Positions 1 to 64,000 of a stretch of DNA of 64,000 nucleotides are shown here, piece after piece. Within the stretch, counting starts at the first letter, position 1; each line of letters opens with the position of its first letter. The notes below the pieces were generated by a model. That model was given only the letters and a program-made list of their open reading frames with translations, ran no database searches and had not been told where the DNA came from. Position numbers and translations under genes: made by a program. Source of the DNA: Microvirga ossetica (lineage in GTDB: Bacteria > Pseudomonadota > Alphaproteobacteria > Rhizobiales > Beijerinckiaceae); NCBI RefSeq assembly GCF_002741015.1, contig NZ_CP016618.1, forward strand, positions 372,001-436,000, given 5' to 3'.

Positions 1-647
1 GCAGCACGAACGGCGGCCACCGCCGCATCGCGCAAGGCCGCGGGATCGTTGCCGCCGGTGGCGCCCCGGATCTGCTGCTCGATCCCGGAGAACGGGTTTG
101 CGCCTCCGGCCAGGTTGGGAGCCGCCACCTGGGCGGCGGTCTGCGCGGTCGAGCCGACCGCCTGGGTGACGTTGCCCAAGGCGCTCGTCACCGTGCGATA
201 GGCGCCGCCCACAAGGCCGCCCACCGTGGTGGTGAGCAGATAGAAGATCACCAGCGTGGCCAGCGCCCAGGCGGTGAGGCCATGCCAGCTTGCGGTGGAC
301 TCCTTCGGCTTGCCGGCCAGCCGACCTGCGGCGTAGCCGCCGGCGAGCGAAGCCAGCACCCCGGCGAGCACGAACCAGATGCCGGCTCCGATGGAGAAGC
401 TGGAGGCGGATGGGTTCTCGCCTGCGCCGGCGGCAGGATCCAGGGTGGCGGCCCCGATGCCGATGCCAAGCAGGTTGAGGATGAGCTGGGTGACGAGCAT
501 GACCACGACGCCGGCGAGCACCGCCCCCCAGGTGATCTTGTTGAGCATGATGGTGCGGGCGTCCTCAGCCGGGGTGACCGGGCTCATGTGCGGGGCATCA
601 GTGTCGCCGCGATTGCGCGGGGTGTCGGGATGATGGGTGTCGGTCAT
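1..647 (-). CDS. Small integral membrane protein (PhnA-like annotation type), C-terminus beyond window
   Basis: The reading frame is open from an ATG at 647 to the window edge (215 residues visible). AGGAGG lies 7 nt upstream and fixes the start. A polar N-terminus of about 35 residues is followed by three hydrophobic segments near residues 38-60, 85-105 and 118-138, then an Ala/Gly/Thr-rich tail. This resembles the short membrane proteins often labelled PhnA-like in Methylobacteriaceae, where they sit beside YsnF/AvaK genes, as here. No catalytic motif is visible. Function is unknown; an inner-membrane stress protein is an inference from context. Confidence 0.7.
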   Translation of the reverse strand, partial: MTDTHHPDTPRNRGDTDAPHMSPVTPAEDARTIMLNKITWGAVLAGVVVMLVTQLILNLLGIGIGAATLDPAAGAGENPSASSFSIGAGIWFVLAGVLASLAGGYAAGRLAGKPKESTASWHGLTAWALATLVIFYLLTTTVGGLVGGAYRTVTSALGNVTQAVGSTAQTAAQVAAPNLAGGANPFSGIEQQIRGATGGNDPAALRDAAVAAVRA

Positions 648-773
648 GGTGAGACCTCCTGTTCGCGGGCCAACCCCCCGGTGTGGAAATGGTTCAGCGC
701 AGACCAACGAATTGCCTTGCGGGTGAAGGATTTGTCGCGCTTGCCGCCAAGATTGCGCGGAGTTCAGGCGCAA

Positions 774-799
774 GGAACCCCCTGGGGCGAACGCCCGTT
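774..799 (+). promoter_or_regulatory. EcfG (general stress sigma) promoter, GGAAC-N17-CGTT
   Basis: GGAAC at 774-778 and CGTT at 796-799 are separated by 17 nt, an exact match to the alphaproteobacterial EcfG consensus. It ends 26 nt before the ATG of the DUF2382 gene at 825, a sensible leader length. Confidence 0.7.
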
Positions 800-824
800 G
801 GTCCTCGCTTACCAGAGAGCAGCC

Positions 825-1298
825 ATGGGCGACCCAACTCACCCTTCGAGCGTACCGCCACACGATGCTGAGCCTGTGCCGAGTCTGGACGATGCGCCGA
901 TAAGCGGCGCCGGCACCAGGGCCGAGGAGGTCGTTCCGCTCGCCGAGGAGATCGCGACCATCGCGAAGCGGCAGGTCGTGACCGTGCGCGTGCAGACGCT
1001 CACCGACACCGTCGAGGAGCTCGCTCATGCGGAGGTGCAGCGCGAGAGCGTCGAGGTCACCCGCGTGCCCATCGACAAGGTGGTCGAGACCGCACCCGCG
1101 ATCAGAACCGACGGCGATGTGACGATCCTACCGATCGTCGAGGAAGTGCTCGTCGTCGAGAAGCGCCTGGTGCTCAAGGAGGAGCTGCACATCCGGCGCC
1201 GCATCGCCACCGAATCTGTCGAGGTGCCGGTCACCTTGCGCAAGCAGCGTGCCATCGTGGAGCGTGAGGCTCCGGATGATCCTGTCCCTGACAGGTAG
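825..1298 (+). CDS. YsnF/AvaK-type DUF2382 stress protein
   Basis: A 157-residue protein. The frame is open further upstream, but the ATG at 825 is preferred because the EcfG-type promoter at 774-799 would transcribe from about 806. It consists almost entirely of the DUF2382 pattern: alternating V-E-V and R-x-E/V strands with repeated charged motifs such as EEVVPLAEE, RVPIDKVVE and RRRIATESVEVPVTLRK. The molecular role of the family is unknown; members are commonly induced by desiccation, osmotic or general stress. The second DUF2382 gene at 1373-2227 is convergent with it. Confidence 0.8.
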   Translation: MGDPTHPSSVPPHDAEPVPSLDDAPISGAGTRAEEVVPLAEEIATIAKRQVVTVRVQTLTDTVEELAHAEVQRESVEVTRVPIDKVVETAPAIRTDGDVTILPIVEEVLVVEKRLVLKEELHIRRRIATESVEVPVTLRKQRAIVEREAPDDPVPDR

Positions 1299-1372
1299 GG
1301 CGGGCAGTTCCTTGCGAGGTTCGCTGAGGGTGTCGAAGCCCAGCGTCGTGCCGGGCTTCGACGGAAGCGAAA

Positions 1373-2227
1373 TCAGCGCTTGCCGTCTGCCGAGTCTGTG
1401 GTGCCGGTGCCGCGGATATTCCGGTCGTCCTCGACATCGACTTCGGTCTTGCGCACGGTGTCGGACACGGTCTCGGTACGCTGCTCTACGTCCTTGCGCA
1501 CCACTACTTCCTCGACCACACGCGCCTCCTTGGACACCACCGCCTCCTCGCCGCGCTCCTCCACCTCGATGGTGCGCTCTTGGAAGGGATCAGCGCCGAG
1601 GGTACCGGCCTGTGCCGTGCCGGACACCGGGCGGCGCTCCACCTCGACATGCTCTTGGCGCAGGTTGACCTGCTCGCTCACCGGCCGCTCGACCACGCGG
1701 GACTGGATGCGCACGCGGCCGTGTCCGACCTCGCGCTTGCCGACATGCAGCTCCTCCTCGGCGATCGGGATGACCTCGTCGCGTCCACTCGCGCCCGCCT
1801 TGTCGGTCCGGATTGAAGCGGGCGAATCCGTCAGGCTGCCGGCCAGTCCGGCCGCCGCAGCGCCGAGCCTTCCGGTCGTGCCGCCGGAGGTCGAGGCATC
1901 GTAGCCCTGCCATCCCTCCGAGCGCCACGAGGTTTCCTGCTCGTCCAGGTCGAGAATTCCGTCATCGTCCAGGATGTCGATAACCTGATCAATCTCGTCA
2001 TCGTCGCACTCGACCGCGACCAGAGACCCACCGCGGCGCACCCCCTCCGCATAGGCATAGGCATCAGTGCGCGGCACGCCGTCATTTTCCAGATCGTCGA
2101 TGAGGTTGTCGGAAGGCGTCGAGTAGAAGCTGATATCTCCGCGCGAAATGCCCGCCTGTTCCAGGCGGCTGACGATCTCGCCGGCTTTCTGTTGATCTTG
2201 GTAGAGGCACGTGACGGTCTTGGACAT
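1373..2227 (-). CDS. YsnF/AvaK-type protein with N-terminal stress domain and DUF2382
   Basis: A 284-residue protein. Residues 1-75 (MSKTVTCLY..., QAGISRGDISFYS) resemble the N-terminal alpha/beta domain of general stress protein 17M-like proteins. An acidic segment (DDDEIDQVIDILDDDG) and an Ala/Gly linker follow, then a DUF2382 domain from about residue 147 to 260 (DEVIPIAEEELHVGKREV, RVVERPVSEQV). The tail is charged. Start at ATG 2227. No enzymatic motif is present. A stress-associated, probably cytoplasmic or membrane-peripheral role is inferred from the family and the neighbouring DUF2382 gene. Confidence 0.8.
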   Translation of the reverse strand: MSKTVTCLYQDQQKAGEIVSRLEQAGISRGDISFYSTPSDNLIDDLENDGVPRTDAYAYAEGVRRGGSLVAVECDDDEIDQVIDILDDDGILDLDEQETSWRSEGWQGYDASTSGGTTGRLGAAAAGLAGSLTDSPASIRTDKAGASGRDEVIPIAEEELHVGKREVGHGRVRIQSRVVERPVSEQVNLRQEHVEVERRPVSGTAQAGTLGADPFQERTIEVEERGEEAVVSKEARVVEEVVVRKDVEQRTETVSDTVRKTEVDVEDDRNIRGTGTTDSADGKR

Positions 2228-2662
2228 GAGGTTGGCTCCTGAAAGGTTTTCGTGATCGAACCGGCTTGTGACGCGTGGTGGAGCCGGTGATCCTCACTGG
2301 CAAATGCCATCCCGAGTGTCGGTGATGGATCGTCAGTGGAGGGACACAGCCATACAGGTACGTGCCATATCCGGTGAACCTACCAATGTGCCGTCCGGAT
2401 TCCGGTTCCATGAACCCGTACGGATCATGCCGGACCTGCGGTGCCGACCGCGCGATGCGGGGCTCGTTGGAGGCAGCGATTCAGGCTCCTGCCAAATCGC
2501 TCTGACACACCCAAGAGCCGAGAGTGACGTTCAAATCAATTCAAGTCTAAGCCTCGATACACTCTATTTGCAGGCATTAGATCCATGTTTCAGGAATAGA
2601 GCGGGCCAATGCCGTGCTCAGGGTCATGTCAGGCCTTGTAGGAATCGCCCTTGTAATGCTTC
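2228..2662. other. Intergenic stretch, no gene recognised
   Basis: About 435 nt between the DUF2382 gene and the DUF4142 terminator. No frame has a convincing product. Around 2395-2412 on the minus strand there is GGAAC followed 16 nt later by CATT, a one-mismatch EcfG-like site, too far upstream of 2227 to be claimed. Confidence 0.4.
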
Positions 2663-2702
2663 GGCACACGCGGCGAGATACACCTTGCTCGCCGCGCGTG
2701 CC
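2663..2702 (-). terminator. Stem-loop after DUF4142 gene
   Basis: Arms at 2663-2677 and 2688-2702 pair at 14 of 15 positions. The structure lies just past the stop of the minus-strand DUF4142 gene (stop at 2710). There is no long U tract, so the strength is uncertain. Confidence 0.5.
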
Positions 2703-2709
2703 AAAAGGC

Positions 2710-3333
2710 TCACTTCATCTTGGTTTGGATCTCTTCCAACAAGGCGATATGCTCGGTGATCACCCCGCGGGCCATTTTCGCGACGTTCACGTGTTCGCGG
2801 TTCTGCGGATTGCTTTGCAGATACTGCGTCTGCACCTGCAGCAGGGCGCTGTGCCCTTCCATCTGGCCTTGCAGGTACTGACGGTCGAAGGCCTCGCCGG
2901 GTTGCGTGTTCTGAAGCCTCTGGATCATCTCCCTGCTTTGGGCATCCATCTGCATGGCTGGGGCGCTTGTCCCTGACGCAGCGCCCGTGGCCGCTGTCGC
3001 GGCAGGCTCCATCATGGAATGAAGGACCTCGGACAGTGTGGTCTGCTCCTGCACCTCGAAGGTAGCAAACCGCTTCAGGTCGGCATTCTGCGCCTTCTGC
3101 TGCGCGATCCGGCTGGTCTCGAGAGCCACCAGGCCCAGCTGCATCGTCTGCTGCAGATGCTGCATGTCAGCCTGTGTCATCTGCTGCCCGCCCATGCGGC
3201 TTGCCCCAGAGGCTCCCCCGGTTGAACCGGCGGCGGCACCTGGTTGTCTGGTGCTGGGGGATCCGCTGGTCTGCGCCAGCGCCGGGGTGGTGATTGCGGC
3301 GGCCAAGCCTGCCAGGACGATGCGGCGATCCAT
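2710..3333 (-). CDS. DUF4142 secreted protein (copy 1)
   Basis: A 207-residue protein starting at ATG 3333, preceded by AAGGAG. An N-terminal signal peptide (MDRRIVLAGLAAAITTPALAQ) is followed by a low-complexity Ser/Gly/Pro linker. The helical DUF4142 region contains EVQEQTTLSEVLHSMM, FDRQYLQGQMEGHSALL and REHVNVAKMARGVITEHI; it is a predicted ferritin-like four-helix fold exported to the periplasm. Function is unknown. A close paralogue lies at 56931-57539 with the same gene-proximal layout, so this is a within-window gene family. Confidence 0.85.
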   Translation of the reverse strand: MDRRIVLAGLAAAITTPALAQTSGSPSTRQPGAAAGSTGGASGASRMGGQQMTQADMQHLQQTMQLGLVALETSRIAQQKAQNADLKRFATFEVQEQTTLSEVLHSMMEPAATAATGAASGTSAPAMQMDAQSREMIQRLQNTQPGEAFDRQYLQGQMEGHSALLQVQTQYLQSNPQNREHVNVAKMARGVITEHIALLEEIQTKMK

Positions 3334-3564
3334 GGTCTGTCTCCTTCTGTGGTTACGGCACCCAACAAAGGCAACGAGCCTGTGTACGGCCGGATACCAA
3401 CTCTGCAGAGCCGATTTTGTTATGATCGGCACCATCGTTTTGTCATCGCTCGGGTGTGAGGGTCAGAGATGATTGGCCACGATCCTGAGCACCAAGCTGA
3501 AACCTCACACGTCACTTCGCGTTTAGACAATGCTGACTGGTGTCAGCAATCTCCGGAGGAGCCG

Positions 3565-4065
3565 ATGATCTCCCGTTCATTGCAAACTTTGGCGATTGCG
3601 GCTGCACTGATGTTCGCTGCGGTACCTGTAGCTGTCGCTCAGTCCGGAGGCGGAGGTGGCGGCGGCTCCGGTGGGGGATCCAGTGGCGGTGCAAGCGGCT
3701 CTGGCATGAGTGGTGGCGGAGCCACGAGCAGTGGTGCGCCAAGCGCGGGAACCGGCGGACCAACCAGCACCCCGTCCAGCACAGCAACCGGTGGCGCAGG
3801 CTCACCCCAGCAGCCAACCGGCGGGATGAACCCGAACAGTGCCGTGGGCGGAGCGCTGACGCCCCCCATCATACCGCCGGGCACGACCGGCTCTGGTGGC
3901 AATCCGGTCAGCTCCAGTTCTGGTGTTCCCCGGCAAAGCCCAGGGGCTGCCGGTTCCACTGGGAACCAGACTGGTCTTGGCAATATCGGACCGGAAACCG
4001 AGAAGGAGCAGCGCGCTCAGGAGCAGAGTGACAAGGCGACCAAGAGCATTTGCGACCGGTGCTGA
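3565..4065 (+). CDS. Gly/Ser/Pro-rich secreted protein
   Basis: A 166-residue protein from ATG 3565, with GGAGGAG just upstream. A clear signal peptide (LQTLAIAAALMFAAVPVAVAQS) precedes about 100 residues of Gly-, Ser-, Thr- and Pro-rich low complexity, and then a charged end (PETEKEQRAQEQSDKATK) closing with CDRC. No known domain is visible. It is probably a periplasmic or surface disordered protein. Low-complexity secreted proteins of this kind are common near stress loci in this order, but no function can be given. Confidence 0.65.
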   Translation: MISRSLQTLAIAAALMFAAVPVAVAQSGGGGGGGSGGGSSGGASGSGMSGGGATSSGAPSAGTGGPTSTPSSTATGGAGSPQQPTGGMNPNSAVGGALTPPIIPPGTTGSGGNPVSSSSGVPRQSPGAAGSTGNQTGLGNIGPETEKEQRAQEQSDKATKSICDRC

Positions 4066-4086
4066 CCTGTGGTGCGATCGCCGGAA

Positions 4087-4571
4087 TTACTTCGCTGGCA
4101 CAGCGGCCTTCATGACCCGGTCTGCTCCGATGTTCTCTGGATCGACAATTCCAAGTAACTCGGAAAGTCCGCTGCGGGCGCGGTTGACCCGGCTTTTGAT
4201 TGTGCCGATCGCCACGCCGCAGATCTGCGCCGCCTCCTCATAGCTGATCCCGCCCGCGACCAGCAGCACGGCCTCACGCTGTTCAACGGGGATCTGCAGG
4301 AGGGCTGTCCCAAGATCCTTCAGGTTTATGTACGCGTCTTGAGTTGGAGCAGCCGCGAGCTTTGCGGCGTGCTGTCCGTCAGGATCTTCTACCTCGCGCC
4401 GCCGCTTGCGGTACCCGGTGTGAAGGAGTCGAGGTGGCTCAACCCCCGCACGATGGCCTCCTGGACCAGATCGTCGGCCCGATCCAAGTCACCTGTCAAC
4501 GATATCGCAAACGCGCGCAGGTGTGGGATAGCTTCGAGGATGTCTGCCTTCACATCAATCGATCCAGTCAT
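4087..4571 (-). pseudogene. ecfG: EcfG-type general stress sigma factor, inactivated by internal deletion
   Basis: The N-terminal part (from ATG 4571, overlapping the nepR stop as ATGA) encodes region 2 (PHLRAFAISLTGDLDRADDLVQEAIVRGL) up to TPGT. At about 4411-4416 the frame is lost. The other frame resumes with YRKRRREVEDPDG and continues through region 4 (ISYEEAAQICGVAIGTIKSRVNRAR). Family members have about 17 residues here (the LEAWLFTILRN segment), so roughly 55 nt seem missing, consistent with slippage between two short TACC sequences. The product would lose part of region 2 and all of region 4. The gene is read as dead unless the deletion is an assembly artefact. Confidence 0.75.
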
Positions 4572-4705
4572 GAGCTCTCGTCCGACCATGACTTGTCCAA
4601 TTGCTTGAGCAGGGCGAGGAGGTGATCGGGGACTGGCTCGTCTTTGAGGTCGTCGTACATGACCCGCAGCCGCTCGCCGATTTCGTCCTGAATTGCCCGG
4701 CTCAT
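4568..4705 (-). CDS. nepR: NepR anti-sigma factor of the general stress response
   Basis: A 45-residue protein from ATG 4705. It matches NepR: an IGERLRVMYDD first helix followed by the EPVPDHLLALLKQLD second helix. NepR sequesters EcfG until phosphorylated PhyR binds NepR. Its stop overlaps the ecfG start (ATGA), the classic operon arrangement. phyR, usually adjacent, is absent; upstream lies the repeat at 4878-5135. With its cognate ecfG broken, this NepR would have to act on another EcfG, for example the fusion at 47175-47885 or one outside the window. The RBS is weak (GGTGG). Confidence 0.8.
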   Translation of the reverse strand: MSRAIQDEIGERLRVMYDDLKDEPVPDHLLALLKQLDKSWSDESS

Positions 4706-4877
4706 CGTTTTACCACCGTGGCCGTTCCCAGTTGGCCCATCGTTGTGGGAGGAGGACACTGCGCGTCTTCTTTCGTGAGCGGCTCCCCAGTGGAACGCCC
4801 ACAACATAAATTTTCCATGAACTGGGAAGTTGCCATCAGCGGGGGGCAATCCCGGCTCGTCTGGTAGGAGGGAAACT

Positions 4878-5135
4878 CTGATGTTCGTTGTCAAAGGCTT
4901 TGAACGCAACAATGCGCTCCCTGCAGCGATCGGGGCAGTCAACGATAGAGCGATGGCGCAGGGCCGGCGGCAGAGCTGCAAGACGACGGTTGAGCAAACT
5001 CTGATGCGCGGGTTGGTGACCGCATTTCCGTGTGTTCGCCCGGGACTGCCTCGATCTGTCAGCGGGCGTCGATGATGGCTCATCGGCCACACAATTTATC
5101 CGAGGGTTCCCCACCGAGGCTCTGCCGCCGGTGCT
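4878..5135 (-). repeat. About 260-bp dispersed repeat, inverted copy of 30327-30590
   Basis: Read on the minus strand this segment aligns along its whole length to 30327-30590 at roughly 85% identity by eye. It ends with the shared sequence TTGACAACGAACATCAGAG. It carries no convincing gene. It lies upstream of nepR, where phyR would be expected. Its nature (IS end, MITE or gene relic) is not known. Confidence 0.7.
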
Positions 5136-5142
5136 GCTTCTA

Positions 5143-5167
5143 GGAACGAGACTGTGCCGCCTTCGTT
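5143..5167 (+). promoter_or_regulatory. EcfG promoter, GGAAC-N16-CGTT
   Basis: GGAAC at 5143-5147, 16-nt spacer, CGTT at 5164-5167. It precedes the ATG at 5203 by 35 nt. Confidence 0.7.
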
Positions 5168-5202
5168 GACCTGCACATTCAGTCACTGATCCGAGGTGGT
5201 TT

Positions 5203-5490
5203 ATGACCAAGCTAAGGCGTCTGTCGATTGTGATGGCAGGATGCATTCTCGCCAGTGCTTTTGCTGGAGGAGTGTCCGCTCAGCCCCGGATGGACCGGGA
5301 TTGGGATCAAGGCCGGGACTGGCAGGACGGGGGGCCTGACCGCGAACGAGACTGGCGCGACAGAGATCGGGATCGAGACTGGGATCGTGGCCGCCGCTGG
5401 CGTGACCGTGACTGCTACTACGAAACCCGCCGCGAAAGAAACCGCTTCGGCGACGTGATTGTCCGGCGCTACCGCGTTTGTGAGGACTGA
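5203..5490 (+). CDS. Asp/Arg-rich secreted protein
   Basis: A 95-residue protein from ATG 5203. A signal peptide (residues 1-26, ending SAQ) is followed by a strongly charged repeat built on DRDWDRD/DWRDRD units, then a conserved-looking end with two Cys (CYYETRRERN and RYRVCED). It has an exact EcfG promoter upstream, so expression in the general stress response is likely. No known domain. The next gene (minus strand) encodes another secreted D/R-rich protein, and the two share a hairpin terminator between them. Confidence 0.7.
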   Translation: MTKLRRLSIVMAGCILASAFAGGVSAQPRMDRDWDQGRDWQDGGPDRERDWRDRDRDRDWDRGRRWRDRDCYYETRRERNRFGDVIVRRYRVCED

Positions 5491-5498
5491 CAAACGAT

Positions 5499-5527
5499 GA
5501 TCGGTGGTAGCACGTCGACCACCGATC
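5499..5527. terminator. Bidirectional hairpin between convergent genes
   Basis: Perfect 10-bp arms at 5499-5508 and 5518-5527 with a 9-nt loop, placed between the stops of the genes ending at 5490 (+) and 5536 (-). Confidence 0.65.
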
Positions 5528-5535
5528 TTGCTTCA

Positions 5536-5907
5536 TCACTGCGGTGTGAGAGGTGGGGTTGTGCGAGGCTGTGACTGCACCCCATCGAACATCCGCAAGG
5601 CCGCGTCGATGCAGGCTTGCGTGGACTCCTCACTGCCACAGACGACACGAAGCTGTGTGTCGCCACTCCGCAGGGAGAAACGGCTGTCACGTCCTGAATG
5701 ATCATCATCGTCGTCATCGTCGCGCATAGCCCGTCCGCGACGTTCATCCCTGTTGTCGTCTCGACCTCTGTCTCGGTCCCATCCGCCACGGCTATCATGC
5801 CATTTCCCTCGCCGATCACCATTATCATCGTCCCTCGATATGCTCTGGCTCCACGCTGAGGTGCCGATGAGAGCCAGTCCGGCTGCCAATATGAGGGCTT
5901 TTCGCAT
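5536..5907 (-). CDS. Secreted protein with Asp/Arg-rich segment
   Basis: A 123-residue protein from ATG 5907, with GGAGG upstream. A signal peptide (MRKALILAAGLALIGTSAWS) is followed by a D/R-rich stretch with an eight-residue DDDDDDDH run. A more ordered C-terminal part (RFSLRSGDTQLRVVCGSEESTQ, ACIDAALRMFDG) suggests a small folded domain with a possible disulfide. No family is recognised. It is convergent with the similar protein at 5203-5490. Confidence 0.65.
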   Translation of the reverse strand: MRKALILAAGLALIGTSAWSQSISRDDDNGDRRGKWHDSRGGWDRDRGRDDNRDERRGRAMRDDDDDDDHSGRDSRFSLRSGDTQLRVVCGSEESTQACIDAALRMFDGVQSQPRTTPPLTPQ

Positions 5908-6196
5908 GTGAGCCTCCGTTAGAGTGATGCCGCAATTTCGGGCCAACATTCCCCGGGGTGTCTAGGATCATGGATAAGGGCGCTCGGGTGAACCAAGAGA
6001 CAAAGCGGAGGTTCCAACAGGACCGCGTCCGCGAGCTTGCAGCGGCCGCGTCTCACCTACAATGGAGGACTGGCCGTGGTTTGGCCCTGAACCCGGGTTC
6101 AAGGCTGTCACGGGCTCGAGCGTCGGACCCAAAAGTTGTCCCACTTCCAGGGTCACCTCCAATGCTCCATCTCTTGGCTGGTGCATTGTTGGGTCG

Positions 6197-7300
6197 CGTT
6201 GTTGCATGGATGAGCGAGTTGGTAACCGGGTCTGGATAGCGTAGAGGCCTATTTGGCTTCCGAGCAAAGATCCCGTCATGCCCTTCAAGGCCAATGCCGC
6301 TCGCCGTCACCGCATTCCCAAGCAGCGGTACCGGGTGACGAACTGGGCACAGTACGACGCCAGCCTGCGTCAGCGGGGAAGTCTGACGGTCTGGTTCACC
6401 GAGGAAGCAATCGCAACTTGGCGGGCCGAGCCGCGCACAACCCGGGGCGGTCAAGCTCACTATTCGGCTTTGGCGATCAGAACGGCGTTGACGTTGCGGG
6501 CGGTGTTCCGATTGGCCCTGCGTCAGACCGAGGGCTTGATCGGCTCGATCCTTCAACTTCTGGGTCTGGATCTGGCGGTGCCGGATCACTCGACCCCGAG
6601 CCGTCGCGCCGAAACCCTCGAGGTGCCAAAGCCCTGTCCAAACTCGCGAGGGCCCGTTCACCTGCTGGTCGACAGCACAGGCCTGCGTTTGTGCGGACCT
6701 GGCGAGTGGCTGATCGAGAGGCACGGCACCCAGAGGCGCCGGTCCTGGCGCAAACTGCACATCGGCGTCGACGCCGAGACTGGACAAATCCTCGCATCAG
6801 CGCTGACGCCCCATGCTATCGAAGATGGTACGCAGGTCGAGCCGTTGCTCGACCATATCCCCGGCCCACTTGCCTCCTTCGTTGGCGACGGAGCCTATGA
6901 CCAGTCCGGCATCTATAGCACTGTCACCGAGCACCATCCTGCTGCCGAAGTCATCGTTCCACCCCGATCAACGGCAGTGCTGAGCGACGATGCGGAGACC
7001 ACTCCGACCCAGCGCGATCGGCATCTCCAAAACATCGCGGAGCATGGCCGTATGGGCTGGCAGAAGAGATCCGGATACACGCGTCGGGCTCTGGTAGAGA
7101 CCGCCATCAGCCGGCTTAAACGAGTGATCGGAGATGCGCTGCGCTCGCGAACAGATGGGCGTCGCGCGACCGAAGTCGCCATCGCCATTGCGGCCCTGAA
7201 CCGCATGCTTGAGCTTGGACGCCCGAAGTCCGTCTGCATCACCTAAACTGAAGGCATGGGATGGGCGGAGTGCGTTCACAAACCGATCCGTGCAACACGG
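6197..7300 (+). mobile_element. IS5-family-like insertion sequence
   Basis: About 1.1 kb bounded by imperfect inverted repeats at 6197-6211 and 7286-7300 (12 of 15 match; core GTTGCAyGGAT). It carries one transposase gene. Its right end directly truncates the TAXI gene, whose in-frame TGA begins at the junction. No target duplication is evident, and the sequence left of the element is not the missing part of that gene, so flanking DNA has probably been lost. Confidence 0.7.
6278..7246 (+). CDS. IS5-family DDE transposase
   Basis: A 322-residue transposase. Features: an N-terminal IS5-type region (NWAQYDASLRQRGSLTVWF), a catalytic-core D in HLLVDSTGLRL, a second D in FVGDGAYD, and a C-terminal YTRRALVETAISRLKRVIG helix supplying the catalytic Glu. 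Length and motifs fit an intact enzyme that cuts and joins the element ends at 6197 and 7300. No frameshift is seen, so it may be active. Confidence 0.85.
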   Translation: MPFKANAARRHRIPKQRYRVTNWAQYDASLRQRGSLTVWFTEEAIATWRAEPRTTRGGQAHYSALAIRTALTLRAVFRLALRQTEGLIGSILQLLGLDLAVPDHSTPSRRAETLEVPKPCPNSRGPVHLLVDSTGLRLCGPGEWLIERHGTQRRRSWRKLHIGVDAETGQILASALTPHAIEDGTQVEPLLDHIPGPLASFVGDGAYDQSGIYSTVTEHHPAAEVIVPPRSTAVLSDDAETTPTQRDRHLQNIAEHGRMGWQKRSGYTRRALVETAISRLKRVIGDALRSRTDGRRATEVAIAIAALNRMLELGRPKSVCIT

Positions 7301-8169
7301 TCATTGGTAGCGGCCACTCTTCTCCGGCCAGTTATAGGCAATAAGGACCGTCCCTACGGCGATCGTCTCTATCCTCTCGCCGGCTGGGATGAGTCTTGGA
7401 TAGTCCTCGTGATGCAGCGCGGCCGGCAGGTAGCGCGTTGTTTGGGCAGGGAACGGAATCTGAACAAGACGTAATCCGCTGTCGCGGGTGAGGTGCTCCA
7501 CACTGGTTGCCGGCTTCGAGGCCAGGACGGCGGTTGCGGCGATCCGGCCCTGCCGCATCTCGTTGATGGCCTCATCCAGGCCCAGGTGGACCTCCGAAAC
7601 TCCGAGGCCGAGCGTCCGGAAGAGATCGCGTGCGATGTCCTCAACACTGCCGCCATAATCTCCAAAATTGACAGGCTTGCCAGCAAGATCCGAGACCTGC
7701 CGGATGTCCTCCCGCGCGATCAGGTGAAGCTCTTCATTGAACAGCTTGGTGATGTAGACGAGCTTGCTCTTGAGATCTCCAAGTTCCTTGCTCTCCTGCA
7801 AACGCGTGAGCAGGTGTTCCTGTGTGATCGTCATGTCGACACCGGGCAGGGCGAGAACGTCCTGAATGTCGTGGATCCCGCCGCGGCCGACGATCGGGAG
7901 CACGCGCAATGCCAGTTCTCCCTTCGGGCCAGTCTCTTGCCCCCTGCGAGGACTCTCGCCATCTCATTGACCAGGGGAAGGGCGCCCCCTTCGGGGCTTC
8001 CTGCGACGATCCCGATTGTGTTCGGATCCCGCGCTGGTGCGGCCTGTTTGACGGGTGGTGTCGAGGGTGGAATTTGCGCCATGACCGGCGACGGGATCAG
8101 GTCTGTTAGCACCAGAAGCGCGACGGCCAGTCCGCCGGCCCAGAACGGGGATACACTACCAGGAACCAT
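7301..8169 (-). pseudogene. TAXI-family TRAP solute-binding protein, frameshifted and truncated
   Basis: ATG 8169 follows AGGAGG. A signal segment (ALLVLTDLIPSPVMA) and IGIVAGSPEGGALPLVNEMARVLA are in one frame. Near 7950, in a run of five G, the frame changes and the protein continues as LALRVLPIVGRGGIHDIQDVL, GVDMTITQEHLL, NFGDYGGSVEDIARDL and NWPEKSGRYQ. It ends at the IS junction, so the C-terminal 50-60 residues usual for the family are missing. TAXI proteins bind small organic acids in the periplasm for TRAP transporters; no TRAP membrane genes are nearby. Considered non-functional. Confidence 0.75.
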
Positions 8170-8349
8170 GCTGGCCTCCTGCGCGTGGCACCTAAACCGT
8201 TGGCGGACCAAACAGTAGCACAAGCCTTTATCTCCTTGTGCCTATACTCAAGGGTTAACCTCGCCGGTGGCCGAACACAGGTTCGTCACCGAAAGCGCTC
8301 CAGCTCTGCCGTTTACGAGTGATACAGGCTCTAGTTTGGCTTCGCCGCT

Positions 8350-8570
8350 CGTTAGAAAGGCAATGCTGGCCCATAAGGTCTTGATGACCTGATTTCCTTT
8401 GCGTGTGCGTCGCGGCGATACAGCCTGGGTCGTGCACGCTTCCCGCTCTCCCGGCCTGCCAGGGCGATGGAGCGGCGATAGCCACAGGCGAGGCACATCC
8501 GCCCGTTCGGCCACACCATCGCCTCGAGCAGACACCAGCAATGATCTTCATCCTGGAAAGCTTTGACCAT
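8350..8570 (-). pseudogene. IS1595-type transposase N-terminal remnant
   Basis: The minus-strand frame reads FQDEDHCWCLLEAMVWPNGR, CLACGYRRSIALAGRESGKRARP, which fits the zinc-ribbon N-terminus of IS1595-family transposases (DE-x-C, RWP-x-G, CxxC). The catalytic domain is absent. The rest of 8170-8835 holds nothing else recognisable. Confidence 0.55.
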
Positions 8571-8835
8571 GTCCTGCCCGGTGGTGATGTCCGCCAGTGC
8601 CTAGCGCACGCGCAACTCCATCGCGACCTCGCGCTCCGACTGCTGATTCGGTGAACTGAGCCGCATGCAAAGTCTTAGCTGCAAAGGAAAGCTGTCTCTG
8701 GGAGCAGATCTTGCGCCGGCGCCTTCATCGGTCTGATTCTGTGCAAAATCGCGATCGGAGCCGCCCCGTTCGTGTTGGAAGGGCTCGACGCAACGATGCG
8801 CTGATCCGGGCAATCCACGCGTCCGACGCGGGATG

Positions 8836-9879
8836 TCATCGCCGTCTGAGCGCAACCAGGCACAGCAGTTCGAACAATACCTGAGCGCCGATCTGGGCGG
8901 TGTTGGTGGTCCCATCGTATTGCGGCGCAACTTCGACCACGTCTCCGCCGATGATGTCGAGCCCTTGGAGGCCGCGGAGGAGTTGCAGCACCTCCCGCGG
9001 GGTCAGGCCGGCCACCTCCGGCGTCCCAGTACCAGGAGCAAAGCCGGGATCGATGCTGTCGACATCGAAGGTGACATAGGTCGGGCCGTCGCCGATCACC
9101 TCGAGCGCTCGCCGGATGATGGCCGGGATGCCCTCCTCGGCGACCTCTTCGGCATGGACGACAGTCATCCCGGATTCGTATGAGAACTCCCAAAGATATT
9201 CGGCGCCGCCGCGAATGCCGATCTGGATGGTGCGTGTCGGGTCCAGCACCCCTGCGAGGACCGCTTCACGGAACGGACCGCCATGATGAAATTTCGACCC
9301 TTCATAGGCGCCGGCCGTATCGCAATGGGCGTCAATATGCACCAGTCCGACCGGGCGAGTGGCGCCGAGACCCTTCAGGATTGATCCCGTGATCGAGTGG
9401 TCGCCGCCGACCGAAAGCGGGATCACGGGCGTATCCGCGATCCTGCGATAGCAGGCCTCGATATCGGCGTGACAATCGGCCAGGCTGTATCGGCTGCGCA
9501 TCGGCACGTCGCCAACGTCAGCGACCCGCAACGTGCCCATCGGAGCCACCCGCAGCACATGTTCGTAAGGTCCAACACGCTCGATCCCGCGCACGGCGCG
9601 CGGTCCCAGACGCGAGCCAGCCCGGTTGGTCACCCCGAGATCCATCGGGACCCCGATCAGGGCAACGTCCAGGGCGGCGAGTCCCTCGTCCGTCAGGCCG
9701 TCGGGCCGAAACGGCGCGTCGATGAAGGTCGCGGGGCCGGCGAATGGCCACTTGCGAGTGTCACCATCGGCAAAGACCTGAGCGGCCACGGCCTTGAAAT
9801 GCGGGTCGTACATGTCGCCGCCCGCCGCCGACGCATAGCGCCGACGCAGTTCGTCCAACTTTGCGATGTCATAAGCCAT
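8836..9879 (-). CDS. Arginase/agmatinase-family ureohydrolase (guanidino compound hydrolase)
   Basis: A 347-residue enzyme from ATG 9879 (GAAGG upstream). It carries all the family signatures for the binuclear metal site: GGDHS at residues 158-162, DAHCD at 183-187 and DVDSIDPGFAPGTGTPE from 272. The family removes urea from agmatine, guanidinobutyrate, guanidinopropionate or, in some members, guanidine; substrate cannot be fixed from sequence alone. Sitting divergent from a LysR regulator and near an amino-acid-type ABC importer, it probably degrades an imported guanidino compound. Cytoplasmic. Confidence 0.85.
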   Translation of the reverse strand: MAYDIAKLDELRRRYASAAGGDMYDPHFKAVAAQVFADGDTRKWPFAGPATFIDAPFRPDGLTDEGLAALDVALIGVPMDLGVTNRAGSRLGPRAVRGIERVGPYEHVLRVAPMGTLRVADVGDVPMRSRYSLADCHADIEACYRRIADTPVIPLSVGGDHSITGSILKGLGATRPVGLVHIDAHCDTAGAYEGSKFHHGGPFREAVLAGVLDPTRTIQIGIRGGAEYLWEFSYESGMTVVHAEEVAEEGIPAIIRRALEVIGDGPTYVTFDVDSIDPGFAPGTGTPEVAGLTPREVLQLLRGLQGLDIIGGDVVEVAPQYDGTTNTAQIGAQVLFELLCLVALRRR

Positions 9880-10103
9880 AGCGGCCCTTCGGGCGTTTGA
9901 GGGATAACAAACGGGCAGTAGTTCCTTGGACCCGACCTGCGTTGCAGGGTAAATTCGCCCCTGAACGGACGCTGCGGTAGGCGGAAAATTCTGCGGGGGC
10001 CATAACGCGAACTGAATACCAGGCAATCGGAAGCCGCAGTCGAAGTGGGATAGTCCAAAGCCGCATGGTCGCCGTACCAGCCCCATAGTATAAGCGAAAC
10101 CTG

Positions 10104-10973
10104 ATGCTCGACCTTGACCCCTATCTGCTGCGCGCCTTCCTGACCGTGGCTGAAGTCGGCACGGTGAACGGGGCTGCGGTATCGCTTAATCGCACCCAGG
10201 CCGCATTAAGCATGCAGATCCGCAAGCTCGAGGGCCTCATGGGGACGGAGCTCTTTTCGCGCTCTCCCAAGGGTCTCACGTTGACCGCGGACGGGCTTCT
10301 CCTGATGCCCTACGCCCGCGAGATCCTGTCCCTCAACGACCAAGCTTGGCAACGTCTCAACGGCAAGGAAATGGAAGGCCGCGTGCGCCTTGGCGTCGTC
10401 GAGGACTTCGCCGCGACCCGGCTCATCGATATCCTTGCGGCCTTCCGCGATCAGAACCCGAAGGTCCACATGGACATCATCGTGGAGCCGAACAAACGGC
10501 TGGCGGCAATGTTCGAAAACGACAAGCTCGACATCGTCGTCTGCGACACGACCTCGATCAATCGCAAGCCGGTGCTGATCTGGGGCGAACACTTGCTGTG
10601 GGCGGTGAGAGCTGACCTAACCGTGACCACGGCAGCGCCGCTGCCAATCATCATGTTTGAGGCCACTTGCCCTTGGTCGGGACCCTGCATCGCCGCGCTC
10701 TCCGGCCGAACCCTGCGATGGAAGATCGTCTGCGAAGCATCGACGCTGGTGGCCATGGCGGCCGCCGTCCGCGTCGGCATCGGTATCGGCCCGATGCTCG
10801 CCGCCACGATCCCCGATGGCTGCCGGGCGCTGGATCAGACATCAGACTTGCCCGCTCCCGTCGGGATCGATATCGGGCTCTATACCCGAGCGGGCGCCCC
10901 GGAGGAGGCGCGCTATCTCGCGGATTTCATCGGACGACATACCGGCCTCGTCGGGCCCGGTGGACGCGTCTGA
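10104..10973 (+). CDS. LysR-family transcriptional regulator
   Basis: A 289-residue LysR protein. The N-terminal winged helix-turn-helix spans about residues 5-65 (LLRAFLTVAEVGTVNGAA, SLNRTQAALSMQIRKLEG, LFSRSPKGLTLTADG). The effector domain begins near residue 90 (GRVRLGVVEDFA). It is divergently transcribed from the ureohydrolase across a 224-nt gap, the standard LysR arrangement, so it probably controls the hydrolase and perhaps the ABC genes downstream. The co-inducer is unknown, probably the guanidino substrate. Confidence 0.85.
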   Translation: MLDLDPYLLRAFLTVAEVGTVNGAAVSLNRTQAALSMQIRKLEGLMGTELFSRSPKGLTLTADGLLLMPYAREILSLNDQAWQRLNGKEMEGRVRLGVVEDFAATRLIDILAAFRDQNPKVHMDIIVEPNKRLAAMFENDKLDIVVCDTTSINRKPVLIWGEHLLWAVRADLTVTTAAPLPIIMFEATCPWSGPCIAALSGRTLRWKIVCEASTLVAMAAAVRVGIGIGPMLAATIPDGCRALDQTSDLPAPVGIDIGLYTRAGAPEEARYLADFIGRHTGLVGPGGRV

Positions 10974-11312
10974 CGACAGGCGGAGCGCCCCGCGGGCGCA
11001 GCCTTCAGCTTTGTTGATAGGCTAACGAGAATTTTGCGACTAGCTTCCACTCAGGCTCTGGATTTCAGTAGCCGCTCGAAGTCCGGCTTGCTCGATCAGG
11101 GACCGGACTGAATCGGGAATTCAGCATGACCGACCTGAAGCGTCTTCGAATGCCGTTCGCCGTAAAGACCTTCGTCAAGCCTGGATCAGCCCTCAAATCT
11201 ATCGCTGTGGAACTCAGCGGCGTCCAACCACGAGAAGCGCTCGCTGCGACTTCCTGTCAGTGCCGGCCGCCGGGTCCGGTTTTGCCCTAAACTCTTACGA
11301 AGGACACGCGCT
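10974..11312. other. Intergenic stretch before ABC operon, no gene seen
   Basis: About 340 nt between the LysR gene and the binding-protein gene; presumably holds the promoter of the transporter operon. No protein of convincing composition and no clear hairpin was found. Confidence 0.4.
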
Positions 11313-12125
11313 ATGACTAAGCTTTCCACTCTCCGTCTGACCGACCTCGCCGTCGTGGTCCTTGTCGGTGGCCTCGTCTTCAGCGCCGCTGCCCGCGCCG
11401 ATGCCCTGGATGACATCACAAAGGCCGGCGTTCTCAAGGTCGGCGTCTTCGGCGACTTTCCCCCGTTCTCGTCCGTCACCTCGGACATGAGCCTGCAGGG
11501 CTATGACATCGACGTGGCCAAGATTCTGGCGGACGCATTGAAGGTGAAGCTTCAGCTTGTGACAGTGACCGGACAGAATCGGATCCCTTATCTGACCGAG
11601 CGTCGCGCAGACATCCTTCTGAGCGTCGGCCACAGCGCCGAGCGGGAAAAGGTCATCGATTTCACCGCGGCCTACGCGCCCTACTACATCGCCGTCATTG
11701 GCCCGAAAGCCTTGAAGGTTCAGGACAAGGGCGATCTTGCGGGTAAGAGCATTGCGGTCAACAGGGGCACGCTCGAGGATACCTCCCTTACGGAAGCGGC
11801 GCCGAGCGGGGCCGACATCAAGCGCTTCGACAACTACAACGCGGTGATCCAGTCCTTTCTCGCCGGGCAGGTCCAACTCATGGTCGTCGGCAACGATGTT
11901 GGGGCCGGGGTGCTGGCGCGTCAGGTTGCGACGCAGCCCGAGCAGAAGTTCCAGCTCATGACCTCGCCAGACCATATCGGGTTGAACAAGAACGAGCCGC
12001 GCTTGAAGCAGGCTCTCAACGAGGTCATCGCAAAAACGCTGGCCGATGGAACGATGAACACGATCTCGACCAAATGGCTCAACCGGCCGCTGGATCTGAA
12101 AGATCTCAAGTCCAATGGGCAATAG
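11313..12125 (+). CDS. Polar amino acid ABC transporter, periplasmic binding protein
   Basis: A 270-residue protein from ATG 11313 (AAGGA upstream). A signal peptide ends near AARADA, followed by a type-3 solute-binding fold: LKVGVFGDFPPFSSV, GYDIDVAKILADALKVKLQLV, RADILLSVGHSAEREKVIDFT, and KSIAVNRGTLEDT. This matches the family that binds amino acids and guanidino-type compounds. It overlaps the first permease by 11 nt. It is the first gene of a three-gene operon next to the ureohydrolase. Confidence 0.88.
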   Translation: MTKLSTLRLTDLAVVVLVGGLVFSAAARADALDDITKAGVLKVGVFGDFPPFSSVTSDMSLQGYDIDVAKILADALKVKLQLVTVTGQNRIPYLTERRADILLSVGHSAEREKVIDFTAAYAPYYIAVIGPKALKVQDKGDLAGKSIAVNRGTLEDTSLTEAAPSGADIKRFDNYNAVIQSFLAGQVQLMVVGNDVGAGVLARQVATQPEQKFQLMTSPDHIGLNKNEPRLKQALNEVIAKTLADGTMNTISTKWLNRPLDLKDLKSNGQ

Positions 12126-12783
12126 CCTCGACTTCAGCTGGCTCGGCGACGCCGTCAGGCTGATCGGCGCGGGCGCGGCCATGACGATCTTTCTGGTCGT
12201 CGTGACCGCGCTCCTCGGAACGCTCTTGAGCATTCTCGGTGCGCTCGGACGCACGAGCCGGTATGCGATGATCCGGCGCATCGTGAAAGCCTATGTGGAG
12301 CTGATCCGGAACACCCCGTTTCTGGCGCAGCTTTTCTTCATCTTCTTCGGACTTCCGAGCCTCGGAATTCGCCTCGATCCGATTGTCGCGGCGATCGTTG
12401 CCATGACGATCAATCTTGCCGCCTACGGCACCGAGATCGTTGCGGCAGGCCTCGCGGCCGTGCCAACCGGTCAACGCGAGGCTGCCCAGGCCTTGGGGCT
12501 GAGACCCCGCCTCGTTTTCGTGAAGATCGTGCTGCCGCAGGCGCTGAAGATCATTTTCCCAGCGCTGACCAGTCAGATCGTGATCATGATGCTTGAATCG
12601 GCCGTGGTTTCTCAGATCTCGGTTCGGGAGCTCACCTATGAGGCCGACTTGCTTCAGGCAAGGACGTTCCTGGCCTTCGAGACCTACCTCGTCGTGACGC
12701 TGGTCTATCTCGGCCTGAGCGTCGCCTTGAGGCGCCTGATGTTTGCGGGGGGGCGCAGATTCATCTTTTCAGGACAACCCTGA
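12115..12783 (+). CDS. Polar amino acid ABC transporter permease 1
   Basis: A 222-residue HisM/GlnP-type permease. It has five hydrophobic segments and the EAA-loop sequence GQREAAQALGLRPRLVFVKIVLPQAL that docks the ATPase, plus YVELIRNTPFLAQLFFIFFGLP near residue 60. It overlaps the binding-protein gene and its stop overlaps the next start (TGATG), so translation is coupled. It forms the membrane channel with the second permease. Confidence 0.88.
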   Translation: MGNSLDFSWLGDAVRLIGAGAAMTIFLVVVTALLGTLLSILGALGRTSRYAMIRRIVKAYVELIRNTPFLAQLFFIFFGLPSLGIRLDPIVAAIVAMTINLAAYGTEIVAAGLAAVPTGQREAAQALGLRPRLVFVKIVLPQALKIIFPALTSQIVIMMLESAVVSQISVRELTYEADLLQARTFLAFETYLVVTLVYLGLSVALRRLMFAGGRRFIFSGQP

Positions 12784-13430
12784 TGGAATTCACGCTCTGG
12801 GACATCCTCCGCAACCTCCTGCTGGCCGCGCGCTGGACGGTTCTGCTGTCGCTGGTCGCGTTTGCGGGCGGCGGCATCGCCGGCCTCCTCGTGCTTCTGC
12901 TCAGGATCTCGAAACGACCCTGGCTCAGGCGGGCCGCGGAAATGTACATCGGCGCCTTTCAAGGTACGCCGCTGCTGATGCAGCTCTTCCTGGTGTTTTT
13001 CGGTCTGCCACTGCTCGGCTTCCGCATCGAGGCGTGGACGGCTGCCGTCGTCAGCCTGACCCTTTTCGCTAGTGCCTTCCTGGCGGAGATCTGGCGCGGC
13101 GGCGTTGAGGCAGTGCCGCGCGGGCAATGGGAGGCGGCTGCCAGTCTCGGCCTCCACCGCATCCGGCAGCTCCGCCTCGTCATCCTGCCGCAGGCCCTGA
13201 CGATCGCACGCGCCCCTACGGTGGGGTTCCTGGTTCAGCTCGTAAAGAGCACGGCCCTGACATCCATCATCGGCTTCGACGAACTGCTTAGGACCTCGAA
13301 CGCCATCAACAACGCGACGTTCCAACCGTTCACCGTCTATGGACTGGGAGCGCTGATCTACTTCTGTCTCTGCTTTCCCCTGACTCAATATGCGCGGATG
13401 CTGGAGCGATCGATGGCCATCCCAAGGTGA
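12783..13430 (+). CDS. Polar amino acid ABC transporter permease 2
   Basis: A 215-residue permease homologous to the preceding one: AFQGTPLLMQLFLVFFGLP, and the EAA loop GQWEAAASLGLHRIRQLRL. It is the last gene of the operon. No ATP-binding subunit gene follows or occurs anywhere in the window, so the transporter must borrow an ATPase encoded elsewhere or be incomplete here. The family usually has the ATPase adjacent. Confidence 0.87.
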   Translation: MEFTLWDILRNLLLAARWTVLLSLVAFAGGGIAGLLVLLLRISKRPWLRRAAEMYIGAFQGTPLLMQLFLVFFGLPLLGFRIEAWTAAVVSLTLFASAFLAEIWRGGVEAVPRGQWEAAASLGLHRIRQLRLVILPQALTIARAPTVGFLVQLVKSTALTSIIGFDELLRTSNAINNATFQPFTVYGLGALIYFCLCFPLTQYARMLERSMAIPR

Positions 13431-13649
13431 CCCCGTCGTGTTTGACCGGTCCGGCGGTCGACATCGCCGATCCCGCTCAGCCTATAGCCTAGGTAGGATG
13501 CGCTTTAGAGATGGTCGACACTTCCACCCGACGGCCGCTTGGGCCGAGCTTGAGCGAACCGAACGGCGACGCTGTCATTGTCATGGTTGAGGACTACTGT
13601 TCCTCGGCATGGCCGGCTTGCGGCCCCGCTGCTGACCTTCAGGGCAGTC

Positions 13650-13688
13650 GATCCCTGCGGCGTCCGGTTGCCGGACGCCGCAGGGATC
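13650..13688. other. Perfect 18-bp inverted repeat, 3-nt loop
   Basis: Arms at 13650-13667 and 13671-13688 are exact reverse complements, separated by TTG. It lies 220 nt after the ABC operon and 120 nt before the response regulator gene. No U tract follows on either strand, so it may be a terminator or another palindromic element. The remainder of 13431-13811 shows no gene. Confidence 0.6.
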
Positions 13689-13811
13689 GGACAGGGGCCG
13701 GGCCTCCCTGTCTCGCAGGACAGCTCAGGTACCGCCTAGGGCGATTTCGTGGTTTTCCACAGACCCGACGCCTGGTGGTTTCGGCTAGAGTTGTCGGTCT
13801 GAGGTAAGGAC

Positions 13812-14444
13812 ATGACCCGCATCCTGATCGCCGACGACCATGACGTGATCCGCACCGGGCTGCGCGCCATCCTGAGCGGCCAATCCGGATGGGAGGTCGT
13901 CGCCGAGGCCGAGAACGGTCGGCAGGCGGTCGACCTCGCCGTCGAGACGCAGCCCGACGTCGCCATCCTCGACTACCAGCTTCCCGTCTTGAACGGCGTC
14001 GACGCGACCCGCGAGATCCGCGCCTTCCAGCCGCAGACCGAGGTGTTGATCTTCACCATGCATGAGGGTGAGCCTCTGCTGCGCGAGCTGTTCGAGGCCG
14101 GGGCCCACGGCTACCTGCTCAGGTCCGATGCCAGGCAGTTCCTGATCGCGGCCGTGGCGGCGCTGGCCCAGCACGAGCCGTTCTTCACCGGTGGCGTCTC
14201 GGAGACCCTGCTGAATGCCTATCTGTCCAGGAGGCCGGCCTGTGACGGCGCGCTGACGGCGCGGGAGCGTAGCATCGTCCAGCTCATCGCGGAGGGCCAC
14301 AGCAACAGGGCGGCCGCCCAGACCCTGGGCCTCAGCCAAAAGACCGTGGAGGGCCACCGCGCCGCGGCCATGCGCAAGGCCAAGGTGAATTCGACGGCGC
14401 ACCTCGTGCGCTACGCGGTCCGCACCGGGCTCGTGGAGCCCTGA
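13812..14444 (+). CDS. NarL/FixJ-type response regulator
   Basis: A 210-residue protein. The receiver domain occupies residues 1-120 (ILIADDHDVIRTGL, phospho-acceptor Asp in AILDYQLPVLNG, Thr in LIFTMHE). The usual conserved Lys is replaced by Arg in GYLLRSDA. The C-terminal LuxR-type helix-turn-helix is LTARERSIVQLIAEGHSN through LGLSQKTVEGHRAAAMRK. No histidine kinase is next to it. The Lys-to-Arg change may alter phosphorylation-dependent switching. DNA target unknown. Confidence 0.85.
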   Translation: MTRILIADDHDVIRTGLRAILSGQSGWEVVAEAENGRQAVDLAVETQPDVAILDYQLPVLNGVDATREIRAFQPQTEVLIFTMHEGEPLLRELFEAGAHGYLLRSDARQFLIAAVAALAQHEPFFTGGVSETLLNAYLSRRPACDGALTARERSIVQLIAEGHSNRAAAQTLGLSQKTVEGHRAAAMRKAKVNSTAHLVRYAVRTGLVEP

Positions 14445-14637
14445 GGCGGCCCGCATGCCGATCCTGATCATTTCCGCCGACGCCGGGGGCGCAGGCCCCG
14501 CACCTGACCTGCCTCGGCCGACCAAGCCGGTCCGGTAGAATGAGCTGGCCGCCTGCCTGGCAAACCTTGCACGGGCAACCAGCGGCTGACGGCCAGCAGG
14601 ATCATGCAGCCTTTGTGTTGACCCGTGCCTCGGCCAG

Positions 14638-14682
14638 CCGGGGAGAGGCCAGGAAAACGTGTTCATCCCGGCCTCTCCCCGG
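14638..14682. terminator. Hairpin with perfect 13-bp arms
   Basis: CCGGGGAGAGGCC at 14638-14650 pairs exactly with 14670-14682 around a 19-nt loop. It lies 190 nt past the response regulator stop; a terminator role is plausible but the distance is long. Confidence 0.45.
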
Positions 14683-14800
14683 ACAAGCATTCACGAGTAT
14701 ACGCGTGCCAGCTAGTGTCTGTTGCGGAGCGGCTATTACCGATGAGGGCCCGCGGCCTCCCATAAGGCGTGGTGAACGCTTTCGGAAAGCCTCAAAACGC

Positions 14801-14828
14801 GTTCCAGACTAGGGGTTATGCGAAATTG
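14801..14828 (+). repeat. Short dispersed repeat, copy A (GTTCC...TTATGCGAAATT)
   Basis: One of about five similar 26-28-nt sequences with the approximate consensus GTTCC-N-NACT-GGG-N-TTATGCGAAAT. It is 115 nt upstream of the pseudogene at 14943. Nature unknown. Confidence 0.5.
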
Positions 14829-14942
14829 CGCGCGGCTTTAGGTGCGGGCGCGACAGGACCCTTATTCGGGAGTAAAATGACCGCAGTAGCGTTCCCGACG
14901 CTCTGACGAGCGCCGCCTGCCCATCATGAGGGAGAGCGGCCT

Positions 14943-15340
14943 ATGTCTCTCAAGCTTGAGCTCTTTACAGCGATCGCCCTGCTCAGTTTCGAGCCACCCA
15001 CCGAAGCCCATGATATCTACTCGCATTTGATGAACGGGTTGGGGGCAGTTGTTGCAATGAGAAGGATTGTCGACCGGCGCCTTACCGGATGACAGCGACC
15101 GGGGTGCAAATGTTCGTCGATGGCGAGTGGATCGTTGTGCCAGACTTTATGATCCAGTATCGAGCGCTGCTCGGTGACACGGGTGAAACAGCCGGGGGGC
15201 ATTGGTGCGGGCGTATCCAAGATGGGAATGGCTACCGGCTGGGCTATGCAACCCGCTGTGCCATCCTACCGCCAAACGCGACAGCGATTTTTGAACCAGC
15301 GTTTGCCCTTCGTGAACGCCGCATCCAGCCTGTTCCCTAA
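14943..15340 (+). pseudogene. Small secreted protein with HDIYSH and Cys motifs, frameshifted (copy 1)
   Basis: ATG 14943 starts a signal peptide and then AHDIYSHLMNG. At 15036-15038 (GGG) the frame breaks. One missing G would restore VGGSCCNEKDCRPAPYR, then GVQMFVDGEWIVVPDFMIQY, RALLGDTGETAGGHWCGRIQ and ATRCAILPP. The pattern (HDIYSH, two paired Cys, W, HWCG) describes a small periplasmic Cys-rich domain I cannot name. A paralogue lies at 38061-38421, also frameshifted. Confidence 0.65.
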
Positions 15341-15358
15341 TGCGGCTTATGCCAAATT
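15332..15358 (+). repeat. Short dispersed repeat, divergent copy D
   Basis: GTTCC followed by a degenerate middle and CTTATGCCAAATT. It overlaps the 3' end of the pseudogene at 14943-15340. More diverged than copies A-C. Confidence 0.35.
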
Positions 15359-15408
15359 CGCACCTATACCACCGACCATGCTGAGCAACATCCTAAACTT
15401 CTATCAGC

Positions 15409-15672
15409 TTAGGGACCGGTGAAGCGGTAGGCTTGCCAAGCCGCTCGGCCCTTGGGGGTGATCGTGTATTGGTCGAATTGCTCCCTCTCCAAATATCCTC
15501 GCTGGATGAGCCTCTCCGCCTCGGCAGTATATTTATGCAAGTCTTTGTTTCTAGTGCGGAGCTCCCCAAGGCTGCCGAGAAGGTAGTATTCCCTTTCAGT
15601 CAGCTCTTGTTCGTTGTGGGGCACCGAGATCCTCTGGAACCATTGATACGCTACGGTCGTCGAAAGGATCAT
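15409..15672 (-). CDS. Hypothetical protein, probable winged-helix-like fold
   Basis: An 87-residue protein if started at ATG 15672; an in-frame TTG at 15678 is also possible. The sequence is helical and charged (LTEREYYLLGSLGELRTRNKDL, AEAERLIQRGYLEREQFDQY) and ends YTITPKGRAAWQAYRF. The last part looks like the wing of a winged-helix domain. Base composition is lower in GC than the neighbourhood, suggesting transfer. No Shine-Dalgarno is clear. Function unknown. Confidence 0.55.
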   Translation of the reverse strand: MILSTTVAYQWFQRISVPHNEQELTEREYYLLGSLGELRTRNKDLHKYTAEAERLIQRGYLEREQFDQYTITPKGRAAWQAYRFTGP

Positions 15673-15702
15673 ACTCAAAGAAGTGATAAAAGCCCCAGAA
15701 CT

Positions 15703-15748
15703 AGACTTATGCTCTTAGGTAAAGAGAGGGGTGACAACGGCGCTTTAG
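15703..15748 (+). repeat. Imperfect 46-bp direct repeat, left copy
   Basis: It matches 17254-17299 at about 80-85% (shared GGTAAAG, GAGGGGT, ACGGCG and TTTAGT blocks). The two copies flank the IS at 15770-17253. Confidence 0.55.
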
Positions 15749-15769
15749 TGTAGCCCGGAACTATACTTA

Positions 15770-17253
15770 GTCGGCCCTGAACAACCCACAACTGATTGAG
15801 GCTGAAGGATTCTTCGTCTTCGCGAAGCATTGTAAAATACTGGTTCCTGGGGAGTGACCCACTCAAAACCGGTGTTTTGCCATGGGACCCAAGCCGACGA
15901 TGCCCACTTCAGGTGATCTGTATCGCAGCCGTCTCGACCAGATCCTCGATCAGCGCCATGAGCTGTTTCGCCTGGCAGGGCTGATCGACTGGGACAGGTT
16001 CGATCAGGAGTTCGGCCGCTTCTATCGGCCGCTTGGACGGCCCGCCAAGCCCACCCGGCTGATGGTCGGGCTGTCCTATCTCCAGCACACTTTCAATCTG
16101 TCCGATGAAGCCGTGGTGCAGCGCTGGATCGAGAACCCGTACTGGCAGTGGTTCTGTGGCTGCGAGTACTTCCAGCATGAGGTGCCCTGTGATCCGAGCT
16201 CGCTGACGCGCTGGCGCAAGCGGCTCGGGCCAGAAGGACTGGCGACGCTGCTGGCGGCCACGATCCAGGCCGGGCTGGAGAGCGGGGTGGTGCGGCCCTC
16301 CAGTTTGGAGCGGATCAGCGTCGACACCACCGTGCAGCCCAAGGCCATCACCCATCCCACCGATGCGAAGCTGTATCTGAAGGCTCTGCTTGCCCTGGTG
16401 CGGCAGGCCAAGCGGCATGGCCTCAAGCTGCGGCAGGCTCACACCCGCCTGGCCAAACGGGCGGCCGTGCAGGTGGGCCGCTATGCCCATGCCCGGCAGA
16501 TGCGGCGCATGCGGCGAGAGCTCAAGCGGTTGAAGACCTATCTCGGGCGGGTCTACCGCGATATCGCCAGGAAAGTCGCGGCAGATGAGGTTCTCTCACG
16601 CCGGTTTGCTCCTCTGCTGGGGCTGACAGAGCGCCTCCTGGGGCAGGAGCGCACGAGCAAGAACAAGCTCTACAGCCTGCATGCGCCCGAGGTGGTGTGC
16701 ATCGCCAAAGGCAAAGCGCATCGGCCGTACGAGTTCGGCTCGAAAGTCGCGCTGGCGGTGACCAACCGGGAAGGCTTTGTGCTCGCCTCCAAGGCGCTGG
16801 AGGGCAATCCCTATGACGGCCACACGCTGGATGCTACCGTGGACCAGATGATCGCCCTGACGGACGTGGAGCCCGCGCGCATCTACGTCGACCAGGGCTA
16901 TCGTGGGCATGACTACGCCAAGACGGATCGGGTGTTCATCACGCGACAGCGGCGAGGGCTCACGCCGACAATCAGACGGGAACTGAGACGCCGGTCGGCG
17001 ATCGAGCCGATGATCGGGCACATGAAGGCGGACGGGCGGCTGGGACGCAATCACCTGCTCGGAGCAGCCGGCGATGCGATCAATGCGCTGCTGGTGGCCG
17101 CCGGACACAATCTGCGGCTGATCCTGAACTGGCTCAGGCGTTTTGTCGCCTGGCTCATGGCATCCCTGATGAGTTCATCCGCGCAATCGGATACTTCTCA
17201 GGTCGCCTGAAATCCAGCGCAAGCCTCGTCCAGCCGTATTATTCAGGGCCGAC
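15770..17253 (+). mobile_element. IS5-superfamily insertion sequence, 1484 bp
   Basis: The ends are inverted repeats GTCGGCCCTGAAyAA (15770-15784 and 17239-17253, one mismatch). The element is flanked by identical TACTTA at 15764-15769 and 17254-17259, a probable target duplication. It carries one intact transposase gene. The intact ends and flanks suggest recent insertion. A C-terminal fragment of a related transposase lies at 18758-18890. Confidence 0.85.
15882..17210 (+). CDS. IS5-type DDE transposase (442 aa)
   Basis: The N-terminal region LRxxxxLI-D-W-D-R-F-D and SYLQHTFNLSDEAVVQRWIE are typical. The catalytic core includes RISVDTTVQPKAITHPTDAK (first Asp), ARIYVDQGYRGHDY (second Asp) and RRRSAIEPMIGHMKADGRLGRN (Glu). 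The C-terminus is AINALLVAAGHNLRLIL. Length and continuity suggest an active enzyme. An alternative start at 15900 is possible; neither has a strong RBS. Confidence 0.88.
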   Translation: MGPKPTMPTSGDLYRSRLDQILDQRHELFRLAGLIDWDRFDQEFGRFYRPLGRPAKPTRLMVGLSYLQHTFNLSDEAVVQRWIENPYWQWFCGCEYFQHEVPCDPSSLTRWRKRLGPEGLATLLAATIQAGLESGVVRPSSLERISVDTTVQPKAITHPTDAKLYLKALLALVRQAKRHGLKLRQAHTRLAKRAAVQVGRYAHARQMRRMRRELKRLKTYLGRVYRDIARKVAADEVLSRRFAPLLGLTERLLGQERTSKNKLYSLHAPEVVCIAKGKAHRPYEFGSKVALAVTNREGFVLASKALEGNPYDGHTLDATVDQMIALTDVEPARIYVDQGYRGHDYAKTDRVFITRQRRGLTPTIRRELRRRSAIEPMIGHMKADGRLGRNHLLGAAGDAINALLVAAGHNLRLILNWLRRFVAWLMASLMSSSAQSDTSQVA

Positions 17254-17299
17254 TACTTATGATTTTGGGTAAAGGGAGGGGTAGCGACGGCGATTTAGT
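17254..17299 (+). repeat. Imperfect 46-bp direct repeat, right copy
   Basis: Partner of 15703-15748; it begins exactly at the right end of the IS, so its first bases are also the target duplication. Confidence 0.55.
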
Positions 17300-17312
17300 C
17301 TTGGAGAGTGTC

Positions 17313-17338
17313 GTTCCGTCCTGGGTTTTATGCGAATG
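17313..17338 (+). repeat. Short dispersed repeat, copy E
   Basis: GTTCCGTCCTGGGTTTTATGCGAAT. It fits the consensus of copies A-C apart from a shortened 3' end. It lies just after the IS flank and 30 nt before the ABC_sub_bind remnant. Confidence 0.4.
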
Positions 17339-17368
17339 ACGGCGGCGCTTTTCGCATCCGCTTGAGCC

Positions 17369-17790
17369 CTACTCGATCAACTCCTCGGCTTGGGCAAGGA
17401 GTGTCGGTGGGACGGTAACCCCGAGTGCCTTGGCGGTTTTCAGGTTGATCACCAGCTGGAACACCATCGGTGCTTGCACTGGCAGCTCACTCGGGCGAGC
17501 GCCCCGCAGGACCCGATCCGCGTAGGACGCCGCTCGTCGATATATGTCCGGGACATCAAATCTGTAGGATATGAGCCCGCCCTCGTTCGCGAAGAGCCGA
17601 TTCGTATCGATGGCTGGCACATGGTGCTGAGCGGTCATTTGGATGATCAGTTCACGATGATCGACCAGAAACGTGTCCGGCATGGCTGCGAGCCCACCAT
17701 TGGCTTGGCCAGCCGCGCTGATCGCCTGGCGCATCGTGCCAAGTCCCAGCCCATATCCGAACGCCTGGGCCGTCGGCGCTCCGATCGGTC
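17369..17790 (-). pseudogene. ABC_sub_bind-type substrate-binding protein, C-terminal fragment
   Basis: The minus frame encodes GAPTAQAFGYGLGLG, AAMPDTFLVDHRELIIQ, RLFANEGGLISYRFDVPDIY and ADRVLRGARPSELPVQAP, then VINLKTAKALGVTVPP. This is the C-terminal third of PF04392-type proteins, as in the intact gene at 39373-40380 (GGTKPSELPFEQP). An in-frame TGA at about 17790 closes the frame upstream, and the N-terminal two thirds are missing. Confidence 0.75.
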
Positions 17791-17893
17791 AGTCTGCGCA
17801 CCGCCGCCCCAGGCTCCGTCTCACCCAGGCTCTGACTGCGAGTTCTACTTTGCGCGCGTAGCGACATTTCACCTTGGTTGCCACATTGCGACC

Positions 17894-18235
17894 TCAGTCG
17901 CGATCTGTCGCCTCAACACACTCACCATCCTGAAGGTCATGAAAGCTGAGGCGCACCTTCGCAATGTGGCGGATCCGATCAGACGGGGCGCCCAGGCCGA
18001 AGGTTGGATTCATCTCGCCCATCATGCAGTCAGCGCTTTCGGCCACTTTGAGTTGGACCCGGCGGTGACGCAGGTGCGCCTCGAATTCATGGATCGCCAG
18101 CAGGGTTAGAGCGTCGACATCGACATCAATGCGGCAGACACGTGTGCCGTCGCAGCCGGCGGCGATCTGCGCCTCGTGCAGCAGGGGAGCAAGCGCCGTG
18201 GGCCATTCAACGACTGGGGCCTCACGGAGCGACAT
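17894..18235 (-). CDS. Hypothetical protein
   Basis: A 113-residue frame from ATG 18235 with a weak GAGGGTG upstream. It contains VVEWPTALAPLLHEAQ, VDVDALTLLAIHEFEAHL and RHIAKVRLSFHDLQDGE. Amphipathic composition suggests a real soluble protein, but I recognise no domain. Nearby genes are remnants, so it could also be a fragment of a larger gene. Confidence 0.4.
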   Translation of the reverse strand: MSLREAPVVEWPTALAPLLHEAQIAAGCDGTRVCRIDVDVDALTLLAIHEFEAHLRHRRVQLKVAESADCMMGEMNPTFGLGAPSDRIRHIAKVRLSFHDLQDGECVEATDRD

Positions 18236-18377
18236 GGAGCACCCTCACCTAATACGTTGCCCTCTAGCCAAGCCTCATATGGTTAAGCGAGAGCCAAGCT
18301 TACGGGTTCAATATACAGCGTTCCGCAGAATTTGCAGTAGGTTTGACATGCGGTAGGTTTGAGCCGCGCATGAGGAT

Positions 18378-18665
18378 CTACAGCCAAGGAGGCGGCTCCA
18401 TGTCGAGTTCGTTGGCTGCGATGGCTGCGAACAGGTTCATGGCCTGGCTCAAGGTATGGCCGGCGAGAACGGCGGGCTTGTTGATGGCCACGAGTGCCGC
18501 AGGCAGCTCCTCTTCCTCAAGTTTTTTCAGCGCTCGCTCCTGTTTTTTCTCGGTTTTGCTTTCCAGCACGAGCCGCCCCACATGCGCGGCGAGCTGGGCC
18601 AGCATTTCGTCGTCTGTGCGGGGGTTCTCGAACCGGAATGGCGGCGAAACAGGTCGTCTCTTCAT
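18378..18665 (-). CDS. Hypothetical protein with charged helix
   Basis: A 95-residue protein from ATG 18665 with GAGG upstream. It contains RTDDEMLAQLAAHVGRLVLE, a basic/acidic helix (SKTEKKQERALKKLEEEELP) and a C-terminal helix HTLSQAMNLFAAIAANELD. A coiled coil is likely. No family recognised. Confidence 0.55.
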   Translation of the reverse strand: MKRRPVSPPFRFENPRTDDEMLAQLAAHVGRLVLESKTEKKQERALKKLEEEELPAALVAINKPAVLAGHTLSQAMNLFAAIAANELDMEPPPWL

Positions 18666-18757
18666 CAGTCTGCCTCACAGGGCCTTGTGGCCTGTCACGT
18701 GAAAGCCTTTCACAGGCAATTGGAACCTGTCCAGAATCTGGCTCTGTCCTCCCTGGT

Positions 18758-18890
18758 TCAAGCGGTTCGGGAAGAATTCAGTTGCTCAAATGAATTCCTG
18801 AGCGCCGCGTTCGCCCAGACCACAAAAAGCCCGAGCCGTTTCAGGATCAGCCGCAGGTTATGTCCGGCAGCCACGAGCAGGGCTTCATCG
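18758..18890 (-). pseudogene. IS5-type transposase C-terminal remnant
   Basis: The minus frame reads DEALLVAAGHNLRLILKRLG, nearly the same as the C-terminus of the transposase at 15882-17210. It ends at a stop at 18758. The rest of the gene is absent. Confidence 0.65.
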
Positions 18891-18969
18891 CATGACCCGC
18901 TCTGCCCCGGGGGCTTTCCAGGGCAGCTTGCGCGGTCGACTGCTACGGGTGGATGCCCGGGTGGGTCCG

Positions 18970-19370
18970 CACGCTCGCGGTCAGCATGCTGTCCATGGAT
19001 GAGCCGGACCATACTCGCCTGCGTGGTATTGTCGACGAGGCCTATCGGCGCCGCGCCGTTCTCGACATGGAACCAAGGATCCTCGCGATTGCCGATGGCA
19101 GCTCGGCCGACTTGGTCGAGCTGAGCCGCCTGACCGGCACGCTCAGGCTGCTGCGGGTGGTCGCCAGCATCCGGCCGATGAAGCGATACTGGAGGGACGC
19201 TTGCAGGTGGCCCGCGACACAGGTGGTGAAGGCCTGATCGCGGACCTGGTCTGCGTTGAAAAGGAGGGCGGGCGCATCAGCGGCCAAGATATGGTGGCCA
19301 CGGTCTTTCTCCTCCTTGGTGCTGGATCCGAAACCACAACCCATCTGATCAGCGGATCAGGCCATGAACT
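18970..19370 (+). pseudogene. Cytochrome P450 remnant
   Basis: Pieces in successive frames resemble a bacterial P450: MLSMDEPDHTRLRGIVDEAY, then, after an internal deletion, LTGTLRLLRVVASIRPMKRY. After a frameshift near 19200 come LQVARDTGGEGLIADLV and the I-helix with its oxygen-activating Thr, LLLGAGSETTTHLISGS. The ExxR and haem-Cys regions are missing. Not functional. Confidence 0.7.
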
Positions 19371-19522
19371 CCTCAGGAGGCCTCGCCTGCGTGATTGTGT
19401 AGCCGATCCGTTCTACATCAGCGACGCTTCGAGCGAACGGGAACACACCGCGTTTGGAAGCCTTGGTAGTGAGACCGACAGCTCGTACAGTTTCCTGGGC
19501 AGTGCGCAAACCGGAGGCGCGC

Positions 19523-19780
19523 TTGGATATCACCGTGACATCAACAGACGATGGCAAGGCATGGAACCTGACGGACCTGCTCGGCCGTCCGATGGGCCGG
19601 ATCACTGAAGCATCCGCCGAGCAGTTCACAATCCACCCGGATGGCCATGCTCTGGAGACCATGGCCGGCATCGATCATCGACCGTTCGCTTCCCTTGACG
19701 CTGCCTTGACGGCAATCGAGAAGCACACCCGGGGCGTCTGCCGGCACAATTCAGGCGAGGTTCGCCATGATCGAAAGTAG
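19523..19780 (+). CDS. Hypothetical small protein
   Basis: An 85-residue protein if started at TTG 19523, chosen because GGAGG (19512-19516) is 6 nt upstream. The frame is open further upstream but without a good start. It contains WNLTDLLGRPMGRITEASAE, FTIHPDGHALETMAGIDHRP and SLDAALTAIEKHTRGVC, which suggests a compact alpha/beta domain with a C-terminal helix. The function is unknown. Confidence 0.55.
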   Translation: MDITVTSTDDGKAWNLTDLLGRPMGRITEASAEQFTIHPDGHALETMAGIDHRPFASLDAALTAIEKHTRGVCRHNSGEVRHDRK

Positions 19781-20091
19781 CCCAAATCTCGCCCTGCTCG
19801 GTGGTTGAGCAGAGATCATGGGTCATCGGGTATCGACCTCTGCCGTGGCGCGGCAATGGTATTCCAGGTCCGACCGGTGTCCGAGCGAGCCACACCCCAG
19901 GCATCCCTCACTGCGCGCCGGCGTCATGCAAGGCATTTTGCTGCCACCAACGAGGCTGGGGCCAACCTGAAACCGCATTGACCCTGATTTCGGTGCCACT
20001 GCAGGATGGTGCCTGCTTCTTGTTGCCAGAGCATGGTTTTGCCATGGAGCCATCGCCTAATACGCCCGCACTTTTTGTAGGAGAGGGATCA

Positions 20092-20418
20092 ATGCGGTAT
20101 GGCACACTCGGCGCAGGTCTCGCCTTCACGATGGTAGCTCTTTCGGCTCAGGCCCAAGTACCGGCGGAAGTTGACGCCTGCCGTCTGTCGGGCCTGATTG
20201 CGCTGAAGGAACGGTCGCCCGCCATCAAGGACCTGACCTTTGACATCGACGGTCTGGCGATCTCCAAGGCTGAGACCAAGGTCGAGGATACCCCGGTTAA
20301 GATGGTCATCATGGGCGATGCCTACCTGCAACGCGAGAAGACCGACAAGCCGAACCGCTTCGTCTGCCTGATCGGCGAGAAGGGCAAGGTCCTGCTGACC
20401 TTCTTCACTGAGCAATAA
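20092..20418 (+). CDS. Secreted hypothetical protein
   Basis: A 108-residue protein from ATG 20092 with GGAGAGGG upstream. A signal peptide (residues 1-23, ending AQAQVPAEV) precedes a small domain with two Cys (DACRLSGLIALKE, FVCLIGEKGKVLLTFF). Its composition suggests a periplasmic beta-rich fold with one disulfide. No family recognised. Confidence 0.65.
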   Translation: MRYGTLGAGLAFTMVALSAQAQVPAEVDACRLSGLIALKERSPAIKDLTFDIDGLAISKAETKVEDTPVKMVIMGDAYLQREKTDKPNRFVCLIGEKGKVLLTFFTEQ

Positions 20419-20673
20419 GCGTAGAAAGGTTGGTCTGAGCCGGTGCCAAACTCAGCCGGTCGTCGGTGCAATGCAACTCCAGTGACGCCGTGGCACCGGG
20501 GGGCTAAGTCGTCAGAGAACATCCTGCTTCGGGCTTCTGCCAAGTGCGAAGCCTGCCTCCTGGTAACTGCTGCGATAGGTCTGATCACCATCCATAAGGG
20601 TGCGCTCTCCCGATTGACAGAAATGACGCCCAGAGAGCACCATTCCTGTCTCGGATGAATGAGGATGGTCATC

Positions 20674-21180
20674 ATGGACAGTTTCGACCACATCCTGAAC
20701 TGGAAGCTGAAACGAGGCTCGCACACCTTTCCTGGACAAGATGGCGGGACGTGCATCAACGAAGCGGCCGTTGTGGCTACTGGCTTCCCCTATCAAGCCG
20801 TGCGGTCCGTTCACGACATGCCGCCGTGTTTCTCGCGCCCGATCTGCGCACTGGCGATGCAGATGAACGATGAGGCTAGCGACGACGAGCGGCAGCAACT
20901 GCTGCCCTTCGTCACCCGTCTGGCCTGTGCCGACACGCTGGAAGTAGAGCGGGAGCGGGAAGCCTACATCGCGGCCCGTATGCGCTGGCGGCTTTCGTTC
21001 CAGAAGCGTCTTGAGATCCTCACTGGTGCGCTCGCGATCGGCCGACAGGCTGATGATCCGGCGCCAGAGGAGGTGAGGACGCGCATGGCTGGCATTCGGC
21101 ACTGTGCTGCTGCGCCAACGTCGGTGGACGATCATCCCGTGATCACGCACTTCCAAGGTTGGTTCGTTGGTATTTTCTAG
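20674..21180 (+). CDS. Conserved hypothetical protein
   Basis: A 168-residue protein. ATG 20674 is preferred because GAGG sits 8 nt upstream; other in-frame ATGs at 20659 and 20665 lack spacing. The N-terminal half reads FDHILNWKLKRGSHTFPGQD, GGTCINEAAVVATGFPYQAV and CFSRPICALAMQMND, a pattern I have the impression of seeing in Methylobacteriaceae unknowns. A charged helical part follows (EVEREREAYIAARMRWRLSF). The Cys residues may bind a metal. Function unknown. Confidence 0.6.
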   Translation: MDSFDHILNWKLKRGSHTFPGQDGGTCINEAAVVATGFPYQAVRSVHDMPPCFSRPICALAMQMNDEASDDERQQLLPFVTRLACADTLEVEREREAYIAARMRWRLSFQKRLEILTGALAIGRQADDPAPEEVRTRMAGIRHCAAAPTSVDDHPVITHFQGWFVGIF

Positions 21181-21819
21181 TCTCGAATCTGGAGTGGCGA
21201 TGGTCCACCCGGAACATGCCCTCTGCGTGACCTTTCCCAACGGGGCCGACAGGCCCGCTTGGGCTGGGTGCACCCCAGGTCGTCAATCCGTCGAAGGCCG
21301 CGAGTGGGAGCCTCCATCACGCGAGTAGCCCATCCGAATACCGATGGATGGAGGCAGAGCAGAGGCTGGAGAACGCCACGATGGTATTTCTTGGCCGTGG
21401 CCCACCTCTCCCTCACAGCAATCGGTGAAGGTGAGAAGAGTCCGTTGCCGCCTGGAGTCGTACGGGTCGAGGACCTTTTCTTCACCGCAGATACTGTCTT
21501 TGTCCTGGCGCTGCTGGTTGGCGCAATCGTCATCCTGATCCACAAGTACCGACGCCGGTGACCTTGCTCGTGCGGCAGGAGACCGCGCTCCAAGACTTAC
21601 CGCTCAGTACGAGGAGGGGAGAAGAAGAGACAGACGAGGCCTCTTACACGACAGTTATGCAAGTCAGTGGGACGTTCGTCTGATCGAACCCATCCAGACT
21701 ATGTAGGATGTGGCCCAGCTGATGGCCGAAATCGACACCGATAGCAGGTCGGCCATCGCCTTGCTCACTCATTGAGATGTCCTGGTTCAGCCCGAGAGCC
21801 TGTCACAGATAACTCCTGG
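21181..21819. other. Weakly coding stretch; possible small membrane protein ending at 21561
   Basis: A plus-strand frame ends at 21561 with PGVVRVEDLFFTADTVFVLA, LLVGAIVILIHKYRRR, one plausible membrane helix with a basic end. It has no convincing start or RBS. The rest shows nothing recognisable. Confidence 0.3.
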
Positions 21820-22345
21820 TCCGTCACGCTCACCTAACGGCTTGAACCGTTGCAGCCGCTCCTGCTTCAGCACATCCTCGGATTTTTGATGAACAGAGGT
21901 GTGCTCGCTACGAACCCCGATCAGGGTCGAGAGTGAAACATCCCTGGCTCGGTGCCTCTCCGCCACCGTCAGGCTACGCCGCTTCAGCACCAGGATGAGG
22001 CCGGCGAAGACCCGTTGACGGCGGCGAACAGGATGACGGGCACGCTCGCGATCGCCAGCCCATCCACGAGCCAGAGATGCTGTGCCGGCAACGGGGTCCG
22101 CGACAGTGTAGCCGTGATGAATGGCGGCAACGACAATCGTCAGAACGGCTGTTCCAACCGACCACAGGCTCACCTGGATCAGAGCAAACCGGCTCGCATC
22201 AAGAGCAGGGTGGCGCTCGAAGTAGACTTGGCTCCTGTCTTGATGGCTGAGCCAAAGAATAGCCGGCGTTCCACGGCCATGTTGCGCGCGTCGGCGTCTG
22301 CCCGGCGCGAGGCGGCCTCTGTGGCTGGATCATGAACCCAGCGCT
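21820..22345 (-). pseudogene. Remnant of a membrane protein gene
   Basis: Hydrophobic pieces in different minus frames (FALIQVSLWSVGTAVLTIVV, then LWLVDGLAIASVPVILFAAV) read as a two-helix membrane protein interrupted by frameshifts. I cannot name the family, and the call rests only on hydrophobic patterning. Confidence 0.3.
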
Positions 22346-22369
22346 GCCCTGACAGGGGCAGGCTTGCCG

Positions 22370-23173
22370 TCACGCTGCTGTTGGAGGTTCCCGGCGTGGG
22401 GCCGGCTGAAGATGCGTGCGCACTCCGGGTGCGGCGCCTTCCCTGGCGCCTAGCACCATCTCGGTGGCCCAGTTGAGCAGCAGCGAGGTGTAAGACTGCT
22501 GCCACGTCTCCTCGGAGAGGGCGTGATCCGCCCCCTCGATCACCCGGTAGGTCAGCGAGTGGGCGCCCTTGAGCGCGGTGAGATAGTTCTCGATCACCGG
22601 GTGCGGAATGATGTCGTCGTGCTCCGACTCCACAATCAGCGCGTCGCCACGGAACGCGGCACAGGCTGCCAGAGCCCGGTTCTGGTCAGGCGCCACCCGC
22701 CCGCGCCGGTAGTCGGCCAGACCGTACTTCTTCAACTGCTGCTTCGGCAGCGGCCAGTCTTCGTCCCGATACAGCGCTGGCACACGCAAGGCGAGCCAGC
22801 GCACCGGGCGCAAGGAGCTCAGGATCGCAGCCAGGTAACCGCCATAGCTGCTGCCCACCACCGCGATGGCCTCTTTATCGATGGCTTGGTGGCGGACCAG
22901 AGTGTCATAAGCTGAAAGCACGTCGCGCAGGTTGTCCTCGCGCGTGACGCTCTCCTTCTGCTCCCGGGTTTCTGCATGACCGCGAAGATCGACGGTGAGG
23001 CAGACACAGCCCAAAGCTGCGATCTCACGGGCGCGGGCCAGGTACTGCTCCTGGGTACCGCCCCAGCCATGCAGAAACAGCACTCCAGGCACAACCGTGG
23101 CCGGTGTGACCAGGGTGCCGGAAATCTGTTGACCGTCGACAGGAATGTCGATCCGCTCATCTCGTGTCGTCAT
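22370..23173 (-). CDS. Alpha/beta hydrolase (dienelactone hydrolase/peptidase S9-like)
   Basis: A 267-residue protein. ATG 23173 overlaps the end of the DUF3182 gene by 17 nt, implying coupled translation. The fold signatures are VLFLHGWGGTQEQYL (oxyanion region), VVGSSYGGYLAAIL (nucleophile elbow with Ser), IVESEHDDIIPH (acid) and EGADHALSEE (catalytic His). It is a cytoplasmic esterase or peptidase-like enzyme; the substrate is unknown. DUF3182 and this hydrolase form a two-gene operon. Confidence 0.8.
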   Translation of the reverse strand: MTTRDERIDIPVDGQQISGTLVTPATVVPGVLFLHGWGGTQEQYLARAREIAALGCVCLTVDLRGHAETREQKESVTREDNLRDVLSAYDTLVRHQAIDKEAIAVVGSSYGGYLAAILSSLRPVRWLALRVPALYRDEDWPLPKQQLKKYGLADYRRGRVAPDQNRALAACAAFRGDALIVESEHDDIIPHPVIENYLTALKGAHSLTYRVIEGADHALSEETWQQSYTSLLLNWATEMVLGAREGAAPGVRTHLQPAPRREPPTAA

Positions 23174-24266
23174 GAGCCTCAACCATCGTGTATTTGGTCA
23201 ACAATCCAACCCGCTCGTCGATCCCACGAAAGTAGACCGTTGCCTGGGGCGGTGGAGCGTGGCTCTCACCATAGATCTCGAAGGTGGATGCACGGACCAC
23301 CTGTACGACGGGATCGGCCCGAAAGGCTTCCAAGGCAGCCATCTCCGCCCCCGTGGCGCCACCCATGCGCCAGGACTGCTCCAGAACACCCGAGCGCCAC
23401 TGGCCGCGGGGGTTCATTCCCTGAGCCACATCATAGTTGCGCCGTGAGGCAAACATCCCGGGGAAGAGACTTGTCGCGGCATCGTAGACCCGGGCCTGCT
23501 CCACGGCGATGCGAATGCTTTCGGGGAGAGGAAGCCGGACCAGCGCATCAAAGTCGCCGCGCGCGACCACGAGGTCGGATCCGCCGTAGATCTCGTCTCC
23601 GGCATTGTCGGTCGTCAGGCGCTGGCTGCCGTAATACGTGGCTGTGAGATCTGCCACCCGCACCTGGCCGACGCTGTAGGTGGTCACAGCCGTGAGGTTC
23701 TCTTCCAGGACCAGCCCAGCATCGGCCAGTTCGGCCTCATCGATGCCGGCAAGAGCCTCCGTGAGCTCGCTCAGGCTCCGGATCACTCTCTGTCCGCGTC
23801 CAGCAGTCGCGTGGACTGGCTTGAGGCGAACCGGCCCGTTCTCCAGAAGACGTTCGCAGGCAGCATGAGCTTGCTCTGCCGTGAAGACAGAATACCCGTC
23901 AAGCACAGCGCTGTGGACCTGGTGAAGGAAGGTATCAGACCAGCCCTCGGGGGCAAGGACGTTCGGCTCGATCAGCGGATGAGTGATGGCTTTGGTGGCA
24001 ACGAACGGATACGGCACCACACCACCGAAGAGATCGCGCTCGCCCGCAATGCCAAGCTGGACTGTGTGCTCAAGGCCGATCAGCGTGTCGCTTGGGACGA
24101 AATAGACCTTGCCAGGGTAATGGGCGGAGCCGTCATATTCGCCCCCATAGGCAAAGCCTATCAGGGCAGCGAGCCGCTTGGCGACCATGGCCCGGGTGAT
24201 CCGCTCATGAGTATCGGAGAACCCACTTGTTTGAGGCGAGTATTCGACCACTACGTCGTGCGCCAA
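23157..24266 (-). CDS. DUF3182 family protein
   Basis: About 369 residues from a TTG at 24266; the frame is open further upstream to about 24380 without a better start, so the N-terminus is uncertain. Motifs: HERITRAMVAKRLAALIGF, GKVYFVPSDTLI, DLFGGVVPYPFVATKAITHP and RLKPVHATAGRGQRVI, then a Gly-rich segment. The middle looks ATP-grasp-like (Lys and Gly-rich loop in VRLKPVHATAGRGQ, LVLEENL), which is an inference. Function is unestablished. It is coupled to the downstream hydrolase. Confidence 0.75.
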   Translation of the reverse strand: MAHDVVVEYSPQTSGFSDTHERITRAMVAKRLAALIGFAYGGEYDGSAHYPGKVYFVPSDTLIGLEHTVQLGIAGERDLFGGVVPYPFVATKAITHPLIEPNVLAPEGWSDTFLHQVHSAVLDGYSVFTAEQAHAACERLLENGPVRLKPVHATAGRGQRVIRSLSELTEALAGIDEAELADAGLVLEENLTAVTTYSVGQVRVADLTATYYGSQRLTTDNAGDEIYGGSDLVVARGDFDALVRLPLPESIRIAVEQARVYDAATSLFPGMFASRRNYDVAQGMNPRGQWRSGVLEQSWRMGGATGAEMAALEAFRADPVVQVVRASTFEIYGESHAPPPQATVYFRGIDERVGLLTKYTMVEAHDDTR

Positions 24267-24538
24267 GCGATGTCCCCGTGCGAATGCCTTTGAGACCTGC
24301 CAAACCGGAATGGCAGAACCACCGAGGGAACCAAGCTCCTCACTGACCAGGAGTTCCAGCTTGCTGGCCGCGTCCTCCTACCCTGCTGTCTGTTCCTGCA
24401 CGCGGCGGACCTTCCATCGTCCTGCGGGAGCGGGGATCGCCGGAGTCGAAGCCCGTAGCCGCCCCGCACGCCGGGACCGGCCACTGACGAAAGCGGGGAC
24501 GTACCCTATGTGGATAGCGGACGTCCCGGTTGCCCAGC

Positions 24539-24799
24539 ATGGAGCCTCGCGTGACCTTCGTCGCCTTCAACGATCGGCTTTGGGATTTCGCCCTTGTCTC
24601 CGGCGGCGTATCGGTCGTCGCCACGATGAACGCACGCCGCTCCTGGCGGCAGTTCCAGGATGCCCTGAAGGCACCGCTCGCGTGGGACAATGGTGACGTG
24701 CCCTATCAGAGGGAATGGGACTTCAGGTTCTGGCGCACGATCAGAAGGGTGACGGCCGGGCTCTCGATTCTTCTCTCCATTCTGTGGCTCATTCCCTAG
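24539..24799 (+). CDS. Small hypothetical protein with C-terminal membrane helix
   Basis: An 86-residue frame from ATG 24539. It has VTFVAFNDRLWDFALVSGGV, a charged middle (RRSWRQFQDAL) and a hydrophobic end TAGLSILLSILWLIP. No strong RBS and no family recognised. It is convergent with the Kup gene. Confidence 0.4.
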   Translation: MEPRVTFVAFNDRLWDFALVSGGVSVVATMNARRSWRQFQDALKAPLAWDNGDVPYQREWDFRFWRTIRRVTAGLSILLSILWLIP

Positions 24800-24890
24800 G
24801 TGGCTCTGCCGAGCGATGGAATCCCAGTGACCGGGATTTAGCTCCGCAAGATCCAAGGGTCCCCGCGCCCCATGTGAGCCGTGCCCTCGG

Positions 24891-26801
24891 TCAAATCGTG
24901 ATGCGTGAGCCTACCTCGACCGCGCGATCCTCCGGGATGCAGAAGTGGTCCGACACGTCGCTGGCGGACTGTGCCATCGGGATGAAGATGTAGTCCTGCC
25001 ACAGCGGCAACCCGGACTGGGCCGACGCTTGCAGCGCCCGCCGCGACAGGAAGAACGAGACGTTGTCCACGTCGAAGTTCGCCGACCTGAGCGCGTTGGG
25101 CAGGTTCGGGCTTTCCATGAAGCCGAACCGCACCGTCACCCGCGAGAACCGGTCCGAGAGCTTCTCGACCGTGACGCGTCCCTCGTCCGGGAGGCGCGGC
25201 ACCTCCTCGGTCACCACGGTCAGAATGACGTTTTGCTCGTGCAGCACCTTGTTGTGCTTCATGTTGTGCAGCAGGGCGGCCGGCACGTCCTGGGCATTGC
25301 CCGTCAGGAACATAGCCGTCCCGGACACCCGCGGCGCCGAGCTGCTCTCGCACATGCGGATGAACTCGGACAGCGGCGGGCGGCCGCGGTGCGAGATCTC
25401 GGCCAGCAGGCGCGAGCCCTTGCGCCACACCCACATGAGGGTGAACAGCCCCGCACCGGTCATCAGCGGGAACCAGCCACCCTGCGGGATCTTGAGCGCG
25501 TTCGCTCCGAGGAAGATCAGCTCGATGGCAAAGAATGGCGCGATCACCAGCGCCGCGACGGCCGGGGACCAGCGCCAGAACTTCCAGGCCACGATGAACA
25601 GCAGGCACGAGGTGATGACCATGTCGCCGGTCACGGCGATGCCGTAGGCTGCCGCCAAGTTGCTCGACGTCCTGAAGAACACGACGAGCACGATGACCGC
25701 AGCCAGCAGCAGCCAGTTGATGTAGGGGATGTAGATCTGGCCCTTCTCGATCTCTGAGGTGCGCAGCACGCGGAAGCGCGGCAGCACGCCGAGCTGCATT
25801 GCCTGCTGCGAGATCGAGAATGCGCCAGTGATCACCGCCTGGCTGGCGATGATTGTCGCCACGGTGGCCAGGATCACCATCGGCAGCAGGGCCCAGGAGG
25901 GGTAGAGCAGGAAGAACGGATTCTCCAGGTGCTCCGGATGGGCGAGCAGCATGGCGCCTTGGCCAAGATAGTTGAGCGCCAGCGCCGGCAGGACGAAACC
26001 GAGCCATGCGGTGCGGATCGGGGAGCGGCCGAAATGGCCGAGATCGGCGTAGAGCGCCTCGGCCCCGGTCACGGACAGGAACACTGCGCCCAACGCAAAC
26101 AGGCCGGCCGTGCCGTGGTTGATGAGGAAGCTGAGGCCATGAAGCGGGTTGATCGCTCCGATGATCCCGGGATCATCCAGGATGTGCATCAGACCACCGA
26201 CCCCCATGACGGCGAACCAGAAGGCGGTGATCGGCCCGAAGAAGGTCGCCACGCTGGCCGTGCCGAACCGCTGGACGGCGAACAGGCCGATCAGGATCAC
26301 AAGGCTGAGCGGCACCACGTAGGGATCGAAGGCGGGGGTCACCAGCTTGAGACCCTCGAGCGCCGAGAGCACCGAGATGGCCGGGGTGATGATGGCATCG
26401 CCGTAGAACAGCGAGGCCCCCACCATGCCCAGGATGATGGTGAACCCGGTGCTGTGGCCAAGGGCACGTTGGGCCAGGGTCACGAGCGAGAGCGTCCCGC
26501 CCTCGCCGTTGTTGTCGGCCCACAGGACCAGGACGACGTACTTGAGGGTCACGATGATGATCAGTGCCCACAGGATCAGTGAGACCACCCCGACCACCAT
26601 CTCGCGGGTCAGAGCACCGGGACCTGCATGGCCTGTCGCGGCCGCGAGGCTTTCCTTGAGGGCATAGAGCGGGCTGGTGCCGATATCGCCATAGACGACG
26701 CCGATGGAGCCGAGGGTCAGGGCCCAGAAAGAGGTCGGCGCGGCGTGCCCGTGCTCGGCAGGGCCGACACCCACCCGTTCGCTGATCCCGGTCGCGGCCA
26801 T
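24891..26801 (-). CDS. kup: Kup-type potassium uptake permease
   Basis: A 636-residue protein from ATG 26801 with GGGAGGG upstream (an in-frame GTG lies 12 nt further out). The KUP signature is at the N-terminus: LTLGSIGVVYGDIGTSPLYA. About twelve membrane helices fill residues 30-460, including GASLFYGDAIITPAISVLSA and AVFLSVTGAEALYADLGHFG. A cytoplasmic C-terminal domain of about 170 residues follows. It imports K+ with H+, mainly under osmotic or acid stress. It appears intact and monocistronic. Confidence 0.93.
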   Translation of the reverse strand: MAATGISERVGVGPAEHGHAAPTSFWALTLGSIGVVYGDIGTSPLYALKESLAAATGHAGPGALTREMVVGVVSLILWALIIIVTLKYVVLVLWADNNGEGGTLSLVTLAQRALGHSTGFTIILGMVGASLFYGDAIITPAISVLSALEGLKLVTPAFDPYVVPLSLVILIGLFAVQRFGTASVATFFGPITAFWFAVMGVGGLMHILDDPGIIGAINPLHGLSFLINHGTAGLFALGAVFLSVTGAEALYADLGHFGRSPIRTAWLGFVLPALALNYLGQGAMLLAHPEHLENPFFLLYPSWALLPMVILATVATIIASQAVITGAFSISQQAMQLGVLPRFRVLRTSEIEKGQIYIPYINWLLLAAVIVLVVFFRTSSNLAAAYGIAVTGDMVITSCLLFIVAWKFWRWSPAVAALVIAPFFAIELIFLGANALKIPQGGWFPLMTGAGLFTLMWVWRKGSRLLAEISHRGRPPLSEFIRMCESSSAPRVSGTAMFLTGNAQDVPAALLHNMKHNKVLHEQNVILTVVTEEVPRLPDEGRVTVEKLSDRFSRVTVRFGFMESPNLPNALRSANFDVDNVSFFLSRRALQASAQSGLPLWQDYIFIPMAQSASDVSDHFCIPEDRAVEVGSRITI

Positions 26802-27160
26802 GAACCCTCCCACCTCTTCAGCAGGGAATAGGCTCCCCCCGGCTCAACGTGGCGGCGCGGCGGAGGGTTTCACGACCGGAGGGGCTCCGGCCGCGCTGCC
26901 GGCTCGGGTAGGTCGGATGGGGAGCTTGTGGTAATGGCCTGCAGGTTGGCGTAGGTCACTTGCAATGGTCACTTTTGGTCTCCGCTCGCCTCGTCCCGTG
27001 CAATCCTCACCTGAGACGGGACGCGCGAGCTTTTCAAGGCATGCCAGGAGCGGCAGGCCCTTTCTGGAGATGATTGGGCCTTATCTCTGGTCCGCTGCCG
27101 CCGTTATCGCAGCGGCAGGGACAGACCGTATGTTCGTTGCCGGCGGAGGTGGCTCGTCCT
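26802..27160. other. Intergenic stretch between kup and recombinase element
   Basis: About 360 nt, no gene recognised. It presumably holds the kup promoter. Confidence 0.4.
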
Positions 27161-29122
27161 GACGTGCTAGACAATGGTGCAAAGTTTGCGATCAGCTTTG
27201 TTCATACAGTCGCTCGCGAGGCGCTTCGGCGTCACACGACAGGTCCTAAGTTAAAGCCTTCAACCGGCTCTGAACGAACCAGGCCGATGAAGGACGAGGA
27301 CCGCAATGGCCAAGCTTTGCAAAAGGCGCCATCCTCTGCGCCTTGAGGTCGGCTTCGAGGTCAGACGGGGCAGTCAAGAAGTCCTGGGACGCGCCTACGA
27401 GCGCCTCCTGCCCCTGCGCACCTGTTCCCTGCCATCACGGGCGCAGGCCGCCATGTCCAAGGGAGCGTACGATGAGAACTCCGCACCTGAGAGCCGTTTC
27501 GGCACCGCAGACCCTGCAGGTCGCCCTTTACGCCCGGGTCTCTACCGACCAGCAGGCTGAGCATCACACCATCGACAGCCAATTGGCGGAACTGACCGCG
27601 CGAGCAGAGCAGGATGGCCACGACTTGCGGGATGATCTGCGGTTCATCGACAACGGCCACAGCGGCGCCAGCCTGATCCGTCCCGCGCTGGAGCATCTAC
27701 GCGACCTCGTGGCACTGTCGGCGATCGACCTGATCTACGTCCATGCCCCGGATCGCCTGGCTCGCAGCTATGCGCATCAGGTTCTGCTGATCGAGGAGTT
27801 CGCCCATGCCGGCACCCAAGTCGTTTTCCTCAATCACCCGATCGGGACCACGCCCGAAGACAGCCTGCTGCTGCAACTGCAGGGTATGTTCGCCGAGTAT
27901 GAGAGAGCCAAGGTGCTGGAGCGCAGCCGGCGTGGCAAGCGCCATCGCGCCCAGACCGGTGCCGTCAGCGTCCTGTCCCGTGCGCCCTTCGGCTACCGCT
28001 ACATCACGCGTGAGGCTGGTGGGGGAGACGCACGCTACGAGATTGATGAGGAGGCCGCCCGGATCGTGCGCCAGATCTTCACCTGGGTCGGGCACGAACG
28101 CTTGACGCTGGCGGGGGTCTGCCGACGCCTGCACGACAGCGGACTTCCGAGTCCGACTGGGCGGCGACACTGGAGCCGGGCGATGATCCATAGCATGCTG
28201 CTCAACCCCGCCTATGCGGGACAGGCGCTTTATGGTCGCCGCCAGAGCGTGCCGTGGCGGCCGCCGCTTCATCCGCCGCGCGGCCACGATGGCCTGCCGC
28301 GACGGCCCTGGCGGCAAGTGCTCGCCACGCCCGAACGACATATCAGCATCGCGGTGCCAGCGATTGTCGGCGAAGAACTCTTTGCGAGTGTCGCCGAGCA
28401 GTTGGAGGAGAACCGCAGACGCAGTCGCGAGCGGCTTGCGGGCGTCCAGTATCTGCTGCGCGGCCTGCTGGTCTGCCAGAAGTGTGGCTATGGGTTCACC
28501 GGCCATCACCATCGCGGGCAGTGGCGCTACTATCGCTGTTGCGGCACCGACCGCAGCCGTTTCCACGGTGCGTTCCGGTGCGATGCCCGGCTGGTCGCCA
28601 CGGAGTTGCTCGATGAGGCGGTGTGGACCGAGGTCTGCCGGCTGCTCGACGATCCGGCCCGGGTCATCGCGGAGTATCAGCGGCGCCTGGACGCGGTGCA
28701 GGCCACGCCGCATCGGCTCGAACTTGATGCCCTTGGCCGTCAACGGGCCAAGGCCCGCCGCGCGATCGAGCGACTGATCGACAGCTACACCGAGGGGCTG
28801 ATCGAGAAGCCTGAATTCGAGCCGCGCTTGGCCGCGTTGCGCCGCCGGACAGCCCGGCTGGAAGCCGAAGCCAAGGCTCACCAGGAAGCCGATGAGCAAG
28901 TCCGCTCGCTGCACCTCGTGATTGGCAAACTCGACCTGTTTGCCGCGCTGGTGCACGATCGGCTCGCGGGGGCGGATTGGACGACAAGGCGCGACATCAT
29001 CTGTACTCTCGTCAAGCGCATCGAGGTTGCCGATGATGTGGTTCGGGTGATCTTCCGGGTCGATCCTGGCGTCTCAGGTCCATCTGAGGCAGGCCGAACT
29101 TTGCACCATTGTCCAACACGTC
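27161..29122 (+). mobile_element. 1962-bp element with 28-bp inverted repeats encoding a large serine recombinase
   Basis: The left end 27161-27188 and right end 29095-29122 are inverted copies matching at 25 of 28 positions (core GACAATGGTGCAAAGTT). The only gene inside is the recombinase. No clear target duplication is visible. Serine recombinase elements usually lack such terminal inverted repeats, so this is either an IS-like unit mobilised by a large serine recombinase or a DNA segment that can invert between the repeats. Confidence 0.7.
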
Positions 29123-29205
29123 CACACTATGCGATGAGCGAGGGTTGCGCCGGATGGGCCGGCGCCGAGCCTCCCGCACAGGGGACGAGCCATGCAGCAG
29201 AATAG
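27472..29205 (+). CDS. Large serine recombinase with zinc-ribbon domain
   Basis: A 577-residue protein from ATG 27472 (GGGAG upstream). The resolvase domain has catalytic Ser24 in YARVSTDQQ, FIDNGHSGASLIRPAL, and the Arg pair in HAPDRLARSYAHQV. The recombinase domain follows (PFGYRYITREAG, LTLAGVCRRLHDSGLPSPTG, MIHSMLLNPAYAGQALYGRR). Next are a zinc ribbon (CQKCGYGF ... YRCCGTDR ... FRCDA) and a coiled coil (ARRAIERLIDSYTEGLIEKP). The reading frame runs through the right inverted repeat (LHHCPT) and ends 83 nt beyond it, overlapping the IS110 gene start. Confidence 0.88.
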   Translation: MRTPHLRAVSAPQTLQVALYARVSTDQQAEHHTIDSQLAELTARAEQDGHDLRDDLRFIDNGHSGASLIRPALEHLRDLVALSAIDLIYVHAPDRLARSYAHQVLLIEEFAHAGTQVVFLNHPIGTTPEDSLLLQLQGMFAEYERAKVLERSRRGKRHRAQTGAVSVLSRAPFGYRYITREAGGGDARYEIDEEAARIVRQIFTWVGHERLTLAGVCRRLHDSGLPSPTGRRHWSRAMIHSMLLNPAYAGQALYGRRQSVPWRPPLHPPRGHDGLPRRPWRQVLATPERHISIAVPAIVGEELFASVAEQLEENRRRSRERLAGVQYLLRGLLVCQKCGYGFTGHHHRGQWRYYRCCGTDRSRFHGAFRCDARLVATELLDEAVWTEVCRLLDDPARVIAEYQRRLDAVQATPHRLELDALGRQRAKARRAIERLIDSYTEGLIEKPEFEPRLAALRRRTARLEAEAKAHQEADEQVRSLHLVIGKLDLFAALVHDRLAGADWTTRRDIICTLVKRIEVADDVVRVIFRVDPGVSGPSEAGRTLHHCPTRPHYAMSEGCAGWAGAEPPAQGTSHAAE

Positions 29206-30326
29206 CAAAGTGTTTGTCGGTCTGGATACGTCCAAACTGAAGATCGCGGTCGCCGTGGCTGAAGACGGCCGTCAGGGTGAAGTCCGTTTTCTGGGCGAGA
29301 TCGACAACACGCCCGAGGCAGTGCGGCGCCTCGTCAGTAAGCTCAGTGGCAAGCATCGCGAGTTGCTGTTCTGCTACGAGGCCGGCCCGACCGGCTATGG
29401 CCTGCAGCGGCAGATCAGTGCTCTGGGACATGAGTGTGCGGTCATTGCGCCTTCGCTGATCCCCAAGCGCCCGGGCGAGCGCGTCAAGACCAACCGCCGC
29501 GATGCCCTGACCCTGGCCCGGCTGCATCGGGCCGGGGAGCTGACCGCCATCTGGGTGCCGGATCCAGGCCATGAGGCCGTGCGCGAGCTGGTGCGGGCGC
29601 GCGAAGCGGCCATGGCGGACCTGCGCGAGAAGCGCCAGCACCTGCAATCGTTTCTGTTGCGCCATGGACGGATCTTCTCCGGCCACAAGCCCTGGACCCG
29701 AGCGCATGCGCGCTGGCTATCCGAACTCATCTTCGAGCATCCGGCCCAGTATCTCGTCCTGCGCGAGTACCGGCAGGCGATCGAGGATGCCGAGGCGCGA
29801 TTGGAGCGCCTGAACCAGCAAGTCGCCGAGGTGGTCAAGACCTGGTCGATGGCGCCCGTGGTCGAGGCTTATCAGGCCCTGCGTGGGGTGGCGCTTCTGA
29901 CCGCGGTGACCTTTGTAGCCGAGATCGGCGATGTACGCCGCTTCGAGAGCCCGCGCCAGCTGATGGCCTATCTCGGTCTGGTGCCGTGCGAGAGCTCGAC
30001 CGGCGAGCGGGTGCGGCGCGGCAGCATCACCAAGGCGGGCAACCCACGGGTTCGCCGGGTGCTGATCGAGGGCGCCTGGACCTATCGCTTTCCGGCCCGG
30101 ATGAGCCGCGTGCTGCAGGAGCGCCAGGAGGGCTTGCCAGCGATCGTGCGGGCCATTGCCTGGAAGGCGCAGGTGCGGCTGTGCGCGCGGTATCGCCGGC
30201 TGATGGCGGCCTTCCTGTGGGCGATCGGGCGCGAGATCGAGCCGCGCTCGGCCGCATAAAGCCGAACGAGCTCACGGTCATTGCGGAGGACCTCCTCAGT
30301 TTGGACTGACATCTGCGGTTGCCCAG
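29123..30326 (+). mobile_element. IS110-family insertion sequence (approximate ends)
   Basis: One IS110-type gene lies between the right inverted repeat of the recombinase element (ends 29122) and the 260-bp repeat (begins about 30327). IS110 elements lack classic inverted ends, so the boundaries are inferred from these neighbours. About 69 nt precede and 67 nt follow the gene, a short space for a bridge-RNA region. Confidence 0.55.
29192..30259 (+). CDS. IS110-family DEDD transposase
   Basis: A 355-residue protein. The RuvC-like DEDD domain is N-terminal: VFVGLDTSKLKIAVAV (first Asp), FCYEAGPTGYGLQR (Glu) and KTNRRDALTLARLHRAGELT (Asp residues). The C-terminal Transposase_20 region has ALRGVALLTAVTFVAEIGDV and YLGLVPCESSTGERVRRGSI with the conserved Ser. 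Such enzymes recombine using a bridge RNA encoded in the element. The gene is intact; its start overlaps the end of the recombinase frame. Confidence 0.9.
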   Translation: MQQNSKVFVGLDTSKLKIAVAVAEDGRQGEVRFLGEIDNTPEAVRRLVSKLSGKHRELLFCYEAGPTGYGLQRQISALGHECAVIAPSLIPKRPGERVKTNRRDALTLARLHRAGELTAIWVPDPGHEAVRELVRAREAAMADLREKRQHLQSFLLRHGRIFSGHKPWTRAHARWLSELIFEHPAQYLVLREYRQAIEDAEARLERLNQQVAEVVKTWSMAPVVEAYQALRGVALLTAVTFVAEIGDVRRFESPRQLMAYLGLVPCESSTGERVRRGSITKAGNPRVRRVLIEGAWTYRFPARMSRVLQERQEGLPAIVRAIAWKAQVRLCARYRRLMAAFLWAIGREIEPRSAA

Positions 30327-30590
30327 CGCCGGCGGCAGGGCCTCGGAGGGGAACCCTCGCGAGAATTGTGTGGCCGATGATGTGTCATCGACGCCCGCTG
30401 ACAGATCGAGGCAGCCCCGGACGAACACACGGAAATGCGGTGATCAACCCGCGCATCAGAGTTTGCTCAACCGTCGTCTTGACGGCTCTGCCGCCGGCCC
30501 TGCGCAATCGCTCCATCCTGCCGCGCCCGGCTTCTGCCCTGGGATCGCACACCCACGTCCAAGCTCATTGACAACGAACATCAGAGGTCT
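30327..30590 (+). repeat. About 260-bp dispersed repeat, inverted copy of 4878-5135
   Basis: Colinear with the reverse complement of 4878-5135 at about 85% identity. It ends at the shared ACAACGAACATCAGAG, immediately before the truncated kdpD frame. It lies between the IS110 element and the kdpD fragment, that is, at a gene breakpoint. Confidence 0.7.
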
Positions 30591-31614
30591 CGGATTGACC
30601 TCCGTGGTCCGTCTCCCGAACGTCTCGATGGTGTTCCTTCTGGCGGTCCTGTTCTCCGCCGCCCGTTTCGGCATCTGGCCAGCCCTATTCTCATCGGGAC
30701 TGTCGTTCCTGGCCTACAATTTCTTCTTAATCGAGCCACTGCACAGCTTTTCGGTCACCGAGCCTCATGAACTGCTCGCGCTGTTCGTTCTCCTGGCCGT
30801 CGCGGTTCTGACCTCCGCCATTGCCGGCCACGCCCGCGAGCAGGCGCGACGTGCGGCCGAGCGGGAGGTCCCATCGCGGCGTCTGTACAAGTTCGCCCGC
30901 CGTCTTTCCGCCCTGGCCGATCCTCAATCCGTTGTGGATCACGCTGCCATTCAGGCCCATGGTGACCTGCGGTGCCCGTGCATGATCCTGCTGCGCGGGC
31001 AGGGCGGGCTCGTGGTGTCAACAGCCTGGCCGCCCGCAGATCGGCTCGACCCGGAGGCGCTCGCGGCGGCCAGCCTCGCCCTGACAAAAGGAGAGGCAAC
31101 CGGCATGGGGACCGCCCATTGCCCGACGGTGCCCTGGCTGTTCCTGCCCCTGCGGACGCCCGAGGGGACCATCGGGGTCATCGGCGCCGCCCTCTCTGAT
31201 GCCATCCTCGACCCAGAGGCCCGAACCCTGTTCGAGACGGTCGCCGAGCTGACCGCTACGGCTCTGGCGCGGCTCGGCCAGGAGATTACTGCGGCCCGAA
31301 CCGCCGCCGAGACCGAGCGGGTCCGCAACACCCTGCTGGCCTCAGTCAGCCATGACTCCCGGACCCCGCTGGCGTCGATCCTGGGGGCTTCGACCAGCCT
31401 GATCGAGTACGGCGCCCGGCTGCCGGAGCCGGCCCGTCGTGACCTGCTCGTCCAGGTGAAGGACGAGGCCGAACAACTCGATGGCATGGTCAAAAACCTT
31501 CTGGCGATGACGCGTCTGGAGGCCGGGGCGCTTGAGCTCAACCGGGACTGGAGCGATCTGCAGGAACTGTTCGATCGTGCCGTCGCATTTGCCAAGCGAC
31601 ACGGGGCGCCATCT
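30591..31614 (+). pseudogene. kdpD: kdpD sensor kinase, internal fragment
   Basis: The frame encodes part of KdpD: membrane segments of the DUF4118 region (RLPNVSMVFLLAVLFSAARF, LAYNFFLIEPLHSF, LLALFVLLAVAVLTSAIAG), a GAF-like domain (WLFLPLRTPEGTIGVIGAAL) and the phospho-acceptor site LLASVSHDSRTPLASILGAS. The N-terminal KdpD/Usp domains and the C-terminal ATPase domain are missing. The frame runs into unrelated sequence after AVAFAKRHGA at about 31610, where the corA coding sequence begins in another frame. KdpD normally senses K+ limitation; this remnant cannot signal by itself. Confidence 0.8.
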
Positions 31615-31634
31615 ACCGCGATGAGGCCGGATCG

Positions 31635-32576
31635 GTGCGCGAGAGCGCCTCCCTGGAACTGCCGAGCGAGGTAATCTGGATCGACCTCCTCGAACCAACG
31701 GCGGAAGAGAAAGCCTTCGTCGAGAGCCGGACCCATATCCAGGTGCCCTCGATAGACGCCCTGAGCGAGATCGAGGCCTCAAGCCGTTTGCAGGTGGACC
31801 GTGGCGTGATCTATCTCAGCATGCCCATTCTCGCCCGCAGCGACACCCCCGAGGCTTTCCTGTCGCCGGTCGGGTTCATTCTGTCGCCGACTGTGCTGGT
31901 GACGGTCCGGTTCGCCAAGCTCTCCACGTTCGACCAGGTGGCGGAGCAGATCCACCATGACCCATCCCTGGCCACACACGTCGGGGTGTATACCGCCTTG
32001 CTCGAGGCGATCGTCGACCGTGGTGCGGACGTGCTGGAAGGTCTGCGCGGCGAACTCGACCAGATCTCCCACAAAGTATTCCGCGGCAACCCCACTCACC
32101 GGAGCCATACGGTCCGTTCCACCGATGCCCTGCGGATGACCTTGGGCGCCGTAGGAGCGATCGGCGAGCGTGTCTCGCAGGCACGGGATGTGCTGCTCGG
32201 GGTCGGCCGGATTGCGTCGTTTGCCGGCGATATCGGCGAGGAGTGGATCACCCCGGAATTCCGGGTGCGGCTCAGGGCCGTGTTGAAGGATGTGGCTTCG
32301 CTGAACGAATACGAGGCGCATCTCTCGGGCAAGGTGCAATTCCTGCTCGATGCGGTGCTGGGCTACATCACGATCGAGCAAAACGACCTGTTCAAGGTGC
32401 TGACCATCGCCTCGGTGGTGGGGATCCCACCGACGCTGATAGCCGGTCTTTACGGCATGAACTTCAAGTTCATGCCCGAACTCGACTGGACATGGGGCTA
32501 TCCGTTCGGGTTGGCCCTGATCCTGGCCAGCGCTCTCATTCCCCTGATCTGGTTCAAGTGGCGGGGCTGGTTCTAG
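31635..32576 (+). CDS. corA: CorA-type divalent cation transporter, 5' end altered
   Basis: About 313 residues from a GTG at 31635. The coding pattern extends slightly upstream (IYRDEAGSVRES) without a start, so the original first residues appear lost at the junction with the kdpD fragment. Motifs: WIDLLEPTAEEKAFVE, PSIDALSEIEASSRL, the stalk helices (LLEAIVDRGADVLEGLRGEL), and the family signature YGMNF between the two C-terminal membrane helices. It transports Mg2+ or Co2+/Ni2+ as a pentamer. Whether a new promoter drives it is unclear. The 3' end overlaps the convergent terC by 23 nt. Confidence 0.82.
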   Translation: MRESASLELPSEVIWIDLLEPTAEEKAFVESRTHIQVPSIDALSEIEASSRLQVDRGVIYLSMPILARSDTPEAFLSPVGFILSPTVLVTVRFAKLSTFDQVAEQIHHDPSLATHVGVYTALLEAIVDRGADVLEGLRGELDQISHKVFRGNPTHRSHTVRSTDALRMTLGAVGAIGERVSQARDVLLGVGRIASFAGDIGEEWITPEFRVRLRAVLKDVASLNEYEAHLSGKVQFLLDAVLGYITIEQNDLFKVLTIASVVGIPPTLIAGLYGMNFKFMPELDWTWGYPFGLALILASALIPLIWFKWRGWF

Positions 32577-33351
32577 CCTGCGGTTCATCACCGTTCTCGA
32601 CCGCAGCCTCAGGGTTGCCGTACGGGTTATGAAGATGAACCACCTTGGCGGCCCGGCGCCGCGCAACCGTGTTGAGCGCCTCGACCGCAACCGAGAAGAC
32701 CATCGAGACATAGATGAAGGCATGATTGAAGTGGACGCCGAAGCCGTCGGCAACGAGCGTGGTGCCGATCATCACCAGGAATGAGAGCGCCAGCATCTTG
32801 GTGGTCGGATGGCGTTCAACGAACTCGCCAACCGGCCGCGCCGCCGCCATGAGCACAATCATGGACAGAACAACAGCAACGGCCATCACCCAGATCTCGG
32901 TCGCAAGGCCCACCGCGGTGACAATCGAGTCGATCGAGAACACGAGATTGATCACTGCGATTTGAATAACCACAGTGGCTACCTTGCCATACATCTTGGC
33001 CGTAGCTTCCCCTTCGACGCCCTCGAGATTGGCATGGATCTCCTGCACGGCCTTGTAGACCAGGAAGAGCCCACCGGCGATCAGGATCAGATCCTTGCCC
33101 GTGAAGCTCTGGCCAAAGGCCGAAAACAGCGGTTCGGTGAGGCTGAGAACCCAACCAATGGCAAAGAGCAGAACCAACCGAGGCACCAGGGCCAGGGTCA
33201 TTCCGAGCTTGCGTGCGAATGGCTGCTGCGGGGCAGGCAGCTTGCCGACCAGGAGCGCGATGACGACCAAGTTGTCGACGCTGAGCACCACCTCCAGGGC
33301 GGTCAGTGTCAGAAGGCTGAGCCACACCTGAGGGTCGAGGAGCGTATCCAT
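32554..33351 (-). CDS. TerC-family integral membrane protein
   Basis: A 265-residue protein from ATG 33351 (GAGGGG upstream). Membrane helices carry the TerC signatures: ALEVVLSVDNLVVIALLVGK with the conserved Asp-Asn pair, FTGKDLILIAGGLFLVYKAV and NLVFSIDSIVTAVGLA. The family is linked to metal (Mn2+) efflux and co-translational metalation of exported proteins, and to tellurite resistance in some operons. No ter genes are nearby. It is convergent with corA. Confidence 0.88.
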   Translation of the reverse strand: MDTLLDPQVWLSLLTLTALEVVLSVDNLVVIALLVGKLPAPQQPFARKLGMTLALVPRLVLLFAIGWVLSLTEPLFSAFGQSFTGKDLILIAGGLFLVYKAVQEIHANLEGVEGEATAKMYGKVATVVIQIAVINLVFSIDSIVTAVGLATEIWVMAVAVVLSMIVLMAAARPVGEFVERHPTTKMLALSFLVMIGTTLVADGFGVHFNHAFIYVSMVFSVAVEALNTVARRRAAKVVHLHNPYGNPEAAVENGDEPQARTSPAT

Positions 33352-33927
33352 TGTTGTAATCCCCTCAATGTTTGAAGGCCCGCAGTCTTAAGGCACAAAC
33401 TGGCATTTAGAGGCTGAGGGCCGTTTGTCATCTTCTGACTGGGATAAACAAGGGCGTTGATCTCGGCAGCACCTGCGGGCATCAAGATTGATGGTTGGCG
33501 AGTTTTTTGCAAAATTATGTTTTACTTACTTGGCGTAACTGGCCCGCCGTAGGCGCCGTAGAACCAACGGCTTAGCGTCGCTGCCCTGATGTAAAAGGGC
33601 GCTGAGATGCTAATCCTTTGGCCATGCCACGGCGAAGGGACTGCGATAACGCTCAACGCACCCGACGCGAGCGTGCAAAGCCGTGGCATGGCTAACCTCC
33701 TGTCGTGAGGCGACGTGCCATTCGACCTCAATCTCACCCTCGCGTTAACCTCCCGGATAGCTTGAGTGAAAAGCTGCAGACTGATCCAACCCTTCGTCGT
33801 GCCAGCACGGCGGCAGCCGGGCTTAGCACTCCTCCCCAGGCGTGTCGGCTATCCGACAGACAGAGTTTCCTTGATCCAGTACTGGGAGCCTCGTAAGACC
33901 AAGCTGAGGCAGGAGCGAGAGTGGCCA
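33352..33927. other. Intergenic stretch, no gene recognised
   Basis: About 575 nt upstream of terC and of the gene at 33928. Locally AT-richer around 33500-33530, a possible promoter zone for terC. No convincing protein or RNA. Confidence 0.4.
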
Positions 33928-34254
33928 ATGAACTGCCCCGCTTCGGTGCGTGATCGTTGGACTGAGCCGATGAACCGACATCCGTTTCGTTCGCCCGTTG
34001 TCGTGACCCTTGAGACCGCACCTGGGCACAAGAGCCAGTACCTGATCCGTGACCTCTACAAGGCCATGGCCGTGATGCGCTGGTACAAGCTCAGGCATCT
34101 GAGTGATCTTCGCGTGCTCAGTCCTGGAATTTGGCTCGTCACTGCGTCCGCCATGGCCCGGGCACACGAGCACCCCGATCCCGGGACCATCGAGCATGCC
34201 CGGGACATGTTTGCCGCTCTTGCAAAAGCGGCTGGTGTTCTCGCCGGCTTGTAG
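33928..34254 (+). CDS. Hypothetical protein, weakly DUF982-like
   Basis: A 108-residue protein from ATG 33928 with AGGAGCGAGAG upstream. It contains VVVTLETAPGHKSQYLIRDL, YKAMAVMRWYKLRHLSDL and HARDMFAALAKAAGVLAGL. The order (a beta strand pair, a Trp-containing helix, a C-terminal Ala-rich helix) recalls DUF982, a small family expanded in this order, but the similarity is weak. No function can be given. Confidence 0.55.
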   Translation: MNCPASVRDRWTEPMNRHPFRSPVVVTLETAPGHKSQYLIRDLYKAMAVMRWYKLRHLSDLRVLSPGIWLVTASAMARAHEHPDPGTIEHARDMFAALAKAAGVLAGL

Positions 34255-34348
34255 ACCCCAGATGGGGATTGGCGGACGACAGCGGCCCGTGCCAGTCTGC
34301 GACCGGGGCATGATGCGGGTGGCTGCCATGAACATCCAGGGATTTGCC

Positions 34349-34972
34349 ATGAACGTCATTGATCTGAACTCCGTGCGCAATGCCAAGCGCTTAGCCGATC
34401 CCTACGATTTCATCCTGGGCTCGAGCTTCCTCCAGGCCACCGCCCTTGACGACCTGCGCCGGGACTTCCCCAATATTGTCAAGCCAGGTTACCTGACGGT
34501 CGACGAAGTCGATCTGCACGGCCGCTTCAAGACCCTGATCGATGAACTCGAAGGACCCGAACTCACGGAGGAGCTGTCGCGCACGTTCGGCCAGGACCTG
34601 CATCGGTTTCCGCGCCTGACCACCATCATGAAGCGATCGCAACCGAAGTACGGCGCCATCCACACCGATGGCCCCGCGAAGGTCATGACGATGCTGGTCT
34701 ACATGAATGACGGCTGGCAGCAGGACGCCGGCGGGCGCCTGCGGGTCTTGTACAACGAGAAGGACTTCGAGCCCTATGCTCTGGAGGTTCCACCGGACAT
34801 GGGCACCCTGTTCGCCTTCCTGCGCTCGGACACGTCATGGCATGGCCATCGGCCCTTCACCGGCGAGCGCCGGGTGGTGCAGGTCGCCTGGGTGAAGAGC
34901 CAGGCGGATGTGGAGCGCAAGAAGAAGCACAACAAGCTGGCCCAGGTCTTCAAGGGCATCTTCAAACGGTGA
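34349..34972 (+). CDS. 2OG-Fe(II) oxygenase superfamily protein
   Basis: A 207-residue protein. ATG 34349 is preferred (AGGGA 7 nt upstream); ATG 34328 is in frame. The iron-binding triad is visible: His and Asp in YGAIHTDGPAK, and the distal His in SWHGHRPF followed by the 2-oxoglutarate-binding Arg in GERRVVQVAW. The core strand TMLVYMNDGW and an Arg/Lys-rich end (KKKHNKLAQVFKGIFKR) are also present. The family hydroxylates small molecules or proteins. The C-terminal end recurs as a remnant at 56775-56840. Confidence 0.8.
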   Translation: MNVIDLNSVRNAKRLADPYDFILGSSFLQATALDDLRRDFPNIVKPGYLTVDEVDLHGRFKTLIDELEGPELTEELSRTFGQDLHRFPRLTTIMKRSQPKYGAIHTDGPAKVMTMLVYMNDGWQQDAGGRLRVLYNEKDFEPYALEVPPDMGTLFAFLRSDTSWHGHRPFTGERRVVQVAWVKSQADVERKKKHNKLAQVFKGIFKR

Positions 34973-35349
34973 GGCAGCGAGGTCGGCCAGGAAGCGGCGC
35001 GCCATCCTCAGAGAGAGGTCGAACGGCACTTACCGCTGGGCGACAGTCACTTGTGAGGTCCACAACGGCCGGAGGAGGGGCTCGGCAATGACGCTGCCAA
35101 TGATGATCAGCGACGCGAGCACCAATCCAATCCGGCCACAGACCGCAACTCGATCCTTCCAGGGCACGTTTGAACCCTCCGAGCGTCTGACATCGCGGAC
35201 AACGTAGAGGAGTGACGGTTGGTTGCCAATACGGCCAAGCCGGTCCCCGTGCCCCCTTCATGGCTTGCTCCCTTTGGCCTGCTTCGTTGTTTCAGGAAGG
35301 AGTGCTAAGTCTTGCAAGACCAACCTCATTCGGCGGGATCTCACCCGGC
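34973..35349. other. Intergenic stretch, no gene recognised
   Basis: About 375 nt without recognisable genes or repeats. Confidence 0.35.
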
Positions 35350-35523
35350 ATGACCACGCGGACGCTCCTCCTTGCGCATGTCGGTAGTGCCGTGCTTGGA
35401 ACGGCGGCCCTGTGGTGGTTTGTCATGCCGGGAGCCGCCCTGGAAGCGATCGCTGATGGCATTTCAGCCGCTGCCGTGGCGGGCTATGCTGAAATCATGG
35501 CGATCAGGCTTGGCCTTCTCTGA
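35350..35523 (+). CDS. Possible small two-helix membrane protein
   Basis: A 57-residue frame from ATG 35350: a hydrophobic segment VGSAVLGTAALWWFVMPGAA and an Ala-rich second segment. No strong RBS. It could be a real short membrane protein or chance. Confidence 0.35.
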   Translation: MTTRTLLLAHVGSAVLGTAALWWFVMPGAALEAIADGISAAAVAGYAEIMAIRLGLL

Positions 35524-35707
35524 CATTCTCTCATGCGGATTGCGTGGGTCGGCGCCGACAACCCGATGATCGCACCACTGCCTGCGCTGAAGGCAGCATG
35601 CTCCGCTCGGTGTACAGCGATTTCCTCCCAGCGGGCCTCCCTCAAGCCAGCGATGGTCTCTCGGCTTGGATCGTTGGAGCATTGCCCCCATTGCTCCTTC
35701 TCCAGGC

Positions 35708-35747
35708 GGGGAGGGGCCGGCGATGGTGCCATTTCTGGCCCCTCCCC
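35708..35747. terminator. Hairpin with perfect 11-bp arms
   Basis: GGGGAGGGGCC at 35708-35718 pairs exactly with 35737-35747. It is the only structure in 35524-35849, which otherwise shows no gene. Confidence 0.45.
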
Positions 35748-35849
35748 ATTGCAAAGGCTCCCTTGTCGACGAGTTGATGGAGCCGGGAGGGAGCTGAGGT
35801 TCAAACCCACTCTCACGTCAGCTAAATAAGCCTGTCAGGCGCCATTAGG

Positions 35850-36010
35850 CGCATCGTGGTCCCAACGGGAAACGCCCGTGACCTGCACCGCTTCCTCGAA
35901 GTGCGCACGAACTTCTCATTGGGGATGAAGGACCGCATCAGCCAGGACAGCTTCGTGGAAGGCGTTGACTGCGGTGTTGACTTTGGTACCCCAAACTCGG
36001 GAACCCAAAT
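35850..36010 (+). pseudogene. Phage AntA/AntB antirepressor remnant
   Basis: The frame gives VVPTGNARDLHRFLEVRTNF, SLGMKDRISQDSFVEGVD, matching the AntA/AntB N-terminal pattern (VNARELHxFLEVxxxFxxWIKDRI...GFxEGxDF). The match ends after about 50 residues and the rest is missing. It points to a degraded prophage. Confidence 0.6.
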
Positions 36011-36083
36011 TGGACGAGTGGAGATGGCCGTTCTGTTGGGTACTGGATCAGTCGCGACATGGCTGCAGCCGTCGCGGCGCGGG

Positions 36084-36214
36084 CTACCAGCGCTTGGCGA
36101 AATGCCCAACGGCAGCGCCGACAGCGATGCCAAAGGCAATGCCGATCGCGATATGATCCAGAGCCGCGCCTAAGGCCGCCCAACACCCACACCGATCGCA
36201 ATTCCCAGAGCCAT
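36084..36214 (-). pseudogene. Small glycine-zipper membrane protein, frameshifted
   Basis: ATG 36214 follows AAGGAG. It reads MALGIAIGVGVG, then at 36178-36182 the frame breaks (one base short). The shifted frame continues ALGAALDHIAIGIAFGIAVG, AAVGHFAKRW. Repeated GxxxG/AxxxG spacing marks a membrane glycine zipper. If the indel is an error, this is an intact gene of about 43 residues. Confidence 0.55.
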
Positions 36215-36281
36215 GCTTCGCTCCTTCAGAAGGGATTTGAGATAAATCGGCTGCCATCCGTCTGTGCAAGCGGCCAAAAGC

Positions 36282-36425
36282 CTAGGGGTGTCGAGGCAGT
36301 TCGCCCGGGTCTGCGTCCAACAGCCGGATTATTGCCGTGATGAGGATTATCGTGGTGATGATGCCGCTCACGACCACAATGAACCGAAAAAAGTGTTCTA
36401 CGAAATCCTCTGGCAGCCGCTTCAT
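36282..36425 (-). CDS. Small single-pass membrane protein
   Basis: A 47-residue protein from ATG 36425 with GGGGAG upstream. A charged N-terminus (KRLPEDFVEHFF) precedes one strong membrane helix (FIVVVSGIITTIILITAIIR) and a short tail. No family recognised. Confidence 0.55.
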   Translation of the reverse strand: MKRLPEDFVEHFFRFIVVVSGIITTIILITAIIRLLDADPGELPRHP

Positions 36426-36519
36426 GATCTCCCCCCGAGATCTCTTCTGGGGAGGACATCGGCGGTGATCCGTAACATAGGTTAGGGGAGCTCGGCGATC
36501 TCGTCTGTCGGTTAATAGC

Positions 36520-36546
36520 GTTCCATACTGAGGATTATGCGAAATC
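36520..36546 (+). repeat. Short dispersed repeat, copy B
   Basis: GTTCCATACTGAGGATTATG then CGAAATC. It lies 22 nt left of the ISNCY-type element. Confidence 0.5.
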
Positions 36547-36635
36547 TCAGTGTAGACGCAATATAGAGATGACACCCCTCTGCAAAGTTCAAATGGCACT
36601 CTCCTGCTTTTCGGGGCTGCAGGAGGACGTGCCGT

Positions 36636-37934
36636 ATGACGGTGGTGTCGATGAGCGCCAAGGAGTTTTCCCGGCTGGATGTGCTGATGGATTTAGAAGC
36701 CCGTCGGGTGACCGTTCGGGACGCTTGCGGCCTGCTCCGGCTCAAACGCCGACAGGTCTTCCGGCTGTTGAAGGGCTTCCGGCAGCATGGAGCTGTCTGC
36801 CTCGTGTCGAAGCGGCGCGGCCAGCCCGGCAACAACCGGCTTCCCGCGTCAGTCCGCGACTTGGTCATGACGATCATCAAGGAGCGCTATCCAGACTTCG
36901 GTCCGACGCTGGCTACTGAGAAGCTGCGGGAGACCCATGGTTGTCCCGTGTCCCGAGAGACGGTCCGCAAATGGATGATCGAAGACGGTCTGTGGCTGGA
37001 TCGCCGCCGGCGCCTTCCTTCGGTTCATCAGCCACGCAATCGCCGCGAGCGCAGGGGCGAACTGATCCAGATCGACGGCTCCAAGCATTGGTGGTTCGAG
37101 AACCGTGGCCCACAATGCACGCTTCTGGCTTATATCGATGATGCCACCAGCCAGCTGATGCATGCGGCTTTCGTGCCCTCGGAGTCCACCTTCGATTACC
37201 TGCGCGAGACGCATGAATACGTCACAGCCCATGGCCGTCCGATCGCCTTCTACTCGGACAAGCACGCCATCTTCCGGGTCAGCAACACAGAGGCTGAAAG
37301 CGGCGACGGCATGACCCAATTCGGGCGGGCCCTGCATGAACTCAACATCGACATCCTCTGCGCCAACACACCGGCTGCCAAGGGCCGCGTCGAGCGCTCG
37401 TTCGGCACGCTGCAGGATCGCCTGGTCAAGGAGATGCGGCTTGCCGGCATATCGACGATCGAGGCAGCAAACGCCTTCCTGCCGGGGTTCCTGGCCGATC
37501 ATAACCGGCGTTTCGCCAAGGAGCCCATCAGCCCCTCGGATGCGCACCGTCCGGTGCCGCAGGACATGGTGCTGGAGGATATCTTCGCCTGGAACGAGGA
37601 GCGCACCATCACCCGCAATCTGACGCTCCAGTACGACAAGGTGCTGTTCCTGCTCGAGCCCACTGAGCTGACGCGCCCTCTCGCCCGCCAGCGTGTGACG
37701 GTGATCGACTATCCGGACGGACGGCTGGCGATCCGGCACAACGGGGTCGACCTGCCATACCGCACCTATGACAAGCTGCGGCGGGTGACGCATGCGGCGA
37801 TTGTCGAGAACAAGCGCCTGAGTGAGGTGCTGGCCTATGTGGCGCAGCGTCAGCAGGAGCGGGACGAGCAGCGCTCGGCCAAGGCGCCGCGCCGGCGGGG
37901 GCAGGGTGAGCGTCACATGTTCAAGACACCGTAA
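36636..37934 (+). CDS. ISNCY-family transposase (integrase-type DDE)
   Basis: A 432-residue protein. The N-terminal helix-turn-helix is LDVLMDLEARRVTVRDACGL, LRLKRRQVFRLLKGFRQ. The rve catalytic core has Asp in LIQIDGSKHWWFENRG, Asp in AFYSDKHAIFRVS, and Glu in AAKGRVERSFGTLQDRLVKE. A beta-barrel-like C-terminus follows (QYDKVLFLLEP, QRVTVIDYPDGRLAIRHNG). Intact, probably active. An alternative start at the second Met cannot be excluded. Confidence 0.88.
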   Translation: MTVVSMSAKEFSRLDVLMDLEARRVTVRDACGLLRLKRRQVFRLLKGFRQHGAVCLVSKRRGQPGNNRLPASVRDLVMTIIKERYPDFGPTLATEKLRETHGCPVSRETVRKWMIEDGLWLDRRRRLPSVHQPRNRRERRGELIQIDGSKHWWFENRGPQCTLLAYIDDATSQLMHAAFVPSESTFDYLRETHEYVTAHGRPIAFYSDKHAIFRVSNTEAESGDGMTQFGRALHELNIDILCANTPAAKGRVERSFGTLQDRLVKEMRLAGISTIEAANAFLPGFLADHNRRFAKEPISPSDAHRPVPQDMVLEDIFAWNEERTITRNLTLQYDKVLFLLEPTELTRPLARQRVTVIDYPDGRLAIRHNGVDLPYRTYDKLRRVTHAAIVENKRLSEVLAYVAQRQQERDEQRSAKAPRRRGQGERHMFKTP

Positions 37935-37977
37935 GGCGCCCCGGCGGAGCAACCCCGACCAGCTCCGCCGGGGCGCC
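37935..37977 (+). terminator. Perfect 16-bp stem-loop after the transposase
   Basis: GGCGCCCCGGCGGAGC at 37935-37950 pairs exactly with 37962-37977 around an 11-nt loop. It starts on the base after the transposase stop codon. Confidence 0.7.
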
Positions 37978-38060
37978 CTCCCCAACCGGTTTTAGACCCA
38001 GGGTGTCATGTCAACTTTGCACGCTAAGTGCCATTTCTGGATTGCGCCGAGACTCAGACT

Positions 38061-38421
38061 CTATTGTACCGACGCAGCTTGAGGCGGCAGGATCGCGCAT
38101 TTCGTCATATGCAGTATCGCGCCCTGCTGGGTGACATCGGGCTGGTAGAACGAGCCGCACCAATGCCCCGTAGGTCTCACCCGCATCTCCGAGCAGGGCG
38201 CGGTATTGGATGCGTTCGTTCGGTACGTTGATCCATTGCTGATCCACGAACATCTGCACGCCGCGTGCGGTAAAGCGATACAACGCAGGGCGGCAATCCT
38301 GGTTATCGCAGCAGCTCCCGCCTCCCTCGTCCCTCAGATGCGAGTAGATGTCATGGGCTTGGATCGGCAGCGGCAGGCTGGCGACGAGAACGGCGACCAC
38401 AAAGGCAGTTCTGGACGACAT
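38061..38421 (-). pseudogene. Small secreted protein with HDIYSH and Cys motifs, frameshifted (copy 2)
   Basis: ATG 38421 begins a signal peptide (VVAVLVASLPLPIQA) then HDIYSHLRDEGGGSCCDNQD, CRPALYRF, GVQMFVDQQWINVPNERIQY and RALLGDAGETYG. At 38166-38169 (four G on the coding strand) the frame changes. The correct frame continues HWCGSFYQPDVTQQGAILHM, TKCAILPPQAASVQ and stops at 38061. The paralogue at 14943 has six G at this point. The right end of the IS lies 27 nt downstream. Confidence 0.65.
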
Positions 38422-38580
38422 ATGCCCTCTCCCTTACGGATGGGCTTAATCCCTCAGGGGCGGCTCGGGGCGCTGTGTCGGAGCCTCGAGGGCTGCGAGA
38501 GAGGCGAGGTCAACTACCGCCTCAAGGATACGCTCGTTCCGCCACGCTTACAATGAAACCGTGGTAGGAGCATTTTCTGA

Positions 38581-38608
38581 ATTCCATACTGGGCCTTATG
38601 CGAAATTG
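38581..38608 (+). repeat. Short dispersed repeat, copy C
   Basis: ATTCCATACTGGGCCTTATG then CGAAATTG, in the intergenic region upstream of pseudogene copy 2. A weaker relative (ATTCCACACACGGCC...CGAAAAT) is at 39242-39268. Confidence 0.5.
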
Positions 38609-38616
38609 AGACTCGC

Positions 38617-38835
38617 TCAGATGATAGTTTCGATCGAGCGATCCTGAATGCTTCTCTCAAGCTCAAGCATACCGTTGGTGATGCTCGCCCAGCGTCCAGC
38701 CATCAGCACTGTGGCCGAGACATTCACAAGAGCCAGGACGACCACCAGGACCATAATAAGGCGGGGAAACTCTTGCGGCTGTTGACCGCGATCCCTGGAC
38801 CAGGGGACCCGCCGGTGAAGGTTGGAGGCAATCAT
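38617..38835 (-). CDS. Small membrane protein
   Basis: A 72-residue frame from ATG 38835 (GAGGAATGG upstream). It has a basic N-terminus (NLHRRVPWSRDRG), one membrane helix (LIMVLVVVLALVNVSATVL) and a short helix LELERSIQDRSIE. No family recognised. Confidence 0.5.
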   Translation of the reverse strand: MIASNLHRRVPWSRDRGQQPQEFPRLIMVLVVVLALVNVSATVLMAGRWASITNGMLELERSIQDRSIETII

Positions 38836-39005
38836 CGGGCCATTCCTCAAAGGAAGTCCAACCAAGTCTGCCGTATGATGCGCGTGCAGCGCCAATGGTG
38901 AGGTGCGCCAGAGCACTTGGAGGGATGCGAATTGCGTGGCCCCCGCGTGCGGCCAGACGTATAATCACCAGCAGTTTGGCATTGGCCTCAGCTCGGCATA
39001 TCGCC

Positions 39006-39242
39006 ATGTCTAAGATACCGAACAGATGCGAAGTGCTTGCTAAGATTGACCGGGACATCGCTGAAGGCGAACGGCACGTGGCGGAGCAGATTGCCCTGAT
39101 CAAGTGGATGAAAGGCGAGTGCCTCGACACGGCCTTGGCTCGGAATTTGCTCTGTAATCTAGAACAAATCCTTGAGCATTGGCACGCCCACCGACAGTTG
39201 ATCTTGGAAGCGAATCCGCAAATCCGAGCGCAAAATCTCTAA
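39006..39242 (+). CDS. Small helical hypothetical protein
   Basis: A 78-residue frame from ATG 39006. It is helical throughout: EVLAKIDRDIAEGERHVAEQ, LARNLLCNLEQILEHWHAHR. Composition (Glu, Leu, His, Arg) suggests an antiparallel coiled coil. No RBS better than GCATATCGCC upstream. Small proteins of this type occur near stress genes in the group, but no function is known. Confidence 0.5.
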   Translation: MSKIPNRCEVLAKIDRDIAEGERHVAEQIALIKWMKGECLDTALARNLLCNLEQILEHWHAHRQLILEANPQIRAQNL

Positions 39243-39372
39243 TTCCACACACGGCCTTCCGCGAAAATGCTTCGGCCGCTCATGCCGCTGGCGCCCGCTT
39301 GATGTGAGGAGTAACATGAGAACCAGGCACGTTTTCGAATAGCGCGCGACGACGCCATCACGAGGTGATTGG

Positions 39373-40380
39373 ATGAGGCGGCGCGATCTCATACTCGGCG
39401 GAGTGCTCGCTGCGGGCTTCGCGCCGCGAGCCTCGGCGCAGCCAAAGGAGCGTGTCCGGCAGCTCTTGCTGATAGGGAACGCTTGGTCCGACCGGGTGCC
39501 CCCTGATCTGGCCTCACCGCGCTGGTCCGTCTTCCTGGATGAACTCCGACGTCACGGCTACGCAGTCGGCGTGAACCTTGCCGTGAGCTGGCGTGAAGGT
39601 GTCGAGGACTGGGGCGGGCCGCGGGATGAGTGGGCCGAGGTGATGGACGACATTCGCCGGCTTTCGCCGGATGTCATCGTAACCACCTCGCATGGTTGGG
39701 CGCGTGCGTTGAATGCCGTGATCAGCATGATCCCGATTGTTGTCTCAGCTCTAAGTCCGATTGAGCAGGAGGTCATATCTGGCCTTACCCGAGCATCCGG
39801 CAACATCACGGGCATCGCGATCGACCTGGGACCTGACTTTTACAGCAAGCAGCTCGATCTCCTTTTGGAGGCGGCACCAAAGGCGTCCTATGTTGCCTTG
39901 CTCGGCTCGGAACGAGCCTATCGGGGCATGCGGCAGCTTTGGCGGGAAGCCAAGCAGCGCGGTGCTGGCATCCAGGAATTTCTCTACTCCAACAACTATG
40001 AAGCTCTCTTCAGCTCCATGGTCCGGGAAGGCGCAACGGCAGTGCTCGTCCTTGCGGATGCCAACCATGTCCCTCACGCCGATCGGATTGCACGATTGGC
40101 GAGACAGTACCGGCTGCCTCTCATGAGTCCATTTCGTCGCCTGACGGAGGCCGGCGCCCTGATGTCATACGGCATTGACTGGAGCGGGGTCGATCGCGGT
40201 CTCGCGGTGTACAGCGCGCGCGTGCTCGGCGGGACCAAGCCCAGCGAACTCCCCTTCGAGCAGCCAAGCCGCTACGAACTCGTGCTCAATCTCCAAACAG
40301 CCGATGATCTTAGCCTGACGTTCCCTGGCTCGCTTATCGCTTTCGCCGACGATATGCTCGAACGAGGCCGCACCCCTTGA
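39373..40380 (+). CDS. ABC transporter substrate-binding protein (ABC_sub_bind, PF04392 type)
   Basis: A 335-residue protein from ATG 39373 (GAGGTGATTGG upstream). A Tat-like signal (MRRRDLILGGVLAAGF ... ASAQ) leads to the periplasmic fold: VFLDELRRHGYAVGVNLAVS, RRLSPDVIVTTSHGWARAL, ATAVLVLADANHVPHADRIA and GIDWSGVDRGLAVYSARVLG, ending GGTKPSELPFEQPSRYELVL. The family is expanded in Hyphomicrobiales as orphan binding proteins, often without permeases, as here. Ligand unknown. A fragment of a paralogue is at 17369-17790. Confidence 0.85.
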   Translation: MRRRDLILGGVLAAGFAPRASAQPKERVRQLLLIGNAWSDRVPPDLASPRWSVFLDELRRHGYAVGVNLAVSWREGVEDWGGPRDEWAEVMDDIRRLSPDVIVTTSHGWARALNAVISMIPIVVSALSPIEQEVISGLTRASGNITGIAIDLGPDFYSKQLDLLLEAAPKASYVALLGSERAYRGMRQLWREAKQRGAGIQEFLYSNNYEALFSSMVREGATAVLVLADANHVPHADRIARLARQYRLPLMSPFRRLTEAGALMSYGIDWSGVDRGLAVYSARVLGGTKPSELPFEQPSRYELVLNLQTADDLSLTFPGSLIAFADDMLERGRTP

Positions 40381-40620
40381 TATTGCTCAATCTCATCGGA
40401 CCGATGGGTGCCAAGAATTGCAGCATTAGGCAGCAAAAACGACCAGATTTAGTCTGACTCTTCTGGGAGCTTCCGGCTCCCCTTGCCGGAGTGGGAGCGA
40501 CGTAAGCGTTGAAGGGGAACTGAGGCGGAAGCGCGCCGAACTGCTCAGCGACGCCGAGGAACCGGGAACCAGGATCGCGGCGATCGACCATGTGATCGTA
40601 GCTCCGATCTCGTTGCGCTC

Positions 40621-42442
40621 TCAATTTCCAGGACCAGGACCAGTGCAGGACGGCAGCCCGGCAAGGCGCAGCCCCATTCGCAGCCGCTCCATGTCAGCCG
40701 CATGCTGAAGGAGCGAAGACCACACGATCCAGTCAATGTAGTCAGACGGACCCGCCCCCGGATCGCCGCGCCAGTGGCATGCAATCTCGCGGACGAGTTC
40801 GTCTCCGCGGCGAGCCGCCTCGTCGAGGCGGCCTTGGTGGGCCAAGGCTGCGACGAGCCATCCGGTGTCCCGCAGGCGCCGTGCCGGTATGCCGAGGATC
40901 GACCGCTCCAGAAGGGCAGTCGCTTCCCCGTAGTGACCAAGCTGGAAGTGCAGGCGTGCAACGAACCTGTCATACCAGAGCGGGTGCCGCGGATTGAGCC
41001 GGTAGGCGGTCTCGGCGGCCGCCATCCCGCGTTCGGGCTTGCCGGTTACCGCTCGCATCCAGGCCCAGAGGATCTGGATTGATGCGTCGTTCGGGTTCAT
41101 GGTCCGCGCGAGATCGAAGTGCCGTTCTCCGCGGTCGAAATCGCGCACAAACGCGCACATCATCCCGAGCGTGCAATGCACCTGGGGATCGTTCGGGTCG
41201 AGCGCCAGCGCTCGCTCCGCGAGGTCCAGGGCCGAGAACCGATGCTCATCCGGCTGGGGCCCCACTCCCGCAACGACGTTAATGGAGCGGTTCAGATGGA
41301 TATAAGCGAGGCCCGTATAGGTGCGTGCGAAGGTTGGGTCGATGGCACGCGCCTGCTCGTAGAGCGCCTCCACCTGCGCCTGTACCTCGGGGGTGAAGGT
41401 GTCCGAGAGCCGCAGACCCTTGAGGAACAGATCGTACGCCCGGATGTCCTCCGGCGGACGCCGCCGGGCCGCAACCTCGCCCTCATCGCGGACCCGCTGT
41501 GCCACCGTTGCCACGATGCTCTGGGCGATCTCCTCCTGCACCGCGAACACGTCCTCGATGGCCCGGTCGTATCGCTCGGCCCAGAGATGGGTTCCACTCG
41601 CTGCATCGACGAGTTGGGCATTGATGCGCACGCGGTTGCCCGCGCGGCGCACGTTGCCCTCGATTACGTAGGTCGCCCCGAGGGCATGGCCGATCTCGCG
41701 CACGTCCATGCTCTTGCCGCGGAATGCGAATGAGGAATTGCGCGCGATCACCATGAGTTCGCGAAAGCGCGACAACTCGGTCAGCACCTCCTCCGTCATG
41801 CCGTCGCTGAAGTAAACCTGCTCTGGGTCGCCGCTCAGATTGTGAAAGGGAAGCACCGCAATGACAGGCTTTTCACCGGCCCGTGGCGCTGGGTCCAATT
41901 GGGCCAGCCTGCCCTCCGGCATCAGCCGGTAGGCTCTGACGGGCCGCGCGATGTTCTTGAGTCGCGGCTCACCCGCGTACGCAAAGCGGACATCGAGTTT
42001 GCCAGGAAGCTGGTCGTAGGCGGCGCCCGAGATCATGACGCCGCCCGGCTCGCAGATCTGTTCAAGCCGGGCTGCAATGTTGACCCCGTCCCCAAGGAGA
42101 TCGTCACCCTCGATGACGACGTCGCCGAGGTTGACACCGATACGCAGGACGATCCGGCGCTCTGGAGGCACCTGCTCCTGTCGGCCGGCCACCTGCGCCT
42201 GGATAGCTGCTGCGCAAGCCACCGCGCCAACCACAGACCCCGAACTCCGCAATGAGTCCGTCGCCCAACAGCTTGACCAGACGACCGCCGCGCTCGGCCA
42301 GGAGAGGCTCGAGCACTGTCTGCCGCAAGTCCTTCAAGGCGGCCAGCGTCCGGGCCTCGTCAGCCTCGACCTGGCGCGAATAGCCGACGACATCGGCCAC
42401 CAGGATCGCGGCCAGTCGTCGTTCCACCTGTGACGGCGTCAT
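40621..42442 (-). pseudogene. Class III adenylate cyclase with FlgO-like and TPR regions, one frameshift
   Basis: From ATG 42442 (GGGAG upstream): RRLAAILVADVVGYSRQVEA (first metal Asp) to LVKLLGDGLIAEFG. At 42238-42241 (four G) there is one base too many. The next frame continues SVVGAVACAAAIQ, RIVLRIGVNLGDVVIEGDDL and IAARLEQICEPGGV. Then comes a FlgO-like region (PVIAVLPFHNLSGDPEQVYF, IARNSSFAFRGKSMDVREIG) and TPR-like repeats to the end. If the extra G is an assembly error this is an intact cyclase of about 605 residues making cAMP. Unlike the homologue at 62851 it has no membrane helix between domains. Confidence 0.75.
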
Positions 42443-42849
42443 CCTGCTCCCCGCGGCTCGGTGCCCATGGGCAGTCATTCCGAAAGTCCGAGAACACGGA
42501 ACATTAGCCTGGGGCGGCGTTAGCGGCGACTGCCAACTCGAGCGATACGCGTATCGATGACGAGCATCCGCGAATGGAATGGACCGGCTCCTTCCCGTGC
42601 TAGGTCGTCTGCAAGGACCAGCACGGCGGTCACTGGGGAAGCAGCTTGCGCAAGCGAGTTGCCCTTTGCCCGACAGCAGGATCCCTGCCATCCGTCGCCT
42701 CGTTTCGCGGCCGCCCATAGCGCCGAAAATCTTCTGAATGCAAAATGTTACGGAGAGCTTGGTGGTCCTTGCTGCCGAATGCCGAAGAATTGCGGCATGC
42801 GGCAGTAAGGACCGTATGGCAACAGGTAAAAAGTGTTTGGTAGCGGGAG
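42443..42849. other. Intergenic stretch, no gene recognised
   Basis: About 400 nt between the cyclase start and the methyltransferase remnant; no convincing coding content. Confidence 0.35.
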
Positions 42850-43046
42850 ATCCCTGTTCCGTTCAGGGCTGTCGCGCTGCCCATGGCATCTCCGCACGCG
42901 ATGTCGAGAAAACGGAAAGGCTTCGGCGCTTCAGTGATCAGGATCTCGTGCAGCAGGCCGTAGACCTCGCGGTGGAACATGGAGTTGCGCTCGATCACCT
43001 TGCGGTAGGTCTGCCACTGGGTATGGAAAATCGCTTGCGTTGCCAT
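42850..43046 (-). pseudogene. Class I SAM methyltransferase, N-terminal fragment
   Basis: From ATG 43046: TYRKVIERNSMFHREVYGLL, HEILITEAPKPFRFLDIACG, DAMGSATALNGTGISRY. The SAM-binding motif I (FRFLDIACGDA) is intact but after about 66 residues the sequence becomes unrelated, so motifs II-IV are missing. Truncated and presumably inactive. Confidence 0.65.
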
Positions 43047-43238
43047 GACACCCTCTCGCAGATCGCTGGCCTCTTGGGCGAGGTCGGGGTTCAGGCACGA
43101 TAGGACCTCAGGGTAGCACACTTCGGCCAGAGGAGCGTTGCGCACCCTGAACTACAAGCGCCCAACGTGCATCGCCGCACGTGACGGTTCGCGATCGCGC
43201 CCCATTCTGGTATCCTTCACGGAGAGCGGAGGCCAGCC

Positions 43239-44150
43239 ATGCGGATCGCGGTGATGGGCGCCGGCGGGATCGGTGGGTACCTCGGCGGCTGGCTGGCTGC
43301 CGTGAGAGAGGATGTCGCCTTTGTGGCCCGAGGCGCTCATCTCGAGGCTCTGCGCTGCGACGGCCTGCGCATTGCGAGCCCGTTTGGTGACCTGCATCTG
43401 CCTGATGTCACGGCCACGGACGACCCCACGGCGATCGGACCGGTGGACCTCGTTCTGTTTACGGTCAAGCTCTACGACAGCGAGACGGCCGCGGCAGCAG
43501 TGGTTCCTCTGGTTGGCCCGCACACCCGCGTGCTGACGCTCCAGAACAGCATCGACAGCCTCGACATCCTCGCGCGGCATGTCCCGTCCGGGCAGCTCAT
43601 CGGCGGTTCGATCTACGTTGCGGCCTCGATCGCGCAGCCTGGGGTCATCAGCGTGCCCGGCGGATCCAGGCGCCTTGTAGTGGGCCAGGCCAGCGATCCG
43701 GTGATCCAAACCCTAAGGGAAGCCTGTGAGCGCGGCGTCGGCATTGAACTCGAGACGGTGGAGGATGTCGCTCCCGTCCTGTGGGAGAAGTTCGTCATCC
43801 TGTGTGCCTTTGCCGGAGCCACGAGCCTCATGCGGGCGGGCATCGGTGCGATCTTGGCCGACCCAGAGGCCCGGGTCTTCATTGAGCAGCTTCGCGATGA
43901 AGGCTTCGCGGTAGCGGCAGCATCCGGCCATCCGGTCCCGGAGGAGCGTCGGCCACGAATGATGGCGCTGTGGGAGAGCCTGCCGCCGGAGACACGCTCC
44001 TCGATGGCCAACGACCTTGCCCGCGGCAAGCCACTTGAACTCGAGTGGCTGTCCGGGCGCATGCATGCGCTCGGCACAGATCTGGGAGTGCCGACGCCGG
44101 CCCAAACGGCGGTCTTCCGCGCCCTGCACTTGCACGCTCACCCATCGTGA
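43239..44150 (+). CDS. panE: Ketopantoate reductase family (ApbA/PanE)
   Basis: A 303-residue protein from ATG 43239 (GGAGG upstream). The Rossmann motif MRIAVMGAGGIGGYLGGWLA binds NADPH, followed by VDLVLFTVKLYDSETAAAAV and TLQNSIDSLDIL. The C-terminal helical domain has the catalytic Lys in LWEKFVILCAFAGATSL and the Glu/Ser-containing SSMANDLARGKPLELEWLSG. It reduces 2-dehydropantoate to pantoate for coenzyme A, or a related 2-oxo acid; many bacteria have several such paralogues, so the physiological substrate is uncertain. Confidence 0.87.
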   Translation: MRIAVMGAGGIGGYLGGWLAAVREDVAFVARGAHLEALRCDGLRIASPFGDLHLPDVTATDDPTAIGPVDLVLFTVKLYDSETAAAAVVPLVGPHTRVLTLQNSIDSLDILARHVPSGQLIGGSIYVAASIAQPGVISVPGGSRRLVVGQASDPVIQTLREACERGVGIELETVEDVAPVLWEKFVILCAFAGATSLMRAGIGAILADPEARVFIEQLRDEGFAVAAASGHPVPEERRPRMMALWESLPPETRSSMANDLARGKPLELEWLSGRMHALGTDLGVPTPAQTAVFRALHLHAHPS

Positions 44151-44212
44151 CGCCGAACGTGCAGCTCGGCAGCACCGCATGTTCTCGTTACGACACGCAG
44201 GGAGAGGCTTCC

Positions 44213-44593
44213 ATGATGAGCGAGTACAATGAGTACTTCACGGCTCCCAGCTTCGTTGTCGTCACCATCAGGGGCGGCAAGGTGAGAAACGTGTTCGGTC
44301 CCTTCGATTCCCGGGAGAAGGGGCAGGCATTCGGGTGTTGCCAGGATTGCACCTTCGAGGTGGTGAAACTGACCGCTCCGATGCAGAAAAAGCAGCCGGT
44401 GACGGTCACCTTCGCGCACTCGCCGGAGAATGCCGGTGTGGTCAATGCGCTCGCGCGGGAGCTCGGTGTCTCGTGGAGCGAAGGCTTTCCTGACGCAGGC
44501 ACCTTCGTGCTCAAGGGCCGGCTGAACAGGAACGAGATCAGCGCGTTCAGGACCCGGTTCGGCCACGAGCCGTGGTTCACGCTGCACGTCTGA
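44213..44593 (+). CDS. Hypothetical protein
   Basis: A 126-residue protein from ATG 44213 with GGAGAGGC upstream. It reads VVVTIRGGKVRNVFGPFDSR, CCQDCTFEVVKLTAP (a Cys cluster CCQDC), PVTVTFAHSPENAGVVNALA and LNRNEISAFRTRFGHEPWF. The alternating strands and helices suggest an alpha/beta fold; the Cys cluster may bind a metal. No family recognised. It follows panE by 62 nt and may be cotranscribed. Confidence 0.6.
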   Translation: MMSEYNEYFTAPSFVVVTIRGGKVRNVFGPFDSREKGQAFGCCQDCTFEVVKLTAPMQKKQPVTVTFAHSPENAGVVNALARELGVSWSEGFPDAGTFVLKGRLNRNEISAFRTRFGHEPWFTLHV

Positions 44594-44767
44594 GCAGGCG
44601 TCGAGGAGTGCCTCGATGGTCCGCGTCGTGCCGGAGCGCATGAGGACGTGTGGAGCAACACAGGCTCCGCTGTCTTAGCACTCCATTTCACTGCCGCTGA
44701 ACGGGTTTAATCGCCGCCTTGCGGGTAATCCCTTTCACCGTCTGCCACACATTTCCCTCATGCTCCC

Positions 44768-45213
44768 TTACTCCACCATCACGGTGTCAAATTCAGCCCA
44801 GGCGCTCCGCAGCTGGGTTTGACCCGCCAGGCTTCTCAATCGAGCAATGAGCCGATCCAGCCGCGGGGTGAGCATGAGCAGGTATCGGCTCGGTTCTATG
44901 ACTCTGTAGGTATGCGCCAGTCCAGCCGGGCCAAAGACCGTGATGCCGGTCTGAGCGTCCACCTCGCGGTGCTCGAACCGGAACTGGAAACATCCAGCGT
45001 CACGGTGAAGAAGAAGCGCAGCGCCGAGACGGTGCTGTCGATGTTCGAAGGCTGCACGCCCGCCTGCGTCTGGTGCCACTGGAACCGGCGCAGGTCCTCG
45101 GCTGTGGCCCTGTCGGGGGAGCGGCCAAGGAAGGCGGCAAAGGTTTTCACGTACCGGATGTAGTCGTGCTGCGTCTTCGCGGTGAAGCCGCGCACGGTCA
45201 TGTCCTCGATCAT
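44768..45213 (-). pseudogene. Tyrosine recombinase/integrase N-terminal remnant fused to other sequence
   Basis: From 45213 the minus frame shows the SAM-like core-binding domain of XerC/D-type integrases: MIEDMTVRGFTAKTQHDYIR, YVKTFAAFLGRSPDRATAED and SNIDSTVSALRFFFTVTLD. The catalytic domain is absent. Past about 45000 another frame (VDAQTGITVFGPAGLAHTYR, LTPRLDRLIARLRSLAGQ) continues to a stop at 44768; I do not recognise it. Confidence 0.6.
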
Positions 45214-45600
45214 GCGCTTGCGCAAGGCGCTGCCGCACGGAGGCGACGGGTGGACGGTGGAGGTTCCTCTCAAGCCGAAGGTTGACCCTTCATGCCCAGA
45301 GGCGGAGCCGCGTCCGTCACCTCTGGACGATCACAGGCTCACTGACTCCAGAGGCTAAGCTTCAGCCTTGAAACGCGCGCCCTGCGGCTCCTAAGTGACA
45401 ACCGCGGGACGCTGGTCGTGGCCACCTTGCCTCTTGGCTTCGAGAAAACAGGTCCCGGCCCAGAGTCACCTCGTGGGGAGCAGATCGATTCCATTGACAA
45501 CCCATTGGGAGCGGGCATCTACTGAGCCCATGGGGATTGCGATCTCCCCACGAGGCGGCATGCCCAAGCATCGCGTCCTGTCTTTCGAAGGGGACGCCGC
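45214..45600. other. Intergenic stretch, no gene recognised
   Basis: About 385 nt between the integrase remnant and the MFS gene; no supported feature. Confidence 0.35.
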
Positions 45601-46863
45601 ATGCCAGCAACCAGCAGCACCGTCAAAGCCAATTCCCGATCCGGAGCGGGTACCCGGATCCGCTCAAGCAAGGTCCTGCCGCCGGACATCCAGCGGGTTC
45701 TCTGGGCGCGGTCCTTGCGGGCCTTCGGCGACGGCTACGTCGCGATCCTGCTTCCGCTCCATCTCTCACGTCTTGGCTACGATGCCTTCGGTGTCGGGAT
45801 CATCTCGACCGCGACCTTGCTGGGCTCCGCCCTGCTGACGCTCGCCGTCGGGCTGGTCGCCTACCGGATCCCGAGGCGTCGTGCCTTGCTCGCCGCGGGT
45901 CTCCTGATGGCGACGACCGGACTGGGCTTTGCCGGGATCGAGGGCTTCTGGCCGCTCCTGCTGATCGCGTTTGTCGGCACGCTGAACCCGTCCGGCGGCG
46001 ACGTGAGCCTCTTCCTGCCTCTCGAGCATACGGTGATTGCCCATGTCGTCGCCGACGAGGAGCGCACGGCGGTGTTCGCCCGCTACAGCTTTGTCGGCGC
46101 CTTCTTCGGCGCTCTCGGGGCGCTCTCGGTCGGCACGGTCGATTGGTTCGCCCCGGTCATTCCGCCGCCCGCAATGACGACGGTTCTCTTCGGACTGTAC
46201 GGCGGCATCGGGCTGCTCACCTGTTTGCTTTACCGCAACCTCTCCCCCAAGGCCGAGGCCGGGACGGACAGCCCACCGGCACCGCTCGGACCATCGCGCG
46301 GGATCGTCTATCGGCTCGCGGCCCTGTTCTCGGTCGATGCCTTCGGCGGGGGCCTCGTCATCAACTCTTTGCTGACGATCTGGCTCAGCGAGCGGTTCGG
46401 CATCGGCGTCGGCACCATCGGGGCGATCTTCTTCGCGACCAGTTTGTGCTCGGCCGTGTCGTACTTCGCGGCGGTGCCGTTGGCCAAACGGTTCGGACTG
46501 ATCAACACGATGGTGTTCACACATCTGCCGTCGAGCCTCTTCCTGATCCTGACGGCCTTTGCCCCGACGATCTGGATCGCGTTCGGGCTGCTGATCCTCC
46601 GCAGCCTGCTGTCCCAGATGGACGTGCCGACCCGGTCCTCCTACGTCATGGCGGTGGTCCGGCCGGAGGAACGCCCTGCCGCTGCGAGCGTGACGGCGGT
46701 GCCCCGGAGCCTGGCCTCGGCGGTCGCGCCGCTGCTGTCCGGCTGGCTGCTGACGGTGACGCCGTTCGGCTGGCCGCTCGTCCTCGCCGGCACCCTGAAG
46801 GCGATGTATGATCTGGCGCTGCTCCGGCAGTTCTCGGCCATCAAGCCGTCGGAGGAGCGCTGA
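45601..46863 (+). CDS. MFS transporter
   Basis: A 420-residue protein from ATG 45601 (GAAGGGGACG upstream). About twelve membrane helices. The N-terminal half has RSLRAFGDGYVAILLPLHLS and a motif A-like loop (AYRIPRRRALLAAGLLM). The C-terminal half includes LAKRFGLINTMVFTHLPSSL and DVPTRSSYVMAVVRPEERPA. The DVPTRSSYV motif is frequent in uncharacterised MFS members of soil bacteria. Substrate unknown; an exporter is likely. Confidence 0.82.
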   Translation: MPATSSTVKANSRSGAGTRIRSSKVLPPDIQRVLWARSLRAFGDGYVAILLPLHLSRLGYDAFGVGIISTATLLGSALLTLAVGLVAYRIPRRRALLAAGLLMATTGLGFAGIEGFWPLLLIAFVGTLNPSGGDVSLFLPLEHTVIAHVVADEERTAVFARYSFVGAFFGALGALSVGTVDWFAPVIPPPAMTTVLFGLYGGIGLLTCLLYRNLSPKAEAGTDSPPAPLGPSRGIVYRLAALFSVDAFGGGLVINSLLTIWLSERFGIGVGTIGAIFFATSLCSAVSYFAAVPLAKRFGLINTMVFTHLPSSLFLILTAFAPTIWIAFGLLILRSLLSQMDVPTRSSYVMAVVRPEERPAAASVTAVPRSLASAVAPLLSGWLLTVTPFGWPLVLAGTLKAMYDLALLRQFSAIKPSEER

Positions 46864-47035
46864 TGCGGTCGGCGGCCACTGGCCCGCCGGTGGCCGCTTC
46901 AGTGACCTCAAACCCCGCATTTTCCAATCCCGCCACAGCCATCTCGCGGACGAACGTATCATTCTCTACGACTAAGACCTTCGTGGCGTCCGCACTTGCC
47001 TGGTTCCCGCGCCTATGGCGGCCTGTCGCTCTCAT
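46841..47035 (-). pseudogene. Response regulator receiver domain, N-terminal fragment
   Basis: The minus frame includes KVLVVENDTFVREMAVAGLE and NAGFEVTEAATG, the first strand-helix-strand of a receiver domain with the acidic pair. It stops being receiver-like before the phospho-acceptor Asp and ends inside the MFS 3' end. It lies just downstream of the NepR-EcfG-like gene, so it may be the relic of a partner regulator. Confidence 0.6.
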
Positions 47036-47174
47036 CGCCCGGGGCTCTCATCGCCTGGGATGCGTTCAGTTCCACGGCAGCCGTCCGAGAAATCCCCTAC
47101 CGCAGAACTGAGGTTCACCGACCGAGGGCGCTCGGACCGGAATGCATTTCCGCATCCTGATATCCAGAGGTCCT

Positions 47175-47885
47175 TTAGGCCGGCGCGCCGTGCGCTCCGG
47201 CGATGCCATCCTCGTGGTCGAGCCCCATCAACTCGGCCAGGCGCGTCCTTGTCCGGTTGACCCGGCTCTTGATCGTGCCAACCTTCGTTGCCAGAGCCTC
47301 GGCGGCTTCCTCGTACGACAGTCCGTCCGCACTCACGAGCCGCAGGGCCTCGCGCTGCTCCCAGGGCAGCTTGGCAATCGCCGCGTGCATGTCCTGCACC
47401 GTGAGCCGGTCCTCCTGGTCCGGGATCGTGATCATGCCGGCCGCGTGGATCCCGTCCGCATCCTCGATCTCACGCTGCTTCGTGCGCCGGGCGGAGAAGA
47501 ACAGGTTGCGCAGGATGGTCATGAGCCAGGCCTGAAGATTCGTGCCGGCCTCGAACGTCTCCTGCTTGCTGATGGCCTTGAGCACCGTCTCCTGCACGAG
47601 ATCCTCAGCCTGGTGGATGTCCCGGGTGAGCGAGATCGCGTAGGCCCGCAGCGACTTCAGGCCGGCCATGAACTCGTTGACAAAGGCCTGGTCCACCGGC
47701 TCCGTGTGCGCTCGGATGACCTGCGCCACGCGATTGAGCAGCCGGGCCAGGCTCCGGGGCATCTTCTCCGCGTCTGGGTTGCCGTAGACGGCACGCAGCT
47801 CGCGCCCGAGATGGGTCTGGATCGCATCGGTGAGGGACGAGTTGTCGGCGGGATGGGAGCGTTCGATCGCGATGCACGGTGTCAT
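47175..47885 (-). CDS. EcfG-type sigma factor with N-terminal NepR-like segment
   Basis: A 236-residue protein from ATG 47885 (weak RBS). Residues 20-55 (IQTHLGRELRAVYGNPDAEK, MPRSLARLLNRV) align without gaps to NepR at 4568-4705: 11 of 33 identical, including the I-Q, G, L-R, Y, E, P and L-L positions of the two NepR helices. Residues 66-135 are sigma region 2 (LRAYAISLTRDIHQAEDLVQ, LQAWLMTILRNLFFSARR). Residues 160-215 are region 4 (YEEAAEALATKVGTIKSRVN). Canonical EcfG proteins start at region 2, so this looks like a sigma factor carrying its own anti-sigma module. Confidence 0.72.
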   Translation of the reverse strand: MTPCIAIERSHPADNSSLTDAIQTHLGRELRAVYGNPDAEKMPRSLARLLNRVAQVIRAHTEPVDQAFVNEFMAGLKSLRAYAISLTRDIHQAEDLVQETVLKAISKQETFEAGTNLQAWLMTILRNLFFSARRTKQREIEDADGIHAAGMITIPDQEDRLTVQDMHAAIAKLPWEQREALRLVSADGLSYEEAAEALATKVGTIKSRVNRTRTRLAELMGLDHEDGIAGAHGAPA

Positions 47886-47935
47886 CGCTCATCAGACGTA
47901 ACAGGCCGGCCTGCTTTCAACCGCGCGGGCGGATC

Positions 47936-47961
47936 GGAAACCAGCATCCCCGTCCGGCGTT
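47936..47961 (+). promoter_or_regulatory. EcfG-like promoter, GGAAA-N17-CGTT
   Basis: One mismatch from consensus in the -35 (GGAAA). It precedes the DUF6766 ATG at 47998 by 36 nt. Confidence 0.5.
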
Positions 47962-47997
47962 GTCCAACCGTAGCGGTTCGAGTGCGAGGTCAAATGT

Positions 47998-48660
47998 ATG
48001 CGTCGTTTCCTCCATGACAACGGACTGTCGGTTGTACTCTTCTCCCTGTTCCTGGTCTCGCTCATTGGCCAAGCCCTGACCGGGTGGAAAGCCCATGCCG
48101 AGGACCTCCGGATCCACGACATGCCGGCAATTGGCCTGCTTTCCTATCTGACCAGCGGCCACTTCATCTCGGCGGTGTTCGAGAACTGGGAGAGCGAGTT
48201 CCTCCAGATGGCCGCCTACGTGGTCTTGACGATCTTCCTGTTCCAGAAGGGCGCCTCGGAATCTAAGAAACCGGACGAAAGCAACCCTGAGGATGAATCG
48301 CCATACGCCCATCGAAGCGATCCGGATGCACCGGGGCCTGTCCACCGTGGCGGCCTGCTGCTGAAGCTCTACTCGCACTCCCTCAGCATTGCACTGGTCA
48401 CGCTCTTTCTCGTCTCCTTCTGGCTGCATCTGGCGGGGAGCACGCGTCGAATGAACGAGGAGGCGCGTGAGCATCGCCAGCCGCCACAAACCATGACCGA
48501 CACGCTCGTCGACCCGGAGTTCTGGTACGAGAGCTTCCAGAACTGGCAGAGCGAGTTCCTGTCGATCGGGGTGCTGCTGGTGCTCGGCATCTACCTGCGC
48601 CAACGCGGGTCGTCTGAGTCCAAGCCCGTCGCCGCGCCGCATCACGCGACCGGGCATTGA
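47998..48660 (+). CDS. DUF6766 membrane protein
   Basis: A 220-residue protein from ATG 47998. Two similar halves: residues 1-85 and 120-205 each have a membrane helix (LSVVLFSLFLVSLIGQALTG; SIALVTLFLVSFWLHLAGS), a soluble part with a ...FENWESEFLQM/FQNWQSEFLSI motif, and a second helix (AAYVVLTIFLFQKGASES; GVLLVLGIYLRQRGSSES). This internal duplication is typical of the family. Function unknown. The upstream EcfG-like promoter suggests stress expression. Confidence 0.8.
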   Translation: MRRFLHDNGLSVVLFSLFLVSLIGQALTGWKAHAEDLRIHDMPAIGLLSYLTSGHFISAVFENWESEFLQMAAYVVLTIFLFQKGASESKKPDESNPEDESPYAHRSDPDAPGPVHRGGLLLKLYSHSLSIALVTLFLVSFWLHLAGSTRRMNEEAREHRQPPQTMTDTLVDPEFWYESFQNWQSEFLSIGVLLVLGIYLRQRGSSESKPVAAPHHATGH

Positions 48661-48835
48661 TGCGGGCGCGGTCGCCCGATCTCAGGTCTGTGGCCTGTGC
48701 ATCGCGGGATGGGAGGCATCATATTGCGGACGAACCCTGATGCCTTTCACAAAGTAGGGTCATCGTCTCCTCGCTCAATTGGTCACGGCACTCTCCGAGG
48801 CTCAGGCCCGTTGACCGACCACATCGACAAACGAA

Positions 48836-48860
48836 AGGCCGGATCTGCATGATCCGGCCT
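48836..48860 (-). terminator. Rho-independent terminator of yciE copy 1
   Basis: AGGCCGGATC at 48836-48845 pairs exactly with 48851-48860. On the minus strand the stem is followed by a T-rich tract (TTTCGTTTGT), the expected signal for the minus-strand yciE gene. Confidence 0.7.
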
Positions 48861-48897
48861 CGAGCGGTTGAGCAGGCACTTCGGCTGCGGGCGACGC

Positions 48898-49392
48898 CTA
48901 CGCCGCCTTGACGTTGACCCGGGCCTCGGCCAGTCGGGAGAGAAGGGCGTCCGTTTCCTTCTCCTCCTGAAGGGTCTGATCGAGCAGCGTCGCGGCCTCG
49001 GTCAGCCCGAGCTCCCGGGCCCAGGTTTTGAGCGTGCCATAGCGGGTGATCTCGTAATGCTCGACGGCCTGCGCTGCGGACAGGATGCCGGCATCGAGGG
49101 CGGGACTGTCGGCGAAATCCTCCATGATCTCGGTGCCCTCGTCGATGATGCCCTTGATCGCCTCGCAGGGCACGCCGCGCGCGGGCTTACCAAGGAGCTC
49201 GAAGATCTGCTCGAGGCGCTCGATCTGCCCTTGCGTCTGCTCGCGATGGGTCTGGAAGGCGGCCTTGAGCTCGCCCGACTCCGCCCCCTTGGCCATCTTC
49301 GGCAGGGCCTTCAGGATCTGCTTCTCGGCATAGTAGATGTCTTTCAAGGTGTGAAGGAACAGGTCGTCGAGCGTCTTCTGTTTCGCGGCCAT
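48898..49392 (-). CDS. YciE/YciF-type ferritin-like protein (DUF892), copy 1
   Basis: A 164-residue four-helix-bundle protein from ATG 49392 (GGAGAAC upstream). Motifs: LDDLFLHTLKDIYYAEKQIL with the helix-1 Glu, HREQTQGQIERLEQIFELLG, VEHYEITRYGTLKTWARELG with Glu-His residues of a di-iron-like site, and LLDQTLQEEKETDALLSRLA. DUF892 proteins are stress-induced in enterics and soil bacteria; their reaction is not established. Transcribed from an exact EcfG promoter and followed by a strong terminator. Copy 2 at 60448-60942 differs by two residues (Gly/Asp and Arg/Gln). Confidence 0.88.
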   Translation of the reverse strand: MAAKQKTLDDLFLHTLKDIYYAEKQILKALPKMAKGAESGELKAAFQTHREQTQGQIERLEQIFELLGKPARGVPCEAIKGIIDEGTEIMEDFADSPALDAGILSAAQAVEHYEITRYGTLKTWARELGLTEAATLLDQTLQEEKETDALLSRLAEARVNVKAA

Positions 49393-49445
49393 GAACGGTT
49401 CTCCTGGCTTCGGGTCAAAGGGTGCAAGGCATTGATGCGGCGACT

Positions 49446-49470
49446 AACGGCACGGCATCACCGAAGTTCC
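49446..49470 (-). promoter_or_regulatory. EcfG promoter of yciE copy 1, GGAAC-N16-CGTT
   Basis: On the minus strand, GGAAC (49470-49466), 16 nt, CGTT (49449-49446), 54 nt upstream of the ATG. Identical in copy 2. Confidence 0.72.
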
Positions 49471-49508
49471 AAAATCCGCAGTGGACCAGCCAGAGACAGG
49501 GAAGCGAG

Positions 49509-49534
49509 GGAACCTTGGGTTGACCGTCCCGGTT
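49509..49534 (+). promoter_or_regulatory. EcfG promoter of yihY, GGAAC-N17-GGTT
   Basis: GGAAC at 49509-49513 and GGTT at 49531-49534, divergent from the yciE promoter 39 nt away. ATG at 49589. Confidence 0.6.
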
Positions 49535-49588
49535 GTTTCAATGGCCAAGCCTGGCCGTTGCCTGCATTCCGGAGAACGGAATTCCGTC

Positions 49589-50764
49589 ATGACCGCTGCC
49601 ACTGAGCCGCCTCAGGACCCAAAGGAGCGCCGGGGCCTCTCCGCGACAGTCACCATGCTGGCCATCGTGGCGGGATGGGCCCTGGCGCGTCACGTCCTTG
49701 CCGGCGATGCAAGTGCGGGAGCAGCAGTCAAACACCAAGGCCGTCAGGCCAGTGCGGGTCGACCAGGTCAGGATCGCAGCGCTGGGCCGCCTGCTTCTCC
49801 CGCAGCAGCCGCGGGCGAGAAAGAGCGCGGACGCGAAGCCGACACGCCGACGCAGATCCCGACGCTCGGCTGGAAGGACATCCTGTGGCGGACCTGGGAG
49901 GAGTTCGGGCAGGACCGGATCATGGCCGTGGCGGCAGGCGTGACCTACTATGCCCTGCTCGCGATCTTTCCGGCGATCGCCGCCTTGGTGTCGGTCTATG
50001 GCCTGGTGGCCGATCCGGCGACGATCCAGGAGCACCTCAACGCCCTCGCGGGCGTGCTGCCGGGGGGCGCGCTCGACATCATCCGTGATCAGGTCATCCG
50101 CATCGCCTCGCAGGGCGGCGGTACCCTGGGTTTCAGCTTCCTCGTCGGTCTCGTCCTGTCGCTGTGGAGCGCCAATGCCGGCATGAAGGCGGTCATCGAT
50201 GCCCTCAACATCGTCTACGACGAGGAGGAGAAGCGCGGCTTCGTGCAGCTTAACCTCCAGTCGCTGGCTTTCACGCTCGGCGCCATCGCGTTCATCCTCC
50301 TGGCCCTGGCCGCCATCGTCGTGTTGCCGATCGTCCTCGACTTCATGGGACTCGGCAGCGGGGTCGAGTGGCTGCTCGCGCTGGCCCGCTGGCCGATCCT
50401 CCTCGTCGTCGTGGTGGCGGGGCTGGCCATGCTGTACCGCTACGGCCCGAGCCGCGACCAGGCCGAGTGGAAGTGGGTGACGCCGGGCGGCCTCGTGGCG
50501 GCCGTGCTGTGGCTCGTCGTGTCGATGCTGTTCTCGTGGTATGTGGCGAACTTCGGCAGCTACAACGAGACCTATGGCTCGCTGGGTGCCGTGATCGGCT
50601 TCATGACTTGGATCTGGATTTCCGGCATCGTGGTCCTGGTGGGCGCCGAGATCAACGCCGAGATGGAGCACCAGACCGCCAAGGACTCGACGGTGGGCCC
50701 GGATCGTCCGATGGGGGAACGCGGTGCAACCATGGCCGACACCGTCGGTGCCGCGAAGGCATGA
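49589..50764 (+). CDS. YihY/UPF0761-family membrane protein
   Basis: A 391-residue protein from ATG 49589. After a first hydrophobic stretch (VTMLAIVAGWALARHVLAG) and an Ala/Gly-rich linker, the YihY domain starts near residue 95: LGWKDILWRTWEEFGQDRIM, VAAGVTYYALLAIFPAIAAL, LSLWSANAGMKAVIDALNIV, and a run of membrane helices ending IGFMTWIWISGIVVLVGAEI. The family (once called BrkB) has unknown transport function. Its divergent EcfG promoter pairs it with yciE as a stress unit. Confidence 0.85.
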   Translation: MTAATEPPQDPKERRGLSATVTMLAIVAGWALARHVLAGDASAGAAVKHQGRQASAGRPGQDRSAGPPASPAAAAGEKERGREADTPTQIPTLGWKDILWRTWEEFGQDRIMAVAAGVTYYALLAIFPAIAALVSVYGLVADPATIQEHLNALAGVLPGGALDIIRDQVIRIASQGGGTLGFSFLVGLVLSLWSANAGMKAVIDALNIVYDEEEKRGFVQLNLQSLAFTLGAIAFILLALAAIVVLPIVLDFMGLGSGVEWLLALARWPILLVVVVAGLAMLYRYGPSRDQAEWKWVTPGGLVAAVLWLVVSMLFSWYVANFGSYNETYGSLGAVIGFMTWIWISGIVVLVGAEINAEMEHQTAKDSTVGPDRPMGERGATMADTVGAAKA

Positions 50765-50960
50765 CGATCGGACCTGATAATCCCGTCATCGCCAGCACCG
50801 CCATGAACGGTGCACCGGTGAACGGCTTCCCCGTACCGAGCGGGACGCTGACGGTCAGTGCTTCGATGACAATCTCTCCCCCATGCGACGGAGACCAAGC
50901 TTGAAAGGGCACCGTCAAGTTATCGGAGAGGGAGACATCTATCCCGGGTACAGGTCTGGA

Positions 50961-51596
50961 TCAGGCGGCACTCGCGATGCTAGTCATCTCACTCCAGACC
51001 TGAAAGGCCCGAGCGCGGGCACGGCGATGATCAGCAGCGTTGGTGTTTGCAGGGCGGCGGAAGAGATTGGCAACCTGATCATGGACCCAGAGGAAGCGTT
51101 GCGCCTGCTCGGCTGACTTGAAGCGTTTCATGATGCGCTCTCGCCGTCGGGTGGGCTGATGGCTATTCTCTGCTCGATTGTTCAAACCTCGATGTTGGCG
51201 ATGCTCGACGCCGGGCATGATTGCTCGCCTGGCTGCACCATAACTCGCGAGTTTGTCGGTGATCATCACACGCGGAGTCGCGCCTTGTTTCTTGAGCAAC
51301 TTGCGCAACAGCCGTTTGGCGGCTCTGGCGTTGCGGCGGCTCTGAACCAGAATATCAAGCACAGTCCCGTGCTGATCGACAGCACGCCAGAGCCAATGCT
51401 TCTTGCCAGCGATGCTGATCACAACCACGTCGAGATGCCATTTGTCGCCAGGGGCCGGAAGACGGCGGCGGATCTGGTTGGCAAAGCGCAGGCCGAAGTT
51501 CAACTCCCACTGCCGCACCGTCTCATTGCTGACCAGGATGTTGCGAGCCGCCAGCCCGCAAGCTTGGTCGCAGGGGCGACCGTCGAGTGGACGCAA
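50961..51596 (-). pseudogene. IS6-family transposase, N-terminus replaced/truncated
   Basis: The DDE core is present: WHLDVVVISIAGKKHWLWRA (first Asp), VLDILVQSRRNARAAKRLLR, RVMITDKLASYGAARRAIMP (second Asp) and LNNRAENSHQPTRRRERIMK (Glu). The usual first 40 or so residues (RHRFPAEIIAHAVWLYFRF type) are absent and the frame begins with unrelated sequence at 51596. No inverted ends were found at either side. A separate IS6-type N-terminal piece lies at 58846-58938. Confidence 0.72.
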
Positions 51597-51857
51597 CGAC
51601 TGGACACGGACTTTACCCGAATTGCAGCCCTAACATACACCTCCTGTGACGCTGGCGCGAGTGATGGGGATGCCAGCGGTCGCCTGACTGCCTTTCGCTG
51701 ATCGGCATCGAGGCATTTAGGAGAGAATGACAGCTATTAGCCGGGTAAGCCGACCTTCAAACCGCTGAGCTGAAGGGCAGGACGTGATCCAGAGCAGACC
51801 ATCCGGACGATACCATGCCCTGTCACATCCGGGCCTTACTCTGCGATCCCGGCCCTC
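51597..51857. other. Intergenic stretch, no gene recognised
   Basis: About 260 nt between the IS6 remnant and the hsp20 promoter; no supported feature. Confidence 0.35.
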
Positions 51858-51886
51858 TTGAAACCCCGAAAAACTGCTCCTATCAT
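51858..51886 (+). promoter_or_regulatory. RpoH (sigma-32) heat-shock promoter
   Basis: CTTGAAA with TTGAAA at 51858-51863 and CCTATCAT at 51879-51886, 15-nt spacing, close to the alphaproteobacterial RpoH consensus. It precedes the hsp20 ATG at 51980. Confidence 0.65.
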
Positions 51887-51979
51887 CATTTGTGCCAAGG
51901 CTTTTGACGAGCTTGGCTCTTCGGGCGCCGGTGGTGTCCGGCGCTCTTGTGGTTACGTTGCTCTAAGGAGGATGTGGCT

Positions 51980-52441
51980 ATGAGAACAGCGTTTGATTTC
52001 TCTCCTCTGTATCGCTCCACGGTCGGCTTCGACCGGCTGTTCGACCTGATCGATCAGACGGCGCGCGTGGAGGCGCCCCCGAGCTGGCCGCCCTACAACG
52101 TCGAGAAGATCGGCGATGATCAGTACCGCATCACGATGGCGCTGGCCGGGTTCTCGCCCGACGAGATCGAGATCACCCAGAAAGAGAACCGGATGCTTGT
52201 GGCAGGCCACAAGCATCCGGAGCAGGAGAACGGGCAGTTCCTGCATCACGGCATCGCCACGCGCGCCTTCAAGCAGAGCTTCAGTCTCGCTGACTACGTC
52301 AAGGTCCGGGAAGCCAAGCTCGAGAACGGCTTGCTGACGGTCGATCTCCTGCGCGAGGTGCCGGAGGAGATGAAGCCCCGTCGTATCGAGATCAGGACCG
52401 GTGGTGGCCCGAAGACCATCGAGCACGACAAGGCAGCCTGA
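51980..52441 (+). CDS. Hsp20/alpha-crystallin small heat-shock protein (IbpA type)
   Basis: A 153-residue protein from ATG 51980 (AAGGAGG upstream). The N-terminus is MRTAFDFSPLYRSTVGFDRL. The alpha-crystallin domain runs from about residue 35 (YNVEKIGDDQYRITMALAGF, ITQKENRMLVAGHK, AFKQSFSLADYVKVREAKLE, NGLLTVDLLREVPEEMKPRR). It holds unfolding proteins in the cytoplasm for refolding. First gene of a pair transcribed from an RpoH-type promoter. Confidence 0.9.
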   Translation: MRTAFDFSPLYRSTVGFDRLFDLIDQTARVEAPPSWPPYNVEKIGDDQYRITMALAGFSPDEIEITQKENRMLVAGHKHPEQENGQFLHHGIATRAFKQSFSLADYVKVREAKLENGLLTVDLLREVPEEMKPRRIEIRTGGGPKTIEHDKAA

Positions 52442-52529
52442 CAATTTGATCAGAGGTGAGGTCGACGCTGGTCCAGGAGTGGCGCTGGCCTCATCCGCTT
52501 GGCGCGGACTGAACAGACAAGGAGGATTC

Positions 52530-53057
52530 ATGATGACCATGCGCGATCTCATTCCCTGGGGTCGCAACCAGCAGACGACCCCGAGCCGCTATCGCGAGGA
52601 AGGCGATCCCTTCATGACCCTGCATCGCGAGATGAACCGGCTCTTTGATGACGTCTTCCGCACCTTCGACGTTGCTCCGCTCAGTACGCTCAGTGGCGTG
52701 GGCCGCATGGCGGGCTAGCCGAGCGTGGAGGTGAGCGAGACCGACAAGGATGTGCGCATCTCGGCCGAGTTGCCCGGCCTTGAGGAAAAGGACTTCGAGG
52801 TCCTGATGGGTGATGGGGTCCTCACCTTCCGCGGCGAGAAGAAGTCCGAGATCGAGGACCAGGACCGCGCCTTCAGCGAGCGGTCCTACGGCCGCTTCGA
52901 ACGGCGCATCCCGCTCGCTTGGGACGTGGAGGAAGACAAGATCGATGCTGTCTTCAGGAACGGCGTGCTCACCGTCACGATGCCGAAATCGCCGGAGAGC
53001 AAGCCGAACGCGAAACGCATCGCCGTCAACCAAAAGGGTGAGGAGACCAAACATTAG
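52530..53057 (+). pseudogene. Hsp20 small heat-shock protein interrupted by an amber codon
   Basis: ATG 52530 (GGAGG upstream) begins MMTMRDLIPWGRNQQ and EMNRLFDDVFRTFD. TAG at 52716-52718 falls exactly where the family has Trp (G-W-P-S-V-E-V); one base, TGG to TAG, explains it. The same frame continues EVSETDKDVRISAELPGLEE, DFEVLMGDGVLTFRGEKKSE, NGVLTVTMPKSPESKPNAKR to 53057. No start codon suits the second part. Non-functional unless the stop is suppressed or is a sequencing error. Confidence 0.8.
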
Positions 53058-53069
53058 CCGCAAGATGGC

Positions 53070-53104
53070 TGGGTTCGGGCGGGCTGGTCGGCTGCCCGAA
53101 CCCA
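53070..53104 (+). terminator. Stem-loop after hsp20 pair
   Basis: TGGGTTCGGGC at 53070-53080 pairs exactly with 53094-53104. It is 13 nt after the hsp20 stop. Confidence 0.6.
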
Positions 53105-53132
53105 ACCCTTCGCTCGATGGAGAAAGGAAACC

Positions 53133-53441
53133 ATGGACCAAGTGACCATTGATCTGCAACCCGTCCGTAACCCATCAGGATCGTCCCTTCCACTGAATGC
53201 CCACGGGCGCGGCGATCAGCTCAAGGCAGAGATTCGTCCGTTCAGCAACCCGCAGGAGGTTCTGGCGTATCCCCTCTTGGACACCAGCGCGAAGCGGGCA
53301 ATCCTTGCCGGCTGGGCCTCGGATGCCTGCGCCGTAGAGAACCTGCCAGACTGGCGCAAGCTCCCCGAGACCGGTGCTCTCGTGCCACTGGACGACATTC
53401 TCGACGCCCTGCAGGGGCTCGACGGCAGCGCGCTCCATTAA
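53133..53441 (+). CDS. Hypothetical protein sharing a domain with 53837-54358
   Basis: A 102-residue protein from ATG 53133 (AAAGGAAA upstream). The C-terminal two thirds (IRPFSNPQEVLAYPLLDTSA, KRAILAGWASDACAVENLPD, LVPLDDILDALQGLDG) match the protein at 53837-54358 in layout: F-x-NP, PLL, KRxIL, WAxD, and a Leu-rich last helix. I take this as a small helical domain that exists alone here and as part of a longer protein nearby. Function unknown. Confidence 0.65.
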   Translation: MDQVTIDLQPVRNPSGSSLPLNAHGRGDQLKAEIRPFSNPQEVLAYPLLDTSAKRAILAGWASDACAVENLPDWRKLPETGALVPLDDILDALQGLDGSALH

Positions 53442-53455
53442 GAGGCGAGGGTGCC

Positions 53456-53794
53456 ATGACCACGTTCAATCCCGGCGACTGGCCCCGGCTGCCCGACTGG
53501 CTCGACCCGCACAAGGGCCGCCACAGCCCGCAGGCGATCAACCGAGAAGCGCTCGAGCGCTGCTGCATGGTAGTAGCATTCTGTCTGTGCTTTGCTGCCC
53601 TCGCGCCTCCCCACCTGATGCCGGCCGCGTTCGCAGGACTCCTACTCCTGGCAGGTATAACTTCAATCGGCTTTGCGCTCATGCGGGGCGACCGCCCGCT
53701 GGCATCGCACCTGACCGCCTGGGACGAGGCGGCGCTTTTGTTCACCGCAAGTCTCGGGCTGCACCTCTGGCTCGGGCCATTCCCCATCAATTGA
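53456..53794 (+). CDS. Small membrane protein
   Basis: A 112-residue protein from ATG 53456 (GAGGCGAGGG upstream). It has a polar N-terminus (DWPRLPDWLDPHKGRHSPQA), then hydrophobic segments MVVAFCLCFAALAPPHLMPA, AFAGLLLLAGITSIGFALM and a third near the C-terminus. It is 15 nt after the preceding gene and probably cotranscribed with it. No family recognised. Confidence 0.6.
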   Translation: MTTFNPGDWPRLPDWLDPHKGRHSPQAINREALERCCMVVAFCLCFAALAPPHLMPAAFAGLLLLAGITSIGFALMRGDRPLASHLTAWDEAALLFTASLGLHLWLGPFPIN

Positions 53795-53836
53795 GACCAA
53801 CCCAATCATCGAAAGATCTGCACCTGGAGGAGTGCA

Positions 53837-54358
53837 ATGGAGCAGCAAACGATCAGAACTGGATACACTCGATTCCCATCGCCGTTTCTGGCCCGAGAAC
53901 AATCCTGGCTCGTGAGAGATGGAAAGGGCGATTCCACCCATTTGCCTGACGTCTCAGATCTCCCTGCCGACGAGTGGGCAGCAGGAGCCGGTCCTGCCGA
54001 GATCGTGCCGTGGGCGTTCTGGCTGCGCGACCGCTACAGTCACCGCCATGCACTCTTCCTGCCGGATCTCGAACGCGCTTTCGTCAACCCAGCCTCCGTC
54101 TTCGACACGCCGCACGACGTCGTGCGCCATCCGCTGCTGACGATCGACTGCAAGCGGGAAATCCTCGTTCGCTGGGCGTGGGACGAGTATCTGCTCGATC
54201 TTGCCGATGCCGAGGGCATGCCAGGAGGCGAGCCCTCGCAGCTGGACGAGGTTAGGGCGGCCCTGCGGCTGGTCAACACAGAGCGCAGCCCTGACCCGGC
54301 GGCGCCCGCAGCCTTCATCGTCCCCTACCACTGGGATGAGAGAGCCCTTGCAGCTTAG
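53837..54358 (+). CDS. Hypothetical protein with KRxILxxWAxD domain
   Basis: A 173-residue protein from ATG 53837 (GGAGG upstream). Its N-terminal half has many aromatic residues (IVPWAFWLRDRYSHRHALFL). The C-terminal half has the domain shared with 53133-53441: AFVNPASVFDTPHDVVRHPL, LTIDCKREILVRWAWDEYLL, LDEVRAALRLVN. The three genes 53133-54358 form a likely operon. Function unknown. Confidence 0.65.
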   Translation: MEQQTIRTGYTRFPSPFLAREQSWLVRDGKGDSTHLPDVSDLPADEWAAGAGPAEIVPWAFWLRDRYSHRHALFLPDLERAFVNPASVFDTPHDVVRHPLLTIDCKREILVRWAWDEYLLDLADAEGMPGGEPSQLDEVRAALRLVNTERSPDPAAPAAFIVPYHWDERALAA

Positions 54359-54522
54359 GGTCGGAGACCCTGGACAGGAACCCATTTCGCTTCTCCGCGG
54401 GCTTCGGCCGTACCCGAGAGCGAATCCCTTGTCCTGGGACCAACTCCCATCGAAGGAGCGCACTGTTTAGCCGGGGCTTGGACAGAACAGATCAGCAAGA
54501 GTGCTTGCAAGGAGATCCTGTG

Positions 54523-55647
54523 ATGATCGCACATGACGGACGCAAGGTTCTCAATCTCCAGCGCCTGACTGCAGCGGCGATCCTCGCCTGTGCTTCAACC
54601 CTCGCGCCTGTGCCTGGTTGGGCGACGCTGCCGGATCCGCAGAAGGCAACTGTCGCTCCCCTCGTGCGGGCCGTCACCCCGGGGGTGGTCAACATTGCGA
54701 CGCGGGTGGTGGAGACTGTCGATAATCCACTGCTGCAGGATCCGCAGTTCCGCCAGCTGTTCGGCATTCCCGATGAGGCCGTCCGGCGCGAGACGCACGC
54801 GGCGGGTTCAGGCGTGATCGTCGACGCGGAGCGCGGCTACGTGCTGACCAACAACCACGTGATCGAGAAAGCCGCCGCGATCGAGGTTACGACCAAGGAC
54901 AACCGGCGCTTCCCGGCCGACCTGATCGGCCGGGATCCCGACACCGACATCGCCGTTCTGCGGATCAAGTCCGATCACCTCACGCCCGTGCCGCTCGGCG
55001 ACAGCGATCGCCTGGAAGTGGGGGATTTCGTGCTGGCCATCGGCAATCCCTTCGGGCTGGGACAGACGGTCACATCCGGGATCGTGTCGGCCCTCGGGCG
55101 CACGGGCCTCGGCATCGAAGGCTACGAGGACTTCATCCAGACGGACGCCTCCATCAACCCAGGTAACTCCGGTGGGGCGCTTGTGACCCTCGACGGCCGG
55201 CTCATCGGGATCAACACGGCTATCCTGTCGCGCACGGGCGGCAATGTCGGCATCGGCTTTGCGGTGCCGATCAACATGGTCCGGCGCGTCATGGACCAGA
55301 TCATCGCGCATGGTGAGGTGCGGCGCGGGCGGATCGGGGTCGCAATCCAGGATCTGACGCCCGATCTCGCCGAGGCACTGGGCTCGCGCTCGGGCCAGGG
55401 TGCCGTGATCGGCAGCATCGAGCCAGGCTCGCCTGCTGCCCGGGCTGGCCTCGTCAAAGGCGATGTGGTCACCGCTGTGGATGGGATTGCCATCAAGAGC
55501 GCAGTGCAATTGCGCAATGCGATTGGCCTGACGCCCGTCGGTCAGGAGGTTGAGCTCACCCATGAGCGCAAAGGCAGCCGGGCCACGACACGGGTCCGGA
55601 TCGAACCAGGAGAGAGGACAGCGGCAGGGCGGATGGGGCGCCCGTGA
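54523..55647 (+). CDS. Deg-family periplasmic serine protease with one PDZ domain
   Basis: A 374-residue protein from ATG 54523 (GGAG upstream). A signal peptide precedes the trypsin-like domain with the full catalytic triad: His in YVLTNNHVIE, Asp in DPDTDIAVLRI, Ser in INPGNSGGALV. One PDZ domain follows (GRIGVAIQDLTPDLAEALG, GSPAARAGLVKGDVVTAVDG). DegP/DegQ normally have two PDZ domains; the single one resembles DegS or shorter Deg proteins. It degrades misfolded envelope proteins under stress. Probably intact. Confidence 0.9.
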   Translation: MIAHDGRKVLNLQRLTAAAILACASTLAPVPGWATLPDPQKATVAPLVRAVTPGVVNIATRVVETVDNPLLQDPQFRQLFGIPDEAVRRETHAAGSGVIVDAERGYVLTNNHVIEKAAAIEVTTKDNRRFPADLIGRDPDTDIAVLRIKSDHLTPVPLGDSDRLEVGDFVLAIGNPFGLGQTVTSGIVSALGRTGLGIEGYEDFIQTDASINPGNSGGALVTLDGRLIGINTAILSRTGGNVGIGFAVPINMVRRVMDQIIAHGEVRRGRIGVAIQDLTPDLAEALGSRSGQGAVIGSIEPGSPAARAGLVKGDVVTAVDGIAIKSAVQLRNAIGLTPVGQEVELTHERKGSRATTRVRIEPGERTAAGRMGRP

Positions 55648-56116
55648 GGCCTGCGTCCAGCTGCTCTGGGCTCGGATGGTCAGCGGTCCCACTTGTCTCT
55701 GCCGCTGCGACGCCCAAAACGCGTTAATGGGATGTTCCTCGACCAGTATCCCGATCAGACGAAGCAACTCCTGATGCTCCGATCGCTGTCCCGAACTCAG
55801 GAAGGTTCCAATCTCGATGTGGGCGACATGACCTCCGAAGGCCATGTCGCCTCGTGTCTGATGAACACCTCACCCGAGACATCGCGGATCAGGTACCAGC
55901 GATCACTGTTGGGATTGCTGTAAAGCTACGAGCCTTCTCATGCATCATGCTCCGGTTCTCACGAGAAACGGCCGGGCAACAGCGCACAAGCATGCGGATG
56001 ATAGAATGAGAAGTCATTCGGAACCAGATTCAGCATGTCAACTGTGGCGTTGATGACCTGTCATCAGGCGCCACTGGGAGGTCTGACGACACTTGTCGCA
56101 ACTTATGTATTAACCG
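55648..56116. other. Intergenic stretch, no gene recognised
   Basis: About 470 nt between the protease and the receiver gene with no supported gene; slightly AT-richer around 55960-56120. Confidence 0.35.
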
Positions 56117-56590
56117 CTATGCTGGATCATCGCTGCCGGTAACAGGTTTCTGCATAGCTTGGGATCGGCTGTAAGGGTGACGATCAAGATGAAGAGGAGG
56201 CGCGGATGATGCCTGTCCCGACACGGCCATGAGGGTCTTCAACACCACCTTCAACAAGTCATTCCGACTTGTTGGCTTATCGAGCCATGGCACACCCTGA
56301 AGCTCAGCGGGGATGCCTTGGCGCGGAGAGTAGCCGGAGTAGATGACGAGTGGGGTGGCGTGTCGATTGAGTTCTCCCACCAGCTCTGTGGCGGGCCCAT
56401 CCTTGAGCATAAAGTCAACAATAGCGATGTCGGCTGCGTTGGCCTCCAGCCAGCTTCGTGCCTCAGCCAAGGAACCAACAGTCGCTACAGCAATGCCGGC
56501 CTCCTCCAGGTAGGTCTCGATCGACATAGCAATGAGTGTGTGATCTTCGACGACCAAGCAACGGGGCTGATCTGCGACGTCTCCGCTCAT
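56117..56590 (-). CDS. Single-domain response regulator
   Basis: A 157-residue protein if started at ATG 56590; an ATG at 56626 is in frame, neither with a clear RBS. Receiver motifs: CLVVEDHTLIAMSIETYLEE, the phospho-acceptor Asp in IAIVDFMLKDG, Ser in LVIYSGYS, and Lys in VPWLDKPTSRNDLLKVV. No output domain, only a short polar tail. Such stand-alone receivers act in phosphorelays or tune histidine kinases, and several feed the PhyR system in this order; that link is an inference. Confidence 0.8.
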   Translation of the reverse strand: MSGDVADQPRCLVVEDHTLIAMSIETYLEEAGIAVATVGSLAEARSWLEANAADIAIVDFMLKDGPATELVGELNRHATPLVIYSGYSPRQGIPAELQGVPWLDKPTSRNDLLKVVLKTLMAVSGQASSAPPLHLDRHPYSRSQAMQKPVTGSDDPA

Positions 56591-56774
56591 GACCGGCTGG
56601 GTAGAGGAGGCCAGGGACGCTGGCATTCACTTAAGTTGGTCCGCGCGGTATGACGCACTTGGCAAAAGGAGTAATCTGCGACATTCGCGGATAGGACTTC
56701 AACCCCTCAGGGCGTAGCCATCTGCCCGCCGCCAGACAGCGCCGCGCGGTCCCGATCGTTTGGCTCTGCACCGA
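56591..56774. other. Intergenic stretch upstream of receiver gene
   Basis: About 180 nt without a recognised gene; presumably contains the receiver promoter. Confidence 0.35.
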
Positions 56775-56840
56775 GCCGATCGGGACTGCAAGAAAAAGCA
56801 CAACAAGCTGGCCCAGGGTTTCAACGGCATCTTCAGACTG
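56775..56840 (+). pseudogene. 3' fragment of a 2OG-Fe(II) oxygenase gene
   Basis: KKKHNKLAQGFNGIFR is encoded here. It matches the end of the oxygenase at 34349-34972 (KKKHNKLAQVFKGIFKR) at protein and DNA level. Nothing of the catalytic domain remains. Confidence 0.6.
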
Positions 56841-56930
56841 AAGGGCGGATTGTCGCCCATCGAAGGCCGGTCAAGTGAGTCGACCAGTGCCCGGTGAGGT
56901 GCACTTCACCCACCACGCGTGCCAAAAGGA

Positions 56931-57539
56931 TCACTTCATCTTGCTTTGAATATCCTCCAACAAGGCAATGTGTTCGGTGATCATGCCGCGAGCCAGTTTC
57001 GCGACGTTCACATGTTCGCGGTTCTGAGGATTGCTTTGCAAATACTGCGTCTGCACCTGCAGCAGACCCTTGTGTCCCTCCATTTGTCCCTGAAGATACT
57101 GATGATCGAAGACTTCACCCGATTGGGTGTTCTGAAGTTTCTGGATCATCTCCCGGCTTTTAGCATCGATTTGCACGGGTGGCGCGGCGGCGGCTGATCC
57201 AGCACTTGGTTGAGCCGCCGATCCAGTCGCGGCAGGCTCCAGCATGGACCGCAGGACCTCGGCGAGAGTGGTCTGCTCCTGCACCTCGAAGGTAGCAAAC
57301 TGCTTCAAATCGGCATTCTTCGCCTTCTGCTGCGCGATTTGGCTGGTTTCAAGGGCCACCATGCCCAGCTGCATGTGCTGCATGTCAGCCTGCGTCATCG
57401 GCTGCCCGCCCATGCTGCCCGCGCCGGAGGTTGCCCCGGTTGTACCCGGTTGTCTGGTAGCTGGGGATCCGCTGGTCTGCGCTAGGGTGGGGGCAGTGAT
57501 TGCGGCAGTCAAACCTGCCAAGACAAGGCGGCGATCCAT
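56931..57539 (-). CDS. DUF4142 secreted protein (copy 2)
   Basis: A 202-residue protein from ATG 57539 (AGGAG upstream). A signal peptide (MDRRLVLAGLTAAITAPTLA) leads to a low-complexity linker and the DUF4142 helices (FATFEVQEQTTLAEVLRSML, FDHQYLQGQMEGHKGLLQVQ, REHVNVAKLARGMITEHIAL). It is very similar to copy 1 at 2710-3333 but lacks a few residues in the linker. Both genes share a conserved upstream GGTATC with a CGT element 15-17 nt downstream. Confidence 0.85.
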   Translation of the reverse strand: MDRRLVLAGLTAAITAPTLAQTSGSPATRQPGTTGATSGAGSMGGQPMTQADMQHMQLGMVALETSQIAQQKAKNADLKQFATFEVQEQTTLAEVLRSMLEPAATGSAAQPSAGSAAAAPPVQIDAKSREMIQKLQNTQSGEVFDHQYLQGQMEGHKGLLQVQTQYLQSNPQNREHVNVAKLARGMITEHIALLEDIQSKMK

Positions 57540-57809
57540 GGTATGTCTCCTGCCGTGGTTACGGCACCTAACAGAGCTTACGTTCTGCGTGCGGCGGGAT
57601 ACCAACGCGGCAGAGCCGATTTTGTTAGGATCGTCGCAGAACGATTGTGATCATGAGTGCGCCACGGGGACGATAATCTGCTCCTGATCTATTAGAGCCA
57701 ATCCGATTGTCGCCTGATCCGAGGCTCCGCCAGAACTCTCACGCTCCTCGCTATTATCCAATCTCGATAAATGCTTGTGCCGGATCGTGTCCCCAGAGCG
57801 AGCCGGCAT

Positions 57810-57834
57810 GGAACAAGTGTTTCCGGCCATAGTT
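57810..57834 (+). promoter_or_regulatory. EcfG promoter, GGAAC-N16-AGTT
   Basis: GGAAC at 57810-57814 and AGTT at 57831-57834, 33 nt before the ATG at 57868. It is the main feature of the 330-nt gap 57540-57867. Confidence 0.6.
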
Positions 57835-57867
57835 GGAGTCCGGAATCGTGAGATAAGGATGTTCATT

Positions 57868-58413
57868 ATGACCGTTGCTACATCAGGCAACACTGATCTG
57901 ACCCATTCCGAAAGCATCAAGACTATTTTCATCACCGGCCTTCAGAATGCTCATGCTCTTGAGAAGGAAGCGGTCCAGCTCATGCAACGCCAGCTTGAGC
58001 GCTTCGAAAACTATCCTGAGATGTCGCAGCTCCTGCAGCAGCACCTTCGCGAAACGGAAGGGCAGATCCGCCGTCTCGATGACATCCTGCACACTTTCGG
58101 AGAGGACCGCTCGCTTTTGAAGGACATGGCGACCCAGTTCATGGCCAACATGGCAGCGGTCGGGCACATGCCGATGGCCGACGAGGTTCTCAAGAACACT
58201 TTCGCCAACCATGCTTTCGAGAATTTCGAGATTGCTTCCTACAAGTCCCTGATCGTCATGGCCGAGGCTGCCGGCCATCAGAAGTTTGTGCCGGCTCTCG
58301 AAGAAACGCTCCGGGAGGAGGAAAAGACGGCTCAAGCAATCTATGGCATGATCGAGCCAATCACGCGGAGATACTTGGAGCGTGAAGCGCAAGGGTTGAA
58401 GGCTGATCGATAA
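57868..58413 (+). CDS. DUF892 ferritin-like protein, divergent member
   Basis: A 181-residue protein from ATG 57868 (AAGGA upstream). Helices: FITGLQNAHALEKEAVQLMQ, YPEMSQLLQQHLRETEGQIR, FEIASYKSLIVMAEAAGHQK, ALEETLREEEKTAQAIYGMI. The Glu/His pattern of the ferritin-like bundle is kept, but it is only distantly related to the two YciE copies. An EcfG promoter lies upstream, so it is another probable general-stress protein. Confidence 0.82.
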   Translation: MTVATSGNTDLTHSESIKTIFITGLQNAHALEKEAVQLMQRQLERFENYPEMSQLLQQHLRETEGQIRRLDDILHTFGEDRSLLKDMATQFMANMAAVGHMPMADEVLKNTFANHAFENFEIASYKSLIVMAEAAGHQKFVPALEETLREEEKTAQAIYGMIEPITRRYLEREAQGLKADR

Positions 58414-58639
58414 GAGCCTTTAACTTTTTTGGAGGTTTTAGAAATGTGGCAGCGCTCTCTCCAGAACGGCGACGATGAATGTGGGTCCTTGTTGTATAGA
58501 CAGGTTTCAGGCGAAACTAACCTGGATCAAAGACGGACATTCATGTGGATGCCATAAGCGATTGATTATCAGCAAACGATCATAGGCGCTGATACCTGAG
58601 AGAGACGTGTGCTCCCGCCTGTAACTGCCGGAGTGTCAC

Positions 58640-58770
58640 GTGCACGCTTCTTTCCCCTCTCAAGACAATCCGCTCATCCGCAAGAGCGAGAGCATCTTTG
58701 CGCTCAACGATGACGAGCGCCGGGCCCTTGAGAAGCTGCCGATGCAGCTTGCCAAATTACACGTTCAATT
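58640..58770 (+). pseudogene. Crp/Fnr-family regulator, N-terminal fragment
   Basis: Encodes NPLIRKSESIFALNDDERRA, LEKLPMQLA, the usual start of Crp/Fnr proteins in Hyphomicrobiales (NxLIRKLESI..LSDEER). The cNMP-binding beta-roll and the helix-turn-helix are missing. Confidence 0.55.
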
Positions 58771-58845
58771 ATTTCTTTATGCCAGAATAGTAGCGGCGGG
58801 TGATGTCACATTAACCCGAGGGTGGGAGCGATGGACGGGCATAAT

Positions 58846-58938
58846 CAAGCCCGTCAGCTACAAACGCCATAGCTTTCCGCCTGAGATCATCGCCCACGCA
58901 TTCTGGTTGTACTTTCGTTTTCCACTAAGCCGGCTCCT
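58846..58938 (+). pseudogene. IS6-family transposase N-terminal fragment
   Basis: KPVSYKRHSFPPEIIAHAFW, LYFRFPLSRLL is the typical IS6-family N-terminus, the part missing from the copy at 50961-51596. It is in the same frame as the Crp fragment before it. Confidence 0.65.
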
Positions 58939-59113
58939 GGGAGACGCAAGAAGCCAATCCGGACGATGCGGTCCTGCCGGCAGACAAACTACCGTTCGTA
59001 GCGACGTCAAACGCCTCGATGTTCGTGTTCGACCTCAGGAATGACTCACCGATCGTGAAGAAACTCACTGGAGGCCCGTTGAAGGGGTATACGTTCATCC
59101 CTGCAGGGTGCTA
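58939..59113 (+). pseudogene. C-terminal fragment of an unidentified protein
   Basis: In another frame: ANPDDAVLPADKLPFVATSN, ASMFVFDLRNDSPIVKKLTG, GPLKGYTFIPAGC, then a stop. The composition is that of a folded C-terminus, but I cannot name it. It joins the IS6 fragment directly. Confidence 0.4.
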
Positions 59114-59214
59114 GGAATGATTCGTTGGCTCTGGTGTGCCCGAGTAGAGAGCGAACCTCTAGTACCTAAGGGTGAGCGGACCTTCCGACGGAGAGGCCAT
59201 GGGCTCCTCTTGAC

Positions 59215-59365
59215 CGAGAGTGTGTCAAAACTCTTACAAGCCCCGCCTCGACGAACTATTCGGACAAGTTCACTCTCATCTACCGGGGATTTCCCGGTCT
59301 ATCAGGGCTTGCAAGAAATCTAATTGCTCCACGGAGCGGCCCGTTTGCGTTTTGACACACTCTCG
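59215..59365. repeat. 151-bp MITE-like element
   Basis: Perfect 17-bp inverted repeats (CGAGAGTGTGTCAAAAC at 59215-59231 and its complement at 59349-59365) enclose non-coding DNA. Too short for a transposase, so probably mobilised in trans. No clear target duplication. Confidence 0.7.
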
Positions 59366-59600
59366 ACCCTGAGCTGACCGTTAGAGGTCACGACGCATCG
59401 TGGAACAGGTCCATTCCTGCCGAGGCCGACGGAACGGGCCGATCGTACGGGCATCATTGCCTTGTCTGATGCCGACTCTATGTGCCGATGGCAGGGGACG
59501 CTGGCGTACAGCTTCAACGGAATCACACCATGAGCATCTTCAGCAGGAGCAAGGACGCAATCCTCGGATCCGCGGCGGCGCAGTGATCCCCTGAGGCGGG
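59366..59600. other. Intergenic stretch, no gene recognised
   Basis: About 235 nt after the MITE-like element; no supported feature. Confidence 0.3.
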
Positions 59601-59875
59601 CTACTCCTGCCACGGCTCCACAAGCCGGGTGTCGTTCGGACGCACCTCCAGGCGGTACGCAACCTCCTCCCCGGTGACGGCGGTCGCGGCAGGACCGCAG
59701 ATGACCTTGAACGCCGTGTCTCGGTCACCGGAACCGACCTCCGTGACCCTCGTGGCCATGGGACAGGCGAACCCGCCGTCCCTGACCCAGAGGCGTATCG
59801 CTCCAGGAGTTCGAGGGTCCAAACATCACTCTGGGCAGCGGAGATCCCGGGAAACAGGGCTGCCATGACGGCCAT
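59601..59875 (-). pseudogene. Small secreted protein, probable frameshift
   Basis: One minus frame gives a signal-like start (MAVMAALFPGISAAQSDVWT). Another, overlapping near 59820, gives PGAIRLWVRDGGFACPMATR, DTAFKVICGPAATAVTGEEV and YRLEVRPNDTRLVEPWQE. Together they read as one small periplasmic protein with two Cys broken by an indel. Alternatively the second part starts at a TTG at 59822. Confidence 0.4.
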
Positions 59876-59938
59876 GCGCATCGGGATCATCTCGCCGATC
59901 GTTCCTGGTTCGGATGATGCGCCGGGGGCGGAGCCTGT

Positions 59939-60148
59939 TCAGCCGTTCGCTTGCGAGGACGCGGATGCCGGCACGATGTCGGCTTCACGTACAACGCGCT
60001 GGACCGGCCCTGCCGCTGCCTTGATCCGGTAGAGGGGCTCGTCGTCCGATCCGGAGGGCAGAAGACCCAGGATCTCGTAGATCCCGGTATTCTCGCGAAG
60101 GCGTTCCCGTGGCCGCACGAGCTGGCCGATCCCAAATCTGTGCGTCAT
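59939..60148 (-). CDS. Small hypothetical protein
   Basis: A 69-residue protein from ATG 60148 (GAGGAAC upstream): RFGIGQLVRPRERLRENTGI, YEILGLLPSGSDDEPLYRIK, VQRVVREADIVPA. The pattern of short strands ending in a basic-acidic ...RVVREADI motif looks like an SH3-like barrel. It has an EcfG promoter 60 nt upstream, so it is probably stress-expressed. Function unknown. Confidence 0.65.
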   Translation of the reverse strand: MTHRFGIGQLVRPRERLRENTGIYEILGLLPSGSDDEPLYRIKAAAGPVQRVVREADIVPASASSQANG

Positions 60149-60208
60149 GGCGTCTGTTCCTCATCCGTGAGCGCGGCTCTTCTGCGATGGCCCGCCCGAT
60201 GCCGAAAC

Positions 60209-60234
60209 AACCGTGTCGCTTGGCCCCTCGTTCC
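60209..60234 (-). promoter_or_regulatory. EcfG promoter, GGAAC-N17-GGTT
   Basis: On the minus strand GGAAC (60234-60230), 17 nt, GGTT (60212-60209), 60 nt before ATG 60148. The remaining part of 60149-60447 shows no gene. Confidence 0.6.
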
Positions 60235-60447
60235 AACGGATGCCGCAGGGCGCCCGTGCCATGATGCGGCCGCCTGACGGATCTGCGAGCCCGGCCTCGA
60301 GGCCGGGGCCAAGGTCATAGGAGCAGGGCTGCATCGCAGGTCCGACATGAGTGGGGATGGTCTCGTGCGGAGTCGACGAACACGGCCCTGTCCCTTGGCC
60401 AGGTTAAACCCCAACGTCGGATGGCCCACGTCGGCGGCGGGCGAGGC

Positions 60448-60942
60448 CTACGCCGCCTTGACGTTGACCCGGGCCTCGGCCAGTCGGGAGAGAAGGGCGT
60501 CCGTTTCCTTCTCCTCCTGAAGGGTCTGATCGAGCAGCGTCGCGGCCTCGGTCAGCCCGAGCTCCTGGGCCCAGGTTTTGAGTGTGCCATAGCGGGTGAT
60601 CTCGTAATGCTCGACCGCCTGGGCCGCGGACAGGATGCCGGCATCGAGAGCCGGACTGTCGGCGAAGTCCTCCATGATCTCGGTGCCCTCGTCGATGATC
60701 CCCTTGATCGCCTCGCAGGGCACGCCGCGCGCGGGCTTACCAAGGAGCTCGAAGATCTGCTCGAGGCGCTCGATCTGCCCTTGCGTCTGCTCGCGATGGG
60801 TCTGGAAGGCGGCCTTGAGCTCGTCCGACTCTGCGCCCTTGGCCATCTTCGGCAGGGCCTTCAGGATCTGCTTCTCGGCGTAGTAGATGTCCTTCAGGGT
60901 GTGAAGGAAGAGGTCGTCGAGCGTCTTCTGTTTTGCGGCCAT
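60448..60942 (-). CDS. YciE/YciF-type ferritin-like protein (DUF892), copy 2
   Basis: A 164-residue protein almost identical to copy 1 (two substitutions: ESDELK for ESGELK and WAQELG for WARELG). Same start with GGAGAAC, same EcfG promoter. Unlike copy 1 it lacks the terminator hairpin downstream, since the duplication stops just past the stop codon. Intact, presumably expressed. A recent duplication. Confidence 0.88.
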   Translation of the reverse strand: MAAKQKTLDDLFLHTLKDIYYAEKQILKALPKMAKGAESDELKAAFQTHREQTQGQIERLEQIFELLGKPARGVPCEAIKGIIDEGTEIMEDFADSPALDAGILSAAQAVEHYEITRYGTLKTWAQELGLTEAATLLDQTLQEEKETDALLSRLAEARVNVKAA

Positions 60943-60995
60943 GAAAGGTTCTCCTGGCTTCGGGTCAAAGGGTGCAAGGCATTGATGCGGCGACT

Positions 60996-61020
60996 AACGG
61001 CACGGCATCACCGAAGTTCC
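60996..61020 (-). promoter_or_regulatory. EcfG promoter of yciE copy 2, GGAAC-N16-CGTT
   Basis: Identical in sequence and position to the copy-1 promoter at 49446-49470. Confidence 0.72.
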
Positions 61021-61024
61021 AAAG

Positions 61025-61428
61025 CGGAATGTGGACAAGCCGGAGGCAGGTGAGCCGATGCCCCGCGACCGCCGGGTGCGTGGATCCGGACAGCATTGGG
61101 ATCCGGGAACCCGGGGCTGCCGATCCCGGTTACTTCAATGGCCAAGGCTGGCCCGTTGCCTGCATTCCGGAGCCGACACCGGCGCCACGGTGCTGGTGAC
61201 CGCCAACGCTATGCGCCTGCTCGGGGCCGGGGAACGGGAGTGATGCCGTCGCTTCGGCTGTGTGGATCACGGGAATGCGCGCCGCATGCCTCAATCCTGC
61301 CGGACTTGACGGCAAGCTCTGATCCGACTTGGCCGAACCTGCGGTAGGCAGGCTCGACGCCGACGGTCAAACGAAACGGGGAACTGTCCGGCGCGACGTT
61401 CGGGCAGACAGAATGCGGGGATCCCCTG
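61025..61428. other. Intergenic stretch with orphan divergent promoter, no gene recognised
   Basis: About 400 nt. To about 61175 it resembles the yihY promoter region, but no yihY follows. The rest shows no coding pattern. Confidence 0.4.
61106..61131 (+). promoter_or_regulatory. Orphan EcfG promoter, GGAAC-N17-GGTT
   Basis: Counterpart of the yihY promoter at 49509-49534, but yihY is absent here. The nearest downstream gene on this strand is at 61429, about 300 nt away. Confidence 0.5.
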
Positions 61429-62570
61429 ATGAAGCGTATCGCATTGGCTGCGGGCCTCGTGCTCGCGCTCGCCGCCTGCCAAGGCCAGAACATGTCCACG
61501 CGCCACCTGGCGCCGATCCCGCCCGCCACCATGGCGCTGATGGAATCGAAGGGCATGTCGCAGAACGACCCGATCCTGATGCGATCCTACAAGAAGGAAT
61601 CCGAGATCGAGGTCTGGAAGCGGGGCCGCGACGGTCGGTACGCGCTCCTCAAGACCTACCCGATGTGCCGCTGGTCGGGCCAGCTCGGGCCGAAGATCCG
61701 CGAGGGTGACCGTCAGGCGCCGGAGGGCTTCTACACGATCACTCCCGCGCAGATGAACCCGAACTCGCAGCTCTACTCTCGTTCAACCTCGGTTACCCAA
61801 ACGAGTACGATCGCGCGCATGGCCGGACGGGAGCGCACCTGATGGTGCACGGCTCGTGCTCGTCGAGCGGCTGCTTCGGCATGACGGACGTGGCGATCTC
61901 AGAGGTCTATGCGCTTGCCCGCGATGCCTTCGCCGGCGGCCAGCGCGGCTTCCAGTTTCAGTCGTATCCGTTCCGGATGACGGCTGAGAACCTCGCCAAG
62001 CATCGCCTCGATCCGAACATCGCCTTCTGGCGGAACCTCAAGGAGGGCTCCGACTACTTCGAGATCGCCAAGGACGAGCCGCGCGTGTCCGGCGCCAGCG
62101 GGCAGTATGCCTTCAGCGGCGATGCCTCGGTCATGGCCGCCGTCGCGCAGAAGGGGCAGACTGACGATCGGCGGGTGACTGCGTTGGCGGCCAATGGCGT
62201 GCAGCCTGTCAATCTGGTCTATGCCGACGGCGGGCAGCACCAGAGCTTCCGGCAGGCGCTGTCCGGCGATGCCGAGGAGGGCGGCTCGCTGGCGGTCGAC
62301 GCCAACGCCCGCAAACGCCTCGGCGACATCAGCCGCCCTGAGGCCCTGGCCACCGGGCCGCAGGAGGTCGTTCTCACGGCGAACGGGAAGCCGCGGCAAA
62401 CGCCCACTTCCACGATCTCCTACGCGTCGCAGGCCCCAACGAGTCCTATGCGGACCGGCGCAGGTATCCCGCAGACCGTATCGGCGCCTTCGGCGAGGGC
62501 GGTGCCCGAACCGACGGGAGGCGACGGGGGCTCGGTGCTCAAGCGCTTCCGAGGGCTGTTCGGCGGGTAG
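61429..62570 (+). pseudogene. YafK-type L,D-transpeptidase lipoprotein, one frameshift
   Basis: ATG 61429 starts a lipoprotein signal (LAAGLVLALAAC, lipobox Cys). The catalytic domain follows (DGRYALLKTYPMCRWSGQLG, GDRQAPEGFYTITPAQMNPN). After SQLY at 61776 one base is missing. The next frame gives SFNLGYPNEYDRAHGRTGAH and LMVHGSCSSSGCFGMTD, the His and Cys of the active site, and continues to 62570 with a Pro/Ser-rich tail. The enzyme would cross-link peptidoglycan or its partners. As read, the product ends before the active-site Cys. Confidence 0.78.
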
Positions 62571-62850
62571 AGACTGCGGGGCGGCGACGGCAATGCCCCA
62601 CCGCTCCCGTTCGATGCGCAGGGACATCCGACCCTGAAGCACAATCGCCTGGTGCGCCGCACGTCCGGAAATGGTGCCGAGTCCCTCGCGGATCATGAGC
62701 CAGTCCTGAGAGGCCCTGCGGTTGGGCCGTCGCTGCGGGATTGCCACCGTGGTATGATGACCAGGCAGTGTTGCGACGTTGCCTTGGTTGAATGACTGGG
62801 CGGCCGACTGCCCGGCTTCAGCCGGCAGATCTCCTCATGGAGAACCAGCC
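62571..62850. other. Intergenic stretch, no gene recognised
   Basis: About 280 nt before the cyclase gene; no supported feature. Confidence 0.3.
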
Positions 62851-64000
62851 ATGGCGACAGCATGGGTTGAGCGCCGGTTGGTGGCGATCCTGGCGGCGGA
62901 CGTCGTCGGGTACTCCCATCTCGTGGAAATGGACGAAGCCGGGACCCTTGCTGCCCTAAAAGCCTTGCGGCGCGAGGTCATCGATCCGCTCCTGGCCGAG
63001 CATCACGGCCGCATCGTCAAGCTGATGGGCGACGGAGCGCTCGCCGAGTTCGGCTCGGTGGTGGACGCGGTGGCCTGTGCCGTGGCGGTGCAGAAGGGAG
63101 TGGCGGATCGCCAGGATGGCGTCCTGCCAGAGCGCCGGATCGTCTTCCGCATCGGGATCAACCTTGGCGATGTCGTGGTTGAGGGGGACGACCTGCTCGG
63201 CGACGGTGTGAACATCGCGGCGCGGCTGGAACAGATCTGCGAACCCGGCGGTGTGCTGATCTCCGGCACGGCCTATGACCACCTTCAGGGCAAGATCGAC
63301 CTGCTGATCGAGTTTGCGGGCGAGCAGCGGGTCAAGAACATCGAGCGCCCGATCCGGACATACCGGATCCGACGCGGGACATCATTGCCAGGAGTGCTTT
63401 CCTTCAGATTGCTGACACGGCGCGGGCTCGCTGCGGCCGCCGCCATCCTGCTGCTCACAGGGGGCGCCGTGGGCTGGTGGCTCTGGCCTGCCGCGCCCGC
63501 CTATGCCAGCAAACCGTCCATCGCGGTGCTGCCGTTCAACAATCTCGGTGGCGACGAGGCCACGACCCGTCTGGCCGATGGAATCACCGAGGACATCATC
63601 ACCGATCTTGCCCGCTTTCCCGAATTCGAGGTCGTCTCCCGCAACTCGACCGGGATCTACAGGGGCAAGGCCGTGGATGTGCGTCAGGTCGGAAAGGACC
63701 TTGGGGTCGGCTACGTGCTGGAGGGCTCCTTCCAGCGTGAGGGTGAGCGCCTGCGCGCGACCGTGCAGCTCATCGACGCGAAGACCGGAACCCACCTCTG
63801 GTCGAACCGGTGGGACCGCGCGGTCGAGGAAGTGTTTGCTTTGCAGACCGACCTTGCCGAGCAGGTCGCCAACCGGCTCGGCAGCGGGGCGGGGCTCATC
63901 CAGGAAGCGGGGCGCAAGGCGGCGAAGCGCAAGCGGCCCGACAACCTTGGCGCGTATGAGCTTTACCTGCTCGGCACGGAAAGGCTCGAGCAGTCCACCA
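62851..64000 (+). CDS. Class III adenylate cyclase with FlgO-like region, C-terminus beyond window
   Basis: Open from ATG 62851 to the window edge. The cyclase domain has both metal Asp sites (AILAADVVGYSHLVEMDEAG; RIVFRIGINLGDVVVEGDDL), the core VKLMGDGALAEFGSVVDAVA and IAARLEQICEPGGV. One membrane helix follows (AAAAILLLTGGAVGWWLWP), then the FlgO-like region (SIAVLPFNNLGGDEATTRLA, DVRQVGKDLGVGYVLEGSFQ, LIDAKTGTHLWSNRWDR). TPR repeats are expected beyond the edge. It is homologous to the frameshifted gene at 40621-42442, and makes cAMP by family. Confidence 0.87.
   Translation, partial: MATAWVERRLVAILAADVVGYSHLVEMDEAGTLAALKALRREVIDPLLAEHHGRIVKLMGDGALAEFGSVVDAVACAVAVQKGVADRQDGVLPERRIVFRIGINLGDVVVEGDDLLGDGVNIAARLEQICEPGGVLISGTAYDHLQGKIDLLIEFAGEQRVKNIERPIRTYRIRRGTSLPGVLSFRLLTRRGLAAAAAILLLTGGAVGWWLWPAAPAYASKPSIAVLPFNNLGGDEATTRLADGITEDIITDLARFPEFEVVSRNSTGIYRGKAVDVRQVGKDLGVGYVLEGSFQREGERLRATVQLIDAKTGTHLWSNRWDRAVEEVFALQTDLAEQVANRLGSGAGLIQEAGRKAAKRKRPDNLGAYELYLLGTERLEQST

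Follow-up and report, generated by a model that had tools for sequence, protein, structure and literature searches.

What does a sigma factor do with a copy of its own anti-sigma factor attached to its N-terminus? The question is raised by a gene of Microvirga ossetica in a stretch of 64,000 nucleotides, here called the window, which sits within a 712-kb contig, one of the 6 that make up a 9.6-Mb genome. Phosphorylated PhyR is known to mimic EcfG and to bind NepR, and promoters of EcfG/ECF15 sigma factors are of the GGAAC-N16-17-CGTT kind. An initial annotation described the gene as an EcfG sigma factor with a NepR-like segment at its N-terminus and proposed that the fusion would provide built-in inhibition, possibly opened by PhyR or by stand-alone receivers nearby. 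The features considered are collected in Table 1.

Table 1. Features of the window, with the basis on which each was assigned
Feature	Position	Strand	Basis
Fused NepR-EcfG sigma factor gene (P0002)	47175..47885	-	Open reading frame and translation, Pfam, NCBIfam ECF models
NepR-like segment, residues 17-62	47700..47837	-	hhalign against stand-alone NepRs, dN/dS, AlphaFold2 models, invariant columns
Sigma region 2, residues about 66-140	47466..47690	-	Pfam PF04542 and PF22029, PDB 5uxx_A profile match
Sigma region 4, residues about 161-222	47220..47405	-	Pfam PF08281 and PF04545
Single-domain receiver gene, truncated to a remnant, directly behind the fused gene	46841..47035	-	47 bits to the M. 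terrae receiver
Stand-alone NepR, 45 amino acids, comparison sequence	4568..4705	-	50.4 bits to PF18557

The gene and its protein

The open reading frame starts with ATG on the minus strand and is translated into a protein of 236 amino acids, P0002. Pfam models of sigma-70 region 2 (residues 76-138) and region 4 (residues 165-216), together with PhyR_sigma2, match above their cut-offs, no Pfam match lies ahead of residue 75, and the sigma part (residues ~66-222) bears regions 2 and 4 of the type that defines EcfG/ECF15. Indeed, its best solved relative in a profile search is the NepR-bound EcfG 5uxx_A (E 1.1e-62). The top NCBIfam models are likewise ECF models, among the 25 best of which only that of the superfamily, TIGR02937, scores above its own cut-off, and residues 1-65 alone have no NCBIfam match. 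As first claimed, the NepR-like segment directly precedes sigma region 2 (by Pfam and alignment), and the two share one reading frame, the arrangement that characterizes the Methylobacteriaceae type; P0002 is almost certainly an EcfG sigma factor of this type with NepR fused to its N-terminus. Its named relatives belong to Microvirga at eight of eight loci and, among plasmids, to Microvirga terrae (81.4%).

Homology of the extension to NepR

The ungapped alignment with the stand-alone NepR of the window, originally counted as 11 identities in 33 positions, holds, a recount giving 12 in 36, and in 20,000 shuffles of residues 1-65 its BLOSUM62 score of 53 was reached once. With hhalign, residues 12-66 and their relatives matched an alignment of 18 stand-alone NepRs at a probability of 96.7% over 42 ungapped columns (E 3.4e-10, a single-template E-value), compared with 0.3-0.6% for four control segments of P0002 against the same profile. 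The query alignment comprised 118 rows of the P0002 family, namely 116 of the 120 listed relatives (7463 were reported) and two paralogues from the same genome, with P0037, P0051, P0063 and P0074 left out; L26, G27, L30, P43, L46 and R58 are invariant in these rows. The profile of the 18 stand-alone NepRs gives at least 9.3 bits to 32 of 33 fused proteins (14.5 to P0002); the thirty-third scores 1.1 bits, and none of 15 unfused or outgroup proteins exceeds 3.1 bits. On sequence comparison, the segment is clearly homologous to NepR, and an EcfG with a NepR-like N-terminus is thus confirmed. Chance similarity was considered and rejected, by the hhalign match against its controls and by the shuffles.

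The Pfam search that had been proposed as a check turned out differently, in that the NepR model PF18557 matched neither P0002 nor its residues 1-65, and a six-frame search of the genome with this model returned 29 places at E <= 10, P0002 not among them. Four fused paralogues, including a broken one, do appear there through their N-termini, at 24.2, 17.4, 17.1 and 15.1 bits, all under the cut-off of 25.7 bits. More widely, PF18557 matches 45 of the 118 relatives of the Microvirga type at E <= 1, with 4.7e-5 as the best value, and in a broader alignment (119 EcfGs and 6 stand-alone NepRs) it matches 75 of the 125 members at E <= 0.01; a precomputed PF18557 domain is carried by 28 of the 120 listed relatives of the Methylobacterium extorquens protein, two of which are named NepR family anti-sigma factor. 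Against solved structures, the extension profile matches the NepR chains 5uxx_B (E 0.0066), 4qic_B (0.0093) and 2lfw_B (0.94); the match to 5uxx_B is weak by itself, since unrelated helical chains have similar E-values in the same search, 6uhi_A heading the list at 0.0059.

A known architecture

A NepR-like extension was described by Francez-Charlot et al. (2016; PMC4814048) on the EcfGs of M. extorquens, and that paper presents it as restricted to Methylobacteriaceae, as possibly an ancient fusion and as of unknown function at that time, crediting an earlier paper (its reference 4) for it. Having been described in 2016, the architecture is not unusual for the family, and P0002 is a further example of a Methylobacteriaceae EcfG of this already known kind. 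The earlier paper may be one in PNAS from 2009. Added here are the five intact fused copies of this genome, the distribution in the genus, the tree and the stop-codon route discussed below. Other papers found, in a search mostly outside subscription journals, do not take up the extension in their titles or abstract openings, nor do the available passages of two reviews of ECF sigma factors mention it (PMC8999054; PMC8103513).

P0002 resembles EcfG1-EcfG6 of Methylobacterium (Methylorubrum) extorquens AM1, whose NepR-like extension has about 55 residues (PMC4814048), and the AM1 megaplasmid member aligns to its residues 18-223 with 46.1% identity. The Microvirga type, including P0002, differs from the Methylobacterium type in having, within the N-terminal segment, a YGDP stretch after the LR motif, and this genome retains an ecfG at the phyR locus, whereas AM1 has none there (PMC4814048). 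Regulator and sigma factor also share one chain in IutY, ECF36 and ECF41, as PMC8999054 describes them; the IutY and ECF36 fusions carry membrane parts, C-terminal in IutY, whereas the partner in P0002 is a small, soluble, N-terminal NepR.

Distribution and origin of the fusion

The proposed survey of homologues bore out the fused architecture, both in Microvirga and in the Methylobacterium type. The genus was represented by 48 genomes, counting that of the window. At least 42 of them have, among the matches listed for a profile of the fused N-terminus, one at E 2e-8 or better that runs to the profile end within an open frame no shorter than 230 codons. The other six show only weaker matches among those listed (best E 1e-5 to 2.4e-4), ending at profile position 42-43 like stand-alone NepRs. 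Absences in the genus, family and order searches are soft and refer to the matches listed; in the family and order searches, scoring covered no more than 26 or 17 candidates for each genome.

The Microvirga-type profile, at a strict 1e-9, matches 11 of 248 genomes of the family; because it misses most Methylobacterium-type fusions, a second profile of NepR plus sigma region 2 was used on a family sample of 298 genomes. Counting only genomes for which a match is listed, the window's genus (g1) has stop-free spanning matches in 18 of 24, genus g9 in 24 of 24, and g18, g36 and g35 in one genome each. Genus g9 represents the Methylobacterium type, its locus L103 (genome G295) closely resembling the AM1 protein. 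On reading, the g18 and g36 matches proved NepR-like and the g35 match did not; L092 (G081), the one stop-free spanning match that reading showed not to be NepR-like, was dropped.

Among the matches listed for an order sample of 297 genomes, only G590 has a stop-free spanning match outside the family, which may be contamination (85% complete, 330 contigs, on a 6.5-kb contig). At least 22 of the 297, again among matches listed, hold matches of NepR plus sigma factor that span from profile position 17 or earlier and are interrupted by stop codons in frame, a single one in 21 genomes and two in G505. Sixteen loci were read, eight of them from these 22 genomes and eight others; ten are stop-broken, five are stop-free fusions and one is L092. 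In nine of the ten, nepR, a single stop and an ATG 0 to 6 codons further on stand in one frame, the tenth having two stops, and in L102 stop and start read TGA-ATG. The arrangement nepR-stop-ecfG in one frame thus exists in nature, so that the loss of one stop codon would yield the fused architecture. The fusion likely arose when an in-frame nepR-ecfG operon, probably a duplicate, lost the stop codon that ends nepR, and the operons still split by a stop codon offer a concrete, testable origin as well as natural unfused controls.

A tree built from 48 sigma parts places 11 of the 12 unfused EcfGs in one group (94/97) and the twelfth, L078 from a Methylobacterium plasmid, among the fused forms. 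A single clade of the 33 fused forms is not rejected (p-AU 0.358, or 0.498 with L078 added), and the tree is compatible with a single origin, which P0002 and the M. extorquens fusions may share.

Several loci deserve separate mention. L078 seems, by eye, to bear a degenerate NepR-like start. L090 (G119, genus g36) has a stop-free NepR-EcfG frame and is possibly a separate fusion; G082, the other sampled genome of this genus with a match (L097), has nepR-TAG-ecfG in one frame. The in-frame nepR-stop-ecfG loci L093-L097 and L099-L102, like the 22 stop-broken genomes of the order sample, are candidates for occasional stop readthrough into a fused protein, besides being candidates for fusion through mutation. 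A match with a long alignment was also seen on a Rhizobium plasmid (H40).

Fused and unfused copies in the genome

Intact fused EcfGs number five in the genome (P0002, C1:5454k, C1:5395k, C2:1167k and C4:611k), beside three broken ones (C2:1150k, C2:488k and C3:662k) and unfused EcfGs, one of which stands with nepR beside phyR in an ordinary locus. With this phyR / nepR-ecfG locus preserved at another place, the fused forms are additional copies.

A six-frame search finds 13 NepR matches above the PF18557 cut-off in this genome, so that NepR-like modules are plentiful. This abundance, together with the two M. extorquens NepR homologues that co-precipitated with PhyR and were not seen to interact with any EcfG (PMC4814048), would suit an improbable reading drawn by analogy, in which the extension binds PhyR in trans and so either titrates PhyR or brings the sigma factor to it; the place of the extension directly before sigma region 2 instead favours contact in cis.

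For M. extorquens, four NepR proteins (NepR and three homologues) are named in PMC4814048. At 4129-4705 (minus strand) of the window, the stand-alone nepR is followed by an ecfG split over two frames, likely a pseudogene, and a similar pair with an intact ecfG lies on C1 (L028). The genome also encodes near-identical EcfGs of 235 amino acids at L030 1653-2360 (-), L031 1343-2050 (-) and L032 1204-1911 (+), whose N-terminal extension is basic and not NepR-like (about 1 bit or less for L030 with the NepR profile).

Selection on the NepR-like segment

With P0002 as reference, Nei-Gojobori counts (by a script that takes no account of a long antisense open frame at 47142-48017) give residues 17-62 a dN/dS of 0.12 with the paralogue C1:5454k and of 0.13 with M. 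terrae, lower than in sigma region 2 (0.27 and 0.39) and region 4 (0.24 and 0.26) of the same pairs; residues 1-16 reach 0.43 and 0.98. The NepR segment has 0.24 between C1:5454k and M. terrae (region 2 0.29, region 4 0.19), 0.17 between P0002 and C1:5395k (0.35, 0.19) and 0.25 between P0002 and C2:1167k (0.17, 0.34), and in five pairs of the common Microvirga form it has 0.01-0.04 (sigma domains 0.01-0.06). In seven of the ten pairs its value is no higher than that of either sigma domain, and in three it lies between them. The NepR-like segment is under purifying selection, about as constrained as the sigma domains, which says that the extension does something.

These values bear directly on the very improbable notion that the extension is a functionless left-over of gene fusion. 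The broken copies in this genome, and the six genomes of the genus lacking the fused form among the matches listed, would agree with it; the columns invariant in all 118 aligned rows speak against it, and it was rejected on the dN/dS of the NepR segment.

Predicted structure

Two AlphaFold2 models, from alignments of 129 and 125 rows, place helices at residues 20-34 and 44-60 (44-61 in the first), with mean pLDDT per ten-residue block over residues 11-60 of 50-74 and 60-80, respectively. Their pTM values are low (0.38 and 0.45), so that the docking of the extension is unreadable from them. In the second model, the sigma domains lie 6.9 A from the polymerase-bound 9m9e_F over 139 residues, 11.4 A from the polymerase-bound 6kop_F over 153 residues and 20.9 A from the NepR-bound 5uxx_C over 148 residues, a comparison that bears on the sigma domains and barely on the extension, as the VIA-align rows cover mainly residues 55-224. 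With low confidence, the sigma domains are thus modelled nearer the polymerase-bound than the NepR-bound arrangement. In the Bartonella quintana EcfG (RpoE)-NepR complex (PDB 5UXX), chain A resembles the sigma part and chain B the extension profile; there two chains are present and here one, with a predicted sigma arrangement that differs by 20.9 A from that of the complex.

Structure prediction had been expected to reveal NepR-like helices wrapped on regions 2 and 4. The two helices were predicted and the wrapping was not, at low pTM, and at this low confidence the models neither support wrapping in cis nor speak firmly against it. The fusion was to be given up if a Pfam NepR match was absent and residues 1-65 were predicted as disordered or unrelated helices; the Pfam match is indeed absent, yet two helices are predicted and NepR is matched at the profile level.

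A possible brake in cis

Built-in inhibition in P0002 is plausible but unproven: the homology, position, predicted helices and constraint of the extension are supported, and the inhibited arrangement does not appear in the low-confidence models. In the best-supported picture, at a little below even chances, the extension acts as a weak NepR in cis that takes up the NepR site of its sigma factor and forms a leaky brake, released by PhyR or RNA polymerase. Its helices would make a weak, reversible contact with the face where the sigma domains of the same chain bind NepR, would exclude the stand-alone NepR and would damp the sigma factor without shutting it off fully, until phosphorylated PhyR, or RNA polymerase itself, displaced them. 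Should the extension indeed gate in cis, it would be an anti-sigma factor turned into a domain of the very protein that it targets.

In favour of this leaky brake stand the homology, the constraint, the status of the fused forms as extra copies and the in-frame nepR-stop-ecfG loci. According to PMC4814048, moreover, only EcfG1 without its extension bound NepR in vitro, which supports an extension occupying the NepR site, and the in vivo activity published for EcfG1 and EcfG2 implies that a brake, if any, is leaky. Against it stand the models, which lack the NepR-bound arrangement, their low pTM, the modest profile score of P0002 and its missing Pfam match. The same source adds that NepR pull-downs in vivo recovered both isoforms of EcfG1, each of which complements a sextuple ecfG mutant, so that full-length EcfG1 is functional in vivo, and that EcfG2 is apparently constitutively active (PMC4814048).

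Some of these results could be read, with rather less likelihood, as a shield: the extension would merely keep the stand-alone NepR off, leaving the sigma factor insensitive to NepR and otherwise controlled. The two-hybrid interactions with NepR seen for truncated EcfG1 and, weakly, truncated EcfG5 alone, the apparent constitutive activity of EcfG2 (both from PMC4814048) and the low-confidence modelled arrangement of the sigma domains would fit. In vivo, however, NepR and PhyR do control EcfG1 despite its extension, and its pull-down with NepR in both isoforms also argues otherwise (PMC4814048).

Neighbouring genes and promoter-like sites

Nearby stand-alone receivers had been suggested as openers of the fusion. 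The window's copy is a truncated remnant without a Pfam family match, retaining only the first part of the gene, which is intact behind the M. terrae relative, where it is annotated as a response regulator, and behind C1:5454k. A partner switch in one protein, in which the NepR in cis would be opened directly by phosphorylated PhyR or by the single-domain receiver encoded right behind near relatives and a separate NepR would be needless, has a distinctly small probability. A single-domain receiver also lies beside an ecfG fragment on C4, and receiver genes outside the window are found at L070 8858-9226, L041 572-1003 and L038 555-950.

Other nearby genes match MFS, DUF6766, DUF892, BrkB, DDE transposase, two Hsp20 and trypsin/PDZ families in Pfam. 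A search of the window found no GGAAC-N16-18-CGTT site directly before the fusion gene, and the M. extorquens ecfG genes likewise lack one in that position, as published (PMC4814048). The window holds six such promoter-like sites against 1.18 expected, one of which ends 54 bases before the DUF892 gene. An EcfG-type promoter-like sequence of 25 bases occurs twice in identical form, at 49446-49470 (-) and 60996-61020 (-), each copy standing 54 bases before an open reading frame of 164 codons, the first of which is the DUF892 gene.
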